Below, in pieces: positions 1 through 64,000 of a stretch of 64,000 nucleotides of DNA. Position 1 is the first letter of the stretch, and each line of letters opens with the position of its first letter. The position numbers and the translations under genes are program-made. The DNA is from Bifidobacterium bohemicum DSM 22767 (GTDB taxonomy: Bacteria > Actinomycetota > Actinomycetes > Actinomycetales > Bifidobacteriaceae), in assembly GCF_000741525.1 (NCBI RefSeq), contig NZ_JGYP01000002.1, positions 124,001-188,000 on the forward strand, read 5' to 3'. The notes below the pieces were generated by a model, which did not search any database, was not told where the DNA came from, and worked only from the letters and a program-made list of their open reading frames with translations.

Positions 1-1184
1 TCCTGCACCGCACTGCCAAGCTGGCCATTGTTGACGATCGCATTGATGAAAGCACCGGGATCCATGCCATACTGCTGAGCGATGGAAGCGAGGAAGTTGG
101 TCACGTCCATCTGGGAGACCTTGATCTCCAGCTGCTCGGCCAAGGTGTCAAGCACGATCTGGTCGCGCAGTTCCTTTTCGGCAGACTCCTGGGCTTCCTT
201 CTTTTGCTCGTCGGTAGCCTTGTCGGAATCGGCGGTCACTTGTTGCAGACGCTCGGAAACCGTCTGTTCAAGCACGCCCTTGGGCAGAGGAATCTCAATG
301 TCCTTCTCAAGGGCGTCGATGAACGCGTCACGAGCCTCATTGGCCTGCTTGCCTTGGTTGTCGTTCTCGCATGCCTTGCGGATATCGGCCTTCAGGTCGT
401 CGAGCGTATCGAATTCGGACGCTTCCTGAGCGAAGTCGTCATCGAGTTCCGGGAGCTCTTCGGACTTGACGGAGTTGACCTTCACGTTGATCTGCGCCTT
501 CTGTCCTTCGTGCTCGCCGCTTTCGAGCGTACCTTCGAAGGTGGTGTCCTCGCCGGCAGAAAGGCCGTCAAGGGCCTCGTCGATACCGTCGAGCAGGGTG
601 CCGCTGCCCAGTTCGTAGCTGACGCCCTCCTGGGAGTCGACTTCCTCGCCATCAATGGTGGCCTTGAGGTCGATGTTGGCGTAATCGCCCTTCTTGGCGG
701 GGCGGTCGACACCCACCAGCGTGCCGAAACGCTGACGCAGATTGTCAAGGCGCTTGTCGACGTCCTCATCCGTGACTTCGGCCTTGGCAACGTCCAGAGT
801 CATGCCTTCAAGCGAAGGCAGCTCGATTTCGGGGCGGCGCTCGACGGTCGCGGTGAACTGCAACTTGGTGTCATCCTTGGCGCTGGTCGGCAGCTGCTTG
901 ACATCAAGTTGGGGCTGAGCCATCGGACGGATCTTCTTCTCTTCCAAGGCCTTGGAGTAAAGCTCAGGCACGCCGTTATTCGCAGCCTCACCCGCGACCG
1001 CACCAAAGCCGACGCGCTGATCGACGATCGGACCGGGCACATGCCCCTTGCGGAAGCCTGGAATATTGATCTGCTTGGCAATTTCCTTACGGGCCTGATC
1101 AAGGTAAGGCTCGAAATCCTCCGCGTCGGCGGTGACGGTGAGTTTCACCTTCGTGGGTTCGAGGTTTCTGACGCTGATTTTCAC
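1..1184 (-). CDS. tig: Trigger factor, C-terminus beyond window edge
   Basis: Ribosome-associated chaperone and peptidyl-prolyl isomerase that meets nascent chains at the tunnel exit. The protein opens MKISVRNLEPTKVKLTV, followed near residues 44–54 by the ribosome-docking signature GFRKGHVPGPI. A central FKBP-like domain (about 160–245, with LDGIDEALDGLSAGED) and the helical substrate-binding C-domain follow. The frame is still open at base 1, so about 394 codons are seen of a family length near 450. The start is GTG at 1184, chosen because CAGGAG lies 6 nt upstream and residue 1 aligns with the family N-terminus. It is the last visible gene of a minus-strand run, 47 nt after the RNase D-like gene. 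Identification is firm. Confidence 0.95.
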   Translation of the reverse strand, partial: MKISVRNLEPTKVKLTVTADAEDFEPYLDQARKEIAKQINIPGFRKGHVPGPIVDQRVGFGAVAGEAANNGVPELYSKALEEKKIRPMAQPQLDVKQLPTSAKDDTKLQFTATVERRPEIELPSLEGMTLDVAKAEVTDEDVDKRLDNLRQRFGTLVGVDRPAKKGDYANIDLKATIDGEEVDSQEGVSYELGSGTLLDGIDEALDGLSAGEDTTFEGTLESGEHEGQKAQINVKVNSVKSEELPELDDDFAQEASEFDTLDDLKADIRKACENDNQGKQANEARDAFIDALEKDIEIPLPKGVLEQTVSERLQQVTADSDKATDEQKKEAQESAEKELRDQIVLDTLAEQLEIKVSQMDVTNFLASIAQQYGMDPGAFINAIVNNGQLGSAVQ

Positions 1185-1231
1185 GCTGGTCTCCTGACGA
1201 TATGCGACTACTTCTGCCCTTGGGGCAACCG

Positions 1232-2518
1232 TTATATGATAACTCGACTTACGGACGCTGCTATCAGGCTAATCTGCCACTCTCGAGCCCCTTGTTCTCG
1301 TAAAAAGGCGGCCACATCGAGCCCGGCGGCGTTGTCACGCCAGCATAGATTACGTAGGATTTGGGGCTTAATGACGATTTCGCTCGGTGTGTGGGTATCC
1401 TCGGCGATGGTCCCAACCACGGATTGCACAGCCTTGAGGCGCCTGTAACGGTCGGGATGTTGCGCCTTCCAGTATTTCATGGACTTGGGGGCGTTCGCAT
1501 TCGGATCGTCCTTTCGCGGACGCGGGAGGGTCGGCCAATCCTTCGGCCCAAGCTCCAAGGCCTGCTCGATGACATGCTTCCAGACATTGGGTTTCACAGA
1601 TCGTTGGATGGGGGCATACCGCTCGAACATCTTGTCCTGCTCGCTGCCGGTGTGCATACGCACGCGCTCGTTGAGACTGCGTATCTGACGGAACTCCTTG
1701 CCGTTATGCGGTTTACGTCGCGCGGCCTCAATAATGGCCGCATCGGACAACAGCAGGCCGGGTTCAATATCGTACTGCCGTGCCAACTCGTCGCGTTTGG
1801 TCCACAACGCCTTGGCAACCGCCTGCCCCTGACGGTCACGACTCAACACGGTGAAATGCGAGATGTGCATCCATGGTACCGGATGAACCGGCTGCGGCCC
1901 CATGCCTTGCTCCAGCGCATAGGCGAACTCCTCCTCGGCCCACTGCATTTTCCCGGATTTTTCCAAATCCTCACGCATCGCGGTTTCAAGCTCGATAAGC
2001 AGCTCCACATCCAAGGCCGCATAATCGCGCCAATCACGCGGTAACGGCCGATAGGACCAGTCCGCCGCCGAATGCTCCTTGGCTAAGGTCACTCCCAGGT
2101 ATCGTTCCGTGACTGCAGCCAGACCGAAATGCCTGACACCTAGAATCCGCGCGGCGATCTCGGTATCGAACAACGCCTTGGGTCTCAAACCGATATCCGC
2201 GAAACCGGGCAGATCCATCAAGGCATCGTGCAGAATCCATGTAGTCTCTCCCACAGCCTGATTGAACCGATTCCAGTCGGCGCCCATTTTCGTCAACATC
2301 ACGGGGTCCAGAAGCCAAATACCCGATCCGGTCCGTTTGAACTGAACCAACCAATCCTCGTGACTATAACGATAACCGGACGCGCGTTCGGCATCAGCAG
2401 CCAACGACCCGGTACCGGCCGCCAGAGCCGCGCAGGCTCTGTCGAAACCTTCCAGGTCATCCGTAACTTCCGGCACCCCTCCTCTAGGCTCCGCCAACAA
2501 CCTCGGCTCAGTGATCAA
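1232..2518 (-). CDS. rnd: RNase D-like 3'-5' exonuclease with HRDC domain
   Basis: Predicted 3'-5' exoribonuclease of the DEDDy class, likely acting on structured RNA 3' ends. The Exo I motif is the DAE within AADAERASGYRY, Exo II is in the LFDTEIAARILG region, and Exo III is YAALDVELL with the Y-x3-D signature. An HRDC domain follows (WTKRDELARQYDIEPGLLLSD and onward), then a basic C-terminal region. The frame stays open to an ATG at 2584. I prefer the TTG at 2518 because a run of G (GGGGGGA) sits 6 nt upstream, and the extra 22 residues do not resemble the family. About 428 residues. The exact start is uncertain; the function is confident at family level. Confidence 0.85.
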   Translation of the reverse strand: MITEPRLLAEPRGGVPEVTDDLEGFDRACAALAAGTGSLAADAERASGYRYSHEDWLVQFKRTGSGIWLLDPVMLTKMGADWNRFNQAVGETTWILHDALMDLPGFADIGLRPKALFDTEIAARILGVRHFGLAAVTERYLGVTLAKEHSAADWSYRPLPRDWRDYAALDVELLIELETAMREDLEKSGKMQWAEEEFAYALEQGMGPQPVHPVPWMHISHFTVLSRDRQGQAVAKALWTKRDELARQYDIEPGLLLSDAAIIEAARRKPHNGKEFRQIRSLNERVRMHTGSEQDKMFERYAPIQRSVKPNVWKHVIEQALELGPKDWPTLPRPRKDDPNANAPKSMKYWKAQHPDRYRRLKAVQSVVGTIAEDTHTPSEIVIKPQILRNLCWRDNAAGLDVAAFLREQGAREWQISLIAASVSRVII

Positions 2519-2955
2519 CCGCAATCCCCCCGTTATACCCGAGCAACGATTCAACGACAATCTGTCACATATGATACACATCACGGCCGCAACGGTATCC
2601 CGACCGTCCTCGCATACGCACAGGACGGTCGCTGCTCACCATACCTTGAACCTTGGGCATGGTTGACTTCGACCCGAATTTTGCCCGAATATGGCCGAAA
2701 CGCTCTTCAAACTTGTGGCACCCCAATCAGACTGATCATATGGCGATTCACCCGAAACGCTCAAATGGGAACCGAAAAACTCACTGCCGCCTCGATGCCG
2801 AACCTAAAAGGTACTCGGTTCTACCGGCATGCAACCAAGGATCCCACACCTGGCGCAGGTGCTTCCCGGCACACAACCACGCCCTTGGACGTCGCTGCAA
2901 CAGCGCGCGTAAAAAAGCGACTGAACATCGCAAGCATGAACAGCGATGCATCTAC
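2519..2955. other. Intergenic region between pflA and rnd
   Basis: About 370–430 bases with no credible gene on either strand. It holds a perfect 10-bp inverted repeat (CGACCGTCCT at 2601–2610 with its complement at 2622–2631) about 80 bases before the rnd start, and a weak terminator-like hairpin close behind pflA. The rest looks structureless. Confidence 0.6.
2911..2948 (-). terminator. Weak terminator-like hairpin after pflA
   Basis: On the minus strand CATCGC (2948–2943) can pair with GCGATG (2931–2926). A run of six T follows about 10 bases later (2916–2911). The stem is short and the T-run is not adjacent, so this is only a candidate. Confidence 0.35.
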
Positions 2956-3837
2956 TTAATAGACGACGAAGCCGTGCGATTCGAATTGATCCTTGACTCG
3001 CGCTTTAAGCTCTTTGCTGGGTCCCTCGCAAGTTTCAAGCGGATAATCGATGCCCATCTCATGCCACTTCGGGCGGCCGAGCTGATGGAAGGGAAGCACG
3101 TCGATATGCTCGACGGCATCACCGAAGCTTTCGCAGATTTTCGCCACATTCTCTACGTTTTCCTCGCTATCGGTCAATCCCGGCACAAGCACGAAACGCA
3201 CCCAAATCTTCTTGCCGAGCCTGTTGAGCCGTCGCCCGAAATCAATGGTGGGCTGCAACGCGCCTCCGGTAACGGTGTGGTACGTTTTCTCATCACCGGA
3301 TTTGACATCCAGCAGGCACAGATCGACGTCATCGAGCATCTCATCGGTGAAATTCCTGTTGAGGAACCCTGCGGTATCGAGACAGGTGCTTACGCCCTCC
3401 TTGCGCACCTCATGAAAAACACGCGAGACGAAGGCAGGCTGCATCATCGACTCGCCACCGGAGAAGGTCACCCCTCCACCGGTATTTTGGAAAACATCCT
3501 TGTACCGCACGATCCGCTTGATCATCTCCTCGATGTAGACCGGTTGTCCGTCACGCATCTTCCATGTGTCCGGATTCTGGCAGAACTGGCAACGCAGTGG
3601 GCACCCACTCATAAAGACCGTCATGCGCGTGCCCGGCCCATCCACGGAGGTGTTGATGTCCCATGAGTGCACGAAACCGATGTCACCGGTGCGCAACGCA
3701 TTGATGCGGTCGTGACGGTCGAGGCCTATCGGCGACTCGAAACCAGCCAAACCACCCATCAGCGTGTGACTTGCATACACCTTGGATTCCTTGAGCATAT
3801 GCTGGGTCGTCGTACGGAATTGAGTGGTATCAGACAT
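2956..3837 (-). CDS. pflA: Pyruvate formate-lyase activating enzyme
   Basis: Radical-SAM activase that installs the glycyl radical on PflB under anaerobic conditions. The [4Fe-4S] motif is CPLRCQFC with cysteines 79, 83 and 86 (C-x3-C-x2-C), and FSGGE near residue 145 is the SAM-contacting glycine motif. Length is 293 residues. The first ~45 residues form an N-terminal extension relative to the roughly 246-residue enterobacterial protein. The start ATG at 3837 has GGGGAGG five bases upstream. It follows pflB on the same strand after 270 bases that include a hairpin and its own promoter-like sequence, so it can probably be transcribed separately. Confidence 0.95.
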   Translation of the reverse strand: MSDTTQFRTTTQHMLKESKVYASHTLMGGLAGFESPIGLDRHDRINALRTGDIGFVHSWDINTSVDGPGTRMTVFMSGCPLRCQFCQNPDTWKMRDGQPVYIEEMIKRIVRYKDVFQNTGGGVTFSGGESMMQPAFVSRVFHEVRKEGVSTCLDTAGFLNRNFTDEMLDDVDLCLLDVKSGDEKTYHTVTGGALQPTIDFGRRLNRLGKKIWVRFVLVPGLTDSEENVENVAKICESFGDAVEHIDVLPFHQLGRPKWHEMGIDYPLETCEGPSKELKARVKDQFESHGFVVY

Positions 3838-3868
3838 CTTTGCCTCCCCTTGTCAAGTTACTGTTTCC

Positions 3869-3874
3869 ATTCTA
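3869..3874 (-). promoter_or_regulatory. Candidate -10 element of pflA
   Basis: TAGAAT on the minus strand lies about 32 bases before the pflA ATG. The hexamer 17 bases upstream is a poor -35, which would fit an activator-dependent promoter. Position-based inference only. Confidence 0.4.
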
Positions 3875-3923
3875 GCGGTTCCGAACCGACCGCATCGTCC
3901 CACCGAGGAAACGGCCTATATAA

Positions 3924-3939
3924 TGTGAGCAATGACACA
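3924..3939. promoter_or_regulatory. CRP/FNR/GlxR-like half-perfect palindrome before pflA
   Basis: The sequence TGTGAGCAATGACACA differs at one position from TGTGA-N6-TCACA. It is centred 94 bases upstream of the pflA start, nearly the same distance as the stronger site before pflB. The regulator is unknown. Confidence 0.4.
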
Positions 3940-4040
3940 ATACAACGGAACCGACAATCTGGCCGACCCTGCGATTCGTAAAGTCATTGTCGGGCCGAGC
4001 CGTTCGGAGTCATCAGACCTACGACCTTCCGACAACAAGG

Positions 4041-4070
4041 AAGGGGACGGAATTCACACTCCGTCCCCTT
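4041..4070 (-). terminator. Hairpin after pflB
   Basis: AAGGGGACGGA (4041–4051) is perfectly complementary to TCCGTCCCCTT (4060–4070), with an 8-base loop. It lies 38 bases past the pflB stop codon. No long T-run follows on the minus strand, so it may act as an attenuator or mRNA-stabilising hairpin between pflB and pflA. Confidence 0.6.
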
Positions 4071-4107
4071 CGGATCGTTTCACCGCATCACACAGTGTGC
4101 CTGATCA

Positions 4108-6483
4108 TCACTCGCTGACAGCGCCTTGGTGGAATGTACGGGAAATCACATCGAGCTGCTGTTCACGGGTGAGCTTCACGAAGTTCACGGCGTAGCCCGA
4201 GACACGCACGGTGAGGTGCGGGTACTTTTCGGGGTGAGCCACGGCGTCCTCGAGCTGTTCCTTGCGCAACACATTGATGTTGGCGTGGTACAGACCATGG
4301 CCGTTGCCTGCGTCAAGGATGCCCACCAAGTTGCCGATACGCTCGTCCTCGTCACGACCCAAGCCGTCAGGGGTGATCGTATTGGTCAACGAGATGCCAT
4401 CGAGCGCATCGTTGTAGTCGATCTTGCCGACCGAGAACATCGAAGGCAGCATGCCATGGGAATCCATGCCGTTCTCCGGGTTGGCGCCAGGAGCATACGG
4501 GGTGCCCTTCTTGTGACCGCTGGGGAAGGCGCCGGTATTCTTGCCATACTCCACGTTGGAGGTGATGGTCAGCACGGACTGGGTCGGCACCGCGTTGCGG
4601 TAGACCGGCAGCTTCTTGATCTGACCCATGACGGTGGACACAGTCCACTTGGCCAGGTCATCGGCGCGGTCATCGTCGTTGCCGTACAGCGGGAAGTCGC
4701 CCACGGTGCGATATCCGACGATCAGATCGTCATCCGCACCTTCGACGTACTCGGCCTCGTGGCCTTCGGTCGTCCTGGCATCCTTGTTGTACACCGGATA
4801 GACCTTGGCGTACTTCAAGGCGGACAGGGAGTCGGCCGCAATCGACAGGCCGGACATGCCGCAGCCAAGTGTGCGGTAGACTTCCTTGTCATGCAGAGCC
4901 ATCTCGATGGACTCGTACGCATACTTATCATGCATGTAGTGGATGATGTTGAGCGCTTCGACGTAGGTCTCCGAGAGCCACTCGAGTGCCTTCTCGTAAT
5001 TGTCCTTGACCTTCTGGTAGTCCAAAGAGCCGTCGGCTTCAGGAGTGACAGGGTCGATGACGCCCTTGTCGATGACCTGCATGCCAGTCATCTCATCGCG
5101 GCCGCCGTTGATCGCGTAGAGCAAAGCCTTTGCGGAGTTGACGCGGGCGCCGAAGAACTGCATCTGCTTGCCAACGCGCATCGGGGAAACGCAGCAAGCG
5201 ATGGCCGCGTCGTCGCCCCAGTGGTTACGAATGTCGCGATCGGACTCATACTGGATGGCCGAGGTGTCGATGGAGATACGGGCGCAGAAACGCTTATAGG
5301 CTTCAGGCAGCTTGGCATCCCAGAAGATGGTGATGTTCGGCTCAGGCCCGGGCCCAAGATGATCGAGGGTCAGGGTCGCCAGCAGGCGGAACGAGGTCTT
5401 GGTGACCATGTGACGGCCGTCGTCGCCGAAGCCCGCATCGGACCAAGTGGCCCAGTACGGATCGCCGGAGAAAATCTGGTCGTAATCCTCGGTACGCAGA
5501 AAGCGCACGATGCGCAGCTTCATGACGATCTGGTCGATGATCTCCTGCGCGTCGGTCTCGGTGATCTTGCCGTTCTTCAGGTCACGCTCGAAGTAGCAAT
5601 CGAAGAAGGCGGAGTTACGGCCGAAGCTCATCGCCGCGCCATCCTGGCTCTTGACGGAGGCGAGGTAGCCCATGTAGGTCCACTGGACCGCTTCCTGCGC
5701 GGTCTGCGCCGGACGGGACAGATCAAGACCGTACTCGTTGCCGAGCTGCTGAAGCTCCTGCAGAGCCTTGATCTGATCCGCATGCTCCTCACGGAAGCGA
5801 ATCCAGTGCTCGATCTCCGGCTCGGTGAAATCGTTGCGATAAGGAATCGAATCCTTGTCTTCCTTCTTCTTGGCGATCAGGTAATTGATGCCGTACAGAG
5901 CCACACGACGGTAATCGCCGATGATGCGGCCACGTCCGTAGGCGTCGGGCAGACCGGTGAGGATCTTGTTGTGGCGAGCGAGCTTGATGCGACGGGTGTA
6001 TACGCCGAACACACCGTCGTTGTGGGTCTTGCGATACTTGGTGAAGATCGTCTTGATTTCGGGGTCGGGCTCCTTGCCGGCCTCACGGATGGCCTGCTCG
6101 ACCATCCGCCAGCCGCCGTTCGGCATCATGGCGCGCTTGCACGGTTCATCGGTCTGGATGCCGACGATGACGTTGTCATGTTCCTTGTCCATGATGTAGC
6201 CAGGACCGAAGTTGGTGATGCCGGCCGGGACGTGCGTATCCACGTCATAGACGCGGTGATCACGCTCGGCGGCGAGCTGGTGCTCGTCGAGGTACTCCCA
6301 CATCTGCTTCGTCTTCTCCGTGGCGCCGGCCAGGAAGGACTCGTCCCCATCGTACGGCGTGTAGTTCTTCTGGATGAAGTCACGGACGTCGATGTCTTTC
6401 TGCCAGTTCCCTCCGACGAACCCGTCCCAGGCCTTCGCCTGAAGCTCTTCGGCGGACAGAGCGGTCTCTTGAACTGCTGTCAT
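4108..6483 (-). CDS. pflB: Formate C-acetyltransferase (pyruvate formate-lyase)
   Basis: Glycyl-radical enzyme that splits pyruvate with CoA into acetyl-CoA and formate; in bifidobacteria it shifts end products from lactate to formate, acetate and ethanol. The active-site Cys-Cys pair is C430–C431 in [10 protein letters not shown]. The radical glycine is G763 in [10 protein letters not shown], 28 residues from the C-terminus. At 791 residues it is slightly longer than the enterobacterial enzyme. The start ATG at 6483 has AAGGAG six bases upstream. It is followed on the same strand by its activase. A CRP-like palindrome lies about 98 bases upstream of the start, so carbon- or redox-linked control is likely. 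Confidence 0.97.
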
Positions 6484-6535
6484 ATCTTACTCCTTGATGG
6501 TGGAGCAACGCATCATCTACGTTGCGTTCATCACA

Positions 6536-6541
6536 ATTGTA
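6536..6541 (-). promoter_or_regulatory. Candidate -10 element of pflB
   Basis: TACAAT on the minus strand lies about 52 bases upstream of the pflB ATG. The hexamer at 17-base spacing (GCATGT) is a poor -35. The CRP-like site would then be centred near -52. Confidence 0.45.
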
Positions 6542-6573
6542 GAAGCTTTTTTGTTATTACATGCCGGAAAAAG

Positions 6574-6589
6574 TGTGAGCTAGGTCACT
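6574..6589. promoter_or_regulatory. CRP/FNR/GlxR-like operator before pflB
   Basis: The sequence TGTGAGCTAGGTCACT matches the CRP-family consensus TGTGA-N6-TCACA at all but the last base. It also matches the actinobacterial GlxR form TGTGANNTANNTCACA, including the central TA. It is centred 98 bases upstream of the pflB start. The match is seen directly; binding is inferred. Confidence 0.55.
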
Positions 6590-6837
6590 TTTGGAACTCC
6601 GAAACAATAGAGGCCAACAGAGCCGAAAATGGGTCGCCACTTGTCCGTTACAACCCGGAAGAGAACACCCGGTTCATCGGCCGATGCTCTTCCCTCTCAA
6701 CGATCGACAAGCCGTGTGCGAATAATTGCAATATATTGATCTAGACGACATGTCCTCCTCACACCTGAGCGGTCCAAACGAACAAAACGACTAAACAATA
6801 TATTCCATAACCTTTGAGCAGCGGCACAAAACCCACC

Positions 6838-7941
6838 TTATAGCGTGCAGACCAGCCTGAAACGCTCACAAACGACCTTGGTGTCGTCGTTGAGCTGAAA
6901 ATCGTGGTCGGTCAGACCGTTTCGGAACTCCGGAGCAGACCAAAATCGTTCATGGGCCGCACGCCATTGCGCCACGTTTTGATACCCCTCACCCTCAGCA
7001 AGAGCATGTTCGAGCGAAATTTCACCCAAAGGCAGGACACGCGGCTTCGCATAACGGATGACCGCAACCAGACGATCTTCCGAATCGGAAACGGCTCGCA
7101 GCTCACCAGACGCTGTCAACGCTTCCCCGGGTCCATATTCCGCAAGCAGGATACTCGTGCCCGTTTTCGAACCATTCAGAATGGCGGCGACCAAACGGTC
7201 ACGCAGAGGCAGGGAAAGGCGAACTCGTCGCACGGCAAGGTATTTGGATCGATCAGCCCCGAGGCGATGAACGCGCGGGAATATATCAACCGAACGGTCT
7301 CCTGCTTGCGCTCATTGTACCGCGAAACCAGCTCCCGCCGACCGTCGGTCGAAACCGATCCGCATTTGACGGCGGCATAAAGCTCACGGTTGGCCTCGTT
7401 TCCCCGCAACCAATCTCGAAATATACGATGTCGCGTGGCCTCGGGCGCACCAAGCGACCATACATGCAGATTGCACGCAGGCTCCTCCAGACGTAGCATG
7501 CGGTGGCCGTACCACCAAGGCTCGCGAATATCAAGCACGAACCCCCTCCGCAGTGAGGGCCGGCACGTATGACGGCTCATCATTGGAATCCACAACGGTC
7601 AAGTCGATATCGATCACCGGCTTGGCCGTAAGACCGGGCACCGCGGTCGAACCTACATGCTCAATGGACAACGCTTTAAACCCAAGCGCACGGCGAATAC
7701 GGTCTCGCAGCCCACGATAGGCGTCGGGCCAAGTGCCGTCGTAGTCGACGACTCACACCTCGCGCTGAACCTCACGCCCCCCAACAAAAGGCGAGCGCCC
7801 ATCGGGAGCCGGAGCGTCGTCAAATGTCACGATGGACCGACGCAAACGTTCCGAATCTCGGTTCGACATCTCAGCTCCAAACTTCCCGGTGGTTTCGTTT
7901 GATGAGGGTGAGGAGTTGCAATCGTCACGCCGATCGTTCAT
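6838..7941 (-). pseudogene. Broken GrpB-family / ASCH-domain fusion frame
   Basis: Read piecewise, the minus strand encodes a GrpB (UPF0157) nucleotidyltransferase-like domain (VVDYDGTWPDAYRGL, IEHVGSTAVPGL, KPVIDIDLTVVD, then FVLDIREPWWYGHRML and NLHVWSLGAPEATRHRIFRD). An ASCH domain follows (LPLRDRLVAAILNGSKTGTS to VCERFRLV). Three lesions separate the pieces: an in-frame TGA at 7755–7753; one extra G in a five-G run near 7534–7538; and one missing base near 7206–7219, between DEFAFP and LPLRDR. The two indels cancel, so the ancestral frame was probably one protein of about 367 residues starting near 7941. No start codon or ribosome-binding site separates the domains. The ASCH part could still be made from a GTG at 7233. 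Its function is unknown. Confidence 0.7.
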
Positions 7942-8022
7942 ATTTGCATCCCCCCTACATCTTGTCGCTGAGCGTCAATCGGTTGCGCTCGCGTCGCTCG
8001 ACGGCACGATATCGCTCAACCG

Positions 8023-9786
8023 TCACTCCCGGAACGCGCTGGTGATGGGAAGGCGGCGGTCGCGACCGAACGCCAAAGCGGTCACCTTGGGACCCAGCGG
8101 ATACTGGCGACGCTTCCATTCGGCCCGATCCACCAGACGCATCACCGTGTCAACTGTCTTCTCGTCAAAGCCGTCACGCAGCAAATCGGCCCGACCGTGC
8201 GCCTTTTCGATATACGCCTCCAGCACCTTGTCGAGCAGAGCGTATTCAGGCAGAGAATCCGAATCCTTCTGACCGGGCCGCAACTCGGCGCTCGGAGCCT
8301 TTTCGATGCTGGCGACCGGGATCATAACCCCAGCCTTGAGCGGCACGCCCGTCGACCCGTTCTCGTTGCCGACGATTTGAAGACCTCCGATGCCGACCCC
8401 GGCGGCAGCCGCGCGGTTACGCCAGCGGGAAAGCTCCCAAACGCGGGTTTTCAGCAGATCCTTGATCGGGGCGTACCCGCCGACCGCATCCCCGTAAATC
8501 GTCGAATAGCCGCAGGCCAGCTCGGACTTGTTGCCGGTGGCCAGCGCCAGAAGATTCTTCAAATTGGAATAGGCCATCACGATCACGCCGCGAATGCGGG
8601 CCTGAAGGTTTTCGGCCGCCACCCCGTCAAGTTTGAGCCGGGTCTGGAAGGCCTTGAACAACGGTTCAATGGGCTGGATATCATAGTGGGCGCCGATATT
8701 TCTTGCCAAATCGGCGGCGTCGTCCTTTGACCCGTCGGACGAGTACATGCTCGGCATAGACACGCCGTACACGTTTGCACCGCCGACCGCATCCGCCGCC
8801 ATCGCCGCGACCAGGGCCGAGTCGATACCGCCCGAAAGCCCCAGTACCACTCCGGTGAAACGGTTCTTGGCCATATAGTCCTTCAGTCCCAGCACGCAGG
8901 CGGTGTAGATCTCCTCGTCCGGGTCGCGAAGCGGCGCGACCGTGCCCACTGGTTGACGGGTGGATGACGAATCGAAATCGAAGTAGCTCAGGTCCTCCAT
9001 GAACATCGGAGAACGCTCGATGAGGGTGCCATCACGATCCACGACGAAACTGCCGCCGTCGAAAACGAGGTCGTCCTGCCCGCCGACTTGATTGAGGTAG
9101 ATCAATGGGGCATTGACCTCTTTGGCTCGACGCCGAGCCAATTCAAAGCGCGTATGGGTCTTGCCTTCCTCATACGGCGAACCGTTGATGGTCAGCAGCA
9201 CGTCGATGCCACGGTCGGCCAGCCGAGCCACCGGGCCTCCATCCTGCCAGATGTCCTCGCAGATCGCCACTCCGATTTTCACACCCTCGATGTCCAACAC
9301 CGCGCTGTGGTCGCCGGCCGCGAAGATGCGGAACTCGTCGAATACGCCATAGTTGGGCAGAAAATGCTTGTCGTAATCAGCAACGACTTTGCCGTCGTGC
9401 AGCACTACGAGGCGATTGGTGGGCTTATCGGAATCCCCCGAGCCGCCAACGACGCCAAGACGCTCAACGGCATCTGCTTGTTCGGCCCCATTCCCGCCGC
9501 CATTGACGCTTCCGACGGTACCGACGATCACATATAATCCACCCAGGCCTTCACTATCGAGGGTCTGCGCAAGTTGTTCGGCCTTGTCGGCCGCGGCCTT
9601 GCGGAAGGTGGCACGGAACGCCAGGTCCTCAATCGGGTAACCGGTCAGCGTCATCTCAGGAAAAACAACCACCTGCGAATGCCGCTGTGCCGCAACACGC
9701 GCGAATTCCAGTACGCTTGAGGCGTTTTTCGCGAGGTCCCCCACGCAAGTGTCGATCTGAGCCAAGGCAAAACGAATTCGAGTCAT
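8023..9786 (-). CDS. nadE: Glutamine-dependent NAD+ synthetase
   Basis: Final step of NAD biosynthesis: ATP-dependent amidation of nicotinic acid adenine dinucleotide with glutamine as nitrogen donor. The N-terminal nitrilase-type glutaminase has the triad E44 (FPEMTLTGYP), K140 (YDKHFLPNYG) and C176 (VAICEDIWQ). The C-terminal synthetase has the PP-loop LSGGIDSAL near residue 320 and the YAPIKDLLKT region. Length is 587 residues, typical of the two-domain bacterial form. The ATG lacks a convincing Shine–Dalgarno but has TAGAAT six bases before it, suggesting a leaderless transcript. It is divergent from the cyclophilin gene. Confidence 0.96.
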   Translation of the reverse strand: MTRIRFALAQIDTCVGDLAKNASSVLEFARVAAQRHSQVVVFPEMTLTGYPIEDLAFRATFRKAAADKAEQLAQTLDSEGLGGLYVIVGTVGSVNGGGNGAEQADAVERLGVVGGSGDSDKPTNRLVVLHDGKVVADYDKHFLPNYGVFDEFRIFAAGDHSAVLDIEGVKIGVAICEDIWQDGGPVARLADRGIDVLLTINGSPYEEGKTHTRFELARRRAKEVNAPLIYLNQVGGQDDLVFDGGSFVVDRDGTLIERSPMFMEDLSYFDFDSSSTRQPVGTVAPLRDPDEEIYTACVLGLKDYMAKNRFTGVVLGLSGGIDSALVAAMAADAVGGANVYGVSMPSMYSSDGSKDDAADLARNIGAHYDIQPIEPLFKAFQTRLKLDGVAAENLQARIRGVIVMAYSNLKNLLALATGNKSELACGYSTIYGDAVGGYAPIKDLLKTRVWELSRWRNRAAAAGVGIGGLQIVGNENGSTGVPLKAGVMIPVASIEKAPSAELRPGQKDSDSLPEYALLDKVLEAYIEKAHGRADLLRDGFDEKTVDTVMRLVDRAEWKRRQYPLGPKVTALAFGRDRRLPITSAFRE

Positions 9787-10236
9787 GGCTCCATTCTACC
9801 CCGACCTCATTTACCCGGTTGTCCGCATATTCGGCGACGGCCACACCCCGAGTACAGGTCAGTCATTGAACCACTCGCGCCGCCACGATGTCGGCATTGG
9901 TGAGCCATATCACCACACATCTTTCTCACTGATGGCTGAACCCTTGTTGCGTTCCATCTGCACCAACCGCAACCACCTACGAGCCAGACGCAATATCCCT
10001 CGCCCAAACACCGTTTCAGGCGTACAACCCGCATTTCACAATGAACAAAACCGCAATAAGTCGAGCCCAAAGATCGGTTTGGATGCATACCGCCGCCCTT
10101 GGTGCGAGCGGAACCCGACACTGTATGGGCAAACCCCTAATTAACGCTTGCCGCCACCACCGACAACCAACGCACTTGCAACCGGCACCAACAAGTGGGC
10201 GCATAACCGTCCCACGCGCATGGAACACTGGTATCC
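9787..10236. other. Divergent intergenic region nadE / cyclophilin
   Basis: About 450 bases between two divergent genes with no plausible coding frame. The nadE -10 lies at its left end. I saw no terminator or repeat, and the cyclophilin ATG has no clear ribosome-binding site. Confidence 0.6.
9793..9798 (-). promoter_or_regulatory. -10 element for leaderless nadE mRNA
   Basis: TAGAAT is followed by GGAGCC and then the nadE ATG, so transcription would start at or within a base or two of the start codon. The same GGAGCC-ATG arrangement occurs before the gene starting at 16872. Confidence 0.5.
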
Positions 10237-10773
10237 ATGACTACTATCATCATGCACACCTCGGAAGGTGACATCAAACTCAACCTGTTCGACGACAAGG
10301 CCCCCAAAACCGTAAGGAACTTCGTCGACCTCGCCACCGGCGCCAAGGAATGGACCGATCCGACCACCGGCCAGACTTCAAACAACCCGTTCTACGACGG
10401 CCTGACCTTCCACCGGATCATCAAGGACTTCATGATTCAGGGCGGATGCCCGCTGGGCAATGGCACAGGCGGCCCCGGCTACGAGTTCGACGACGAAATC
10501 GTCGACGGTCTGACGTTCGACGAGCCCTACAAGCTCGCCATGGCCAACGCAGGTCTGCGTCGCGGCCAGGACGGAAAGATCCACGGCACCAACGGCTCAC
10601 AGTTCTTCATCACCACTGTGCCCACTCCGTGGCTCAACGGCCACCACACGATTTTCGGTGAGGTCGCAGACGATGAAAGCCGCGCGGTGGTGGACAAGCT
10701 CGAGGCTCTGCCGACGGGCGCGCAGGACATGCCACTGGAACCGGCCGGCATCATCTCGGTTGAGGTTCAGTGA
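10237..10773 (+). CDS. Peptidyl-prolyl cis-trans isomerase, cyclophilin type
   Basis: Cyclophilin that accelerates proline isomerisation during folding. At 178 residues it is a single cyclophilin domain with no signal peptide, so it is cytoplasmic. Family signatures are [15 protein letters not shown] with the catalytic Arg, [11 protein letters not shown], and [12 protein letters not shown]. The acidic N-terminal strand ([19 protein letters not shown]) is typical of actinobacterial PpiA-type proteins. It stands alone on the plus strand and ends in a strong hairpin terminator. Confidence 0.95.
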
Positions 10774-10800
10774 ACTTCACCTTGCTCGACAGGTTTCAGC

Positions 10801-10840
10801 AAGCCCCCTTGATGCACTAATGCGCGCCAAGGGGGCTTTC
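10801..10840 (+). terminator. Rho-independent terminator of the cyclophilin gene
   Basis: AAGCCCCCTTG (10801–10811) pairs perfectly with CAAGGGGGCTT (10828–10838), and a short T-stretch follows. It lies 28 bases after the stop codon. Confidence 0.8.
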
Positions 10841-11015
10841 CCATGGACGCGTACGTACGGGTCGTGGATACAAAGGGAGAATTCATCCCTAGGAGTCGGC
10901 ACCGTTCCCATGAAACTCGACGGATATGCTCAGTTCGATGCGCCCATCCACAAGGCATGTAGCACGAACGATGCGGATCGCGATGCACACCCCTCCGACC
11001 GGCGAAAGTCCCGCG

Positions 11016-13352
11016 CTACATTTTGCGCATGTGAGGCATGGACGAATCCTTGGCACCGGTGATGCGGTAGACATCGAAGACACCATCAATCTTTCGTACG
11101 GCGGAAAGCAACGTGTTCATATGCTGCGGATCGGCCATCTCGAACGAGAACTGACTGATGGCCACTCGATCAGAACCCGTTGACACGGAGGCACTGATGA
11201 TATTGACGCCGTGATCGGAAAGCTCACGTGTCACGTCGGACAAGAGGTGCGGCCGATCCAGCGCCTCGATCTGAATCTTGACCATGAACAGGCCCTTGGC
11301 GCTGGTCCACTCGACAGGCACCACACGTTCAGGCTGATGCTTCTCGAGGTTGAGCATGTTCTGGCAGTCCGCACGGTGGACCGACACACCATCGTTACGG
11401 GTGATGAAGCCTTCGATCTTGTCGCCGGGCACCGGGGTGCAGCATCGTGCAAGCTTGACCCATACGTCATCCACGCCCTTGACCGAAACGCCGAGTTTAC
11501 TGGCTTTGGGCTGGCGCTCCACCCGTTTGAGCGGCAGTGCCTCCTGCTCGACCTCCTCCTCCACCTCGTCCGTGCCCGCATCTTTGACCAAGCGTGCGAT
11601 GACGTTCTGAGTCGAGATCTGGCCGTCCCCGATCGCGGCGAAAACAGTGTCGACATCGTTGTAGTTGAGTTCATCGGCAATGCCGACCATCGCCTGCGGA
11701 GTCAACAGGGATGAGACGGGAAGGCTGCGCTTGCGCATAGCACGGGTCAACTCGTCGCGACCCTCATCAATGGCCTCGCTACGCCGTTCCTTGCTGAACC
11801 ATTGACGAATCTTGTTGCGGGCCTTCGGGCTCTTGACAAAACTCAGCCAGTCTCGCGAGGGGCCGGCGGTCTCCGACTTTGAGGTGAGGATCTCGACCGT
11901 GTCACCGCTTTCGAGCACCGTATCGAGCGGCACCAAACGTCCGTTGACTCGGGCACCCATCGTACGATGGCCGACTTCGGTGTGGACGGCGTAGGCGAAG
12001 TCGACCGGGGTGGCCTTAGCCGGCAGTGAGACGATTTTGCCTTTCGGAGTGAAGACATAAACTTCCGCTCCGCCAAGGTCCTCCTTCAACGAACCGAGAA
12101 ACTCGTCCGAATCCGGGGTTTCACTGGACCAGTCGGCCAACTGCTGAATCCACTTCAGGTTGTCCTCTTCGGCGAGTTCCTGATTATCGGACTTCCCGGC
12201 TTCCGTCTCTCGTTTTCTGTCGTCCCTGTCGGGAGCGCTCAACTTACGCCCGGCCTGCCCGTTTTCCTTGTATTTCCAATGTGCGGCTATACCGAACTCA
12301 CTGCGCCGGTGCATGTCCCATGTGCGGATCTGAATCTCGACCGGCTTGCCACCGGGCCCCACGACTGTGGTATGCAGACTCTGATACATGTTCATCTTCG
12401 GCATGGCGATATAGTCCTTGAACCTGCCGGGTATAGGGCTCCAACGGGCATGGACGGCGCCAAGGGCGGCGTAGCAATCCTGAATCGTGTCGACGATTAT
12501 ACGCACGCCCACCAGGTCATAGATATTCGAAAAATCATGACCGCGTACAATCATTTTCTGGTAAATCGAAAAATAGTCCTTCGGACGGCCGGTGACGGTG
12601 GCATTGACGTGCTGTGCAGCCAGATCCTGTTTGATTTCCTCAAGGATCTGCTTCAAGTAGACATCGCGCTGTCCGGCACGACGGTTCACCAGAACCACGA
12701 TCTCGTTATAGATTTTAGGATACAGAACCTTGAAGCTCAGCTCCTCAAGCTCCGTCTTGATGGCGTTCATGCCGAGCCTATTGGCCAACGGAGCATACAC
12801 ATCGAGCGTCTCACGGGCTTTTTTCTGGGCATTGGACGGTTTGACGTAACGCCACGTTCGGGCATTGTGCACACGGTCGGCCAGTTTGACGACCAGCACG
12901 CGCACATCCCGGCTCATGGCCACGACCATCTTGCGGATCGTCTCGGCCTGCGCCGAATCACCGACCTCCATATTGGTCAGTTTGGTGACCCCGTCAACCA
13001 GGCCGGCCACCGTATCGCCAAACTCCTCACGACACTGGTCGAGCGTATAGTCCGTGTCTTCCACCGTATCATGCAACAGCCCCGCAGCCACCACGACAGG
13101 CCCCATACCCAGATCAGCGAGGATCTGCGCGACGGCAAGAGGGTGGATAATGTATGGTTCGCCAGAACGACGGCGTTGTGCGTGATGCTGCCATACGGCG
13201 CGGCGATATGCGTGTTCGAGGATATCGAAGTCCGCATCCGGATGGTGCGACCGACACGCCATAACGATGGGCGCCAAAGGGTCGAGGCAATCCACGCTGA
13301 TCTCTCCGCCTAGGATTCGGGACGACAACGCCTCGGATTCGCTCTGAGCCAA
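11016..13352 (-). CDS. rel: Bifunctional (p)ppGpp synthetase/hydrolase Rel
   Basis: Long RSH protein controlling the stringent response. The hydrolase HD domain has HDTVED at residues 94–99 and an upstream IIHP. The synthetase domain contains the RFKD motif at about residue 310, the form associated with bifunctional enzymes rather than synthetase-only RelA. A TGS domain (VYVFTPKGKIVSLP), a conserved Cys/His region (RCCTPVPGD) and a C-terminal ACT domain follow. The length is 778 residues. The start is TTG at 13352, with AAGGGG about 8 bases upstream. It follows dut and the DUF4193 gene on the same strand, as is common in actinobacteria. A second, short synthetase lies at 52323–53111. Confidence 0.96.
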   Translation of the reverse strand: MAQSESEALSSRILGGEISVDCLDPLAPIVMACRSHHPDADFDILEHAYRRAVWQHHAQRRRSGEPYIIHPLAVAQILADLGMGPVVVAAGLLHDTVEDTDYTLDQCREEFGDTVAGLVDGVTKLTNMEVGDSAQAETIRKMVVAMSRDVRVLVVKLADRVHNARTWRYVKPSNAQKKARETLDVYAPLANRLGMNAIKTELEELSFKVLYPKIYNEIVVLVNRRAGQRDVYLKQILEEIKQDLAAQHVNATVTGRPKDYFSIYQKMIVRGHDFSNIYDLVGVRIIVDTIQDCYAALGAVHARWSPIPGRFKDYIAMPKMNMYQSLHTTVVGPGGKPVEIQIRTWDMHRRSEFGIAAHWKYKENGQAGRKLSAPDRDDRKRETEAGKSDNQELAEEDNLKWIQQLADWSSETPDSDEFLGSLKEDLGGAEVYVFTPKGKIVSLPAKATPVDFAYAVHTEVGHRTMGARVNGRLVPLDTVLESGDTVEILTSKSETAGPSRDWLSFVKSPKARNKIRQWFSKERRSEAIDEGRDELTRAMRKRSLPVSSLLTPQAMVGIADELNYNDVDTVFAAIGDGQISTQNVIARLVKDAGTDEVEEEVEQEALPLKRVERQPKASKLGVSVKGVDDVWVKLARCCTPVPGDKIEGFITRNDGVSVHRADCQNMLNLEKHQPERVVPVEWTSAKGLFMVKIQIEALDRPHLLSDVTRELSDHGVNIISASVSTGSDRVAISQFSFEMADPQHMNTLLSAVRKIDGVFDVYRITGAKDSSMPHMRKM

Positions 13353-13447
13353 ATCGACACCCCTTTTCAGTCTCTCGTCTCACCATACAAAACGGCATTC
13401 ACGACACATGGCCGTCACCCCGGCACACGGACACGGTACGCGACATT

Positions 13448-13930
13448 CTACCGCGCACCGGACACTCCCGTCGAACCGAAGCCACGTTCCGAACGATCCG
13501 AACCGGGAAGAACCTGTGCCGGCACGAATCTGGCCTCAACATAACGCTGGATGACCAATTGCGCGATGCGATCCCCGGTGTGGAAGACGGCGGTACGTCG
13601 CGGATCGAGGTTAATCAACGGCACCTTGATCTCACCTCGATACCCGGCATCAATGGTACCCGGACCGTTAAGGACGGTGACACCCTGCTTGACGGCGAGC
13701 CCGGATCGCGGGTGCACAAGCCCCACATAGCCATTAGGAAGCGCGATACGCACCCCCGTAGGAACCAAAGCCCGCTCGAAAGGCTTCAGGCTGAACTCGA
13801 TCGTGGTCATCAGATCAGCGCCAGCGTCCCCCGCATGGGAATACGTAGGCACCTTGATCCCCTGACCCTCGACCGCAGCGATAAGAACCTCGATGTTCTC
13901 CGGTTCGTCATAACGCTCGTCGTATGCCAT
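13448..13930 (-). CDS. dut: Deoxyuridine 5'-triphosphate nucleotidohydrolase
   Basis: dUTPase: hydrolyses dUTP to dUMP and pyrophosphate, keeping uracil out of DNA and feeding dTMP synthesis. All five family motifs are visible, including AGDAGADL, HPRSGLAVK, GTIDAGYRGEIKV and the C-terminal RGFGSTG. It is 160 residues. The ATG at 13930 is chosen because MAYDERYDEPENIEV follows it and because it overlaps the upstream gene's stop in TGATG, giving translational coupling. A longer in-frame extension exists but lies inside the upstream gene. Confidence 0.95.
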   Translation of the reverse strand: MAYDERYDEPENIEVLIAAVEGQGIKVPTYSHAGDAGADLMTTIEFSLKPFERALVPTGVRIALPNGYVGLVHPRSGLAVKQGVTVLNGPGTIDAGYRGEIKVPLINLDPRRTAVFHTGDRIAQLVIQRYVEARFVPAQVLPGSDRSERGFGSTGVSGAR

Positions 13931-14223
13931 CAGGCGGCACACTCCCTGCACACCGGGCCGTCGGGGCCCATGTGATCGAGCTGGCTGCGATGCTTGACCA
14001 GGAAGCATTCCGAACAGATGAACTCATCACCTTGCATCGGAATGACCGTGACCGACGAATCCTCGTTGCTCAAATCCGCGCCGGGCAGCTCATAGTCCTC
14101 CGCGATGGCGTTTTCGTCGTCGTCCTCCATTTCGGACTCCGCAGTCCTGCTGGACTTACCAAGCTCCTGCAACGATTCCTCGTCTTCATCCTTATTGCGT
14201 GGTGAATCATAATCCTGAGCCAT
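13930..14223 (-). CDS. DUF4193 family zinc-ribbon-like protein
   Basis: A 97-residue actinobacterial protein of unknown function. The N-terminal two thirds is strongly acidic (EMEDDDENAIAEDYE). The C-terminus carries two CxxC pairs (CSEC and CREC) separated by HRSQLDHMGPDGPV, which suggests zinc binding. Its stop overlaps the dut start by one base, so the two are co-translated. A GAGGAAGGA sequence precedes the ATG. DUF4193 proteins often sit beside dut in actinobacteria, but no reaction is established. Confidence 0.85.
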   Translation of the reverse strand: MAQDYDSPRNKDEDEESLQELGKSSRTAESEMEDDDENAIAEDYELPGADLSNEDSSVTVIPMQGDEFICSECFLVKHRSQLDHMGPDGPVCRECAA

Positions 14224-14379
14224 CCATCTTCCTTCCTCAACATACCGAAGTCACGGAAAGGAACCGTAACCTCCATACCATACAAACAGTTTTACGGGCA
14301 TAAAGAATACACGATTTGTTCCACAGGTAAAACACGACACAGGGACACCTTGGAATAAACTTATTCTTCAGGCAAACAA

Positions 14380-15540
14380 ATGGTTAAGGAAAGTGGTGTT
14401 CGCATGCCGTTACATTCACTTGAGCAGGCGCAGTTCGACCACGTCGACGAGCACGGCGATCTCGTATTCTCCACCAACGGTCGTGACTTCATCGTCAAGG
14501 TGGATGACGAGCTTGAGCGAGCTCTGCTCGAAGCACGGCAGATACGTAGCGAAGCGGGGCTGAACTCGACGTCCAATACACCACAAACCCTGCCGATATC
14601 AAGCATTCAGGCGCTGATTCGTGCCGGAGTGGAGCCACATGCAGTCGCCGAAAAATATGGGCTGAGCGATGCCTTGGTCCGAAGGTTTTCAACTCCCGTG
14701 CAGACCGAGAAGCAATACGCGATCGAACAGTTCCTTATGGTCGCGGCCCCCAAGGAAAGCCGAGCACACTCGCTTGAGGACCTCATCAAGGATATGCTGT
14801 CCAAAGCCCGCATCAGCTTCGAAACAGTAACCTGGAGCGCGACACGCCGAGGACGCGACCCATGGACCATCACCGCCTCATTCGACACCGCCCGACATCG
14901 CGTTTGCGCCGAATGGTCATGGAACATGCATGACAATACCGTGGAAAGTCTGAACAAGGCGGCCCAGATTTTATTGAACGAAGCGCACCCGAATACCCGG
15001 ACCCTGAAGAACGGTTCGGAGTTGCTGGACTCCAACGTAGCCACGCGGGACGAATTCGAACCAACGACGCCTGCGGCGCCGGATCGACTTCCAGCCGACA
15101 CTCGCCATTCTTCGCGAACCACGGACAGGGACGGCACAGAACGAAACGATTCTCCGGACCCCGACACGCCGACCGGCCCAGACACAGGGACCCAAGGCAG
15201 GTCCAATCCCCCGATTCCGGCTTATCAAAGCATGACCGGGCGGTTCGATGGGCGCGACCTCCCGCAAAAGAACCAGGACGCACCCTCAACCACATCCGAG
15301 ATTCCGATAGACGTGTTATCGTCCCTGCCGTTGCCCGGCCATCTGAACCCCAACGACCGGCCTTCATCCGATGGCACCCGGGATGAAGATGGGCTCGACG
15401 GCAGTGTTTCCGAGCCGAAGCCGGTCACGCAGAAGCAATCCAGCAGCGGCAACGACGACGGACCCGCCGGCAAAAAGACCACAAAGCACAAGTCCAAACG
15501 CTCGGCGGTGCCCAGCTGGGATGAAATACTGTTCGGTTAG
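14380..15540 (+). CDS. sepH: Septation protein SepH (DUF3071 family)
   Basis: Homologue of the actinobacterial FtsZ regulator SepH. The conserved N-terminal half (about residues 9–190) contains LHSLEQAQFDHVDEHGDLVF. A helix-turn-helix-like segment follows around 85–112 (GVEPHAVAEKYGLSDALVRRF), then EQFLMVAAPKESRAHSLEDLI. The C-terminal half is a disordered Pro/Asp/Thr linker ending in a basic patch and VPSWDEILFG, a likely interaction tail. The length is 386 residues. The start may instead be the ATG at 14404, since AAGGA lies before it with long spacing. A GAATAA–TTATTC palindrome at 14353–14366 lies just upstream. Confidence 0.85.
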   Translation: MVKESGVRMPLHSLEQAQFDHVDEHGDLVFSTNGRDFIVKVDDELERALLEARQIRSEAGLNSTSNTPQTLPISSIQALIRAGVEPHAVAEKYGLSDALVRRFSTPVQTEKQYAIEQFLMVAAPKESRAHSLEDLIKDMLSKARISFETVTWSATRRGRDPWTITASFDTARHRVCAEWSWNMHDNTVESLNKAAQILLNEAHPNTRTLKNGSELLDSNVATRDEFEPTTPAAPDRLPADTRHSSRTTDRDGTERNDSPDPDTPTGPDTGTQGRSNPPIPAYQSMTGRFDGRDLPQKNQDAPSTTSEIPIDVLSSLPLPGHLNPNDRPSSDGTRDEDGLDGSVSEPKPVTQKQSSSGNDDGPAGKKTTKHKSKRSAVPSWDEILFG

Positions 15541-15675
15541 CATGACGAGGATCAGCGCCGGCATAATGTGGCCATCAATGACGAACACCCGGGTCGACCT
15601 GCATGCGAATCGAAGCATCCATCGTTAGCGCACGGCGCCCATGGAATGCGTCGAACCAATAACAACGGCATTGGC

Positions 15676-16872
15676 TCACGCCACATCAATCAAACATGGA
15701 ATTTCTCTCTCCAAACGCGTCAGCGAACCATGCATGCCCGGCAAGGACATGGATTCCTCGCTTTGAATACGCGAGTCCACAATGAATCCCAAACCGGCAG
15801 CGCACACCACCACGTCACCGATCAACGGCTCGACACGATTCTCGACTTGCCCGTAGAACCCACGCTCGATGGCCTCATACCGCGTGAGCACGAGCGCACG
15901 CTCCCCAAGCCTATCGCGCCAACGGGCGGCCAGTTGGTCGGCCTGCGTTCCCCGCTGCGCGTACAGCATCACGATGCGAGGCTCACCGCCCACCAATGCG
16001 ACTCCATCGGCGAGCGCCGGATCACGGGCGATGTCAATGCGCTCCGAAGAATTTGGGGCGACCATGCCGTGATCCGCAGTGATTACGAGCAAAGTCCCTG
16101 AAGGCAGCGAGCGATGCAAGGCCTTCAGCTGAGCATCCGCGTTTTCCAGAGCCATCGCCCACTGATCGCTGGCCGGACCGAAACGATGCCCGGCTTTGTC
16201 GACATCCTCGATATAGTAATACGTTATCCCCGGAGTCCTCGCGGCCTGACACGCCGCCTCGACACGCCGTTCGACACGAAGGGAACCCCGGTACTCCCCA
16301 CCACGCAGCGCGGCCCGGGTCAAGGAGGAATGAGCGAACTTCGGCAGGCCCACCGACGTGACACGCACGCCGTCATCGATCAACCGTTCGAAAATCGTCT
16401 GTTGACACTGCAGCCGGGCCGGATCGGGAGCTCCGGCGAACGAAATGAGCTGGCCTATGCCACCGGTGGCCTCATTGAGCTGGGTGAATCCCACCATACC
16501 GGTCATTCCGGGACAGGTACCCGTGCCGAACGTGCCCAGAACAATGGGGGTCGTGCTGGGCACCGTAGTGACGATGGGCTCATCATTGCCCTGACGTTCC
16601 ATCAGTTTGCGCAAATAAGGCGCATGCCCGACCCGTAGCACCAGGTTCCAAAACCCAAGACCATCAACCAAAGCCACCACGACGGAGTCGACACGCGGCA
16701 GCCCCAACGCCGAGCGGTCCGCCTCCGGATCAGGATGCATCACAGTGGGCAGGCAATGTCCTATGGCCGCACTCAACGCCGGAAGCAAAGCGGAGATATG
16801 ACGTGAGGCACCATACGAATCGACTGCACGAAAACGAAGCAAATCCTGTACGGAAGGGATATCTAAGGTCAT
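15676..16872 (-). CDS. Alkaline phosphatase superfamily phosphodiesterase
   Basis: Predicted cytoplasmic metal-dependent hydrolase of the type I phosphodiesterase/nucleotide pyrophosphatase group. It has the metal-binding Asp in VVALVDGLGFWNL, a nucleophile Thr in the TVPSTTPIVLGTFGTG region, the DVDKAGHRFGP segment and ITADHGM. It is 398 residues, with no signal peptide or membrane segment. The substrate is unknown. It converges on sepH and diverges from parC. The ATG is preceded by AAGAAT–GGAGCC, so the message may be leaderless. Confidence 0.85.
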   Translation of the reverse strand: MTLDIPSVQDLLRFRAVDSYGASRHISALLPALSAAIGHCLPTVMHPDPEADRSALGLPRVDSVVVALVDGLGFWNLVLRVGHAPYLRKLMERQGNDEPIVTTVPSTTPIVLGTFGTGTCPGMTGMVGFTQLNEATGGIGQLISFAGAPDPARLQCQQTIFERLIDDGVRVTSVGLPKFAHSSLTRAALRGGEYRGSLRVERRVEAACQAARTPGITYYYIEDVDKAGHRFGPASDQWAMALENADAQLKALHRSLPSGTLLVITADHGMVAPNSSERIDIARDPALADGVALVGGEPRIVMLYAQRGTQADQLAARWRDRLGERALVLTRYEAIERGFYGQVENRVEPLIGDVVVCAAGLGFIVDSRIQSEESMSLPGMHGSLTRLEREIPCLIDVA

Positions 16873-16878
16873 GGCTCC

Positions 16879-16884
16879 ATTCTT
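16879..16884 (-). promoter_or_regulatory. -10-like element for leaderless phosphodiesterase mRNA
   Basis: AAGAAT followed by GGAGCC and the ATG at 16872 has the same spacing and flank as the nadE promoter at 9793–9798. Confidence 0.4.
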
Positions 16885-17049
16885 TCACCGGGCGTCGGCA
16901 ACCGCCGATGCCGGCGATGTTTCCTCCAGGAACGCACTCCGACCGCTATATGGATAACGGCGTCATCCCAACGTCCACGTCCGAAACGACAGGACGGAGT
17001 ATGATAGAATCTGATTTTCGTCGTTTTCCTTCAAGGAGTTCACAACAGC

Positions 17050-19794
17050 ATGGTGCAGCGTCACAAACCGACCAAACCGGCCTTCGATCCACGTATGGTC
17101 AAGGAGAACATCGTAGAGACGCCACTGAACGAAGAGATGAGCAAATCCTTCCTTGAGTACGCCTATTCGGTGATTTACGCCCGCGCGTTGCCCGACGCAC
17201 GAGACGGCATGAAACCGGTACAACGACGCATCATCTATCAGATGGGGCAGATGAATCTCAACCCCGACAAGCCGTATATGAAGTCCGCGCGTGCCGTGGG
17301 CGAAGTGATGGGCAAACTGCATCCGCACGGGGACTCCTCAATTTACGAGGCCATGGTTCGCCTGGCGCAACCGTTCGCGATGCGCTTGCCATTGGTGGAC
17401 GGGCATGGCAATTTCGGTTCACTGGACGACGGTCCGGCCGCCTCGCGATACACGGAAGCCAGGCTTGCCCCCGCGGCCTTGGGGATGAACGCGAATATCG
17501 ACGAAGACACCGTGGACTTCTCCCCCAACTATGACAACAAGCTCAAGGAACCCGACGTATTACCGGCGTCCATTCCGAATCTGTTGGTGAACGGGGCCTC
17601 GGGCATCGCCGTGGGCATGGCCACCAACATGGCAACACACAATCTCGGCGAAGTCGTCAACGCCGCGAAATACCTGATGAAGCACCCCGATGCCAGCCTC
17701 GACGAACTGATGGATTACGTCCCCGGCCCCGATTGGCCCAGCGGCGGCATCATCATCGGACGCGACGGCATCCGTGAAGCCTACGAGACCGGACGCGGAA
17801 CCCTGACCACACGTTCCGCCACGCATATCGAGAACGTGACCGCACGCAAAAAGGCCATCGTCGTCACGGAACTGCCCTATATGGTCGGCCCCGAACGAGT
17901 GCTCGAACGCATCTCGGAGGGGGTGAAGAACCACCACATCGAGGGCGTCTCGGGTGCCATCGATCTGACCGACCGGCACAATGGCACACGTATCGTCATC
18001 GAGATCAAAACGGGCTTCGACCCCAACGCCGTGCTGGCGCAGCTTTTCAAATACACCCCGCTCGAAGACAATTTCACCATGAACAACGTGGCACTGGTGC
18101 ACGGCCGGCCGCACACGATGGGTCTGAAAGAAATGCTCGAGGTATGGGTCGAACACCGTCGCACCGTGATTCACCGGCGTAGCGTGTTCAGGCGCAAAAA
18201 GGCCCAGGAGCGCCTGCATCTGGTCGAAGGCCTGCTGCTGGCCATGGTCGACATCGACGAGGTGATTCAGGTCATCCGCACCTCCGAGAACGCCGACACC
18301 GCCAAGACACGGCTGATGGCCGTATTCGACCTGGACGAGATTCAGGCGCAGTACATCCTGGATCTAAGACTGCGACGCCTGACCAAGATGAGCCGTATCG
18401 AGCTCGAAACCGAACAGGACGAACTGAAGAAACAAATCCAAGAACTGGACGCGATCCTGGCTTCGACCGAACGACTGGATGCCGTGGTGGTCGAAGAAAT
18501 GGACGAAGCCGTCGGAAAGTGGGGCGATCCGCGACGCACGGTGCTGCTCGACATAGGCGAAGACGGTGCCTTGAGTCCTGTAAGCGTCAAAGGAACGCAT
18601 GGAACCGGCACGAATGCGGATGTCACGTCCTTGAACCCAGACACAACGGCCAGCGCCGCCATACGCATGGCCAACACGGTTTCTTCGGCGGCCTCTGGAC
18701 TTGAGGCCGCAGCCAAGGCCAAAAAGGCCGGTCGGGAGCAGGCCGCGGTTCAGGCTCTGAAACTCGATGACGAGCCGTGTGTCGTGCTTTTCAGCGCAAC
18801 AGGCCTTATTGCGCGAACCTCGATGAGCGCCTTGGACGTGTGGCGCGGTCGTGGGGCCGGCGAGCCTCGCGAGCAGGACGATCAGATCGTTTCGATCTTC
18901 GCCACGACCACACTCGCCAACTACGGTCTGATTACTTCGGCAGGACGCTTGGTGCTGGCGCATACGGCCGATCTGCCGAAACTGCCCGCGATGACGCACC
19001 TCAGCGTCTCGGGCGGGGTCAAGGCTGACGAACTGATCGCAGCAACGGAAAGCACCGATCCGGTCCCGGGCGAACGCGTCGTCGCGGCAATGGCATTGAA
19101 TGCGACCGCCTCAACATCGGGCTCAACCAATACGACCGACGATCGCAATCCCGCCGCCAGGACGTCCCCTCTGGCGATGGGCACACGCAACGGCATGGTG
19201 AAACGTTGGAATCTCGAAGGACCAAGCACCATGGACTCATGGCCGATCATCGACCTCAAAGATGGCGACAGAGTGCTTTTCGCAGCTCCGGCAGCCGACG
19301 ACGACCGAATCGTCTTCATCTCCTCGGATTCCTCGTTGCTGACGTTCGGAGCCGATGTCGTGCGTCCGCAAGGACGAACAGCAGGTGGCATGAATGGTAT
19401 CAGGCTCGGCGAAAATCAGCAGGTCGTAGCCTTCAACGTGGTGCCGGCCGGCAAGATCGCATGGACGTACGAAGAGGGTGAAAACAGCCTGTATTCGGCC
19501 TCGGGAGCCGTCGTGCTCACCGTCGCCGGCGATGACGCGGCACTGCCCGGCACCGAAACCGGAGCAGCCAAGGTGACCCCGCTGGAGATGTATCCGACCA
19601 AGGGACGCGGCACCGGCGGCGTGCGCTCGCAGCGTTTCCTTAAGGGCCAGAGCACCCTGACCTGTGCGGCCATCGGCACCTACCCCCTTTACGCGAGCAC
19701 TTCCGGCGGATCGCCCGTCGAGCTGCCCAAGCCGGACATGCGCCGCGATGCCTCCGGCGTCGACCTCTCCGCACCGATCGAATATGTTGCATAA
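17050..19794 (+). CDS. parC: DNA topoisomerase IV subunit A
   Basis: Breakage-reunion subunit of topoisomerase IV, which decatenates replicated chromosomes. The catalytic tyrosine is Y134 in [10 protein letters not shown]. The quinolone-determining segment [10 protein letters not shown] keeps Ser96 and Glu100, the residues of the sensitive form. The winged-helix/tower region is followed by the coiled coil around 440–500. The C-terminal beta-pinwheel is interrupted by Ala/Thr/Ser-rich linkers and lacks an obvious GyrA box, which favours ParC over GyrA. At 914 residues it is on the long side. Its partner parE is at 27271–29709. A strong hairpin follows the stop. Confidence 0.9.
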
Positions 19795-19797
19795 ACT

Positions 19798-19832
19798 CTG
19801 ATGCCTCAACATAGTCGTCGTTGAGGTATCAG
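19798..19832 (+). terminator. Terminator of parC
   Basis: CTGATGCCTCAAC (19798–19810) pairs with GTTGAGGTATCAG (19820–19832) through one G·U pair. The stem starts 4 bases after the stop, and only a weak T-stretch follows. Confidence 0.75.
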
Positions 19833-20448
19833 GATTTCGGTTCTGAAAGAACATGCAGATGCAGAACGATCGAAGAACGCCGTCTAAGCACCATCATCGT
19901 ATTTTTACCATGAATCGCAATGACGGCTCTGTTGGTGACGCCACCAACAATCCGCCAACAATATCGTGACGCCGGTCTGGACCACGACGGAATTACCACA
20001 GTGCATGCCTCCTCTCTGCTTTCGGTCAACAACGTGGATGCCTTTTCGACCACCGCAATACCAATGCCACCGCTATCTCACCGGTCGTATATCGAAACAT
20101 AGCCTTCCCGGCAAACGCTCGCAGCTCCCCCACCTTTTACGCGCAAAGCATGCGACTTCACCCTTATCCGACTCGGCCATCACATCATGGGACGAGGCCA
20201 ACAGCGACCGATGTCAATCCCTCGGTGTCTTCAGCCCAATCACCAATCCGCATCCCATCTGGCAGTTCGTTAACACCCCCCACTGCAACCCGTTTGCACG
20301 ATGAAACTAACAGAATGACAGTCAAAGGGACCGTAAAAAATGGTCGGCAGAACGGATTCCATCAGTGCCTATGCCAAGCTATAATCGCTCGGCCCCGCAC
20401 AAATACGGTTTCAAGATTGAAAAGCAATGCAAAACTCGCTTGTTTCCG
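19833..20448. other. Non-coding stretch between convergent parC and lhr
   Basis: About 615 bases with no credible coding frame. It contains an inverted repeat GTTGGTG-ACGC-CACCAAC (19931–19948). No homology to a mobile element or RNA gene was recognised, and no lhr terminator is clear. Confidence 0.6.
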
Positions 20449-23400
20449 TTACCGATAGAGTTTCATACCCTGCGGGGATGGGGTAAAACCCGCCGTACGC
20501 AATAGTTGCGCGTAGCGACTCGACGCCGTGAGCGGTTCACCGTTGGCATCGCGGAAGGTGACGCTACCGTATTTCTTGCCGGTTCGTCCTCCTGGTTCAT
20601 ATCGAGAACGCAAGGTATCGGCCAACCGGGTGATGGCGCGCTGCAGTTCGAAATCGGTGGCTTCGAAAAACAGCAGGTGGTGACTGGACGGAATGGCGTA
20701 CAGTATCGGCCTGCCCTCGATGAGAATAACCACGGAACCGACCTTGCGCATAGGCTGGACCGACTTCACATGCTTATGCCTGACCCCGGCCCCGGTTGCG
20801 ACGGGCAGACTATCGTTTAACCGAACCGACGACTTGATCGAACCGATGCCTTCGCTGCCCTCTTGCGAAATGTCAATCGGTTCAACGGCGGAGGAACCGG
20901 AAGACCGTATAGTAGCCGAACCGTTCTCCTGATTGGCTTCGGCACTGCCGTTTTTAACTATAGGTTCACAGCCGTCGGCGGGGTTCGACGATGGCCATGG
21001 AACGGCCCCGCCAGCAAGACTGGCCGGGTCGGCGGCATCCAGCGCCACTGCGAGCGCAGAGTTCTGCATACGCCACTGACGTAATCGGTCGATGGTCGTG
21101 CGTTCGGCGAACTGCACGGCCGAAAGACCACGAACGAACATGCCGCGAACCAACGTACCGGCGGCCTCCATCTGTTTCAACACCGGATAGATATCGGAAA
21201 AACCTGAGGCTCCCGGATCCATGTCCATCAGCGGCGGCGCGATGATGCCGTAACGGTCAAGCAACGTTTCCACCTGAGCAATGGCGCGCCGCTCCGGCCA
21301 CACACCTTCAGGTTGCGGCACCGCCGACCACAAACCGGCCAATGTGCCCGGCAATTGCGGCCGTCGTTCGACCCGTACGCGGCCATACAGGCGGTGACGG
21401 CTCAGCGGCCTTCCTGCATTCGAACGACCGGCGGATCGTGCGCCATTCCCGTTTTGCAACAGGGCACGAACCGGAGCGAAGGACGAATTGGTCACCTTGC
21501 CTTGCCATACCAACGACCAAAGCTCTCGTTCGAAGCCCGAATCTCCCAATGAAGACACACTGATCTCGCCGGTTAGCGGATCCACTACTTCGCGCGGACC
21601 GCCTCCGCCGTAAAGTCGCCATTGCCGCTGTAGCTGCTCGGCGCGATAGGAGCCGCCAGAAGCCAACAACGACATGATCCCACCGCCGGCAGACTCATCG
21701 ACCGCCCCGGAACGAGAAACGGATTGCGGCCGATAATCGTCGACATGATTGTTTGCCGGAATCGGTGGACGATGCGTACTTTCTGATCGAGATGGAATGT
21801 CCTGCCCGTCGGACACGTTCAAAGCCTTTGGATCCTCTTCGGGTTGCTGATCGTCATGTTCCCCGGCAGCATTCGATTCACCGCCGTTTGCAAGCAGGGG
21901 CGAATCAGCGAGATAAAATGCGATTTTGCCGGGTTTCATGGCCTGTTGCGGACCCAAAGCGGCGCCTTCGTCTTTGAAACCCATCCAAATCGCCTCACCC
22001 GCTGAAAGCAACTCGTCGAGCATCGCCGGCGTAAAGTCCGGAACCCTTGCGGAGAACACCGAGGATTCCCACATCGCTGCCGGCAAGGGCATGCCTTCCA
22101 ACTGCTCGATGACGCGCAGCAGACCATCCGCTCCGACGAAACCCGGCCCGGCAGCTTGAGAACTTTCCGGAGCATCTTGCATTCGATCGTTTTCCATCGA
22201 ATCGTCAACACCGACTGAATAGCGATTGCCGCCGGGCGCATGCGAATAAGCATTGCTGCCGAATTCCGCGCCGATCCCCTGCATCACCAACAACCAGGAC
22301 TGGTACGTTTCGAAGCTTACGGGTTTCAGGGATTTGCGCGTCAGCGTCTGCGAGCGTGAACGGATACGGCGGAACACTTCACGGTGCAAATATTGCGGAC
22401 CGGGCAGATTCTTGACGAACTCGCCGGACATGAGCACGCCGCAGGCCTTGAGATCATCGAGCTCATGAACCGCTGTGGCGGCATCCAAACCAAGTTCCTC
22501 CACGGCCTGGTCGGCAGTGAACGGCCCGTGCGTCTTGGCGAACCGCAGCATTCGGCCGGCCACATCATCAGGTTCCAGCTCGTTCCAGAATCGTTGACGG
22601 CTCAACTCATCTTCAACCTGGGCGATGGCCTTGGGATCAAGGACATCGGCGATATGACCGCTGCCCAGAAGTTCTTCCAAGACCTCCGGGTCCATCGCCA
22701 ACAGCGAGGCGCGACGTTCGGCCTGCGGCGAGTCATATTCATACATCACCGAGCCCACGAAGCCGAAGAGCAGGTTCTGCGCGAACGGAGATGGACTTTG
22801 CGTCTCGACATCAACAACCTCGATTGCGCCGTCATCGATACCGGTCATCAGCCGTTTCAAAGCCGGCAAATCATAGACATCCTGCAGACACTCGCGGGCG
22901 GTCTCCAGGACCAGCGGGAAATTGTGCCTGGTCTTGGCCGCAGCCAAAAGCTCCGAAGCCCGCAGACGCTGTTGCCACAACGGCACGCGTTTGCCGGGAT
23001 TCATCCTTGGCATGTAGAGCGAACGGGCGGCACATTCGCGGAACCGGGTGGCGAACAGCACCGAGTCGCCGATCTCCTCCTCCACATCCCGAAGCAGTTC
23101 ATCGGCATCGAACCGGAAGAGTCCGAAGGCGCCGACATGGCCGTCCTGTTCAGGCAAGCGCACCACAATGCCGTCGTCGGTGGCATATGTCTGCCCGTCG
23201 AAGCCATACTTGCGCTTGAGCCGGTTGGTGACCGCGAGCGCCCACGGCTCGTGGACACGGCGACCAAACGGTGAATGCAGCATGATCCTCCAGTCGCCTT
23301 CCTCGTCCTGGCAACGTTCGACGACAATGGTTTTGTCGGTCGGCAGCGAACCGGTTGCGGCCTTCTGCTCGGACAGCAGACAGGCGAGGTTGGCCCTGCC

Positions 23401-25755
23401 GTTGTCATCCAAACCGTCGTCTTTGAGCCGCTGTTCAGTGGATGGGTCGAAATACGGCTCGGCACGGTCATTATCGGATTGAGATATATGTGCAGCATCC
23501 GACGTGGATGCCGGTATCAAACCATCGCCGATCTGTCGAACAAACGCACCCAGCAACGCGCCGAAACCGGCGTCGCGTCCGGGGCCTTCTCCGTGCCAGA
23601 ACGGCAGTCGCGCGGTGCGCCCGGGGGCCGGGGTGACCACGACACGGTCGTTGGTGATCTCATCGATCTGCCAGGTCGAGGTGCCGAGCGTGATGACGTC
23701 GCCCACGCGGGATTCGTAGACCATCTCTTCGTCGAGCTCCCCCACTTTCTTGCGGCCCGAACCGGCGTCGGCTTCAGGCAGCACGACAGTGTAGGTGCCG
23801 CGGTCGGGGATGGTGCCGCCGCTGGTGACGGCCAGACGCTGGGCCCCCGGACGGGCGGAAACGATGCCCAGCTCGGCATTGAGTTGCAGCGGTGGCCGGA
23901 AAGCGGAGAATTCCTCGGAATTGTAAGCGCCGGTAAGCATCCCGATGACATTGTCGAACATGTCGCGAGAAAGTGTGGCGAACGGTGCGGTACGACGCAC
24001 AGCCGCATACCATTCATCGGTTTTCAGATCTTCCATCGCCGCCGCTGCGACCGTCTGCTGGGCCAGAATATCCAAGGGATTACGACGGACGGACAGCGGC
24101 TCGATTCCGCTGCGCCGCATGCTCTCCACTGTCGCAGTGGAAGTAATGAGCTCCTGACGGGTCAGCGGATAGAACAGCGCGTGCGAAATTCCGCCGACAC
24201 GATGGTCGGCCCTGCCGACACGCTGCAGACCCGACGAAACGGACAGGGGCGGCGCGACCTGAATGACCATGTCGACCGAACCCATATCGATGCCCAGCTC
24301 AAGGCTGCTCGTGGCAATCACGCAACGCAGGCGTCCGTGCTTCAAATCATCTTCTATGACCTTGCGCCGCTCCTTGGATACGGAACCGTGGTGAGCCATG
24401 GCGATGGTCTCGCTTCCCCGGTGCGAACCGACCAAGGCGGTGGAGGAACCGACGATGGAATCGTAGTGTCTGCCGTCGCCGTAGGAACGGTCATCGACTT
24501 CGATGCCGCATTCCGTCTCGGCGTAGAGGTCGTTTATGCGTGCGGTCAATCGCTCGGCCAGTCCGCGCGAATTGACGAACACCAAAGTGCTGTGATGGCT
24601 GAGAATCTCATCGAGAATACTGCGCTCGACCGCCGGCCAGACGGAGTGCGAGGCCGAAGCGTTCGGCGAGGAATAGTCGCCGTGTTTGGCCGACGAGGCG
24701 GAATAATTGACGGTATCGTCAATATTCGGGGTATCGAAATTCGAAGACGAAACCGGCGTTGTGTCCGCAAGGCCCTGTGATTTGCCAAAACCACCTGTAT
24801 TCGACCCCGAGCCGTCGTACCGGCGTTCTGGCGCATTTGAAAAGTCATCAACGACGTTTTTGCGGGCTTCGGCCAACGCCTGCATGGCTGGACTGACACC
24901 GCTTAGATGGCGAGAATCATGGCGTTTGGCGTTATGGTTCGATTTCCCTTGTCCTGTATCCGCGCCACCGACATGAAATCCGCCTTCGTCATCGGAGGCG
25001 GTCCCCAACGCCCCCATATCCGCGACAGGTTCGACGATTTTCAGATCCATATGCACCGGATCGGCTGCGTCGACAATCGCGACCGGCTGGTCCCCGCCCA
25101 GGAAGAACGCGGCTTCCTTCGACGGATTGACCGTCGCGGAAAGCCCTATGCGCTGCATGTTCCGTCCTGTCAGCAAATCAAGCCGTTCCAAGCTCAACGC
25201 AAGGTGAGCACCGCGTTTGGTGGCGGCGAGCGCATGCACCTCGTCGACGATGACGGTCTCGACACCTTTCAGGATGCGCCGGGCTTTCGAGGTCAGGAGC
25301 AAATACAATGATTCGGGCGTGGTGATCAGAATATCCGGCGGATGCGAGACGATGCGCCGGCGCTCCTTGGCCGTGGTATCCCCCGAACGAATGGCCACGT
25401 CGATGTCAGGCGGTTCCATACCTTCCGAAACGCACTGCGCTGCTATGCCTTCCAGCGGAACCCGTAGATTGCGTTCGACGTCGGCCCCAAGCGCCTTGAG
25501 CGGAGAAATATAGAGTACTTTGACACCGGATTTAGTGGATTTAATTGAATTGGCCGATTGCCCGCCAATCAACCCGTCGATGGCTGAAAGAAACGCAGCC
25601 AGGGTCTTGCCGGAACCTGTGGGCGCGACGACCAAGACGTTCTCTCCGGCCTTGATATGCGGCCAGGCCTCTTGCTGAGCATCCGTAGGCGCACCGAAGG
25701 CATGTCTGAACCATGCCGCGGTGGGAGGCGAAAACAGATCCAGACATTCGTACAT
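20449..25755 (-). CDS. lhr: Lhr-family ATP-dependent helicase
   Basis: Superfamily 2 helicase of the long Lhr type, implicated in DNA repair. Walker A is APTGSGKT near residues 44–51 and the DEVH box is VDEVHALAATKRGAH. Later motifs include ATSSLELGIDMG and QRVGRADHRVGG. The winged-helix and Lhr-specific core follows, then a long C-terminal domain. At 1768 residues it is longer than the usual ~1500. Part of the excess is a hydrophilic Ser/Gly/Asp-rich segment between the two RecA domains (roughly 255–375), and part is other low-complexity linkers near 1250–1330 and 1600–1680. The gene is alone, 60 bases after the MFS gene. Confidence 0.92.
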   Translation of the reverse strand: MYECLDLFSPPTAAWFRHAFGAPTDAQQEAWPHIKAGENVLVVAPTGSGKTLAAFLSAIDGLIGGQSANSIKSTKSGVKVLYISPLKALGADVERNLRVPLEGIAAQCVSEGMEPPDIDVAIRSGDTTAKERRRIVSHPPDILITTPESLYLLLTSKARRILKGVETVIVDEVHALAATKRGAHLALSLERLDLLTGRNMQRIGLSATVNPSKEAAFFLGGDQPVAIVDAADPVHMDLKIVEPVADMGALGTASDDEGGFHVGGADTGQGKSNHNAKRHDSRHLSGVSPAMQALAEARKNVVDDFSNAPERRYDGSGSNTGGFGKSQGLADTTPVSSSNFDTPNIDDTVNYSASSAKHGDYSSPNASASHSVWPAVERSILDEILSHHSTLVFVNSRGLAERLTARINDLYAETECGIEVDDRSYGDGRHYDSIVGSSTALVGSHRGSETIAMAHHGSVSKERRKVIEDDLKHGRLRCVIATSSLELGIDMGSVDMVIQVAPPLSVSSGLQRVGRADHRVGGISHALFYPLTRQELITSTATVESMRRSGIEPLSVRRNPLDILAQQTVAAAAMEDLKTDEWYAAVRRTAPFATLSRDMFDNVIGMLTGAYNSEEFSAFRPPLQLNAELGIVSARPGAQRLAVTSGGTIPDRGTYTVVLPEADAGSGRKKVGELDEEMVYESRVGDVITLGTSTWQIDEITNDRVVVTPAPGRTARLPFWHGEGPGRDAGFGALLGAFVRQIGDGLIPASTSDAAHISQSDNDRAEPYFDPSTEQRLKDDGLDDNGRANLACLLSEQKAATGSLPTDKTIVVERCQDEEGDWRIMLHSPFGRRVHEPWALAVTNRLKRKYGFDGQTYATDDGIVVRLPEQDGHVGAFGLFRFDADELLRDVEEEIGDSVLFATRFRECAARSLYMPRMNPGKRVPLWQQRLRASELLAAAKTRHNFPLVLETARECLQDVYDLPALKRLMTGIDDGAIEVVDVETQSPSPFAQNLLFGFVGSVMYEYDSPQAERRASLLAMDPEVLEELLGSGHIADVLDPKAIAQVEDELSRQRFWNELEPDDVAGRMLRFAKTHGPFTADQAVEELGLDAATAVHELDDLKACGVLMSGEFVKNLPGPQYLHREVFRRIRSRSQTLTRKSLKPVSFETYQSWLLVMQGIGAEFGSNAYSHAPGGNRYSVGVDDSMENDRMQDAPESSQAAGPGFVGADGLLRVIEQLEGMPLPAAMWESSVFSARVPDFTPAMLDELLSAGEAIWMGFKDEGAALGPQQAMKPGKIAFYLADSPLLANGGESNAAGEHDDQQPEEDPKALNVSDGQDIPSRSESTHRPPIPANNHVDDYRPQSVSRSGAVDESAGGGIMSLLASGGSYRAEQLQRQWRLYGGGGPREVVDPLTGEISVSSLGDSGFERELWSLVWQGKVTNSSFAPVRALLQNGNGARSAGRSNAGRPLSRHRLYGRVRVERRPQLPGTLAGLWSAVPQPEGVWPERRAIAQVETLLDRYGIIAPPLMDMDPGASGFSDIYPVLKQMEAAGTLVRGMFVRGLSAVQFAERTTIDRLRQWRMQNSALAVALDAADPASLAGGAVPWPSSNPADGCEPIVKNGSAEANQENGSATIRSSGSSAVEPIDISQEGSEGIGSIKSSVRLNDSLPVATGAGVRHKHVKSVQPMRKVGSVVILIEGRPILYAIPSSHHLLFFEATDFELQRAITRLADTLRSRYEPGGRTGKKYGSVTFRDANGEPLTASSRYAQLLRTAGFTPSPQGMKLYR

Positions 25756-25815
25756 ATGTTCTATTATTGCAATACCTCACGACGTTGGCGACCGACGCTC
25801 AAAAACCATCGGATA

Positions 25816-27054
25816 TCAGTCCCGACGACCCACCCTGCGCCGCAGCATCTCGTGCATCGCTACCATGAGCACCAGCAACACCAGCAGATACCACGGATAC
25901 AAGGTTATCGTGGCGTGTTGGGCAATCAGACCGAAGACGGGGGGCATGAGCATGGAACCGGCGTAAGCGCAGGCCATCTGCACGCCGACAATCGCCTGTG
26001 AACGTTCCACACCGAAATAGGCGGGGGTGGAATGGATGACGCACGGGTAAATCGGCGCACAGCCCAGGCCGATCAGCACGAGTCCGACGACGGTGGCGAC
26101 ATGCCCGGGCAACGGGACAAGCATGACGACGATACCCAAACCAAGAACAGCCTGACCGATGCGGATCATCGTGGGATCGTCGAACTTCATGGTCATGAAT
26201 CCGCTCAACGCACGACCCGCGGTGATGCCCAGGTAAAACAGGCTTGCCAGGCTCGCCGCGGTGACCTTGCCGATGCCGTCATGCCGAACCATATAGCTTG
26301 AGGCCCAAAGCCCCGAGGTGGTCTCGATGGCGCAATAGCAGAAGAACATCACAAGAATCTCTTTGGCGCCACGGATGGCCAGCACCCCGCGCACCCCCAG
26401 CGGTTTGACGGGCTTGGGTTCCGCTTCGGCTCCTGCGACGGCTTCGGTTCCATCGACGGGAGTCTCGCCTTCACTCAGGTCCGAACCGGCCACCGCCGAA
26501 GCCTCGTCACGATTCTTCCAAAGCGGCAGCGAAAAGACGATAATCACCGTCAGCACGATCTGAATGATGGAAATGTAGCGATATCCCCACTGCCAGCCTT
26601 GTCCGCCGGAAAGCGCGAATCCCATCACGTAGGGGCCAGCCGAAGCGCCAACACCCCACATGCAGTGCAGCCAGCTCATATGACGACTGGCGTAGTGGAT
26701 GGCGACGTAATTGTTCAGGGCGGCATCCACGCCTCCGGCACCGAGACCGTAAGGAATCGCAATCAGGGCGAGCACCCAGTAATCGGGCGCCACCGAGAAA
26801 CCGAACAGTGCCACCGCCGTCATGCCCACCGACACGGCCGTAAGCCTGCCGGCGCCGAAGCGTAGCGAGAACCGATCGGACAGCAAGGCCGAGATAATCG
26901 TACCGCCCGAAATGATCATTGATATGCCGCCCACCCAAGACAGTGGCACCTTCATCTGCGGTTGCATACTAGGCCAAGCGGCGCCAAGCAACGAATCAGG
27001 CAGACCCAGCGAAACGAACGCCAGGTAAATCACACCAAGCAGCAGACTAGTCAA
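25816..27054 (-). CDS. Major facilitator superfamily permease
   Basis: Twelve-helix transporter of the major facilitator superfamily, resembling FucP-type sugar permeases. It begins LGVIYLAFVSLGLPDSLLGAAWP, a typical opening of this group, followed by DRFSLRFGAGRLT in the loop 2–3 position. A charged Ala/Glu-rich central loop (about 190–225) divides the two six-helix bundles. The substrate cannot be deduced. I place the start at the TTG at 27054 because AAGGAGT lies about 7–8 bases before it. A GTG at 27063 is in frame but abuts that sequence. It follows parE after a 28-base hairpin, so it is probably a separate transcript. Confidence 0.85.
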   Translation of the reverse strand: MTSLLLGVIYLAFVSLGLPDSLLGAAWPSMQPQMKVPLSWVGGISMIISGGTIISALLSDRFSLRFGAGRLTAVSVGMTAVALFGFSVAPDYWVLALIAIPYGLGAGGVDAALNNYVAIHYASRHMSWLHCMWGVGASAGPYVMGFALSGGQGWQWGYRYISIIQIVLTVIIVFSLPLWKNRDEASAVAGSDLSEGETPVDGTEAVAGAEAEPKPVKPLGVRGVLAIRGAKEILVMFFCYCAIETTSGLWASSYMVRHDGIGKVTAASLASLFYLGITAGRALSGFMTMKFDDPTMIRIGQAVLGLGIVVMLVPLPGHVATVVGLVLIGLGCAPIYPCVIHSTPAYFGVERSQAIVGVQMACAYAGSMLMPPVFGLIAQHATITLYPWYLLVLLVLMVAMHEMLRRRVGRRD

Positions 27055-27230
27055 CTCGAGCACTCCTTTGTCAACAATGGCACACGCCGCACGTGGAATC
27101 GACCGTTACGACGGAATCTCGTAGGATGCACCCTATGCAACAGCTCGCAATCAGGGCTTCCAATAGGACACGGCCATATTCTGTCATATAGGGGCAGACC
27201 AGTCCGCAAACGTCGTCACCCGCGTGTCGT

Positions 27231-27258
27231 CTTTGGCTGAGGAGATCCTCGGCCAAAG
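27231..27258 (-). terminator. Hairpin after parE
   Basis: CTTTGGCTGAGGA (27231–27243) and TCCTCGGCCAAAG (27246–27258) form a nearly perfect 13-bp stem with one G·U pair, 13 bases beyond the parE stop. No T-run follows on the minus strand. Confidence 0.6.
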
Positions 27259-27270
27259 AAGGACATGGTA

Positions 27271-29709
27271 TCAGGTGTCGATCTTGGAGCGGTCGAAGTC
27301 ATCGGCGTTCTCAACGATGAAATCACGACGCGGAGGCACCTCGTCGCCCATCAGCAGCGTGAAGGTGGCGCTGGCGTCCTCTGCCTCCTTCATCGTGATG
27401 CGACGAAGCATGCGGCTACGCGGATCCATGGTGGTGTCGGCGAGCTGATCGGCATCCATCTCGCCCAAACCCTTGTACCGCTGCACATCCGGGTTGTAGG
27501 CGATACCTTTGTCGTCCAGATCGGCCAGTTTGCCCGCCAATTCATCATCGGAATACGTATAGATGAACTCGCCTTTGCGGCTTCCGGCGAGCGCTATGCG
27601 GTGCAATGGCGGCACTGCCGCGTAGACGTGGCCGTGTGAAATCAGCGGTCGCATGAACCGATAGAACAGTGTCAGCAGGAGAATCCGGATGTGGGCGCCG
27701 TCCACGTCGGCATCCGTCATCATGATGACCTTGTCATAGCGCGTCTGCGTCACGTCGAAACTGGCACCGGAACCGGCCCCGATGACCTGAATGATCGCGG
27801 AGCATTCCTTGTTGGCCAGTATCTGATTCATGCTGGCCTTCTGCACATTGAGAATCTTGCCACGAATCGGCAGCAGAGCCTGGAACCCTGAGTTACGGGC
27901 CGCCTTGGCGGTGCCAAGAGCCGAATCACCCTCGACGATGAACAGTTCCGCGACGTCGTCGTTGCCAGGCTGGCAGTCGGAGAGCTTGGCGGGCATGGAC
28001 GCGGATTCCAGTGCGTTCTTACGACGCGTGACCTCTTTGGTTTTGCGCGCCTGCACACGGGCGTGCATCTCGCCCACGATCTTCTCCAGTACGCGCACGG
28101 ACTGGTCTTTGAAACCACGTTTCGATCCCGAAATCATCTCGCCGAACTGCTCGTCCGTCATACGAGCGACAATCGGGCGCACTGGAGCCGTGCCGAGCAC
28201 ATCCTTGGTCTGACCTTGGAACTGGGGTTCCGCGATGCGCACCGTGACCACTGCGACGAGCCCGGTCAGGATATCGTCGCGCTCAACCTTGGTTTTGGAA
28301 TCCTTGAGGTTGACCTTGAGCTTACGCGCATTGTCCTCGACGGCCTTGCGCACCTGCCTGGTCAGCCCCTGCAGGAATCCGTCGACGTGCATGCCGCCGC
28401 CCGGTGTCTCCACGACGTTGACGAAGCTGCGGATCGTCGTGTCGTAGCCGTTGACCCAACGCAACGCGATATCGACTTTGCAGTCGCGCTTGGTCTTTTG
28501 TGCATGCAAATCCCCATTGTCGTCCACGGCCTGCGTCTCCTCGGTATAGGTCTGCTCACCGCTGATGGACCAGATGCCGGAGACCGGTTCGCCCTGCGAA
28601 AGGAAGTCCACGAAATCCTTGACGCCTCCGGTATGCAGGAACTCCTCGACACGCCTATGCGCACGAGGGTTCCGAATGGGCGTGAGAGCGGAATCGACGG
28701 CGGCATCCGCCTGACCGTCGGCAACGTCTTGATCCGACGGTGCCCCCTGACCGTCCTGATCGTCGCCGGCACTGGAACGGGCCTTGCCGGCGTCCGATAC
28801 GTCCAGACCTTCGAAGGCGCCGTCATCATCGGAACCCTCTTCCGAATCGAAAAGGCCATCGCCTTCATCGTATGTACCGTCTTGTGCGGTATGTTCGTCA
28901 TCGTCCCGGCCACCGGTGACCTCATCCTGAGCGTTTTGGACCCCAGGGGTCGGGAGCGCGTCAACTTCGAACATGTCGTCAATGGCGGCATCACCGGTCC
29001 GGGCGATGTTCTCGTCGATGATGGTGATTTTCAGACCCGGCACCAAGAAGCTCGTCTGACGAACCCGATCGACCAGCTGCTCATAGTTGAATTTCGCTGT
29101 TTCGTTGAAAATCTCCGGATCGGCCCAGTACCGAATACGCGTGCCTGTGGTCTTACGTGAGACCTTACCGATCACCTCCAGCTCGGTGGGCTGGTTCTTG
29201 CGCGTCTTTTTGAACGGATTATCCGGCGAGCGATGTTCCGCGTCAGGATCATCGTACGTTCCTGCGTGCCCCTGATGGAAGGCCATATGATAGGTCTTAC
29301 CGTTACGATTGACCTCGACGTCAAGCCTCGAGCTTAATGCGTTCACCACCGACGAGCCCACGCCGTGCAGGCCACCTGAGGCACCATAGGAGGAATTACC
29401 GAATTTCGCCCCGGCGTGCAACTTGGTCAGCACGACCTCGACACCCGTAAGTTTCGTCTTCTGTTCGACGTCGACGGGAATGCCGCGGCCGTTGTCGGCC
29501 ACCTCCACCGAACCGTCGGTATGCAAGGTGACGACGATATGGTCGCAGGCACCGGCTAACGCCTCATCGACCGAATTGTCAATAATCTCCCACAGACAGT
29601 GCATCAACCCATCGCTGTCGGTGGTACCGATGTACATTCCGGGGCGCTTGCGTACCGCGTCAAGCCCCTCGAGCACCGACAGGTCTTTGGCGCTGTATTC
29701 CTCAACCAT
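27271..29709 (-). CDS. parE: DNA topoisomerase IV subunit B
   Basis: ATPase subunit of topoisomerase IV. The GHKL ATPase domain has EIIDNSVDEALAG, DNGRGIPVD and GGLHGVGSSVVNALS. The TOPRIM domain has EGDSALGTAKAARN and the DADVDGAHI motif, and the C-terminal QRYKGLGEMDADQL is present. The 812-residue length includes an acidic Asp/Glu/Gly insertion (roughly 235–345) within the transducer region. It follows rpoD by 56 bases on the same strand. ParE rather than GyrB is inferred from that neighbour and from parC nearby. Confidence 0.9.
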   Translation of the reverse strand: MVEEYSAKDLSVLEGLDAVRKRPGMYIGTTDSDGLMHCLWEIIDNSVDEALAGACDHIVVTLHTDGSVEVADNGRGIPVDVEQKTKLTGVEVVLTKLHAGAKFGNSSYGASGGLHGVGSSVVNALSSRLDVEVNRNGKTYHMAFHQGHAGTYDDPDAEHRSPDNPFKKTRKNQPTELEVIGKVSRKTTGTRIRYWADPEIFNETAKFNYEQLVDRVRQTSFLVPGLKITIIDENIARTGDAAIDDMFEVDALPTPGVQNAQDEVTGGRDDDEHTAQDGTYDEGDGLFDSEEGSDDDGAFEGLDVSDAGKARSSAGDDQDGQGAPSDQDVADGQADAAVDSALTPIRNPRAHRRVEEFLHTGGVKDFVDFLSQGEPVSGIWSISGEQTYTEETQAVDDNGDLHAQKTKRDCKVDIALRWVNGYDTTIRSFVNVVETPGGGMHVDGFLQGLTRQVRKAVEDNARKLKVNLKDSKTKVERDDILTGLVAVVTVRIAEPQFQGQTKDVLGTAPVRPIVARMTDEQFGEMISGSKRGFKDQSVRVLEKIVGEMHARVQARKTKEVTRRKNALESASMPAKLSDCQPGNDDVAELFIVEGDSALGTAKAARNSGFQALLPIRGKILNVQKASMNQILANKECSAIIQVIGAGSGASFDVTQTRYDKVIMMTDADVDGAHIRILLLTLFYRFMRPLISHGHVYAAVPPLHRIALAGSRKGEFIYTYSDDELAGKLADLDDKGIAYNPDVQRYKGLGEMDADQLADTTMDPRSRMLRRITMKEAEDASATFTLLMGDEVPPRRDFIVENADDFDRSKIDT

Positions 29710-29765
29710 TAAGCTTCGTCCCCTACTTCAACGAACCCATACAAAGTATCGCGCTAATGACGGCA

Positions 29766-31208
29766 TCACTGATCCAGGAAGTCACGCAAGGCCTGTGAAC
29801 GCGAAGGATGGCGCAGCTTCGACATGGTCTTCGACTCGATCTGTCGAATGCGCTCACGCGTGACACCGTAGACGCGCCCGATATCATCGAGGGTCTTCGG
29901 CTGTCCGTCCTCAAGGCCATAACGCATCTTGATCACACCGGCCTCACGAGGCGAAAGCGTCTCAAGTACCTGACGGAACTGCTCCTGCAACAGTGAAAAG
30001 GCCACGGCTTCGGAAGGCGCGATGGCATCGGTGTCTTCAATGAGATCACCGAACTCGGAATCACCGTCCTCGCCGAGCGGAGTATGCAGGGAAATAGGCT
30101 CACGCCCGTACTTCTGCACTTCCTGGACTTTCTCGACCGGCATGTCGAGCTCACGTGCCAACTCATCAGGCGTAGGCTCACGACCCAAATCCTGAAGCAT
30201 CTGACGCTGAACCCGCGAAAGCTTGTTGATGACCTCAACCATGTGCACCGGCACTCGAATGGTACGCGCCTGATCGGCCATCGCGCGCGTGATGGCCTGA
30301 CGGATCCACCATGTGGCATACGTGGAGAATTTGAATCCCTTCTTCCAATCGAACTTCTCCACAGCGCGAATAAGGCCAAGGTTGCCCTCCTGGATCAAGT
30401 CCAGGAAGAGCATGCCGCGACCCGTATAACGCTTGGCCAGCGACACCACAAGACGAAGGTTGGCCTCCAGCAAATGATCCTTGGCCTTTTTGCCATCGTT
30501 TGCGGCCCATTTGAGCTCACGCTTACGCTTGAAGTCCATGTCTTCGGACTCGGTGTCCAGAAGATGCTGCGCGTACAGACCGGCCTCGATACGTTCGGAC
30601 AGGTCGACCTCCTGTTCGGCGTTCAACAGGCTCACGCGACCGATCTGCTTGAGGTAGTCCTTGACAGGATCCGCGGTGGCGCCAGCGGCCACGACACGAC
30701 GTTTGGGATTGCCGGAAGGAGTCAGATTGTCGTCGTCGTCGGTGTTGCTGACAACGAACGCGCCCTTGGCCTTCGGCAGTTCAGGCGCGATCCGATGGTC
30801 TACCGCTCCCTCGTCGATCTCGTCATCATCTTCCCCGTCGTCAAGATCATCTTCCGGTTCCTCATCAGTCTCGTCATCATCGGACAAGGACGAAGAATCA
30901 TCCTCAAGATCATCAAAATCCTCGTCATCGTCGAGGCCATCAAAATCCTTGTCCTCGTCATCAAGATCGACGTCGTCATCGAGTGCAATGTCGTTATCAG
31001 ATGCGTTGGCGTCACCGTTCTTCTCATTGTCCACGGACTTGCTCGCGGTCTTTGCGCGAGATTTGCGGGAGGTCGAACGTGAGCCTGCCTTGCGGCGGGG
31101 CGAAGACCCTGACGATGAGTCCAAAGCCTCCGGCTCTTCCACGGGCTCCGTCTTGTCGGTATCGTCAATCCGCACCGGCGTCTTGTGCTGCTTCCTGGCC
31201 AAACTCAT
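29766..31208 (-). CDS. rpoD: Primary RNA polymerase sigma factor (sigma-70)
   Basis: Housekeeping sigma factor. The C-terminal 300 residues carry regions 1.2 to 4: [66 protein letters not shown], and the region-4 helix-turn-helix [17 protein letters not shown]. The N-terminal 170 residues are unusually acidic, with long Asp/Glu runs after a basic Lys/Arg/Ser stretch. The start is ambiguous: AGGAGG abuts the ATG at 31208, while the TTG at codon 3 lies 7 bases downstream of it. The promoter region carries tandem TATAAG elements. Confidence 0.96.
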
Positions 31209-31252
31209 CCCTCCTGCACGGTTCTATGTCTACACACGGTAAAACCCACTAG

Positions 31253-31285
31253 AACTCGAGTTACGCTTATAGGTCTTCTTATAGG
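31253..31285 (-). promoter_or_regulatory. Tandem -10-like repeats and palindrome before rpoD
   Basis: On the minus strand CCTATAAG occurs twice, at 31285–31278 and 31273–31266, exactly 12 bases apart. The perfect palindrome AACTCGAGTT (31253–31262) follows. Each TATAAG could act as a -10 hexamer, and the palindrome would sit near +1. This is direct sequence observation; the function is inferred. Confidence 0.4.
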
Positions 31286-31340
31286 AGTTAACCATCTTGC
31301 GGGGACGATTATTCCCACACGCCTATGGTCCGTCATCCGA

Positions 31341-32321
31341 TCAGATGCCCACCGCGGCTTGCGCCCATGCCGGTCGGGTCCCCTTGACGATCGCCGACAA
31401 AAGAACCCTTGCCAGCACGCACTGCTCGTCATGCTTTAACGCCCGGAGGACATAGGCACGAGCCGAAGGTTCATCGAGCCACCACAAGGCGTATGCGGTC
31501 ACGCAGCAGGGCTGCACGCAGAAACGTTCCAGTCCGTTTTCCGTCATGGGCTTCAACATCGCCACACCATGCATGCATCGTTCGAAATCAGGACGTGTGG
31601 TGCCGTCATTGAACGCCGCGGCGAGGGTACGGTAGAGCAGCCGCACATTGGCCGCATCGTGTGGTTTGGCGATAAAATCGCACATCGTTCTTCTGCCGTG
31701 TTCGCCATAAAAATCACCCACCAGCGAAAGAATCAGAGCGTCACGCACAGGCAGTGATTGAGCCATGGCTACCGACAATGCCTGCTGACTGGAAACCGAC
31801 AACAACGACATCCGGTCCAGACCGTGTTGAGGCATATTCTCCTGGACGCCCACGGTTGACGGCAACAGCCCTTCGTCGGCGCGCAAGCGCTTAACCGGAC
31901 CTGTTTCAGCTTTCAATCTCCTTTCGTCACTGGTTCTCACCCCGTTCTCAAGATTGGCGCACCATTGTTCAAGTGGATGTTCGAGCCATCCCCCGTCAGC
32001 GACCTCGCAACCTTCGCGCATCCGCCGTCGCTGCAACACCCGCGCGGCCTTTTCCAACCTTTCGATGCTCAAGACCGGCGAACTCGTCAAACCCGGCGCA
32101 TCATACGAACGAACCTTGTGATGCCTCTGTCCTTCTGCTTTGGGGTCTCGCGGCGCCGTGGCACTTCGTTGTCGCGATTGCTCGCGGGCAGAGGCTTCCC
32201 CGCGTTTCCTGCTCTGTATGGTGACGCCGACGGCATCCATCATCGCTCTCCTTTTCGCCATGTTCGCTATCAATTGGGCATTGCCGGTGCAAATCGCTTG
32301 CATGCAACTATGGCACCTCAA
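31341..32321 (-). CDS. DUF4192 domain protein
   Basis: Actinobacterial protein of unknown function. The conserved part is the C-terminal half (about 160–326), beginning MSLLSVSSQQALSVAMAQSLPVRDALILSLVG. It ends with the alanine-rich helical DUF4192 tail (YALWWLDEPSARAYVLRALKHD). The first 100 residues are basic and low in conservation, and the true start may be one of the later ATGs (residue 21 or 27). It is transcribed away from the polyprenyl synthase gene, and the 100 bases between them hold DnaA boxes. No signal peptide is seen. Confidence 0.7.
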   Translation of the reverse strand: MRCHSCMQAICTGNAQLIANMAKRRAMMDAVGVTIQSRKRGEASAREQSRQRSATAPRDPKAEGQRHHKVRSYDAPGLTSSPVLSIERLEKAARVLQRRRMREGCEVADGGWLEHPLEQWCANLENGVRTSDERRLKAETGPVKRLRADEGLLPSTVGVQENMPQHGLDRMSLLSVSSQQALSVAMAQSLPVRDALILSLVGDFYGEHGRRTMCDFIAKPHDAANVRLLYRTLAAAFNDGTTRPDFERCMHGVAMLKPMTENGLERFCVQPCCVTAYALWWLDEPSARAYVLRALKHDEQCVLARVLLSAIVKGTRPAWAQAAVGI

Positions 32322-32349
32322 AAGCCGGGTTCAAAGAAAAACCGAGGTA

Positions 32350-32443
32350 TGTGGATAAACGTTCATATCGTTGGAATAGAGCCGATCTGTAATAAATCTT
32401 GCGATGTGGATAACCTTGCAACCATGCAGAGCATTGTGGACAA
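32350..32443. promoter_or_regulatory. Three co-oriented DnaA boxes at the idsA promoter
   Basis: On the complement of the plus strand, TTATCCACA occurs perfectly at 32350–32358 and 32405–32413. TTGTCCACA, the preferred actinobacterial form, occurs at 32435–32443. All three point the same way, spaced 55 and 30 bases. The middle box overlaps the candidate -10 (TAACCT, 32411–32416) and the third lies just inside the coding region. Binding by DnaA is inferred. Confidence 0.6.
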
Positions 32444-33575
32444 CCCAACCATCGATCAACGCATCGATCAGCTTACCGCCGAATGGATAAGCGATATCGA
32501 CAACAGCAATATCCCAGATTCCTTGCGACAGGTAATTGAAACAATGGCGGCTCAGGCGCTTTCCAGCAACGCGAAAGGCAAACGGCTACGGGCTCGTCTG
32601 GCTCTTGCGGCATTCCAAACCGGACTGACCCGGCAAGGCGGCGACGACAATCCACCGATCGGAAATAATCGGAATTCAAACGTGGGTTTCGACCCTTCGT
32701 CTTGCGAAGGCACCGGGATGCTCGACCTGGCCTGCGCCATCGAGATATATCAGACCAGTGCCCTGATTCACGACGATTTGATAGATGACTCGCCAATGCG
32801 TCGGGGACGGCCCAGCGCCCATGCCGCGTTGGGACAATCCCTCGAAGATCGCACCGTGGGGAAAGAATTGGGGCTGATGCTGGGCAACATGCTTGCCACC
32901 GCCAGTGTCGGAATCGCCCAGAATGCTCTGCGCCAGCACGGTATGCACCACAGCCGAGAATGTCTCGAAATGTTCCTCGATATGCAACGAGCCGTAGAAA
33001 TCGGTCAAAGTCTCGATATCGACGCACAGACACTGGATCCCGGAAAACCGAAAGCCATCGAGCAAGCCGCGTTAAGCGTTTACGAGTGGAAAACGGCAAG
33101 CTATACCACCATCGCTCCGATCGAGCTGGGTCTGGCCGCAGCCGGCATGAATGCCGAAAAGGCGCACGACACGGCGTATGCCATAGGTTTGCCCCTCGGT
33201 ATCGCTTTTCAACTGGCCGACGATCTGATTGACGTCATCGCCGATCCGCGCCAAACGGGAAAACCGCAAGGCGGAGACATACGGGAAGGCAAACGCACCG
33301 TACTGCTGTCCGACGCGATTTCCAAGGCGGAAACGCCCGACGGGGAGGCACTGATCGCCATGTACCGAGCGCCGGCCAGAACGAATGATGACGTGGCGTT
33401 GGCACTGCGGCTTTTTACCCGGACCGGAGCGACTGCAATCAGTGTCAGGCGTATCAGAACCCAATGGGAACAAGCTCGGAAAGCCGTCACGAAGTTCGCG
33501 ACGGATTCCTCCGTTTGCACAGACCCACTGCTCGAGGCATGCCGTCGCCTGATACCATCCTTCATAACGCAGTGA
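32424..33575 (+). CDS. idsA: Polyprenyl diphosphate synthase
   Basis: Trans-isoprenyl diphosphate synthase that condenses IPP units into the chain used for undecaprenyl or quinone-like carriers. The first aspartate-rich motif is in LIHDDLIDDSPMRRGRPS and the second is FQLADDLIDV. The length is 383 residues from the chosen ATG at 32424. The frame is open much further upstream, but that part overlaps the divergent DUF4192 gene and the DnaA boxes. TAACCT seven bases before the ATG suggests leaderless transcription. The kinase gene follows after 105 bases. The chain length of the product cannot be predicted here. Confidence 0.9.
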   Translation: MQSIVDNPTIDQRIDQLTAEWISDIDNSNIPDSLRQVIETMAAQALSSNAKGKRLRARLALAAFQTGLTRQGGDDNPPIGNNRNSNVGFDPSSCEGTGMLDLACAIEIYQTSALIHDDLIDDSPMRRGRPSAHAALGQSLEDRTVGKELGLMLGNMLATASVGIAQNALRQHGMHHSRECLEMFLDMQRAVEIGQSLDIDAQTLDPGKPKAIEQAALSVYEWKTASYTTIAPIELGLAAAGMNAEKAHDTAYAIGLPLGIAFQLADDLIDVIADPRQTGKPQGGDIREGKRTVLLSDAISKAETPDGEALIAMYRAPARTNDDVALALRLFTRTGATAISVRRIRTQWEQARKAVTKFATDSSVCTDPLLEACRRLIPSFITQ

Positions 33576-33680
33576 CACTTTACCTGCAGACACGCCACCG
33601 CTGCACTACACTGGTACCTCGCCGCATGTACGATAGTACTGAGATATCTGCACCGATTCCAGAAAGAACCAGACGAAGCG

Positions 33681-36002
33681 ATGAGTCAACCCGACACCGT
33701 CCCCCAATCCCCTCTGATCGAGGGACGATACCGCCTTCTTGGCAAAATCGCCGAAGGTGGCATGGCCACGGTTTACAAGGCCTTGGACGAAAGACTCGAC
33801 CGTACCGTGGCCATCAAGGTGATGCATACCCAACTCGCGCAGGGACCACATCGTGCCGAGTTCGTCGAACGCTTCCATCGCGAGGCACGCAGTGCGGCAG
33901 CAATCAGCAACCCGCATATCGTCCAGGTCTATGACACCGGAACCGCAAACGGACTCGACTTTCTGGTGATGGAGTACGTGCACGGAGTCAACCTGCGTCA
34001 TGAGATGGATACGCAAGGCACTTTCGATGTGCGGGAGACGGTGCGCATCGTCTCGCAGACGCTTGACGGACTGGCCTCGGCGCATCGCGCGCAGGTCGTG
34101 CACCGCGACATCAAACCGGAAAACATTCTTCTGAACGACCGTGGGCGTGTGCAGATCACGGATTTCGGACTGGCGAAGGCCGTTTCGGAAGCGACCCTGT
34201 CATCCACGGGAATGCTGTTGGGCACAGCCGCCTATCTTGCGCCGGAAATGATCGAGAACAACGAGGCCACCCCTCAGGGCGATTTGTATTCCGTGGGCAT
34301 CATGGCATGGGAGATGCTGGCTGGCAGGGTGCCGTTCGTCTCCGACAACCCGGTGACCCTCATCTTCAAACATGTTCATGAGGACGTTCCCTCAATCACA
34401 ACCGCATGTTCCGGCATCAATCCACAAGTCGCGGCCTTTATCGCGCGCCTGACCTCGCGCAGCGTCGCAGGACGACCTGACGACGCCACGATGGCACTTG
34501 CCGAACTTAAGAGCCTATGTGCGGGCTTGGGGGCCCAGGATTGGATATATCGCCTACCCAGCCCAGCCAAACCAACCCGGAATTCTTCACCAGGTCGTAA
34601 CGGCGCAGGAACACCCTCCTCTTCCACCCCGGCGGCCACGAACGTTGCCTCACGGCCGGCGGACCGGTTCTCAATGAGCCCGAATGCCCCGACCGCCATC
34701 CCGACGCCGAACGACGTTTCGACGCCGACCGGCCCGCTACACGCGGAATCCACCGCGAATCTCACGCTTTCCAACGCCAGTGGACAACAGGCCGCCACTG
34801 GTCGGACGCGTTCATTCGGGCCCCGTGTGCACGCCAACAACGGCTCGAGCGCATTGCATGAGCCGACGACCGTCATCAACCCGATCACGGCTTCACCGAC
34901 TGTCAATACAAACAAGCCCGCATACGGCAATGTCGACCGTGCAGGAAGTTCCGCCGCAACGGTTCCCGCATATAAGTCCACGGCAATGGCCCCGCAGATG
35001 CCGCCAAATGCAATCGCTTCACGACCGCATCGGCACCGAGGCCTCATCGTGGCCTGTGTGGTCGGTCTTGTCCTGCTCGCGGGAGGTTCGGCCTCGTGGT
35101 GGTATTTTTGGGGGCCGGGCAGCTACTGGAGCCTGCCGAAGCCGGACGACCTATCGTGCGGAGAGGACACTCCGTGTGTCATCAAAGACATCTCGTGGAA
35201 TGATTACGAGCGCACGCTTAAGGTGACGGGCATCCCCTATACGACCTCGCTCAAGTACAGCGATTCGGTCGCGAAGGGCGATGTCATTTCCACCGACCCC
35301 GCAACCGTTTCGTCACACATAAGCAAGCGTCAAAGTGCCAAACTCACCGTGACGGTTTCAAGAGGGGTGCGACGGTCCACCATTCCGCAGGATATCCTCG
35401 ACCCCGGCACTCCTAGCGGCAAAAGACCGCTGGATGCCTTGAGCCAAGCCGGATTCACCGTCGTAGAGCACGACAAGTCCAAAGACGCCTATTCCCTGGA
35501 ACATCCAGAAGGCAGCATACTATCAATCGACCCCAAGCCCGGCACGACGATGGCGCACAACAGCAAAGTGACGGTGATTCTGTCAAAGGGGCCGATGCCG
35601 GTAAGCATGCCGAATCTGGTCGGACGCCCTAAAGATGAAGCGGTCACGGCCTTTGCGCAGGCAAAACTCAAGGCAAGTTTCACTGAGGAATTCAGCGATA
35701 CGGCTCCGCGCGGAACAGTGATTTCGACTTCGGTCAAGCCCGGCACACAGTTGCATTGGGGCGATTCCGTTGATGCCGTGGTTTCGAAGGGACCGGAAAC
35801 GGTGACCATACCCGATGTCCGCGGCAAGAAAAGCGACGAAGCGAAGAAGGAACTTGAAGCCCTCGGGCTGAAGGTTCAGATCTCCTCCCCTGCCGGCGAC
35901 TGGTTCCATCAGGTTCGTTTCCAAGACCCCGCCCCAGGCCAGCAGGTCCGGGTGCACGACGAGAAGGGCACCGCCACCGTGGTGACCATCACCGTGGTCT
36001 GA
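33681..36002 (+). CDS. pknB: PASTA-domain serine/threonine kinase (PknB family)
   Basis: Membrane Ser/Thr kinase that senses muropeptides or lipid II through extracellular PASTA repeats and controls cell-wall growth and division. The kinase domain (about 12–275) has GKIAEGGMATVY, the ATP lysine K46, catalytic HRDIKPEN with D143, and DFGLAK with D161. A Pro/Ser/Thr-rich juxtamembrane linker (about 290–450) leads to one transmembrane helix around 453–475. Roughly four PASTA repeats follow (490–773; for example MPNLVGRPKDEAV and IPDVRGKKSDEAK). The 773-residue length is at the larger end of the family. It lies downstream of the polyprenyl synthase, a plausible link to lipid-carrier supply. Confidence 0.95.
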   Translation: MSQPDTVPQSPLIEGRYRLLGKIAEGGMATVYKALDERLDRTVAIKVMHTQLAQGPHRAEFVERFHREARSAAAISNPHIVQVYDTGTANGLDFLVMEYVHGVNLRHEMDTQGTFDVRETVRIVSQTLDGLASAHRAQVVHRDIKPENILLNDRGRVQITDFGLAKAVSEATLSSTGMLLGTAAYLAPEMIENNEATPQGDLYSVGIMAWEMLAGRVPFVSDNPVTLIFKHVHEDVPSITTACSGINPQVAAFIARLTSRSVAGRPDDATMALAELKSLCAGLGAQDWIYRLPSPAKPTRNSSPGRNGAGTPSSSTPAATNVASRPADRFSMSPNAPTAIPTPNDVSTPTGPLHAESTANLTLSNASGQQAATGRTRSFGPRVHANNGSSALHEPTTVINPITASPTVNTNKPAYGNVDRAGSSAATVPAYKSTAMAPQMPPNAIASRPHRHRGLIVACVVGLVLLAGGSASWWYFWGPGSYWSLPKPDDLSCGEDTPCVIKDISWNDYERTLKVTGIPYTTSLKYSDSVAKGDVISTDPATVSSHISKRQSAKLTVTVSRGVRRSTIPQDILDPGTPSGKRPLDALSQAGFTVVEHDKSKDAYSLEHPEGSILSIDPKPGTTMAHNSKVTVILSKGPMPVSMPNLVGRPKDEAVTAFAQAKLKASFTEEFSDTAPRGTVISTSVKPGTQLHWGDSVDAVVSKGPETVTIPDVRGKKSDEAKKELEALGLKVQISSPAGDWFHQVRFQDPAPGQQVRVHDEKGTATVVTITVV

Positions 36003-36045
36003 TCGCAGCAAGTTGCGATGGTTCGGCGGCAAGAGGTTTTGCCGC
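36002..36045. terminator. Paired hairpins between pknB and plsC
   Basis: Two small hairpins follow the kinase stop: ATCGCA/TGCGAT (36002–36019) and GCGGCAA/TTGCCGC (36026–36045). The two genes converge here, so this may terminate both. No T-run is seen. Confidence 0.5.
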
Positions 36046-36048
36046 AAA

Positions 36049-36768
36049 TCACACGGATTGGGGGCCCGCCTTCATTCTCGCCTTGACGGTCTGCGCGTAT
36101 TCGTCAACGTATTCCTGCCCGCTGAGCTGCGCGATTCGCGTAACCAGTTCATCGGTCAGGTCGCGTAGTTGTTCGCGCGTAAGGGTATCGGGGTCCTGTT
36201 TCCTGACCATGATGGGCTTGCCGTAAATGACCTTGGTGCGTCCTTTGCCGGGAATCACCTGACCCGGCATCTGTACTTCCCTACTGCCGATCACGGCTGT
36301 GGGTACAATCGGACAGCCGCTTTCGAATGCCAGTTTCGCAGCCCCCGTATGTCCGCGATACAACCGTCCGTCCGGACTGCGCGTTCCCTCGACATGGATG
36401 CCGAAAAGATGTCCTTCCTGCAAGATCTCAAGCGCATGGGCGATGGCGCCCAGCGATTTCGAACCTCCTGAGCGATCCACAGGAAACACGCCCACGGAAG
36501 TGAACCACCATTTGATGAACCGTCCTTTGATGCCTTTGCCCTCGAAATACTCGGCTTTGCCCATGAAATGAATCATGCGTGGACTGGTGAGGGGAATAAG
36601 GGCATCATCGACCACGGCCAAGTGGTTGGATGCGATGATTGCGCCACCGGTCTTAGGAATGTTCTCCACCCCATAACCGGTCGGATGCATTCTCCATCGG
36701 GCAATCGGACCTAACGCCTTCACGAAAAACCAATACAGCATAAGAATCCTTCCTTTGTGTCGCACCAC
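36049..36768 (-). CDS. plsC: 1-acyl-sn-glycerol-3-phosphate acyltransferase
   Basis: Membrane-associated acyltransferase making phosphatidic acid from lysophosphatidate. The catalytic H-x4-D is H49–D54 in SNHLAVVDD. Further blocks are FPVDRSGG (motif II region), VEGTRSPDG (motif III) and VPTAVIGS (motif IV). At 239 residues it has a hydrophobic N-terminal stretch (YWFFVKALGPIA). It converges with pknB and is divergent from the small membrane-protein gene. The substrate assignment is by family. Confidence 0.9.
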   Translation of the reverse strand: MVRHKGRILMLYWFFVKALGPIARWRMHPTGYGVENIPKTGGAIIASNHLAVVDDALIPLTSPRMIHFMGKAEYFEGKGIKGRFIKWWFTSVGVFPVDRSGGSKSLGAIAHALEILQEGHLFGIHVEGTRSPDGRLYRGHTGAAKLAFESGCPIVPTAVIGSREVQMPGQVIPGKGRTKVIYGKPIMVRKQDPDTLTREQLRDLTDELVTRIAQLSGQEYVDEYAQTVKARMKAGPQSV

Positions 36769-36836
36769 GCGCGACCGGATAAACGATCAAACCCGATAGC
36801 CGGCAATTGGCCTGCCGAACGATTACAGTAGCTTTT

Positions 36837-37409
36837 ATGACTAGCCTCAAGGATACCCAGGACGCGGACGATGATTCGGACGACGCCCAGAAGAGCGGCT
36901 TATCGGATCCGTCAAAGGCAGACGCGTGGGACCGGTTCGCCAAGGAGCACGCCGACGACCTCGAAGGAATCGAAAACTCGCGGAACGCCAAGAAGTTCGA
37001 AAGGCATGTTCGTCGTCAAGAGAAGAAGGCCCTCATGTCCGTCGAAGACCTTTCGCCGGATTCCTTTGTTGCCGAGAACGGCAGACGTCACGCTTTCGGC
37101 ACCCGTGGCCCCCGCGATTTCGAACGTTCCAGTTGGCTTGATGCCGATACCACGATCGATGACATCGACGATTTCACGCCGCCAAACCCCGATCTTGGTC
37201 TCATCAACGTGGTAACGGCCGTGTTCATAGCCATGTTGGCGGCGGGCATTGCACTTGTGATCATTGCGGCGTTTCTGCCCAAACTTGCCGGCGTACTAGG
37301 ACTTCTCGGAGGACTTGGAATCGTGATCGGATCCGTCGGACTGATTACCAGGCATCATGACATCACCGGTCAACACCCGGGCTGGTTTGATGACGGGTCG
37401 CGGGTCTGA
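36837..37409 (+). CDS. Small actinobacterial membrane protein, unknown function
   Basis: A 190-residue protein with a long, charged cytoplasmic N-terminus (KDTQDADDDSDDAQ, then WDRFAKEHADDLEGIE and RRQEKKALMSVEDLSPDSF). Two hydrophobic helices follow near the C-terminus (NVVTAVFIAMLAAGIALVII and GVLGLLGGLGIVIGSVGLI). I do not recognise a named domain. The start ATG at 36837 is preceded by TACAGT seven bases upstream, so the mRNA is probably leaderless. A 10-codon in-frame extension is possible. It ends at a strong bidirectional terminator. Confidence 0.75.
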   Translation: MTSLKDTQDADDDSDDAQKSGLSDPSKADAWDRFAKEHADDLEGIENSRNAKKFERHVRRQEKKALMSVEDLSPDSFVAENGRRHAFGTRGPRDFERSSWLDADTTIDDIDDFTPPNPDLGLINVVTAVFIAMLAAGIALVIIAAFLPKLAGVLGLLGGLGIVIGSVGLITRHHDITGQHPGWFDDGSRV

Positions 37410-37458
37410 CGAATCACACTGTTGCGTGAAAGCTGGATTACCAGCGAATCAAGGCATG

Positions 37459-37505
37459 AAAAGGCTGGGATTCAAGAGCGAATAACCCTTGAATCCCAGC
37501 CTTTT
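37459..37505. terminator. Bidirectional terminator between the membrane-protein gene and secA
   Basis: An 18-bp perfect inverted repeat (37459–37476 with 37488–37505) beginning AAAAGGCTGGG has an 11-base loop. A/T tracts at both outer ends fit termination in either direction between the two convergent genes. Confidence 0.85.
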
Positions 37506-37533
37506 AGAATCGTGACTCAATCCGATTTATCCG

Positions 37534-40446
37534 TCACTGCTCGTTCTGGCCGTGGCACATCTTATATTTGCGTCCGGATCCGCACGGACACGGGGCGTTC
37601 CTGCCGGTTCCGGGGAACGTACGGCCATCGGACCACGGCGTCCTGAGCTCCTCTGACTTCGGGTGCTTCGACGAAACTTTGCCTTCGGCATGGCTCAGAG
37701 GGGCCGGGCCGACAATGCCGGCAGCTGGACGATCCTGCTCGTCCTGACCGATCACTTCATCTGCATCAGCCACCTCGTCCTCGTCGGCGTCCTCATCGAC
37801 CGTATCGGGATCGGAGGGAGCCGACGTGACCACAGCCCGTTCATCCGCCTGAGCATTTTCGTCCAGCACTCCTGCGGCCTGCGCGGCTTGATCGACCGCC
37901 TGATCGGTTTCCGGCATATCCTCATCATTGGCCTCATCAGCGGCGACCTGCTCGATGTCGACATGGAAAAGCAACTGAATGCTTTCCTCCTTGATGGCCT
38001 CGATCATGGAGTTGAACATCTGGTAGCCCTCGCGCTGGTACTCGACCAACGGATCACGCTGACCCATGCCTCGCAGGCCAATGCCATCCTTGAGATAGTC
38101 CATTTCGTAGAGGTGCTCACGCCACTTCTTGTCGAGCACGGCCAGAACGACACGACGCTCCAGGGTACGCAAGCCTTCCGCGCCAAGCTGCTGTTCAAAG
38201 CCTTCGTACTGTTCCTTTGCGTCGGTTTCCAGCAGCGTCTGCAATGCAACTACGGCTTTTTGTCCCTTAAGGCCTTTTACCTGCTCCTTGGCCTCGTCGA
38301 CTTCGACATTGACCGGGAACACGGTGTTAAGCGCCTTGAACAGGCCGTCCCAATCCCAATCCTCAGGCTTGTCACTGCCATTATTGGCGCCCTTGATGTA
38401 GCTGGCGATGGTCTCACCAATAAAACGCAGCACGTCTTGATGGATATCGACGCCTCTGAGCACGGCCTGCCGCTCCGAGTAGACGACCTGACGCTGCTTG
38501 TTCATCACGTCATCGTACTTAAGGACGTTCTTACGCATCTCGTAGTTGCGCGACTCGACGGACTTCTGCGCCGTACGCACACCTTTGGAAACGCTCTTCG
38601 CCTCGATTGGCTCGCCTTCCGGCAGACCCTTGGACATGACACGCGCCACAAGCTGCGTATTGAACAGTCGCATAAGGTCATCCTCAAGGCTGAGGTAGAA
38701 GCGGGATTCGCCCGGATCTCCCTGACGGCCGGAACGACCGCGCAGCTGGTTGTCGATGCGCCGCGATTCATGACGCTCGGTACCCAGAACGTACAGACCA
38801 CCAAGCTCGCTGACCTCGTCGTGCTCGTCCTTGGCCTGCTCCTTCATCTCGGCCAGAGTGCCAGGCCAACGCTTCTCGTACTCTTCAGGGGTGTCATCAG
38901 CGGAATAGCCTTCGGCCTTGAGCTTCTGGTCGGCGAGGAACTCGACGTTGCCGCCCAGCATGATATCGGTACCACGACCGGCCATGTTGGTGGCCACGGT
39001 GATCGCGCCCTTGCGACCAGCAACGGCAACGACCGCCGCCTCCTGCTCGTGATGCTTCGCGTTAAGCACTTGGTGAGGAATCTTCGCTACATCCAGCAAC
39101 GACGAAATGATTTCAGAGGACTCGACCGAAGCCGTGCCGAGCAACACCGGCTGACCCTTCTTATAACGCCGCGCCACATCCTTGATGATGGCGGTGAGCT
39201 TCTCCTTTTTGGTGCGATAGATCAGGTCATCCTTATCTTCGCGGATCATCGGCTTGTTGGTCGGAATCGGAAGCACACCCAGCTTGTAGGTGTTCATGAA
39301 CTCGGCGGCCTCGGTCTCAGCGGTGCCGGTCATACCCGAAAGCTTGTCGTACATACGGAAGTAGTTCTGCAGCGTGATGGTTGCGAAGGTCTGGTTCTCG
39401 GCCTTGACTTCTACGCCCTCCTTGGCTTCGATGGCCTGGTGCAGACCCTCGTTGTAGCGGCGTCCGGGCAGTACACGGCCGGTGTGTTCGTCTACGATAA
39501 GAACCTCGCCGTGCGTCACGACGTAGTCCTTGTCGCGCAGGAACAGTTCCTTGGCCTTGATGGCGTTGTTGAGGTAACCGATCAGAGCGGTGTTGTTCGG
39601 TTCATACAGGTTGTCGATGCCAAGGAAGTCCTCGACCTTGGTGATACCGGGATCGAGGATGCCAACGACCTTCTTCTTCTCATCGACTTCGTAATCCTCG
39701 TCACGCGTGAGCTTCAGCACCAGCTTGGCGAACTGACGGTACCAACGCGTTACCCCGCCTTCGGCAGGGCCGGAAATGATCAGCGGCGTACGGGCTTCAT
39801 CAATCAGAATGGAATCGACCTCATCGACGATGGCGTAATGGTGGCCGCGCTGCACCAGTTCACCCTTGTCCCAAGCCATGTTGTCGCGAAGGTAATCGAA
39901 ACCGAACTCGTTGTTCGTCCCATAGGTGATGTCCGCATTGTACTGTTTGCGGCGCACGGCGGGCTGCTGGTCGGTGATGATGCAACCGACATCCATCTTG
40001 AGGAAGCGGAAGATGCGCCCCATCAGCTCACTCTGGTAGCTGGCAAGGTAATCATTGACGGTGACGACGTGCACGCCCTTGCCCTCAAGCGCGTTGAGAT
40101 AGGCGGGAAGGGTCGCCACGAGGGTTTTGCCCTCACCGGTCTTCATCTCCGCGATATTGCCCCAGTGCAACGCGGCTCCACCCATGAGCTGCACGTCGAA
40201 ATGCCGCTGACCGAGCGTCCTTTTCGAGGTCTCACGCACCGTGGCGAACGCCTCGGGCATCAACTTGTCAAGGTTCTCACCGTTATCAAGACGTTCCTTG
40301 AACTTTGCCGTCTGACCGGAAAGCTCTTCGTCACTCAAAGAGGCGATGTCGTCTTCGAGGGCATTGACGGCCTTCGCAACGTTTTCGAGCTTCTTGATCT
40401 GATGGCCTTCACCTATACGTAGAGCCTTATCGACGATATCTACCAC
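37534..40446 (-). CDS. secA: Preprotein translocase ATPase SecA
   Basis: Motor of the Sec pathway, driving preproteins through SecYEG. Walker A is [11 protein letters not shown] near residue 105, [16 protein letters not shown] holds the DEAD-type motif, and [11 protein letters not shown] is the late helicase motif. The C-terminal zinc site is C953, C955, C964 and H965 in [14 protein letters not shown], which docks SecB-like partners or ribosomes. An acidic linker (about 860–925) precedes it. It is 970 residues. The start is GTG at 40446, with AAGGAG five bases upstream. The only SecA in the window, this looks like the housekeeping SecA1. Confidence 0.97.
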
Positions 40447-40955
40447 TTTTGCTCCTTGAAGTTCGTTTCCCGTAAACGAGCAAGACCAAGCCGGTCAAGG
40501 CTCGGCACAGACTATTACACATAGTACGCGACGGCGACGATTTTCAAGCAACCCAGAGTTCGACGATCCATTTCGCCAATCGGTTTCCAAGAGAAACGCC
40601 ATGGCGTTGCACGATATTGGGGCTGAAACGATGTCGGGGTTTACTTGAACCTCGATCACAGGAATCATCGCGCAGCATCGTTCAAACCCTCCAATGGGAT
40701 GGCGATCCGGCGGATTCGAACAATGCCCGTCGACCAAGTCATCACCGACGAAGCGACCTAGGCACCTGAATCGGCGGGAACGACACCCGCATCACCATGA
40801 GATACCCCGACTCCGACCACCAGAAGAAAAGCCACCGGACACGCCTTCTGGCCCGTAAGCGAAATTACGCGAGACGTTAAGGCACGGCAAAGGCCCGTCG
40901 GAAACCGACGAGCCTTATTCAGGATTCAAACTGGACGCCAGTCGACGCCGTGCAA
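40447..40955. other. Intergenic region between hpf and secA
   Basis: About 500 bases without a believable gene. The secA end holds a small inverted repeat ACTAT-TACAC-ATAGT (40511–40525) with TATGTG/TAATAG promoter-like sequence. The hpf end holds its terminator. Nothing else stands out. Confidence 0.6.
40890..40916 (-). terminator. Terminator of hpf
   Basis: AAGGC-C-CGTCGG (40890–40901) pairs with CCGACG-A-GCCTT (40905–40916), a 12-bp stem with one mismatch and a 3-base loop. It lies 39 bases past the stop. Confidence 0.65.
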
Positions 40956-41654
40956 TCACTGCTTCTTAGCTTTGGCCGTCTCACGGGCTTTGGCGATGTT
41001 CTCTGGGGTGTCGATCTCGAACACGCCATAACTCCACCCATGACGACGGTACACAACCGACGGACGGCCGCTCTGCTTGTTAACGAACAGGAAGAAATCG
41101 TGACCAATGAGCTCCATTTCATACAGTGCCTCATCGATGGACATCGGTTCGGCGGCATGAAGCTTACGGCGGATGACGATCGGAGTGTCACCTACCTGAA
41201 CCTCCACGGACTCCCCCGGACCCAGATCAGAAGCAAGCGGATGCTCCATTTCCTCCTCAGGTTCCTGAAGCTCAGTGGACTCTGTGTTCACGGGCTCATC
41301 AAGAGGCACCACGCCCAAATCCACCGGCTTCTGGGACTGATAACCGCGACGGTGATCCTTGCGACGATCACGGCTACGCCGCAAACGCAGGGTGAGTTTG
41401 TCCAAAGCGATATCGAGGGCGCTGTATTCGTCAGCGCTTGAGGCTTCGGCACGAATCACGGTAGACCCGGCGGCGACGGTAATCTCCACGCGCTTGGCGG
41501 TGTCCGCCTGTCTTGGATTGCCTTCTCGTGTCACTACGATCTGAACACGTTGAGCGTCGGGCGCGATCGCCGTGACACGGTTCAATTTGCCATCCACAAC
41601 ATCGCGGAACTTTTGGCTTACTTGCATATGACGCCCGGTTACGATGATGTCCAT
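40956..41654 (-). CDS. hpf: Long-form ribosome hibernation promoting factor
   Basis: Stress protein that dimerises 70S ribosomes into inactive 100S particles. The N-terminal domain (about 1–105) opens MDIIVTGRHMQVSQKFRDVV and contains the basic helix LDKLTLRLRRSRDRRKDHR. A linker leads to the C-terminal dimerisation domain (about 165–232; VIRRKLHAAEPMSIDEALYEM and FFLFVNKQSGRPSVVYRRH). At 232 residues it is the long HPF form. GGAGG lies 7 bases before the ATG. It is divergent from rnpB. Confidence 0.94.
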   Translation of the reverse strand: MDIIVTGRHMQVSQKFRDVVDGKLNRVTAIAPDAQRVQIVVTREGNPRQADTAKRVEITVAAGSTVIRAEASSADEYSALDIALDKLTLRLRRSRDRRKDHRRGYQSQKPVDLGVVPLDEPVNTESTELQEPEEEMEHPLASDLGPGESVEVQVGDTPIVIRRKLHAAEPMSIDEALYEMELIGHDFFLFVNKQSGRPSVVYRRHGWSYGVFEIDTPENIAKARETAKAKKQ

Positions 41655-41818
41655 CGTCGTACCTCCTCATTGACGGGCGACCCTGAAGGGCCGCTTCCAT
41701 ACCGGCTGTGACTGTGCCGGCGTATGTGAACCAGTCTAGTCGTCAACCTTACAAAGCCCTGAAAGCACCCGATAATACGCTGTTCGCTTGTAAGCGGCGT
41801 GCCCAAGATATCATTTGA

Positions 41819-41824
41819 TATAAT
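41819..41824 (+). promoter_or_regulatory. -10 element of rnpB
   Basis: A perfect TATAAT ends 6 bases before the inferred 5' end of RNase P RNA. The -35 region is not well conserved. Confidence 0.65.
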
Positions 41825-41830
41825 CGGATG

Positions 41831-42221
41831 GCTGAGACCTCTTGATGACCGCGGCCGACTAGCGACATCGTCAGTCGGCTGAGGAACTTCCGGGCTCCAT
41901 AGAGCACGATGGCGGATAACGTCCGCCCAGGGCGACCTGAGAGCAAGCGCAACAGAGAACAGACCGCCCGGCTTCGGCCGGGTAAGGGTGAAACGGCGGT
42001 GCAAGAGACCACCGGGCAGCTGGTGACAGCGGTCGCATGGCAAGCCTCATCGGGAGCAAGGCCAAGCAGAGGGCACGCTACGTATCGATTACGTCGGCAC
42101 GGGTTGCTCGCCCGGCCTTCGGGTAGGCTGCTGGAGCCTGGCGGCAACGCCAGGTCGAGATGGATGGTCATCCGTGTGGGAGTTCCCATACGACAGAACC
42201 CGGGGTATAAGAGGTCTCACC
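41831..42221 (+). ncRNA. rnpB: RNase P RNA, bacterial class A
   Basis: Catalytic RNA that removes tRNA 5' leaders. The ends pair as helix P1: GAGACCTCTT (41834–41843) with AAGAGGTCTC (42209–42218). Conserved core elements are the GAGGAACTTCCGGGCTCC box after P3, AGAGCAAGCGCAACAGAGA in the P7–P11 region, GGGTAAGGGTGAAACGGC, and the 3' ACAGAACCCGGGGTATAAG. Length is about 390 nt. The TATAAT at 41819 fixes the 5' end. It lies between hpf and recX, not overlapping either. Identification is firm; the ends are good to a few bases. Confidence 0.95.
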
Positions 42222-42584
42222 ATACTTTTGAGGGGCGAAAGCCCAACTTCCCGATTTTTTCCCGCATAGACGTCATGCCGGATGCAAAGCCATTATCCAA
42301 CTGCTCCTACATGACGTTTTCTGATATGCAAGACGTACTTTAACCGTACATCAGGCAGTGCGCCATCCTTCAGGTCGCCTCGGCCCCGGACACACATAAC
42401 CTGCTGTTGTCATTAAAATCGGCTGGAGGACAGCGACGGCGCACGCCCAGCACCGTATAGTGATTCACGATAGGCAAGTATCCGCACCCCCTCATTCAGT
42501 CCATCCATCGAACAAGGCAGACACTGACACACAATGCATACCGGTCCTGCTGCGAGGCTGAGCGCACGTACGACATGCAGGCAA
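42222..42584. other. Region between rnpB and recX
   Basis: About 360 bases without a gene. A small GGGC-GAAA-GCCC hairpin followed by six T (about 42232–42260) may end rnpB. The rest shows no feature, and no clear recX terminator was found. Confidence 0.5.
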
Positions 42585-43466
42585 TTACTGCTCGTCGGCA
42601 TCGGCAAACAGCTGCTGGGCGATCTCACGCAAGATTGAAGGGTCATGCCCTTTGCGGCCTCCTGCCGCCCAAAAGCGACGACGACGCACTTGCAGATCAA
42701 GGCCGCACGTCTTGGAAGCGACGGTACGCCCCAACTCCCATGCGGCGTCCTCGAATACGCCCTGCTCACGAGCCTGACGTACCATGCTCTGGGCCAAGGC
42801 AGCCTCGACCCCTTTGCGTTTCAGCTCCATCACCGTGCCACGCTCGCCCATCATGCGCCCGGCACAGCCACGCACTAATTCCCGTGCATAATCCTCGTCG
42901 TCAATCAGGTGAACCTCGGCCAGACGAGCGACCACATCCCGCGACACCGTCTCATCGTAGCCCTTTTCGACAAGCCGTTTAACCAGTGCGCCCGAAGACT
43001 TCGCAGAGGCGTCGAGCAACGTCAGCGCCGCTTCGCGACAGGCCTCGACATCTGCCGGATCGTCCGGTACCCGTTTGACCGGGCCTGCCTGCCGATATGG
43101 CCTATAGCCATTTCGGCGACGGCCGTAGCGCCCGTGCAAGCCCTTGCCTCGCGTGGGCGAGCCAGAGCGGCTGCGCCCAGTGACACCACCTGAAAAGTCA
43201 TCACTGCCCGACCCACCAAAGCGTGCGATACCACCGGTACCGCCATTACGTGAATCCGACTGTGGGTCCTCACGCCCGTGTCCCAACCCAAAGCCGCCGG
43301 TATAGCTGCTCTCGATAGGTACAGTGTGGGTGCGCGTCCTAACCTCATAACGGCTTCGCCGCTTGCCGGAACCGTGACCTTCGGACTTTTCGACGGAATC
43401 CTCGACCTCCGCGTCCTCGGCAACGGTCCGAGGATGGGAGGCGAGAAACTCTTCAACGTCAATCAT
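42585..43466 (-). CDS. recX: RecA regulator RecX
   Basis: Regulatory protein that binds and limits RecA filaments. The RecX domain is the C-terminal ~165 residues (ACREAALTLLDASAKSS, LVEKGYDETVSRDVVARL, LIDDEDYARELVRGC, ELKRKGVEAALAQS). The first ~125 residues are a disordered Gly/Arg/Ser-rich extension absent from short RecX proteins, which brings the length to 293. The start is 9 bases after recA and has no strong Shine–Dalgarno, so translation is probably coupled to recA within one SOS-controlled operon. Confidence 0.88.
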   Translation of the reverse strand: MIDVEEFLASHPRTVAEDAEVEDSVEKSEGHGSGKRRSRYEVRTRTHTVPIESSYTGGFGLGHGREDPQSDSRNGGTGGIARFGGSGSDDFSGGVTGRSRSGSPTRGKGLHGRYGRRRNGYRPYRQAGPVKRVPDDPADVEACREAALTLLDASAKSSGALVKRLVEKGYDETVSRDVVARLAEVHLIDDEDYARELVRGCAGRMMGERGTVMELKRKGVEAALAQSMVRQAREQGVFEDAAWELGRTVASKTCGLDLQVRRRRFWAAGGRKGHDPSILREIAQQLFADADEQ

Positions 43467-43475
43467 TCTGGGAAA

Positions 43476-44657
43476 TCAGTCTTTTACCACTTCTCCGGCG
43501 ACGTCAGAGCTCTCGGACGCGGCCGCCGCATTCGACGAGCCACCCTTATCACCGTCTTGGGACTCGTCGCCTTCCGGTTGCGAGTCATCGGGGAGGATGC
43601 CGAACTTAACCTTGACCTTATGCTCAATTTCCTCAGTGACGACAGGATTGTCCTTGAGGAACTGGCGCACGTTCTCACGTCCCTGGCCCAACTGATCGCC
43701 CTCATAGGTGAACCACGAACCTGACTTCTTCACCACATCGCACTGCAGAGCCATGTCCAGAACCGATCCTTCGGTGGAAATGCCCTCACCATAGAGAATG
43801 TCGAACTCAGCCAGTTTAAAGGGAGGAGCCATCTTGTTCTTGACCACTTTGACCTTGGTGCGGTTGCCAATAGCCTCTTCACCGTTCTTGATGGTCTGAA
43901 TCCGCCGGATGTCAAGCCGCACCGAAGAGTAGAACTTCAGCGCCTTGCCACCCGTAGTGGTTTCCGGATTGCCGAAGAACACACCGATTTTCTCACGCAA
44001 CTGGTTGATGAATATCGCAGTGGTTCCGGATTGGGCCAGCACACCCGTCATCTTGCGCAAAGCCTGGCTCATCAGTCTTGCCTGCAAACCGACATGGCTG
44101 TCGCCCATGTCCCCGTCAATTTCCGCCTTCGGCACCAATGCGGCGACTGAATCAATCACCACGATGTCCAATGCGCCCGAGCGCACCAGCATATCGGCAA
44201 TTTCCAATGCCTGTTCACCGTTATCCGGTTGAGAAATGATGAGTTGATCGGTGTCGACCCCAAGTTTCTTTGCATAAACCGGATCGAGCGCGTGCTCGGC
44301 ATCTATATAAGCTGCCACCCCACCGGCTTTTTGGGCGTTGGCGACCGCATGCAACGCCAAAGTCGTCTTACCGGAGGACTCAGGTCCGAAAATCTCCACG
44401 ATGCGGCCACGCGGCAAACCACCAATGCCCAGCGCCAAATCGAGAGCCAACGAGCCTGTCGGAATCACTTCAACATCCTGTGGGGGCTTGTCTCCCAGAC
44501 GCATCGCCGCGCCTTTGCCAAAGTCCTTCTCAACGGCTTTCAGCGCAGTGTCAAGCGCGGCTTTCCGACGCGGGTCAATGCCCCCGTCGTTGCCTTCAGC
44601 CCCCGTCTTAAGGTTCTTGACCTTATCGCCCTTCGACGAACTTTTCTGCTGTGCCAT
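43476..44657 (-). CDS. recA: Recombinase RecA
   Basis: ATP-dependent strand-exchange protein and co-protease for LexA. Walker A is [13 protein letters not shown] near residue 90, and [18 protein letters not shown] is the Walker B region. The loop L1/L2 area contains [20 protein letters not shown] and [17 protein letters not shown]. An acidic C-terminal tail follows the DNA-gateway domain, bringing the length to 393 residues. AAGGAG lies 5 bases before the ATG. A LexA box lies about 220 bases upstream and a DnaA-box sequence about 85 bases upstream. Confidence 0.97.
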
Positions 44658-44740
44658 TCGTTCTCCTTATGTCGGCCTAACAGCTCCCTTATTTCAACGA
44701 TACGGAAACGACCACCGCCCACGCAAGCCGAACGGGACAG

Positions 44741-44749
44741 TGTGGATAA
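44741..44749. promoter_or_regulatory. DnaA-box sequence in the recA leader
   Basis: A perfect TTATCCACA (minus strand) lies about 85 bases before the recA ATG. A lone 9-mer can occur by chance in a window of this size, so the role is uncertain. Confidence 0.3.
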
Positions 44750-44871
44750 CTTCGGGACGTTTTCGACACGCCTTGGCTTCCAAGCTTTTAGAGATATTTC
44801 CGGTACCTCGAACGCAAAACTCTCAAACGATTTTCTTTTTTCTTGATTGCGTACCCATCATACTGCACAAT

Positions 44872-44885
44872 ACGAACAAATGTTC
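44872..44885. promoter_or_regulatory. LexA-binding SOS box of recA
   Basis: CGAACAAATGTTCG matches the Gram-positive/actinobacterial SOS box core CGAAC-N4-GTTCG exactly. It lies between the DUF3046 gene and recA, about 220 bases upstream of recA, as expected for a LexA-repressed recA–recX promoter. Confidence 0.8.
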
Positions 44886-44925
44886 GAAGGGCGTGTTTGG
44901 CAACGACTTCGTAAAGCTCTACCGG

Positions 44926-45159
44926 TCAGCGCGCAGGCATCGGAGGAGCGTTATGCTCTTTGCCCCAACGTCGCTCATCGGGAATCTCAAGCTGGTCACA
45001 CAGTACGTTCCAAACGGTTCGCGGCTCGACACCCTGTTCGAGCGCCTCGACCACGGTCATGTTGCCAAGCCCCACAAGCACTTGATCCCGCGCCAGCGCT
45101 CGCCCATAGGCGCGACCCAGTACCTCATCAAGCAACTGCCAAAATTCACGTTCCCTCAT
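44926..45159 (-). CDS. DUF3046 family protein
   Basis: A 77-residue actinobacterial protein of unknown function, typically located between clgR and recA, as here. The conserved start is MREREFWQLLDEVLGRAYGRAL, with VEALEQGVEPRTVWNVLCD after it. It is predicted to be mostly helical and has no membrane segment. TAGTGT six bases before the ATG suggests a leaderless message. It ends 40 bases before the recA SOS box. Confidence 0.85.
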   Translation of the reverse strand: MREREFWQLLDEVLGRAYGRALARDQVLVGLGNMTVVEALEQGVEPRTVWNVLCDQLEIPDERRWGKEHNAPPMPAR

Positions 45160-45229
45160 ACCGCCACACTAACCGAAAGATACGAAAAGACCCACCGCAG
45201 CAAAGCGATGGGTCCGGTAGAATCAATAA

Positions 45230-45754
45230 TCACGCCTCATCAGAGTCGAGATAGTCGGCCACCATACGCAACATCTGCGCCGTGTTGAAGCCGAGAGACT
45301 CGGCAATAGAGGCCAACAGCTCGCTTGAAGCCTCCTTTTGCCCACGTTCCACTTCCGACAGATAGCCCAGCGAAACGCCGGCCTTTTCGGAAACCTCACG
45401 CAAAGTCTTGTGATCACGCGTACGCAGGTCGCGCAGAACATGACCTATGGCTTCACGCAAAGAGACATCACGGCCTTCAGAGCCTTCTTCACGACGGTGG
45501 GCGACCGAACGCGTCTTGCTCTGCTCGGCGTCCTCCTCCTGCCACATACGGTTGAGAGCTGCCTGACGATCGTCCTTCGCCTTCTTGGCGGCCCGCGCCT
45601 TCAATACCTGCTGTTGGGCGAAAGCAACCGCACGCTGCTGCGCCGGGGTCAAATCCTTATTCCTCGCATTGTTCGCGAATTCCCGCTGAACGTTCTGAGC
45701 GTTCATGACCATCTGCTCTTCCATCTGCCTTGTATTCGTAATCATATCCACCAT
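45230..45754 (-). CDS. clgR: ClgR-type helix-turn-helix regulator
   Basis: Xre-family transcription factor resembling ClgR, the actinobacterial activator of clp protease and other stress genes. The HTH spans about residues 97–155 ([40 protein letters not shown]). The N-terminal ~90 residues are a Gln/Ala/Lys-rich helical extension not found in the core family, giving 174 residues. The C-terminus is short, without an obvious degradation tail except ending DSDEA. It lies 76 bases after cinA in the pgsA–cinA–clgR cluster. Confidence 0.85.
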
Positions 45755-45830
45755 CCCCCCTTAATCCTTGGCATCTTCAACAACAATGCTCGTTTTCGTA
45801 TTCACCCCATACAACAGCCGATAGCGAAAA

Positions 45831-46724
45831 TTATTCCTCTACCGGCACTGTGATACGCGTCACATTTTCCAATACAGCCAACACCGTAAGACGGCGAACC
45901 CGTTGTCTGGAGCCTGGAAGACGGTATTCGAAGGCAGTGGTAAAACGTCCCTTGTCCAAGTGTCGGGCACCATGACGAGCAGCGGGTTGACCGACGGACG
46001 GCATGACCTTCGTTTCCTCGCTGCAACGATCCGACCCGCATTCAGAGCAGCCGAATTCATCCGAAGACACATCCCGCTGTTCACCGCGTGCGCCGAAGTC
46101 ACAGTCAGAACCCCGATCGGCGGGCCAATCCGGCAACGACACACCCGCATACACCAGACCTGCAGGCTTATCGCCATCCGGCCCCGGCCCGGCCACACCG
46201 GTGGTGGAAAGCCCGACAATACGCCCGCCATACTTCGGCTGATCATATAAACGTGCGGTGAACCGAGCCATCTGACGTGCCACTTCGGGATGCACTGCCC
46301 CCTCACGCTCAAGCAGCGACGCATCGACCCCGAGAACGGAGGCCTTGGCATTGATGTCGTACGTGACGGCCGAACCCAGAAACACCGTGGAGGCACCCGG
46401 GATGCGAACGAACGCGTCAGCCAGAAGACCACCGGTGAGCGATTCCGCCGTTGCGATCTTCCAATCGCGGACACGGCAGGAATCCAACAGACGACCCGCC
46501 AGAACGTCGCAACGTCGTGCGATATCCGCGTCGGTCAGATCGGCAAACTCAGAACAGCGGGCATTGAGCAAATCAGACGGCGAACCGAGCCGGCCCGGGC
46601 CGCGCTCAGGGAACTTCGCGGTCGAAGATTCACCGCTGTGTCCTGGCCCCCGGACGTCACAGCCATCGGAACCACCCGAATCGGAAAGCCCGTGACTCAA
46701 CCGACCGTCGTCTTCGTTGTCCAT
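45831..46724 (-). CDS. CinA C-terminal-type nicotinamide-nucleotide amidohydrolase
   Basis: Single CinA-C domain protein of the group that deamidates NMN to NaMN. The conserved segments are KIATAESLTGGLLADAFVRIPGAS, FLGSAVTYDINAKASVLGV and VGLSTTGVAGPGPDGDKPAGLVYAG. The N-terminal MoaB-like domain of full CinA is absent. Length is 297 residues because of a 70-residue hydrophilic extension and a Cys/Asp-rich insertion near 215–245, both unusual. It sits between pgsA and clgR in the standard actinobacterial order. Activity is inferred from the family. Confidence 0.85.
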   Translation of the reverse strand: MDNEDDGRLSHGLSDSGGSDGCDVRGPGHSGESSTAKFPERGPGRLGSPSDLLNARCSEFADLTDADIARRCDVLAGRLLDSCRVRDWKIATAESLTGGLLADAFVRIPGASTVFLGSAVTYDINAKASVLGVDASLLEREGAVHPEVARQMARFTARLYDQPKYGGRIVGLSTTGVAGPGPDGDKPAGLVYAGVSLPDWPADRGSDCDFGARGEQRDVSSDEFGCSECGSDRCSEETKVMPSVGQPAARHGARHLDKGRFTTAFEYRLPGSRQRVRRLTVLAVLENVTRITVPVEE

Positions 46725-46795
46725 ATGAATCGTCAGCCTTTCTGCCGAGAATCCGTCAGGATTCCCTGAGACCTTTTATCATGATGTCCTACCGT

Positions 46796-47494
46796 TCAGG
46801 ATGACCTACGCGCCTGCACCACCCCGTGCACATATACGTAACCTGAATACAGGCACAGCACCAAAGCCACCATGATAATAAGACTCGCCAAAGCATAATA
46901 ACCGAACCACCAGTTCGGCGCCCCCGTGCCCAGATGCGCAAGCGTGGGTCCACCCCCGGGCAAGGAGACCAGACCCGGATCCTTGACGGCATTCGACAGG
47001 GCCCACACCGGCATCAACAACATGCCAAGACCCACACACTCCGTGAGCGTCTTGAGCTTGCCCGCCGTAGCTGCGGCGATGACCGTACCGCCGGTATCGA
47101 TGACAAAGAATCGCATTACAGTGATGCCGATTTCACGAATCAGGAACAAAGCGGTAATCCACCAAGGCACCTCACCGAATACAGAGGCCACCACGAGCGC
47201 GGAGCAAATCAGAAGCTTATCCGCAATCGGATCCATGAGTTTGCCGAGTTCGGTCACTTGATTGTATTTGCGGGCCATCCAGCCATCGAGCTTATCGGTC
47301 GAGGCGGCCACGATGAACAGAATCGCAGCCGCGAAACGCAACCACGGGCTCTTGACGCCCCAAGGACCGGACGCTATGTCGGCCCACAGAAAAATGAGAA
47401 CCAAAACAATACGCGAATACGTGACAAGATTAGGCGGCGCATTCCAGCCGTCCAGCAGTGATCCATGCTCTTCTCGTTGTTGCATGCCCATCAC
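46796..47494 (-). CDS. pgsA: CDP-diacylglycerol–glycerol-3-phosphate phosphatidyltransferase
   Basis: Integral membrane enzyme making phosphatidylglycerol phosphate, the committed step to anionic phospholipids. The CDP-alcohol phosphotransferase motif is complete: D-G-x2-A-R-x8-G-x3-D-x3-D in DKLDGWMARKY through LGKLMDPIADKLL. About five to six hydrophobic helices are visible (for example RIVLVLIFLWADIA and LIIMVALVLCLYSGYVYVHG). At 232 residues it is slightly longer than average because of N-terminal and late-loop extensions. It follows ftsK after 405 bases and precedes cinA by 71 bases. Confidence 0.93.
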   Translation of the reverse strand: MMGMQQREEHGSLLDGWNAPPNLVTYSRIVLVLIFLWADIASGPWGVKSPWLRFAAAILFIVAASTDKLDGWMARKYNQVTELGKLMDPIADKLLICSALVVASVFGEVPWWITALFLIREIGITVMRFFVIDTGGTVIAAATAGKLKTLTECVGLGMLLMPVWALSNAVKDPGLVSLPGGGPTLAHLGTGAPNWWFGYYALASLIIMVALVLCLYSGYVYVHGVVQARRSS

Positions 47495-47899
47495 TCTACC
47501 GCAGGCACCTCACATCAGCCTCTTGCCAAAACCCCGCACAACAAGCCGCATCGCGCCGATTCACGCGGAAACCCGCAACGCCGGCACAGACGGGAACAAT
47601 CCGAATTCGGTACGAACCGAACGAAACAAAGCGGTGAATCATGAATACCGAAGGCCAGACAACCGAAGGACAATTTGATCACACTGGACGATAATTGTAA
47701 TGTGTCGCAATTATCGACATTACGACAGAGGTTTTTACTGCTCACACGCGGTCTGACGCCCCAAAACGCCTTGAAATCCGACCTTCACGTATGATTAGCG
47801 ACCATCGAACGCAATGGGCAGGGACGAACAAAAACCCGACGAACCAACGCCCACGACCCGAGAGCCGGTTTGGACGCCGCATTTGGTGCCTCTGATCAA
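47495..47899. other. ftsK–pgsA intergenic region with overlapping inverted repeats
   Basis: About 400 bases without a gene. Two interleaved inverted repeats lie at 47690–47723: GATAATTG/CAATTATC (47690–47697 and 47708–47715) and GTAATGT-TCG/CGACATTAC (47697–47707 and 47715–47723). They cannot both form at once, which could suit an operator or an alternating RNA structure. Nothing else is seen. Confidence 0.45.
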
Positions 47900-50765
47900 T
47901 CAGGTCTCGTCCGCCGGATCCGCCTGTTCGGCGACCGCATCGGACGGGACGATCGAGCTCGTCTTACCTTGAATAAAATCAAGGGTCTGCGTCAGATCCT
48001 GCGGCTGTACAAGCACTTCACGGGCCTTCGACCCCTCGGAGGGACCGACCACGCCACGCGATTCCAACAGATCCATCATGCGCCCGGCTTTGGCGAAGCC
48101 GATGCGCAGCTTACGCTGCAACATCGAAGTGGAGCCGAATTGTGTGGTCACCACGAGTTTGGCCGCCTCGAGCAACGTATCCATGTCGTCGCCGATTTCC
48201 TCGTCCGGGTGCGCCTGATTCTGCTCGGCCTGTTCGGCCATCTGAGCGATATCGTCGCGGTAATGCGGCTTGCGTTGCGTACGCGCGAAACGAACGGCCT
48301 GACGAATCTCCGACTCCCCGACCCACGAACCTTGCACACGAATCGGCTTGGCGGAACCCATCGGCAGGAACAAGGCGTCGCCCTGCCCGATCAGCGATTC
48401 GGCACCGGTGGTATCGAGGATGACGCGGGAATCGGTGGCCGAAGACGTGGCGAATGCCAGCCGCGAGGGGATGTTGGCCTTGATAAGGCCCGTGATGACA
48501 TCGACGGACGGGCGTTGGGTGGCCAGAACCAGATGCACACCGGCGGCACGCGCCAACTGGGTGATGCGTTGGATGGAGCTTTCCACATCGTTCTTGGCCA
48601 ACATCATCAGGTCCGCCATCTCGTCGACCACGACGAGGATGTAAGGATACGGAGCCACCTTGCGCTTGGAACCCAGCGGCGGGTGCACCTTCCCCTCGCG
48701 CACGGCCTTGTTGAAATCCTTGATATGCCGGAAACCGAAGTATTGCAGGTCGTCATAGCGGGCATCCATCTCCTTTACGACCCACTCCAAAGCCTGTGCC
48801 GCCTTCTTCGGATCGGTTATGATCGGTGTGAGCAAATGAGGAATACCGGCGTACGCGGACAATTCCACACGTTTCGGGTCCACCATAATCAAACGCACCT
48901 GCTCCGGGGTCGCTCGCATGATGATCGAAGTGAGCATCGAGTTGATGAAGCTCGACTTGCCCGATCCGGTGGCGCCGGCAACCAGAAGATGCGGCATCTT
49001 GGTCAAATCCGCGGTGACGAAATGCCCTTCGACGTCTTTGCCTACCCCCGCAAGCATGGGGTTCGGGTCGTTCATGGCCTTGTCGCTTCGCAACACGTCG
49101 CCGAGATGCACGATTTCACGGTCGATATTCGGAATCTCTATGCCAATGGCGGATTTGCCGGGAATGGGCGAAAGAATTCGCACATCCGTGGAGGCGACGG
49201 CGTAGGCGATGTTGCGTTGCAGGTTCGTGACCTTTTCGACCTTGACGCCGGGACCGAGCTCAACCTCATATTGCGTCACCGAAGGTCCGCGCAAGAAACC
49301 GATAACCTTGGCGTCAACGCCGAATTCCTTGAACGTGTCCGTCAGCGCCTGAATGACGTTGTCATTGGCCTTCGTCCGAGCCATATGCGGCTTGCCTTTG
49401 ACGAGCATATCAAGGTCGGGCAACTGATAGGGCCCTGCCGGCTCGTCGTCCTCCACAGGCTCACCCGTGTCGTCGCCGGTACCGGTGTTGGCCACGGAAG
49501 CGGGCAGATTCGCAGCGCCTCCGGCAACGCCCTTGACGATTTCCTCGGCAGGCATCGCCCCGTCACCGGACATCGCCCCGTCGCTATTGACGACCGCCCA
49601 AGGGTCGGCCTGCGAACCATTCGTCTGGCTTTCTGATGGCGCAACATATGCCCCATCAGCGCCAGTCGGCGCCACAACCGGCAGCACCTGCGTGGCACCG
49701 GCATCCGCGACGTTCGAAGGGAACGCGTCAGCGGCGTGGACGGAAAACACCTCCCCGGTAACCGGGTCGACCACCGTCCGCAACCTGTCATCAGACCCAT
49801 AGGACAGCGGGTCCGTCTTCTCCGTGGCGGCGGCGTGATCGAAGGGTTCATCGCCGGCATATCTGTCAATGTCCGCATCCGCCCTGTTTTTGCCGGAACG
49901 ACCGAACAAACGAGAGAAGAATGCCCCGATACCCTTATTTTTGGGTCGATCGATATCGGCAACGCGGCTCGTTCGCCTCTGCCCCGAATCGCCATCCTCG
50001 TGCATAGGTACGCCCTCGGCGAAATCCAGAGTGTCCCCCCCTACGCCCGCTTCATCGGGGAATTGCTCATGCTCCGATGCTGCGGCGACATCATCAGCCT
50101 CTTGACGAGTGCGCATATGCCCGTCAAACCAATTCGAAACGGCATCGAGCAACGGCGCGCAGAGCCTTTTGAACCGAGCGAAACCCATCATCAGAATCAG
50201 AAGGAAGAAGGTGAGGACCACATCAAGCAGGGCGGCGAACACCGGCGAAAGACCTCTGGCCAGAAGCGTGCCGGGCACATAGCCAACCAGCCCGCCCGCT
50301 CCACGCAAAGCATCCATGCTGAACGGCATGTGGATCGACACGGCAAATGAATCCGTGACCGAGCAGATGCATACCAATACAAGCGCGACACCGCCAACGA
50401 TACGCAATACGCTCACTTGTCCGAAGGACTCAAAAACCGTCAAAAACAACAACAACCGCCCACACTACAAGGAACAGAGGCAACGCCAGGCTCATCACCC
50501 CAAAAAGTCCGGTGGCCAGTACATGCAGGCCATAGCCGATGGCGCCTTCGACGCGGAACCACTCCGACGCGCAGAACAGAATCGCAAGAACCAGCAGCAC
50601 GAAGAACGCCGTAACACGGCAAGCGGTCGAATGTGCGATCCAGAAAGGGGCGTCCGGAGACATCACTTCGGCATCCCGCTTTTTTGAAGCGCGTCCGGAT
50701 GAACCGCCGGCTTTACCGCTACGGTTTTGGGAAGATCTATTACTCGCTGATGATGTACGTGCCAT
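47900..50765 (-). pseudogene. ftsK: FtsK/SpoIIIE DNA translocase, interrupted by a +1 frameshift
   Basis: Septum-located DNA pump that clears and aligns chromosome termini. The N-terminal piece (50765 to 50430, 111 residues) has two membrane helices and stops at TGA after VVVVFDGF. The second piece continues in the +1 frame as [14 protein letters not shown], with more helices, an acidic linker, and the motor with [16 protein letters not shown] (Walker A), [11 protein letters not shown] and a C-terminal gamma winged helix. Removing one T from the five-T run at 50432–50436 restores a protein of about 954 residues, a normal length. It may be a sequencing error, a genuine mutation, or recoding at the UUU-UGA site. 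All motor motifs are intact. Confidence 0.85.
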
Positions 50766-50901
50766 AACAACGGCAATTCTACGTCAAGCCCCGCCCGCGG
50801 CCGGCAGCCGATACACTCCGGTCCGGCAAAGCGCCTTACGCATAGGAAAAGCAACCTTCCGTCGGTCGCACAACCGGTCGCCATGCAGACCAAGCGCCCC
50901 G

Positions 50902-51987
50902 TCAGGAGGACAGGTCGCCCAGATGATGCACGGCGAAGGGCGCCGTTTCGGCCCGCGCATCAGAATCGTCATACATTCCCCGATCGGCATTATCGACGAT
51001 TTCGATCGCTTTGGACGTCAGTCCGGGGTCGAGCGCGGAAAGCCAGTGAATACGGGGATCACGCCCGAACCAACCCATCTGCTTGCGGGCCAGGCGTTTG
51101 GTCTTCTGGGCGATGTCGGAAAAAGCCTCGTCCTCGGTAAGCTCCCCGTCCAGGTACCGACAAATCTGACCGTAACCCAGCGCCCGCGCCGCCGTAACCC
51201 CCAATCGAGGCCGTAAACGCCGGACCTCATCGACAAAACCGGCCTGGCGCATCCGCTCCGTGCGAATGTCGATACGCCGATCCAATTGCTCGCGGGAAAG
51301 ATCAAGGCCAATCTGCACAGCCGGAATAACATAGCGGTAGCGCGGCAGACTGGCCGAATACGGCCGTCCGGTCACCTCAATGACCTCAAGGGCCCGAATG
51401 GTGCGGCGAGGGTTGCGTGGATCCATATGGGCCGCCGCCTGCGGGTCCTTCCGTTTCAATTCATCATACAATGCTCCGGGCCCCTCGGACTCCGCCCGCC
51501 GTTCCAGCCGTAGACGCACCGCCTGATTCGTGCCGGGAAACGAGATCTCGTCAATGGCCGCCCGAGCATACAAACCGGAACCGCCCACGAGAATGGGTCG
51601 CACATCATGCTCCCGAAGCAGGGTGATCCGATCCCGCGCAAGAGCCTGAAAACGCGCCACACTCATCGCTTCTTCAGGTTCGATGATGTCAATCAGGTGA
51701 TGGGGCACGGCCTCACGCTCGGCCCGACTGGCCTTGGCGGTGCCTATATCCATGCCACGATACATCTGGTAGGCATCGGCATTGACGATCTGGGCGGACT
51801 CTCCTCGCGAGCCAAGCTCCTGGGCCAACGCAATGCCAAGACCGGTCTTGCCGGAAGCGGTCGGTCCGATAATCGACACGACCCGGCGCGCACGGCGGTC
51901 ACAACGTCCCCAATCGCCCTCCTGCGCTCGCATCCGTTCAACCTCAGCCGCCGTTTCCTTCGCCGACGCATCATCCACTGTACTCAT
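50902..51987 (-). CDS. miaA: tRNA dimethylallyltransferase
   Basis: Adds a dimethylallyl group to A37 of tRNAs that read codons starting with U. The P-loop is [16 protein letters not shown], followed by [17 protein letters not shown] (the DSxQxY-type motif, here DAYQMY), PHHLIDI and LVGGSGLY. It is 361 residues from the ATG at 51987 (MSTVDD). A 15-codon extension starting with TTG is possible but less likely. It lies upstream of ftsK on the same strand with a 136-base gap. Confidence 0.95.
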
Positions 51988-52322
51988 ATGGACGATTGTA
52001 TAGTCCAGTTTGCCCGTCACCATCAAACGCAACTATTTCCGCTATTTTAAGGTCAACAATCACCTCGATACCCGTGGCCGCGTTAAATGAAGGCGTCCAG
52101 GAAGTCCTTCCGCACCGAAAGCCAAACGCACCGAATCCACACAAGCAGAGCAACGTCAACACATCAAGGCAGCCCGAATACAACGCCCTAATGCAAACAC
52201 GGCCAGGCAACGACAAGCACCGCAGCGCAGCAACGCATCGCTTGTCGCGGCAAACAAGTCCAGACACCCCGATGCAGCCTCCACTTCAAGCCGATTGCTC
52301 AACGTTCGGGACTCCCCTGGCT
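51988..52322. other. Divergent region miaA / small alarmone synthetase
   Basis: About 335 bases between divergent genes. A plus-strand frame is open through it but has low-complexity composition and no family resemblance, so I treat it as non-coding. No hairpin or repeat was noticed. Confidence 0.5.
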
Positions 52323-53111
52323 ATGATGGAGACCGTGATACTTGACCAACGTGAACGCATCAACACCTCCGAGATTCAGGCACGGCTCGAAAAGGCCGCA
52401 CAGGGCGGCAAAGGCATCGATCCGAAGAACGTCTTCCCCGCCGAGGAAATCACCGAGTTCATCGACATGATGCAGGTATACGAAGGCGCGATGTATGAAA
52501 TCAGCACGAAACTCGAAGTCCTCGACAGCGAATTCCACGTTCATTTCTCGCACGACCCTATTCACCACATGGAGCGCCGGCTGAAGTCGGTCAACTCAAT
52601 TCTTGGCAAGTTGCAGCGCCGCGACCTGCCCTTATGCACAAAATCGATACGCGACAACCTGTTCGACGTCGCCGGCATCCGCGTGATCTGCAACTATCGC
52701 GACGACGTGTATTCGGTGGCAAACTACCTTTCCAGCCAACCGGACATCCAGGTGCTCCGCGTCAAGGACTACATCAAAAACCCCAAGCAGAACGGTTATC
52801 GCAGTCTGCACGTCATCTACGCGGTGCCCGTGTTCCTATCGAACGGCGAACATTACACCCCTGTCGAAGTGCAGTTCCGCACCATCGCGATGGATTACTG
52901 GGCCAGTCTTGAGCATGCTTTGCGATACAAGTCGGACCTGCCTGATGTCAAGCTTTCGGAACACTCGCAGACCCTGCTCGACTGTGCGCGCAGTCTGCAG
53001 AATGTGGAAACGCAAATGCAGAACATCCACCGTGACATCAATGGTGCTCCGCGCCAGGAAGAGGCGCCGGTTTCGGAGGGTCCGAATCCTGCCGACCAAG
53101 CCGATCTGTGA
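52323..53111 (+). CDS. Small alarmone synthetase (RelQ-like GTP pyrophosphokinase)
   Basis: Single-domain (p)ppGpp synthetase without an HD hydrolase, TGS or ACT domain. The RelA/SpoT fold is seen in SIRDNLFDVAGIRVICNYRDD, YIKNPKQNGYRSLHVIY and PVEVQFRTIAMDYWASLEHAL. It is 262 residues from ATG-ATG at 52323, close to typical RelQ length. The C-terminal helix LDCARSLQNVETQMQNIH resembles the tetramerisation helix of this group. It gives the cell a second alarmone source besides Rel at 11016–13352. The start is not supported by a strong ribosome-binding site. Confidence 0.88.
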   Translation: MMETVILDQRERINTSEIQARLEKAAQGGKGIDPKNVFPAEEITEFIDMMQVYEGAMYEISTKLEVLDSEFHVHFSHDPIHHMERRLKSVNSILGKLQRRDLPLCTKSIRDNLFDVAGIRVICNYRDDVYSVANYLSSQPDIQVLRVKDYIKNPKQNGYRSLHVIYAVPVFLSNGEHYTPVEVQFRTIAMDYWASLEHALRYKSDLPDVKLSEHSQTLLDCARSLQNVETQMQNIHRDINGAPRQEEAPVSEGPNPADQADL

Positions 53112-53198
53112 GTTCAAAATTTCGCCATATTGCCATTGTCAGCATTTTGCCAGACTTATACCCTAAAATGGGTAATATATCCTTGTAAGGAGGACAAC

Positions 53199-54164
53199 AT
53201 GGCATTCGGCAACAATACGAACGGGGACGGCACCCCACAAATGCCCTACGGGGACATCAACATCCAGAACCAAAAATCCATGAACCCGGTGCAGCCGTAC
53301 GGACAGCCTCAAAACCAGCCATACGGCCAACCGCAAAATACTTATTATACTCAACCCCAAACCCAGCAGTATCCTGCGCCACAAGGCCAGCCCTACGCAG
53401 GAACCCGGTACACCCCAGGCATGAATCGCAGTGGTGCGACGCCTACGGCCACCATGAACGCGAACACGGCTTATACATTCGAACGGGCACGCCACATCTC
53501 AGTGGCCAAAGCCTATGGAGAGATGACGCTCGGCCTGCTGCTGACCGCCGTCGTCGCCATCGTTTCGGCATCGAGTGGTGCCTTGCCTAAGTTCGTTGAA
53601 GCCACCGGGACGGTTGGCTGGATTGGACTGGCGATTGTTCAGTTCGCCATCGCCATTGTGCTGGGCGCACGCATCCAAAAGTTGAAGACCTCTACGGCTC
53701 GCATCCTGTTCTACGCCTATGCGGCGTTGACCGGGTTCACGCTGGCCTCGATCTTCTTCGCCTACACCCTGCAATCCATCGGCGTGGCGCTTATCATGAC
53801 CGTCGCCTTCTTCTTTGTGCTGACCATGTTTGCACTGACCACCAAATTGGACATGCTCAAGGCCGGCCCGATTCTGATGGTCGCACTCCTGACTCTGGTC
53901 ATTGGCGAAGTCGTGATGATGTTCATCGCACCTTCCAATACCATGCTTATGGTCACCGCCGGTATCGGCCTGATCATCTTCGCCGGGCTGACCATGTACG
54001 ATGCGCAGCAAACCCGCGCCTTGTACGCCCAAGCCGCATACTCATTCAACGGGGACACCACCGTGCTCGACAAGATTTCGATTCTTTGCTCATTGAATCT
54101 GTATCTTGATTTCGTCAACATGTTCCTTTACCTGCTTCAGCTGTTCGGCAGCAGTGACGACTGA
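53199..54164 (+). CDS. BAX inhibitor-1 / YccA family membrane protein
   Basis: Multi-spanning membrane protein of the BI-1 family, some members of which leak calcium or regulate membrane proteases. The N-terminal ~80 residues are a Gln/Pro/Tyr-rich cytoplasmic tail with repeats of PYGQPQNQ. Seven hydrophobic helices follow (from YGEMTLGLLLTAVVAIVSA to LNLYLDFVNMFLYLLQLF), including the conserved TMYDAQQTRALY. Length is 321 residues. The ATG at 53199 has AAGGAGG six bases upstream and TAATAT promoter sequence before that. A strong terminator follows. Confidence 0.9.
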   Translation: MAFGNNTNGDGTPQMPYGDINIQNQKSMNPVQPYGQPQNQPYGQPQNTYYTQPQTQQYPAPQGQPYAGTRYTPGMNRSGATPTATMNANTAYTFERARHISVAKAYGEMTLGLLLTAVVAIVSASSGALPKFVEATGTVGWIGLAIVQFAIAIVLGARIQKLKTSTARILFYAYAALTGFTLASIFFAYTLQSIGVALIMTVAFFFVLTMFALTTKLDMLKAGPILMVALLTLVIGEVVMMFIAPSNTMLMVTAGIGLIIFAGLTMYDAQQTRALYAQAAYSFNGDTTVLDKISILCSLNLYLDFVNMFLYLLQLFGSSDD

Positions 54165-54217
54165 GTTCAAGCCGGGCAAAACCCATCACAAAGGAGCCTT
54201 CGGCGCCGACAAGATAT

Positions 54218-54255
54218 GAAAATCGGGAATGGCGAACACGCCATTCCCGATTTTC
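54218..54255 (+). terminator. Terminator of the BI-1 family gene
   Basis: A perfect 17-bp stem (54218–54234 with 54239–54255, arms starting GAAAATCGGGA) has a 4-base AACA loop. The A-tract and T-tract at the stem base would also serve minus-strand transcripts. Confidence 0.85.
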
Positions 54256-54269
54256 GTTATTCCTGACGT

Positions 54270-54674
54270 TTACAGGTTGTAAACATGCTTAACCTTCGCA
54301 CCAGCATCAAGAGAGAGCAGATCGGTGATTTCAACCGTGACCGGCGAATGATCCTTAAGCACGTAGCCAACCGTCACCGTTCCCTGAGCCTTGGGCTGAA
54401 GCTGGGCCAAAGGCGACTGAGCGTCATAACCCTGCGGCGCCTGAGAGTATATAGCAGTGGCAAGTTCCTGCCCATCCTGGAAGGCTTTGGCGGTAGTGTC
54501 CGGCGACCATAAGTGACAAGATGCGAATCCGCTGGTTCGCAGATTTGAACGGGCCTTAGTATCGATTTCTAACGCATCAATGTATGAGGAAGCATTGAAG
54601 AATGCCTCCGTTACGGTAGCCTTCGGCCTCGCCAGGCATCGACACGGACCGTGGCATAGATATCGCTTCGTTCT
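54270..54674 (-). pseudogene. Remnant of a DUF5067-type lipoprotein
   Basis: The minus strand encodes a tail that resembles the C-terminus of DUF5067 proteins: AKAFQDGQELATAIYS, YDAQSPLAQLQPKAQG, TVTVGYVLKDHSPVTVEI, ending at TAA (54272–54270). The frame is open back to about 54674 but has no usable start codon before the recognisable part. Upstream, in the same frame, another fragment (MTGSASSAPYDDTDFDS, from 54767) resembles a lipoprotein linker and ends in a stop. This looks like a decayed gene whose 5' part is rearranged or lost. The family call rests on remembered motif similarity. Confidence 0.5.
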
Positions 54675-54774
54675 TCACACTCGTCCTCAACAGACCGCGT
54701 CTACGGCAAGGCTGCATGAGTCGAAATCCGTATCGTCGTATGGAGCGCTGGAAGCAGAACCTGTCATGAGATCA

Positions 54775-57426
54775 TCAGGACTTGGCAAAGCGCGACTTGA
54801 CACGTCGATACGCCTTACCGATGAAATCACCGATGGTTTGAATGCCCGCATAGAGCACAACCCCCAACCCCACGCATACCACCATAGCCACCAGCGTCCA
54901 GCCGAGCGGGAAAGTCAGCTCAAAGAAATCGGCCACGACAGGCACGAACATACCGACGACCCCAATCGCGGCAAATGCGGCAACCAGCCATCCGCGCCAT
55001 GAGTGCAATGGCCGCGCCACACGCGCCAAAACCATGATGCCCGTGACGAAAATAATCATGGCCGATATCTGGTGCAACTTGAGTTGATCTGCGGAATTCC
55101 GAAGGTCCCAACCCATCACACCCGGCAACAGCCAAGTCGTCAGCAGCACCGTCAACGCGATAGAGATGCCTCCGGGCAAGGCGAACCGCACGACACGTCC
55201 CAAAAATCCGGGGATGTAACGTCGAGTGTTCGGCGCAAGCGCAAGTATGAAGGCGGGTGCGCCAATCGTCAGCGCACCGATATAGGTGATATGGCGCGGC
55301 AAATACGGGAACGGAACGAAAGTGCACACCACACCGAGAGCAATCAGGGTCGAATAGACCGTCTTGACCAGAAACAGCGAGGCCACGCGTTCCATATTAG
55401 CCATTACCTGCCGGCCGCGCGCCACCACGTCAGGCAGATGGGAGAACTTGGAATCGACAAGCACCACGTCGGCCACGGCCTTGGTGGCCGGCGCCGCATT
55501 ACCCATCGCAATGCCCAGATCGGCCTGCTTCAACGCCAAAGCGTCGTTGACCCCGTCACCGGTCATGGCGACCACGTTGTTATTGACATGCAACGCATCG
55601 ACGATGGCCTTTTTCTGTTCGGGCAACACGCGGCCGAGCACATCAACGTCCTCGAGAATCCGAGCGAGTTCCTTGGTGTCGTCGGGCAATTCGCGTGCAT
55701 CCATCGACACGGGATCTCGGTCTCCGGTGAGCTTGACCTTACGGGCGATGGCGGCCACGGTTGTGGGGTTGTCCCCGGAGATGACACGGCACCGAACACC
55801 CTGCTCACGGAACCATGCAAGTGTCTCCTCGGCATCTTCGCGAATACGCTCGGAGCACAGCGCCAGAGCCACAGGAACCGCCGAAGACAGGATACTTGGG
55901 TTATCGGCGAATGAGGCGGCGGTTACGGAAGCGCCATCAATAGCACCCGTGGCCCTGGCGACCAGCAGCACACGCAGGCCCTCGCCGGCATACCGTTCAA
56001 CGGCGGTTCTGACTGTATCGTACTGACTGGAAAAAGCGGCCATCAACACCTCGGGCGCACCAAGGTACCACACGTCGCCATCTCGTACGATGGCGCTGAA
56101 TTTACGGGCCGAAGAGAATGGCACACGAGCCTGCACCGAACCCGACACCAATCCTTCCTTGCCCAACGCCTGCAATACAGCACTGCCAGTGCCATTGGGA
56201 TTCTCCTCGTTGGAAAGGTCATAGAGCGCCTGGCGCGCCAAGGCAAAATCGCCAACGCGAGCGGGTGACGACGGGTTGGACTCGCCAGAAACCTCCATGC
56301 CGTTGGCCTCCGTGGCAGTCCCAACCCCAGCGGCAGCGGCGGCATCGGCGGCGAGGGCGACGACCGCGTCCGTATCGCCTACCGAAGTGACGGGATGATC
56401 GGAGGCAACGCCCACCGGAACCAGCCCTTCGAAAACGATGCCGCCGTCGGTGATCGTGCCGGTTTTGTCAAGGTTGATGGCATCCACGCGTGCCAAGGTC
56501 TCAACGCTTTCCAGCTGTTGCACCAACGTGTGTTGTCTGGCCAGTCTCATCGCGGCAATCGCGAAGTTCAGCGAAGTAAGCAGCACAAGCCCTTCGGGAA
56601 TCATGCCCACCACTCCGGCTACGGAGGAGACGAGAGCCTGCCGCCAGGCCCCGTCGGCGAAGGCCTCGCCCCATCCTCCGACGGCGCGAATCTGCGATGC
56701 CAGCAGAAGGAAGCACAACGGCACGACGACCACCGTCATGACTTTCAAAATCGTATTAATACCGCGGCTCAGGTCAGAAACCGTCTTTTTATAGACTTTG
56801 GCCTTTGCGGTGAGCTTGGCCGCATAACCGCTGTCACCCACGGCCTCCACGCGCGCCAAAGCGAGCCCCGAGACCGCGTTCGAGCCCGAATAGGCCTTAT
56901 CTCCCTCGCCTTTACGGACGGTGCGCGATTCGCCGGTGAGCATCGACTCGTCCAGCTCAAGCCCCCATGCCTGAACAATAGTGGCATCGGCGGGCACCTG
57001 CTCACCTGCACGAATCCACAGCAGATCGCCCAGCACGATATCGTCATGTTGCACCTCAACGTCACGGCCGGACCGTCGTACAAGGGATTTTGACGAAACC
57101 AGAATCGAAAGCTTATCGAGGGTGTGCTTGGCTTTCAGCTCAGTGACGATGCCGATACCGGCATTGATGACGATGACCACACCGAAAACCGCATCTTTCC
57201 ACTGACCCGTGATGAGCACCAGCACCATCGCCACGAAGATGATGACATTGAAAAGCGTGAACACGTTCTCCCGTACGATGTTCCAGACGGAACGGGAGCT
57301 TTGCGAATCGACCTTGTTGACATGACCGGCCTGAATCTGTTCGTTCACCTGGGCGTCCGTAAGACCGAAGTCACTCACCTCGGGAACTGCGATTGCAGCG
57401 GAACCGGCATTCGCTTGGTTGTTCAT
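54775..57426 (-). CDS. CtpE-like cation P-type ATPase
   Basis: Transmembrane ion pump. The phosphorylation site is INLDKTGTITD near residue 320. The TM4 ion-binding segment is MIPEGLVLLTSLNFAIAAMRL, the PEGL-type form seen in the mycobacterial Ca2+ ATPase CtpE. The actuator loop ESMLTGESRTVRKGEG, the hinge MTGDGVNDALALKQADLGIAMG, and about eight to ten helices are present. The length is 883 residues. Calcium is the likely ion by family, but this is not proven here. It is the last gene of the run with the lipoprotein and the methyltransferase (13- and 4-base gaps). Confidence 0.88.
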   Translation of the reverse strand: MNNQANAGSAAIAVPEVSDFGLTDAQVNEQIQAGHVNKVDSQSSRSVWNIVRENVFTLFNVIIFVAMVLVLITGQWKDAVFGVVIVINAGIGIVTELKAKHTLDKLSILVSSKSLVRRSGRDVEVQHDDIVLGDLLWIRAGEQVPADATIVQAWGLELDESMLTGESRTVRKGEGDKAYSGSNAVSGLALARVEAVGDSGYAAKLTAKAKVYKKTVSDLSRGINTILKVMTVVVVPLCFLLLASQIRAVGGWGEAFADGAWRQALVSSVAGVVGMIPEGLVLLTSLNFAIAAMRLARQHTLVQQLESVETLARVDAINLDKTGTITDGGIVFEGLVPVGVASDHPVTSVGDTDAVVALAADAAAAAGVGTATEANGMEVSGESNPSSPARVGDFALARQALYDLSNEENPNGTGSAVLQALGKEGLVSGSVQARVPFSSARKFSAIVRDGDVWYLGAPEVLMAAFSSQYDTVRTAVERYAGEGLRVLLVARATGAIDGASVTAASFADNPSILSSAVPVALALCSERIREDAEETLAWFREQGVRCRVISGDNPTTVAAIARKVKLTGDRDPVSMDARELPDDTKELARILEDVDVLGRVLPEQKKAIVDALHVNNNVVAMTGDGVNDALALKQADLGIAMGNAAPATKAVADVVLVDSKFSHLPDVVARGRQVMANMERVASLFLVKTVYSTLIALGVVCTFVPFPYLPRHITYIGALTIGAPAFILALAPNTRRYIPGFLGRVVRFALPGGISIALTVLLTTWLLPGVMGWDLRNSADQLKLHQISAMIIFVTGIMVLARVARPLHSWRGWLVAAFAAIGVVGMFVPVVADFFELTFPLGWTLVAMVVCVGLGVVLYAGIQTIGDFIGKAYRRVKSRFAKS

Positions 57427-57439
57427 TGTATGGCCTCGC

Positions 57440-58186
57440 TTAGGGATTCAAGGTGACATCGATGCGTTTGGGATGCGGATTGTCATCGACCGCGAGCGCC
57501 ACGGCACGCTTGAGGGTCATGGGTTTGGAAGACGACGTACTACCGAGCCTACCACCTTCTCCGTGATTACTCCAAGAGACGGATGTCGTCAATATCTCAG
57601 CATAGAGCCGGGCGTCGGAGGGTGCGCGCACAGGGTCGACCAAGATGACGGGTATACCTGCGTTACGGGCTGATTGCAACGCGGCCGTCCATGCCGGATC
57701 GTCCGTTTTGTGCCCGGCACTGCCTGCCACGGCGCCACCTTGTGCCGTTCCTTCGGATAGCTCATTTGGACCGTGAGCGACCCCGCCGTTTGGAACCGAA
57801 GAGTCTAGTGCGGCAATCACGATCGCCTTGACCGGCCTCGAGACGAAACCTTTGACACTGTCACCGGCCACGGAGGACGGCATCGCGGATTCGGGCGCGG
57901 GCGCATAGACGGCCTTGATGCCGGCAGCGGCGAATGTGCCGATCAATCGACGATCCGCATCACCATCTCCCACGGACAGCACTCCGATCAGCATATCTGA
58001 GTCGTCGACACTGTCGTGTGTCACGTTGGTGCCAGCCGTGCTGGTATCCCCCACTGCGGCATCCGGCGGCGCGCAACCGGCCAGCATTGCGAGCAGAAAA
58101 ATCACGAGCATCGCAACCCATGAGAAAAGAGCAGGGCGACGCATCCCGTGCACTGCACGAAACCCATCACCATGCCACAATGCCAT
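57440..58186 (-). CDS. Lipoprotein with periplasmic-binding-protein-like fold
   Basis: Secreted, lipid-anchored protein of 248 residues. A signal peptide (SWVAMLVIFLLAMLAGC) ends in a lipobox at the cysteine near residue 38. The mature part (SDMLIGVLSVGDGDADRRL, GIKAVYAPAP, KAIVIAALDSS, AALQSARNAGIPVILVDPV) resembles the first half of sugar-binding proteins of the LacI/RbsB type, but the second lobe is missing. The ATG at 58186 has AGGAG about 8 bases upstream, overlapping the preceding stop region. No ABC permease is nearby. Its partner may be the adjacent P-type ATPase, which would be unusual. The function is not known. Confidence 0.65.
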   Translation of the reverse strand: MALWHGDGFRAVHGMRRPALFSWVAMLVIFLLAMLAGCAPPDAAVGDTSTAGTNVTHDSVDDSDMLIGVLSVGDGDADRRLIGTFAAAGIKAVYAPAPESAMPSSVAGDSVKGFVSRPVKAIVIAALDSSVPNGGVAHGPNELSEGTAQGGAVAGSAGHKTDDPAWTAALQSARNAGIPVILVDPVRAPSDARLYAEILTTSVSWSNHGEGGRLGSTSSSKPMTLKRAVALAVDDNPHPKRIDVTLNP

Positions 58187-58190
58187 GAGC

Positions 58191-59489
58191 TCAGCTCCTC
58201 ACCTTGGTGAACAGGGCCACCGTTTCCACATGATGGGTCATCGGGTATATGTCGAATGCCTGTATGGATTTGAGTGCATAGCCAAGTTGGTTGAACGTGG
58301 CAGCGTCGCGGGCAAGACTCGCCGGGTTGCAGGCCACGTAGATCACGCCGTGGGCACCGGCTTCGGCAATCTGCCGGCAAACGGAGGCCTTGGCTCCGGC
58401 GCGGGGAGGGTCGAGAACCACGAGATCGGGTTTGGAAAGCTGTTGCGGCACCTGTTTGAGCTGTCGCGACACGTCTCCGACAAGCGTGGTGACATCGCTC
58501 GCCTTGGCGATATGCAGGTTACGTTCAGCGTTGCGTACGGCGACTCGCCCGCCTTCGACGCTCAGCACGGAGGCATGCGAGAACACCCTTGCAAGCGGCA
58601 CGGTAAACAGGCCGGAACCGGAATACAAATCCCAGATCTTGGCGGAACGCACTCCCGAAAGTTCGCGACTGGCCAAGCGCAGTAAGTATTGCACCAAGGT
58701 GGGGGGCGCCATACGGTGCATCTGCCAGAAGCCGTCGGCGTCGACTCCGTATTTGTATCGGTTGCCATCCGCGTCCACGACTTCGTTCAGCCGCTTTGTT
58801 CCGGCCTTCAGATGCCCGTCAACCGTAATCGCATAGTTGTCGCCGACGGCGGCCAGTAGCGACTTGCCTGTGGCGCGGGATGTGCGAATGTCGCGAGGTT
58901 CGGGCACGGCGACACGAATCTTGGAGCCCGGTTCAAAGGTCGAGTTCCACAGGTCTTCTTTTCGCGCCACGGCAAGCAGTGCTTTAGAAGCAAGCGGCAC
59001 GGTGTCGACACGCACACGCGCGTGTGAGGCGCGGCGGCGCATGGAGACGCGTCCATCCTCATCCGCAATCAGCTCGATGCGGGTGCGCCAGTTGAGACCA
59101 TGCTCCTCGTTATCGGCCTCGATGCGGGTTACCGGCACATCGTCGATTTCCAGATGACCCAGACGGCGCATCTGTTCGGTGACGGAGGCGGACTTCCATT
59201 TGATCTGGCCGGGAAGGGAGACGTGGATCAAATCGGCCCCGCCGACCCCTCCACCGTTCGCCAACGGGCCGGCCAGTGGCCACGCCGGCTCAACACGGTC
59301 TTCGGAAGGTTCGACTACTTCGACCACTTCCCCTGTCCAGAAACGATCGTCGCGATCATGGGGCTCGTCCAATTCGATGCGCACCAACTCGCCGGGCAAG
59401 GCGAAACGCACAAACACCACGCGCCCGTCAATATGGGCGACGCAACGCCCTTGGTCGGCATAGCGTTCAATTCGCACTGTGCTCTGCAT
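58191..59489 (-). CDS. TrmA/RlmD-family RNA (uracil-5) methyltransferase
   Basis: SAM-dependent RNA methyltransferase of 432 residues. An N-terminal TRAM domain (RYADQGRCVAHIDGRVVFVRFALPGE) is followed by a segment that in RlmD carries four iron–sulphur cysteines. Here those are replaced (GGGVGGADLIHVSLPGQIKWK), as in many actinobacterial members. The SAM loop is IWDLYSGSGLFTVPLA, and VLDPPRAGAK precedes the catalytic cysteine in VACNPASLARDAA. The target uridine is unknown. It leads the three-gene minus-strand run with the lipoprotein and ATPase. Confidence 0.9.
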   Translation of the reverse strand: MQSTVRIERYADQGRCVAHIDGRVVFVRFALPGELVRIELDEPHDRDDRFWTGEVVEVVEPSEDRVEPAWPLAGPLANGGGVGGADLIHVSLPGQIKWKSASVTEQMRRLGHLEIDDVPVTRIEADNEEHGLNWRTRIELIADEDGRVSMRRRASHARVRVDTVPLASKALLAVARKEDLWNSTFEPGSKIRVAVPEPRDIRTSRATGKSLLAAVGDNYAITVDGHLKAGTKRLNEVVDADGNRYKYGVDADGFWQMHRMAPPTLVQYLLRLASRELSGVRSAKIWDLYSGSGLFTVPLARVFSHASVLSVEGGRVAVRNAERNLHIAKASDVTTLVGDVSRQLKQVPQQLSKPDLVVLDPPRAGAKASVCRQIAEAGAHGVIYVACNPASLARDAATFNQLGYALKSIQAFDIYPMTHHVETVALFTKVRS

Positions 59490-59542
59490 ACTCTCTCCCA
59501 GCTATTAACAACGAACAATGATGCGACGCATCGGCATTAATC

Positions 59543-59728
59543 CTACCAATAGCCCCTGCCCGCAAGGCGTTCGACATAAGCGCGTTCGCCTTTGGTGGAC
59601 GCCGGAATGCGGAATGTCGCTTTGATTCCCCGCGTCCCCGCCTTTGACCCGAAGGACTTTATTACCTGACAGGCCGCCCGCACGGTCGATTGCACCGGAT
59701 CAACCATGCGGATCGACCAATCGCTCAA
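59543..59728 (-). CDS. Short open frame of unknown identity
   Basis: A 61-codon frame (MSDWSIRMVDPVQSTVRAA and onward, ending ERLAGRGYW) is rich in basic residues and lies 53 bases before the methyltransferase on the same strand. I recognise no domain. It may be a small protein, a gene fragment or chance. The rest of 59490–59863 holds only the terminator below. Confidence 0.2.
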   Translation of the reverse strand: MSDWSIRMVDPVQSTVRAACQVIKSFGSKAGTRGIKATFRIPASTKGERAYVERLAGRGYW

Positions 59729-59823
59729 CCGAAGTGAATTACTTGTTCACTCGAATCTGTTGGAAACCCGCTACCTGATCGCCTTGAGCCCTTTAGCCGC
59801 AATCACGCAACCAAGCATCGGTT

Positions 59824-59858
59824 AAAAAAAAAATCGGCAGAAATCAGAGGCCCGAATC
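59824..59858 (-). terminator. Terminator of the DUF3159 gene
   Basis: On the minus strand an imperfect hairpin (ATTCGGGC with GCCGAT) is directly followed by ten T (59833–59824), starting 6 bases past the stop of the gene at 59864. Confidence 0.6.
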
Positions 59859-59863
59859 GACCA

Positions 59864-60610
59864 TCATGGCAGGTTTCTGTCGACCGTGGCATGTTTGTAG
59901 GATCCGTCGGACGATGAATCGTCACCGTCCTGTGAGACGAACTTCGGATGACGCCGCATGGGGGTGGCGACGATCAGGTACGACACCCAGATGGCCAGCG
60001 CCCAGAACGGCACTCCCATCACCAGACGCGCTGTTCCGAGCCATGTGACTCGATTGGTCATATACAACGGCACCTGCACGCACAGACGCAACGCGAAAAG
60101 CACGATCCACAACACGGTCGTGATGCAATATGCGCGATTGAGCGATTTATCGCCGCGCCAGTCGTCGAGCCACGCCTTGAAACGCTCGGTCGGCAGAGAA
60201 CGGATGAACTCAACCAGAAAGCCGATGCCCGGCATTCGTGCAATCAGGCTGAGCACCAGAACAACGATGAAAATGCTGTTGGTGATAAACCCGTACATGT
60301 AGTAATTGCGCGCCTCGTGGCTGGTCCACGCCCACACCAGACAGATACCCACCGCAATAAGCCCACTCAACGCGCCTAAAACGGACTGCCTCTGAAGAAG
60401 ACGGAGAATGACGGCCAACACCGCAAGCACCGCCGAAACGATGACCGTCAGTTTCACATCGCCGGTGACCACGAACATCACGACGAAAACAAAGCCCGGC
60501 AACATTGACTCAATCACACCGCGTATGCCGCCGATCGCCTCAATCACCGAGAAGTCCTCACTGTCCGCCGAAGCGAGCGAGGCTAAGCCGGTGCGTTTTC
60601 TATCGTCCAT
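59864..60610 (-). CDS. DUF3159 family membrane protein
   Basis: Actinobacterial integral membrane protein of 248 residues and unknown function. The conserved opening is FSVIEAIGGIRGVIESMLPGFVFVVMF, followed by about five further hydrophobic helices (TVIVSAVLAVLAVIL, GLIAVGICLVWAW, SIFIVVLVLSLIA, VLWIVLFALRLCV, FWALAIWVSYLIVA). The cytoplasmic C-terminus is charged (SQDGDDSSSDGSYKH). It follows the DUF3710 gene on the same strand, a pairing common in actinobacteria. It ends at a T-rich terminator. Confidence 0.88.
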   Translation of the reverse strand: MDDRKRTGLASLASADSEDFSVIEAIGGIRGVIESMLPGFVFVVMFVVTGDVKLTVIVSAVLAVLAVILRLLQRQSVLGALSGLIAVGICLVWAWTSHEARNYYMYGFITNSIFIVVLVLSLIARMPGIGFLVEFIRSLPTERFKAWLDDWRGDKSLNRAYCITTVLWIVLFALRLCVQVPLYMTNRVTWLGTARLVMGVPFWALAIWVSYLIVATPMRRHPKFVSQDGDDSSSDGSYKHATVDRNLP

Positions 60611-60707
60611 AATCCTCTACCGTCGTTTATTGCCTAGTTTGAACCATCCGTCGCCCAACCACAGCATCCAGACACATGCCGGCTGCAATCCGACGACTTT
60701 TCAAGGC

Positions 60708-61613
60708 TTAGCGCAACTCTGAGAACATCGGTCCACGCGAAATCGTGGTCTGAACCTCGGTCTCCTGATCGGCGACGAACGGGCCGTTGATGCGCTTCGG
60801 AATCTGCTTGCCTTCGCCTTTCTCTTCCGCTTGGGCCTGAGCCTTACGCCGCTGCTCAGGCGAAACAGGCGGGTGCATCGGAATCAGATCGCGCGGGGCC
60901 AACGGCTCTTCGCCACGATCCACGACAATCTCGGAGAAGAACTGGTTGAGCGCCTTTGCCTCGGCGCTCCTCGGTTGGGTGGCTGCGGGACCGGAGAAAA
61001 TGCCACGCAGCATCCAGCGCGGTCCGTCCACCCCGACGATGCGGGTCATCACTGACTTCCCGCCCTTCACTTCGATGGGCAGATTGACTTCCATTCCGAA
61101 CACACCCGGCTTTTCGCTGGCCTTGGGATTGGCGGCCAGCAGATCCTCACGCACGCCGTCCCATAGGCTCATGGTCTTAGGAGCCGCAAGAGCCTCGATC
61201 TCAAGGCTCGACGACTTGTACGAAATGGTGCAGCCAAGCACGTCGCCGGTGGCACGGTTCGCCTTGATGCGCAGCTCAATGCCTTGAAGGAAGGGAAGGT
61301 AGTAGGAACCGACATCGAGGTATTCGTCATAGTCGGGGCCGTCTTCTTCGTTGATGTCCCAAGGACCGTAGTCCTGCCCACGATTGGGGTAATCCTCCTG
61401 CGGTTCTTCGGGCACAGGCCTGGGTTCAGGCTCCGTGTCCGTTGCGTCACCGGACTGATCGGCATGACCGGCCTGGTCGGTCTGGTCAGAATCGTCACCG
61501 GCCCCCTGTGCGGTCTGATCGCCCGATTCCTCCACCTTGGCGGTTTCGTCGTCATCAACGTCCTTCTCGGAGACTTTTTCAGCGTGTTTCTTGCCGAATC
61601 CGAACAATCCCAT
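60708..61613 (-). CDS. DUF3710 family protein
   Basis: Cytoplasmic actinobacterial protein of 301 residues with no known reaction. The first ~90 residues are acidic and disordered (DDDETAKVEESGD, DDSDQTDQAGHADQS). The DUF3710 core starts at NRGQDYGPWDINEEDG and includes DEYLDVGSYYLPFLQGIELRI, FGMEVNLPIEV and GVDGPRWMLRGIFSGPAA. GAGGAACC precedes the ATG. It is flanked by xthA and the DUF3159 gene on the same strand. Confidence 0.88.
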   Translation of the reverse strand: MGLFGFGKKHAEKVSEKDVDDDETAKVEESGDQTAQGAGDDSDQTDQAGHADQSGDATDTEPEPRPVPEEPQEDYPNRGQDYGPWDINEEDGPDYDEYLDVGSYYLPFLQGIELRIKANRATGDVLGCTISYKSSSLEIEALAAPKTMSLWDGVREDLLAANPKASEKPGVFGMEVNLPIEVKGGKSVMTRIVGVDGPRWMLRGIFSGPAATQPRSAEAKALNQFFSEIVVDRGEEPLAPRDLIPMHPPVSPEQRRKAQAQAEEKGEGKQIPKRINGPFVADQETEVQTTISRGPMFSELR

Positions 61614-61703
61614 GGTTCCTCATTTCACAGCAGACAATATGCTGCCAAGTCTAACACGAAGGCATGGCGGAATGTCGATGGGAACCAGGACGACGACCCC
61701 TGT

Positions 61704-62570
61704 TTACAGGTCGTATACCACGCTCAGTGGAGCATGGTCGGACCACCGGGTTTCGTACGAGGAGGCGCGGTCGATGTCGAAGCCGACCGCCTTGGCCGCC
61801 AAGCCCGGCGTGGCCAGTTGATAGTCGATGCGCCAACCCACATTGTTGTCGAACGCTCGGCCGCGCTGGCTCCACCAAGTGTACGGCCCCTGCACCGGCC
61901 CGGCGAGACGACGCATCACGTCGACGAAGCCAAGGTCCTGCGAATCGAGCCATCTGTCGACATATGCGCGTTCCTCTGGCAGGAAGCCGGAATTCTTCTC
62001 ATTGGCTTTGGCGTTCTTGATATCGAGCGGCGTGTGCGCGATGTTCATGTCCCCGCACAACAGGGCCTGGCGTCCGCCGTCGGCCGCGATGTCGCGCAAC
62101 TGCGCCATGCGTTCCAGCATGCGGTCAAGGAAACGGTACTTTTGCGCCATTTTGTTCGGGTCGTCGGTGTTTCCGGCATGTACGTAGACGCTCGCCACCG
62201 TCAGTTCGGCACCGCCGGGCGCCGTGATGTCCGCCTCAATCCAGCGTCCCGAGTCAACGTCATCGGTCAGGTCCATCAAACCATAGCGCTTCTCGGTGAT
62301 GGTGAGCGCGGAAAGCAAACCGACGCCGGCACGGCCTTTGATCCGGCAGACCTCGTTGAGGCAGTCGACGCCGTCGATGCCGTCGACTTTGCCCGAAGAA
62401 ACATAGCCGGCCGCGAGCTGATCGAAAATCGGGTCGATCTCCTCCTGTGGGGCACGCACCTCCTGCATGCACCAGATGTCAGGGGTTTTCGCATCGGACC
62501 ATTCGATCAGGCCTTTGCGTTTGGCGGCGCGAATTCCGTTGAGGTTGGATGTGGTGACAGTGATACTCAT
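61704..62570 (-). CDS. xthA: Exodeoxyribonuclease III
   Basis: AP endonuclease/3'-5' exonuclease of the ExoIII family, acting in base-excision repair. Catalytic motifs are VTTSNLNGIRAA (Asn), CMQEVRAPQEEID (Glu), VYVHAGNTDD, LLCGDMNIAHTPLD (Asp/Asn), WWSQRGRAFDNNVGWRIDY and the C-terminal SDHAPLSVVYDL (Asp-His). It is 288 residues. The ATG at 62570 (MSITVTTSN) is preferred over upstream in-frame codons because it matches the family start. TAAGGT lies seven bases before it. Confidence 0.94.
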   Translation of the reverse strand: MSITVTTSNLNGIRAAKRKGLIEWSDAKTPDIWCMQEVRAPQEEIDPIFDQLAAGYVSSGKVDGIDGVDCLNEVCRIKGRAGVGLLSALTITEKRYGLMDLTDDVDSGRWIEADITAPGGAELTVASVYVHAGNTDDPNKMAQKYRFLDRMLERMAQLRDIAADGGRQALLCGDMNIAHTPLDIKNAKANEKNSGFLPEERAYVDRWLDSQDLGFVDVMRRLAGPVQGPYTWWSQRGRAFDNNVGWRIDYQLATPGLAAKAVGFDIDRASSYETRWSDHAPLSVVYDL

Positions 62571-62626
62571 GAAGTAGACCTTACACCAGCGCATGCCCGC
62601 CATTGCGGACACGACGGTCATCCATG

Positions 62627-63940
62627 TCAACGTTCGATATGGAAGGTTTCGTCGGCGAGACGAAAACTCTCACCCAATGACACTTGCACGATCTCGCCCT
62701 GCGGCACCTTCATTCCACGCACCATGGTGCCGTTGGCGGAACCCAAATCGGTAACTCCGAATCCGCCGCCGCCCAAATCAGCCACTGTCGCGTGCCTGCG
62801 ACTGATATTGGTGTTGCCGCGCACACAGATCGCGCAACTCGACGAACGACCGATGACCGCACTACTGGAAGCCGAATGCAGACGAGAACCGTCCTTCTCC
62901 CGTACCACGATGAAGCCGACAGGCGGAGAAACCGCCGGGCCCGCGAACCCTCCCGACATATCGACAGACGAAGCCATATTCAGCGGACCTGCCGAAACCG
63001 CAGCACCTTCAACAAAGGCAACCGACTCCGCCCCATGCGCCAGAGCCCCGGAAAGAGCCCGTGTGCCCAAAGGCTCGACAGACTGAACTGGTGAGTCCCT
63101 AGGCGGATAGCGCAGACTTGGAAGCGTTTGGGCGCAATCATCCGCATTCCCGCCGCCGGAAGCGGGATTGCCGTGAGGCTCCGCATCGGGTGAGAAAACG
63201 CTTTGAGCCACCTTAACAGAAACGCCACCAACCGGCGCCTGTTTCGGAGAGGGTCCGTTTTGAACCTGTGGCGAAGAGGATGTGGACGAAGCCGCAAACG
63301 GGTCAAACACCTCCTGCACGCTCTGTCCAGGCGCATTTCCGGACTGCCCGCCAGACTGAACGGACGGCCTGCCGCTGCTCACAGGAACCCCGAAGCTCCC
63401 TGAAAGCCACTGTCCGAACTCGAACGAGGAGAACACCGGGTGACGACGTACGAAATCCAGCGTCCTGCCGGCCAACTCGGCATCGCTCTGGAGAACAAAA
63501 CGCACATTACCTCCTGCGAGATACTCCAGAAGCTGAAGTATCTGCATGCGCTGCGGGCTTGGTGGGGTTAGCGGCAGGCAGCAGAACACCATGCCCTCGT
63601 CGCGCACATACACGTTCTCGGGCTCGAAACGCAACATCTCGGTCGGCAACCCACTCAACGCGCAAAGTTCCCCAAGAGTCTGCACCGAGCGTAGCAGCGA
63701 TATGTACTGCATGCCGGAGATCCCCATGCCCAAATACTCCGGCAGAGTCGGCAGACCGGTAATGTCGTAATACAACAGGGTTTTATGCTCCGTCGCCTCA
63801 TACCGGAAAGGCAGCAGCACCGCCGACCGGGCGCCCACGAGCCACTCCGCACGCGAATAATCCAAGTTTTCGCCACGCGTGGTCCGCACCTGCAACGTTC
63901 GGGCACCCGTATGACGGTCCTTGGTCCTACGCTCCTTCAT
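62627..63940 (-). CDS. FHA-domain protein with DUF6382-like N-terminus
   Basis: Forkhead-associated-domain protein, a phosphothreonine reader that may respond to Ser/Thr kinases such as the one at 33681. The C-terminal FHA domain (about 340–437) shows IGRSSSCAICV, ISRRHATVADLGGGGFGVTDLGSANGT. The N-terminal ~170 residues (LLYYDITGLPTLPEYL, GLPTEMLRFEPENVYVRDEGMVFCCLPL) match the domain found before FHA in Firmicute and actinobacterial proteins. A Ser/Gly/Pro-rich linker joins them. I choose the ATG at 63940 because GAGGG lies 7 bases upstream; the frame extends to 63997. The neighbouring gene lies beyond the window. Confidence 0.8.
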   Translation of the reverse strand: MKERRTKDRHTGARTLQVRTTRGENLDYSRAEWLVGARSAVLLPFRYEATEHKTLLYYDITGLPTLPEYLGMGISGMQYISLLRSVQTLGELCALSGLPTEMLRFEPENVYVRDEGMVFCCLPLTPPSPQRMQILQLLEYLAGGNVRFVLQSDAELAGRTLDFVRRHPVFSSFEFGQWLSGSFGVPVSSGRPSVQSGGQSGNAPGQSVQEVFDPFAASSTSSSPQVQNGPSPKQAPVGGVSVKVAQSVFSPDAEPHGNPASGGGNADDCAQTLPSLRYPPRDSPVQSVEPLGTRALSGALAHGAESVAFVEGAAVSAGPLNMASSVDMSGGFAGPAVSPPVGFIVVREKDGSRLHSASSSAVIGRSSSCAICVRGNTNISRRHATVADLGGGGFGVTDLGSANGTMVRGMKVPQGEIVQVSLGESFRLADETFHIER

Positions 63941-64000
63941 TTCGCACCCTCGCCATTCAACCAAATAATCGGGATGGGCTGGAATCAGCCGAAACAACGT

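Follow-up and report, generated by a model that had tools for sequence, protein, structure and literature searches.

A genus-conserved candidate DnaA box at the inferred promoter of the polyprenyl synthetase gene idsA in Bifidobacterium

Genes and boxes at the idsA locus

The window analyzed here is a stretch of 64,000 nucleotides from Bifidobacterium bohemicum DSM 22767 that carries idsA and a divergent gene (Table 1). The product of the divergent gene was placed in the DUF4192 family through its orthologs: the family profile gave an E-value of 0.11 for the window copy and 1e-4 for one ortholog (L057), under the cut-off, and another ortholog (L116) scored 32.2 bits, over the cut-off of 27.8. 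Three exact matches to TTRTCCACA, all of them minus-strand readings, lie near the idsA start, with box starts separated by 55 and then 30 bases. Their positions, common direction and spacing are as given in the initial annotation, and so is the location of box 3 inside the idsA coding region.

Table 1. Positions in the window of genes, boxes and putative promoter elements at the idsA locus.
Feature	Position	Strand	Description
Divergent gene	31341..32243	-	300 aa; DUF4192 family, via orthologs
Inferred DUF4192 -10	32307..32312	-	CATAGT; 37 bp from box 1
Box 1	32350..32358	-	TTATCCACA, exact match; assigned to the divergent DUF4192 side
Candidate idsA -35	32387-32392	+	CTGTAA, 18 bp spacer; weak in this window
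Box 2	32405..32413	-	TTATCCACA, exact match; genus-conserved candidate DnaA box
Inferred idsA -10	32411..32416	+	TAACCT; putative leaderless promoter
idsA	32424..33575	+	383 aa; polyprenyl synthetase PF00348, E 7.5e-45; start codon ATG at 32424
Box 3	32435..32443	-	TTGTCCACA, exact match; within idsA codons 4-7

The window holds four TTRTCCACA boxes in total, a number reached in 1 of 100 dinucleotide shuffles (mean 0.64). When the window was simulated 400 times with an order-1 Markov model (mean 0.69 boxes), three boxes never fell within 94 bp, and neither did a pair, in agreement with the earlier view that three boxes in 94 bp lie beyond chance. In the whole genome (2.05 Mb, 5 contigs) TTRTCCACA occurs 56 times vs. 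15 times for the reversed pattern, and many of the single TTGTCCACA copies are inside long ORFs. The surroundings of dnaA (contig C5, ∼92-95 kb) contain seven exact boxes, five and two flanking the gene, and every one of them is TTATCCACA. This is the usual box form in the genome; TTGTCCACA, initially taken as the preferred form, is not. idsA is located on contig C2, and its cluster does not have the oriC arrangement of many boxes next to dnaA. Other TTATCCACA clusters were found outside the dnaA region, so the idsA cluster is not unique in the chromosome: three boxes lie beside an rsmG-like gene, and there are further clusters, including those 5' of a ComEA-type gene and at a Tad-type locus (where Pfam gave no name, as for dnaN, rsmG, parB, recA, tad and others, genes were named by eye).

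Conservation of box 2 across the genus

idsA is present in 112 of 112 Bifidobacterium genomes, and 110 upstream regions were scored (those of G059 and G096 are cut by contig ends and were dropped). Counts of boxes and composites are exact matches, so degenerate sites are missed by them. A search of the genome contigs for related loci gave 1 Bifidobacterium locus among 30 and was left out of the conservation counts. Of the 110 loci, 73 have the exact sequence TGTGGATAA on the coding strand no more than 45 bp from the idsA start. It stands at -16 to -22 in 66 of them and at -31, -34 or -37 in seven, where the extrapolated idsA start may be off. The best match in the other 37 loci has one mismatch in 15 (12 of these at -16 to -22), two mismatches in 15 and three or more in seven. 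In a density control, 74 exact boxes on either strand were counted in 5,060 bp near the idsA start vs. three in the 316,267 bp that these loci span outside -130 to +60, which is a ∼1,500-fold higher density near the start.

Among 57 representatives with less than 70% identity, the nine columns of box 2 carry 0.90-1.78 bits and the ten columns just upstream 0.05-0.50 bits. The same alignment displays two conservation islands 55 bp apart: site 2 at -19, which reads TGTGGATAA, and site 1 at -74, which reads TGTGG and then mostly TCGAA. Outside the genus (66 genomes matched), none of the 20 family loci that were read carries an exact box at -19; one box is present at -42 and one at -53. The site is thus conserved in orthologous promoters within the genus, and we regard box 2 as a genuine candidate DnaA operator of idsA that the genus has conserved. 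The conservation expected of all three boxes was borne out for box 2, as an exact copy or with one mismatch. It did not hold for box 3 (10 of 110 loci have an exact copy at +11, every one of them among the nearest relatives of the window) or for box 1 (exact in 6 of the 87 slots found).

In seven other loci (L064, L083, L088, L091, L099, L100 and L102) the site is doubled in another way, by a second TTRTCCACA at -2 that overlaps the start codon of idsA and lies 19-20 bp from box 2.

Inferred promoter of idsA

Box 2 ends in TAA, and these three bases also open a -10-like hexamer, TAACCT, which ends 7 nt before the ATG; the initial annotation was therefore right that the middle box overlaps a candidate -10. 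In 72 of the 73 box-bearing idsA promoters the ATG follows TAANNN by 5-8 nt, the sixth base of TAANNN is T in 60, and a TTG is found at a spacer of 16-19 bp in 47. We read the idsA promoter as a leaderless, sigma-70-type promoter in which box 2 would span the spacer and the -10. A DnaA consensus 9-mer would then sit within the promoter itself, and a protein bound to it would, by its position, hinder RNA polymerase. Only TAA of box 2 overlaps the -10, so the remaining TGTGGA is not explained by -10 contacts.

Site 1 and the divergent DUF4192 gene

A slot for box 1, defined as TGTGG plus at least seven of ten matches, was found in 87 of the 110 loci. It reads TGTGGTCGAA in 27, TGTGGTCGGA in 18 and the exact box TGTGGATAAA in six, and the remainder have other forms; on the plus strand most genus loci show TGTGGTCGAA/GGA or similar. 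Read toward the divergent gene, site 1 is TTCGACCACA, and in many of the 87 loci a CATAGT-like -10 follows ∼35 bp on (by eye). Because of this order of TTCGACCACA and -10 we assigned site 1 to the divergent DUF4192 gene, and box 1 fits the promoter of that gene, not that of idsA. The 20 non-genus family loci read, in which the -19 box is absent, include at least 7 with a recognizable TGTGGTCG[AG]A-type site upstream, so site 1 looks older than site 2. The three boxes had initially been described as one unit. With boxes 1 and 3 rarely exact and box 1 fitting the DUF4192 promoter, the set is instead a lineage-specific elaboration over two separate promoters and not one conserved cluster.

A composite operator containing the same word

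The word of box 2 is found near dnaA, and it is also part of a composite element of the form TGTGGTCGAA (block A), N9, TTATCCACA (the box, C), N4 to N7, GGCGTGTC (block B). Read toward the gene, the order is GACACGCC, TGTGGATAA, TTCGACCACA, gene. Of 112 genus genomes, 31 have TGTGGTCGAA and TGTGGATAA no more than 30 bp apart (0 in the reversed control), and 70 have TTATCCACA and GGCGTGTC no more than that distance apart (0 in the control). A box-free pattern, TGTGGTCGNA N9-39 GGCGTGT, matched in 22 of 23 genomes, picked mostly for composites already seen, vs. three control matches. At least 146 elements were typed in 14 genomes, at least 106 of them 38-42 bp long. Among the matches listed, the box slot of these 106 was exact in 85, had one or two mismatches in three and held no box in 18; the 14 genomes were preselected for composites, a choice that favors exact slots. 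Block A differs between species while the box slot stays constant. Also among the matches listed are 20 A-B elements that lack a box in the slot (16 of long and four of short spacing), of which 14 have no exact box at -45 to +75 and six have one.

The distance from the box to an ATG that opens an ORF of at least 60 aa is 77-80 bp in 35 of the 56 distinct loci that pair GACACGCC with the box; every other 4-bp bin from 45 to 132 bp holds at most eight loci. Twenty proteins were scanned against Pfam, and those encoded near composites or related A-C elements gave ComEA-type (HHH_3, L257), SAF/CpaB-type, DUF4244, ParA-like (weak) and FtsK_SpoIIIE matches, two M23 peptidases, an AbiEi-like match below the cut-off and a ComM-type Mg-chelatase. 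GlgE-type and DUF2142 proteins and several proteins without any family are included, so the linked gene set is not purely one of competence and pili. Among the matches listed, 16 of 47 genomes have a correctly oriented composite no more than 3 kb upstream of ComEC, as judged by eye (G001, G002, G011, G018, G019, G027, G034, G037, G040, G042, G051, G056, G060, G069, G087 and G093). Loss of competence genes was considered as the cause of the missing composite in some genomes and was rejected, as ComEC is present in 109 of 112. The composite operator possibly marks an undescribed regulon of bifidobacteria.

The genome of the window has two composites, at G000:C5:123580 (L075) and C5:119088 (L205), both with a degenerate block A, and a variant at C5:245624 (L230). 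TGTGGTCGAA alone is a weak signal in this genome, with 10 matches vs. four for the reversed sequence, and most of the contexts inspected look coding (by eye). The idsA region of the window has the A slot and the box; GGCGTGTC is absent and the spacing and orientation differ, so the region does not count as a composite.

Site 1 of idsA follows the block A of its own genome at 4.06 of five variable positions vs. 2.63 after permutation (0 of 20,000 permutations, 14 genomes; the test is blind to kinship and uses no tree), and each genome has its own typical bases after TGTGGTCG. Site 1 therefore belongs to the same operator family as the composites.

Which protein reads box 2

Our best explanation, in which we have moderate confidence, is that box 2 is a DnaA operator over the core promoter of a leaderless idsA and that DnaA lowers idsA transcription. 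DnaA on box 2 would compete with RNA polymerase, so that less idsA is transcribed. Box 3, 30 bp downstream in the lineage of the window, would probably strengthen binding or act as a roadblock, and box 1 would be part of the divergent DUF4192 promoter, its slot elsewhere being read by a second factor. A link from chromosome copying to idsA via DnaA is plausible on this arrangement of sites. The DNA-binding domain of DnaA (Bac_DnaA_C) scores above the cut-off exactly once in each of the 112 genus genomes, so no full-score paralog competes as reader of the box, and a DnaA-like paralog was rejected as the regulator; G008 and G052 each have a second match below the cut-off. Since block A drifts between species and the box slot is constant, composites may be read by two proteins, with a factor X on A and B and DnaA on the box.

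Confidence in DnaA as the reader is only moderate because genomes that lack the composite tend to lack box 2 as well. Box 2 is absent in 25 and present in 16 of the 41 genomes without an exact composite, and absent in 12 and present in 57 of the 69 with one (Fisher p = 7e-6; 9e-5 on 70%-identity clusters and 0.017 on 60%-identity clusters, in a test that ignores kinship). Joint absence is odd if DnaA is the sole reader, as its domain is found in all 112 genomes, and close TTRTCCACA pairs persist in 35 of the 37 genomes that lack box 2 and in 37 of the 41 that lack a composite. X may be required at idsA as well, the box may be read by X itself, or the clades may simply differ in both. Direct reading by X, the regulator of the composite with its Tad-type and competence-type genes, would mean that X shares a word with DnaA and that idsA belongs to its regulon. 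We consider this possible, if on balance doubtful. It would account for the genus-wide joint absence, and it is in line with the genome-specific block A at site 1 in the same intergenic region and with the fixed place of TTATCCACA in composites, at a preferred distance from the ATG. However, block A drifts between species and the box slot does not, the 14 of 20 slot-boxless A-B elements without a nearby box (among the matches listed) suggest that A/B and box are separable, and the association partly reflects phylogeny and is based on exact matches alone. A wider role for DnaA, as a genus-wide co-regulator that would supply the box module of the composite together with X and control idsA directly, is a tentative reading that we would not favor. 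If true, it would couple replication initiation to DNA uptake, piliation and carrier-lipid synthesis through the Tad-pilus, comEA/comEC, ComM, M23 and FtsK genes.

Several boxes close together outside oriC are known from the DnaA-box clusters of B. subtilis and from E. coli datA, and the window resembles them in its adjacent boxes. A titration cluster with an incidental effect on idsA would agree with three boxes in 94 bp and with the fact that 107 of 112 genus genomes have close TTRTCCACA pairs, counting those at origins. Unlike those systems, the idsA cluster itself is not conserved and one box is kept: box 1 is exact in six and box 3 in 10 of 110 loci, and what is retained is the place of a box in the promoter, not the number of boxes. 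Titration, which the initial annotation had also put forward, is for this reason unlikely as the main role. It is similarly improbable that TGTGGATAA is part of an unusual -10 region with no regulator. The overlap with the -10 and the common one-mismatch variants that retain the TA start of the hexamer, e.g., TGTGGATAC, would fit such a region, but TGTGGA outside the hexamer is conserved as much as TAA, and in the stretches inspected by eye no other gene of the same genome has a box at such a distance from its start. Chance or shared ancestry alone is a very remote explanation: 37 of 110 loci are without an exact box and the conservation figures take no account of the tree, but it would have to produce both the density excess near the start and the conservation islands among representatives of less than 70% identity.

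Relation to known DnaA-regulated promoters

DnaA acts as an activator or repressor away from oriC, and the promoters under its control include E. coli dnaA and rpoH, B. subtilis sda and C. crescentus gcrA and ftsZ (PMC8203912, as far as its available text goes). Like these, idsA has a DnaA box in a promoter away from oriC, and the repression of E. coli rpoH by DnaA is the nearest analogue of our proposal (PMC8203912). The targets named in the available text include no prenyl synthase, and idsA would differ in having one conserved box on a putative leaderless -10. TTATCCACA is type A of the seven boxes of the B. longum oriC (PMC2430713, available text). The Bifidobacterium oriC thus shares its 9-mer with box 2 (PMC2430713); it has many boxes beside dnaA, whereas idsA has one conserved box that is not beside dnaA. 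Titles and abstract openings of the open-licence papers matched on Bifidobacterium DnaA boxes hold no description of a DnaA regulon, and those of the best-ranked open-licence matches hold none of the idsA promoter or the composite operator. Control of idsA by DnaA, if real, would tie replication initiation to carrier-lipid supply in Bifidobacterium. The composite operator offers a testable handle on the switching on of Tad-type and comEA/comEC genes in bifidobacteria.

Other boxes in the genome

The fourth box of the window (44741-44749; G000:C2:168741, L078) has GACACGCC 15 bp away and precedes a recA-like ORF (by eye) by 84 bp. Six DnaA boxes, one of them TTGTCCACA, lie in 279 bp at G000:C5:108449-108727 (L074), ∼13 kb from dnaA and 5' of a gene whose product, a surface protein, has DUF285 and Flg_new repeats. 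At G000:C4:275669-275738 (L071) we observed a recurrent 51-bp element of the form TTATCCACATTTnGGGGATAAC...AGTTATCCACA, which has similar counterparts in many genus genomes among the matches listed and is possibly a conserved DnaA-box cluster.
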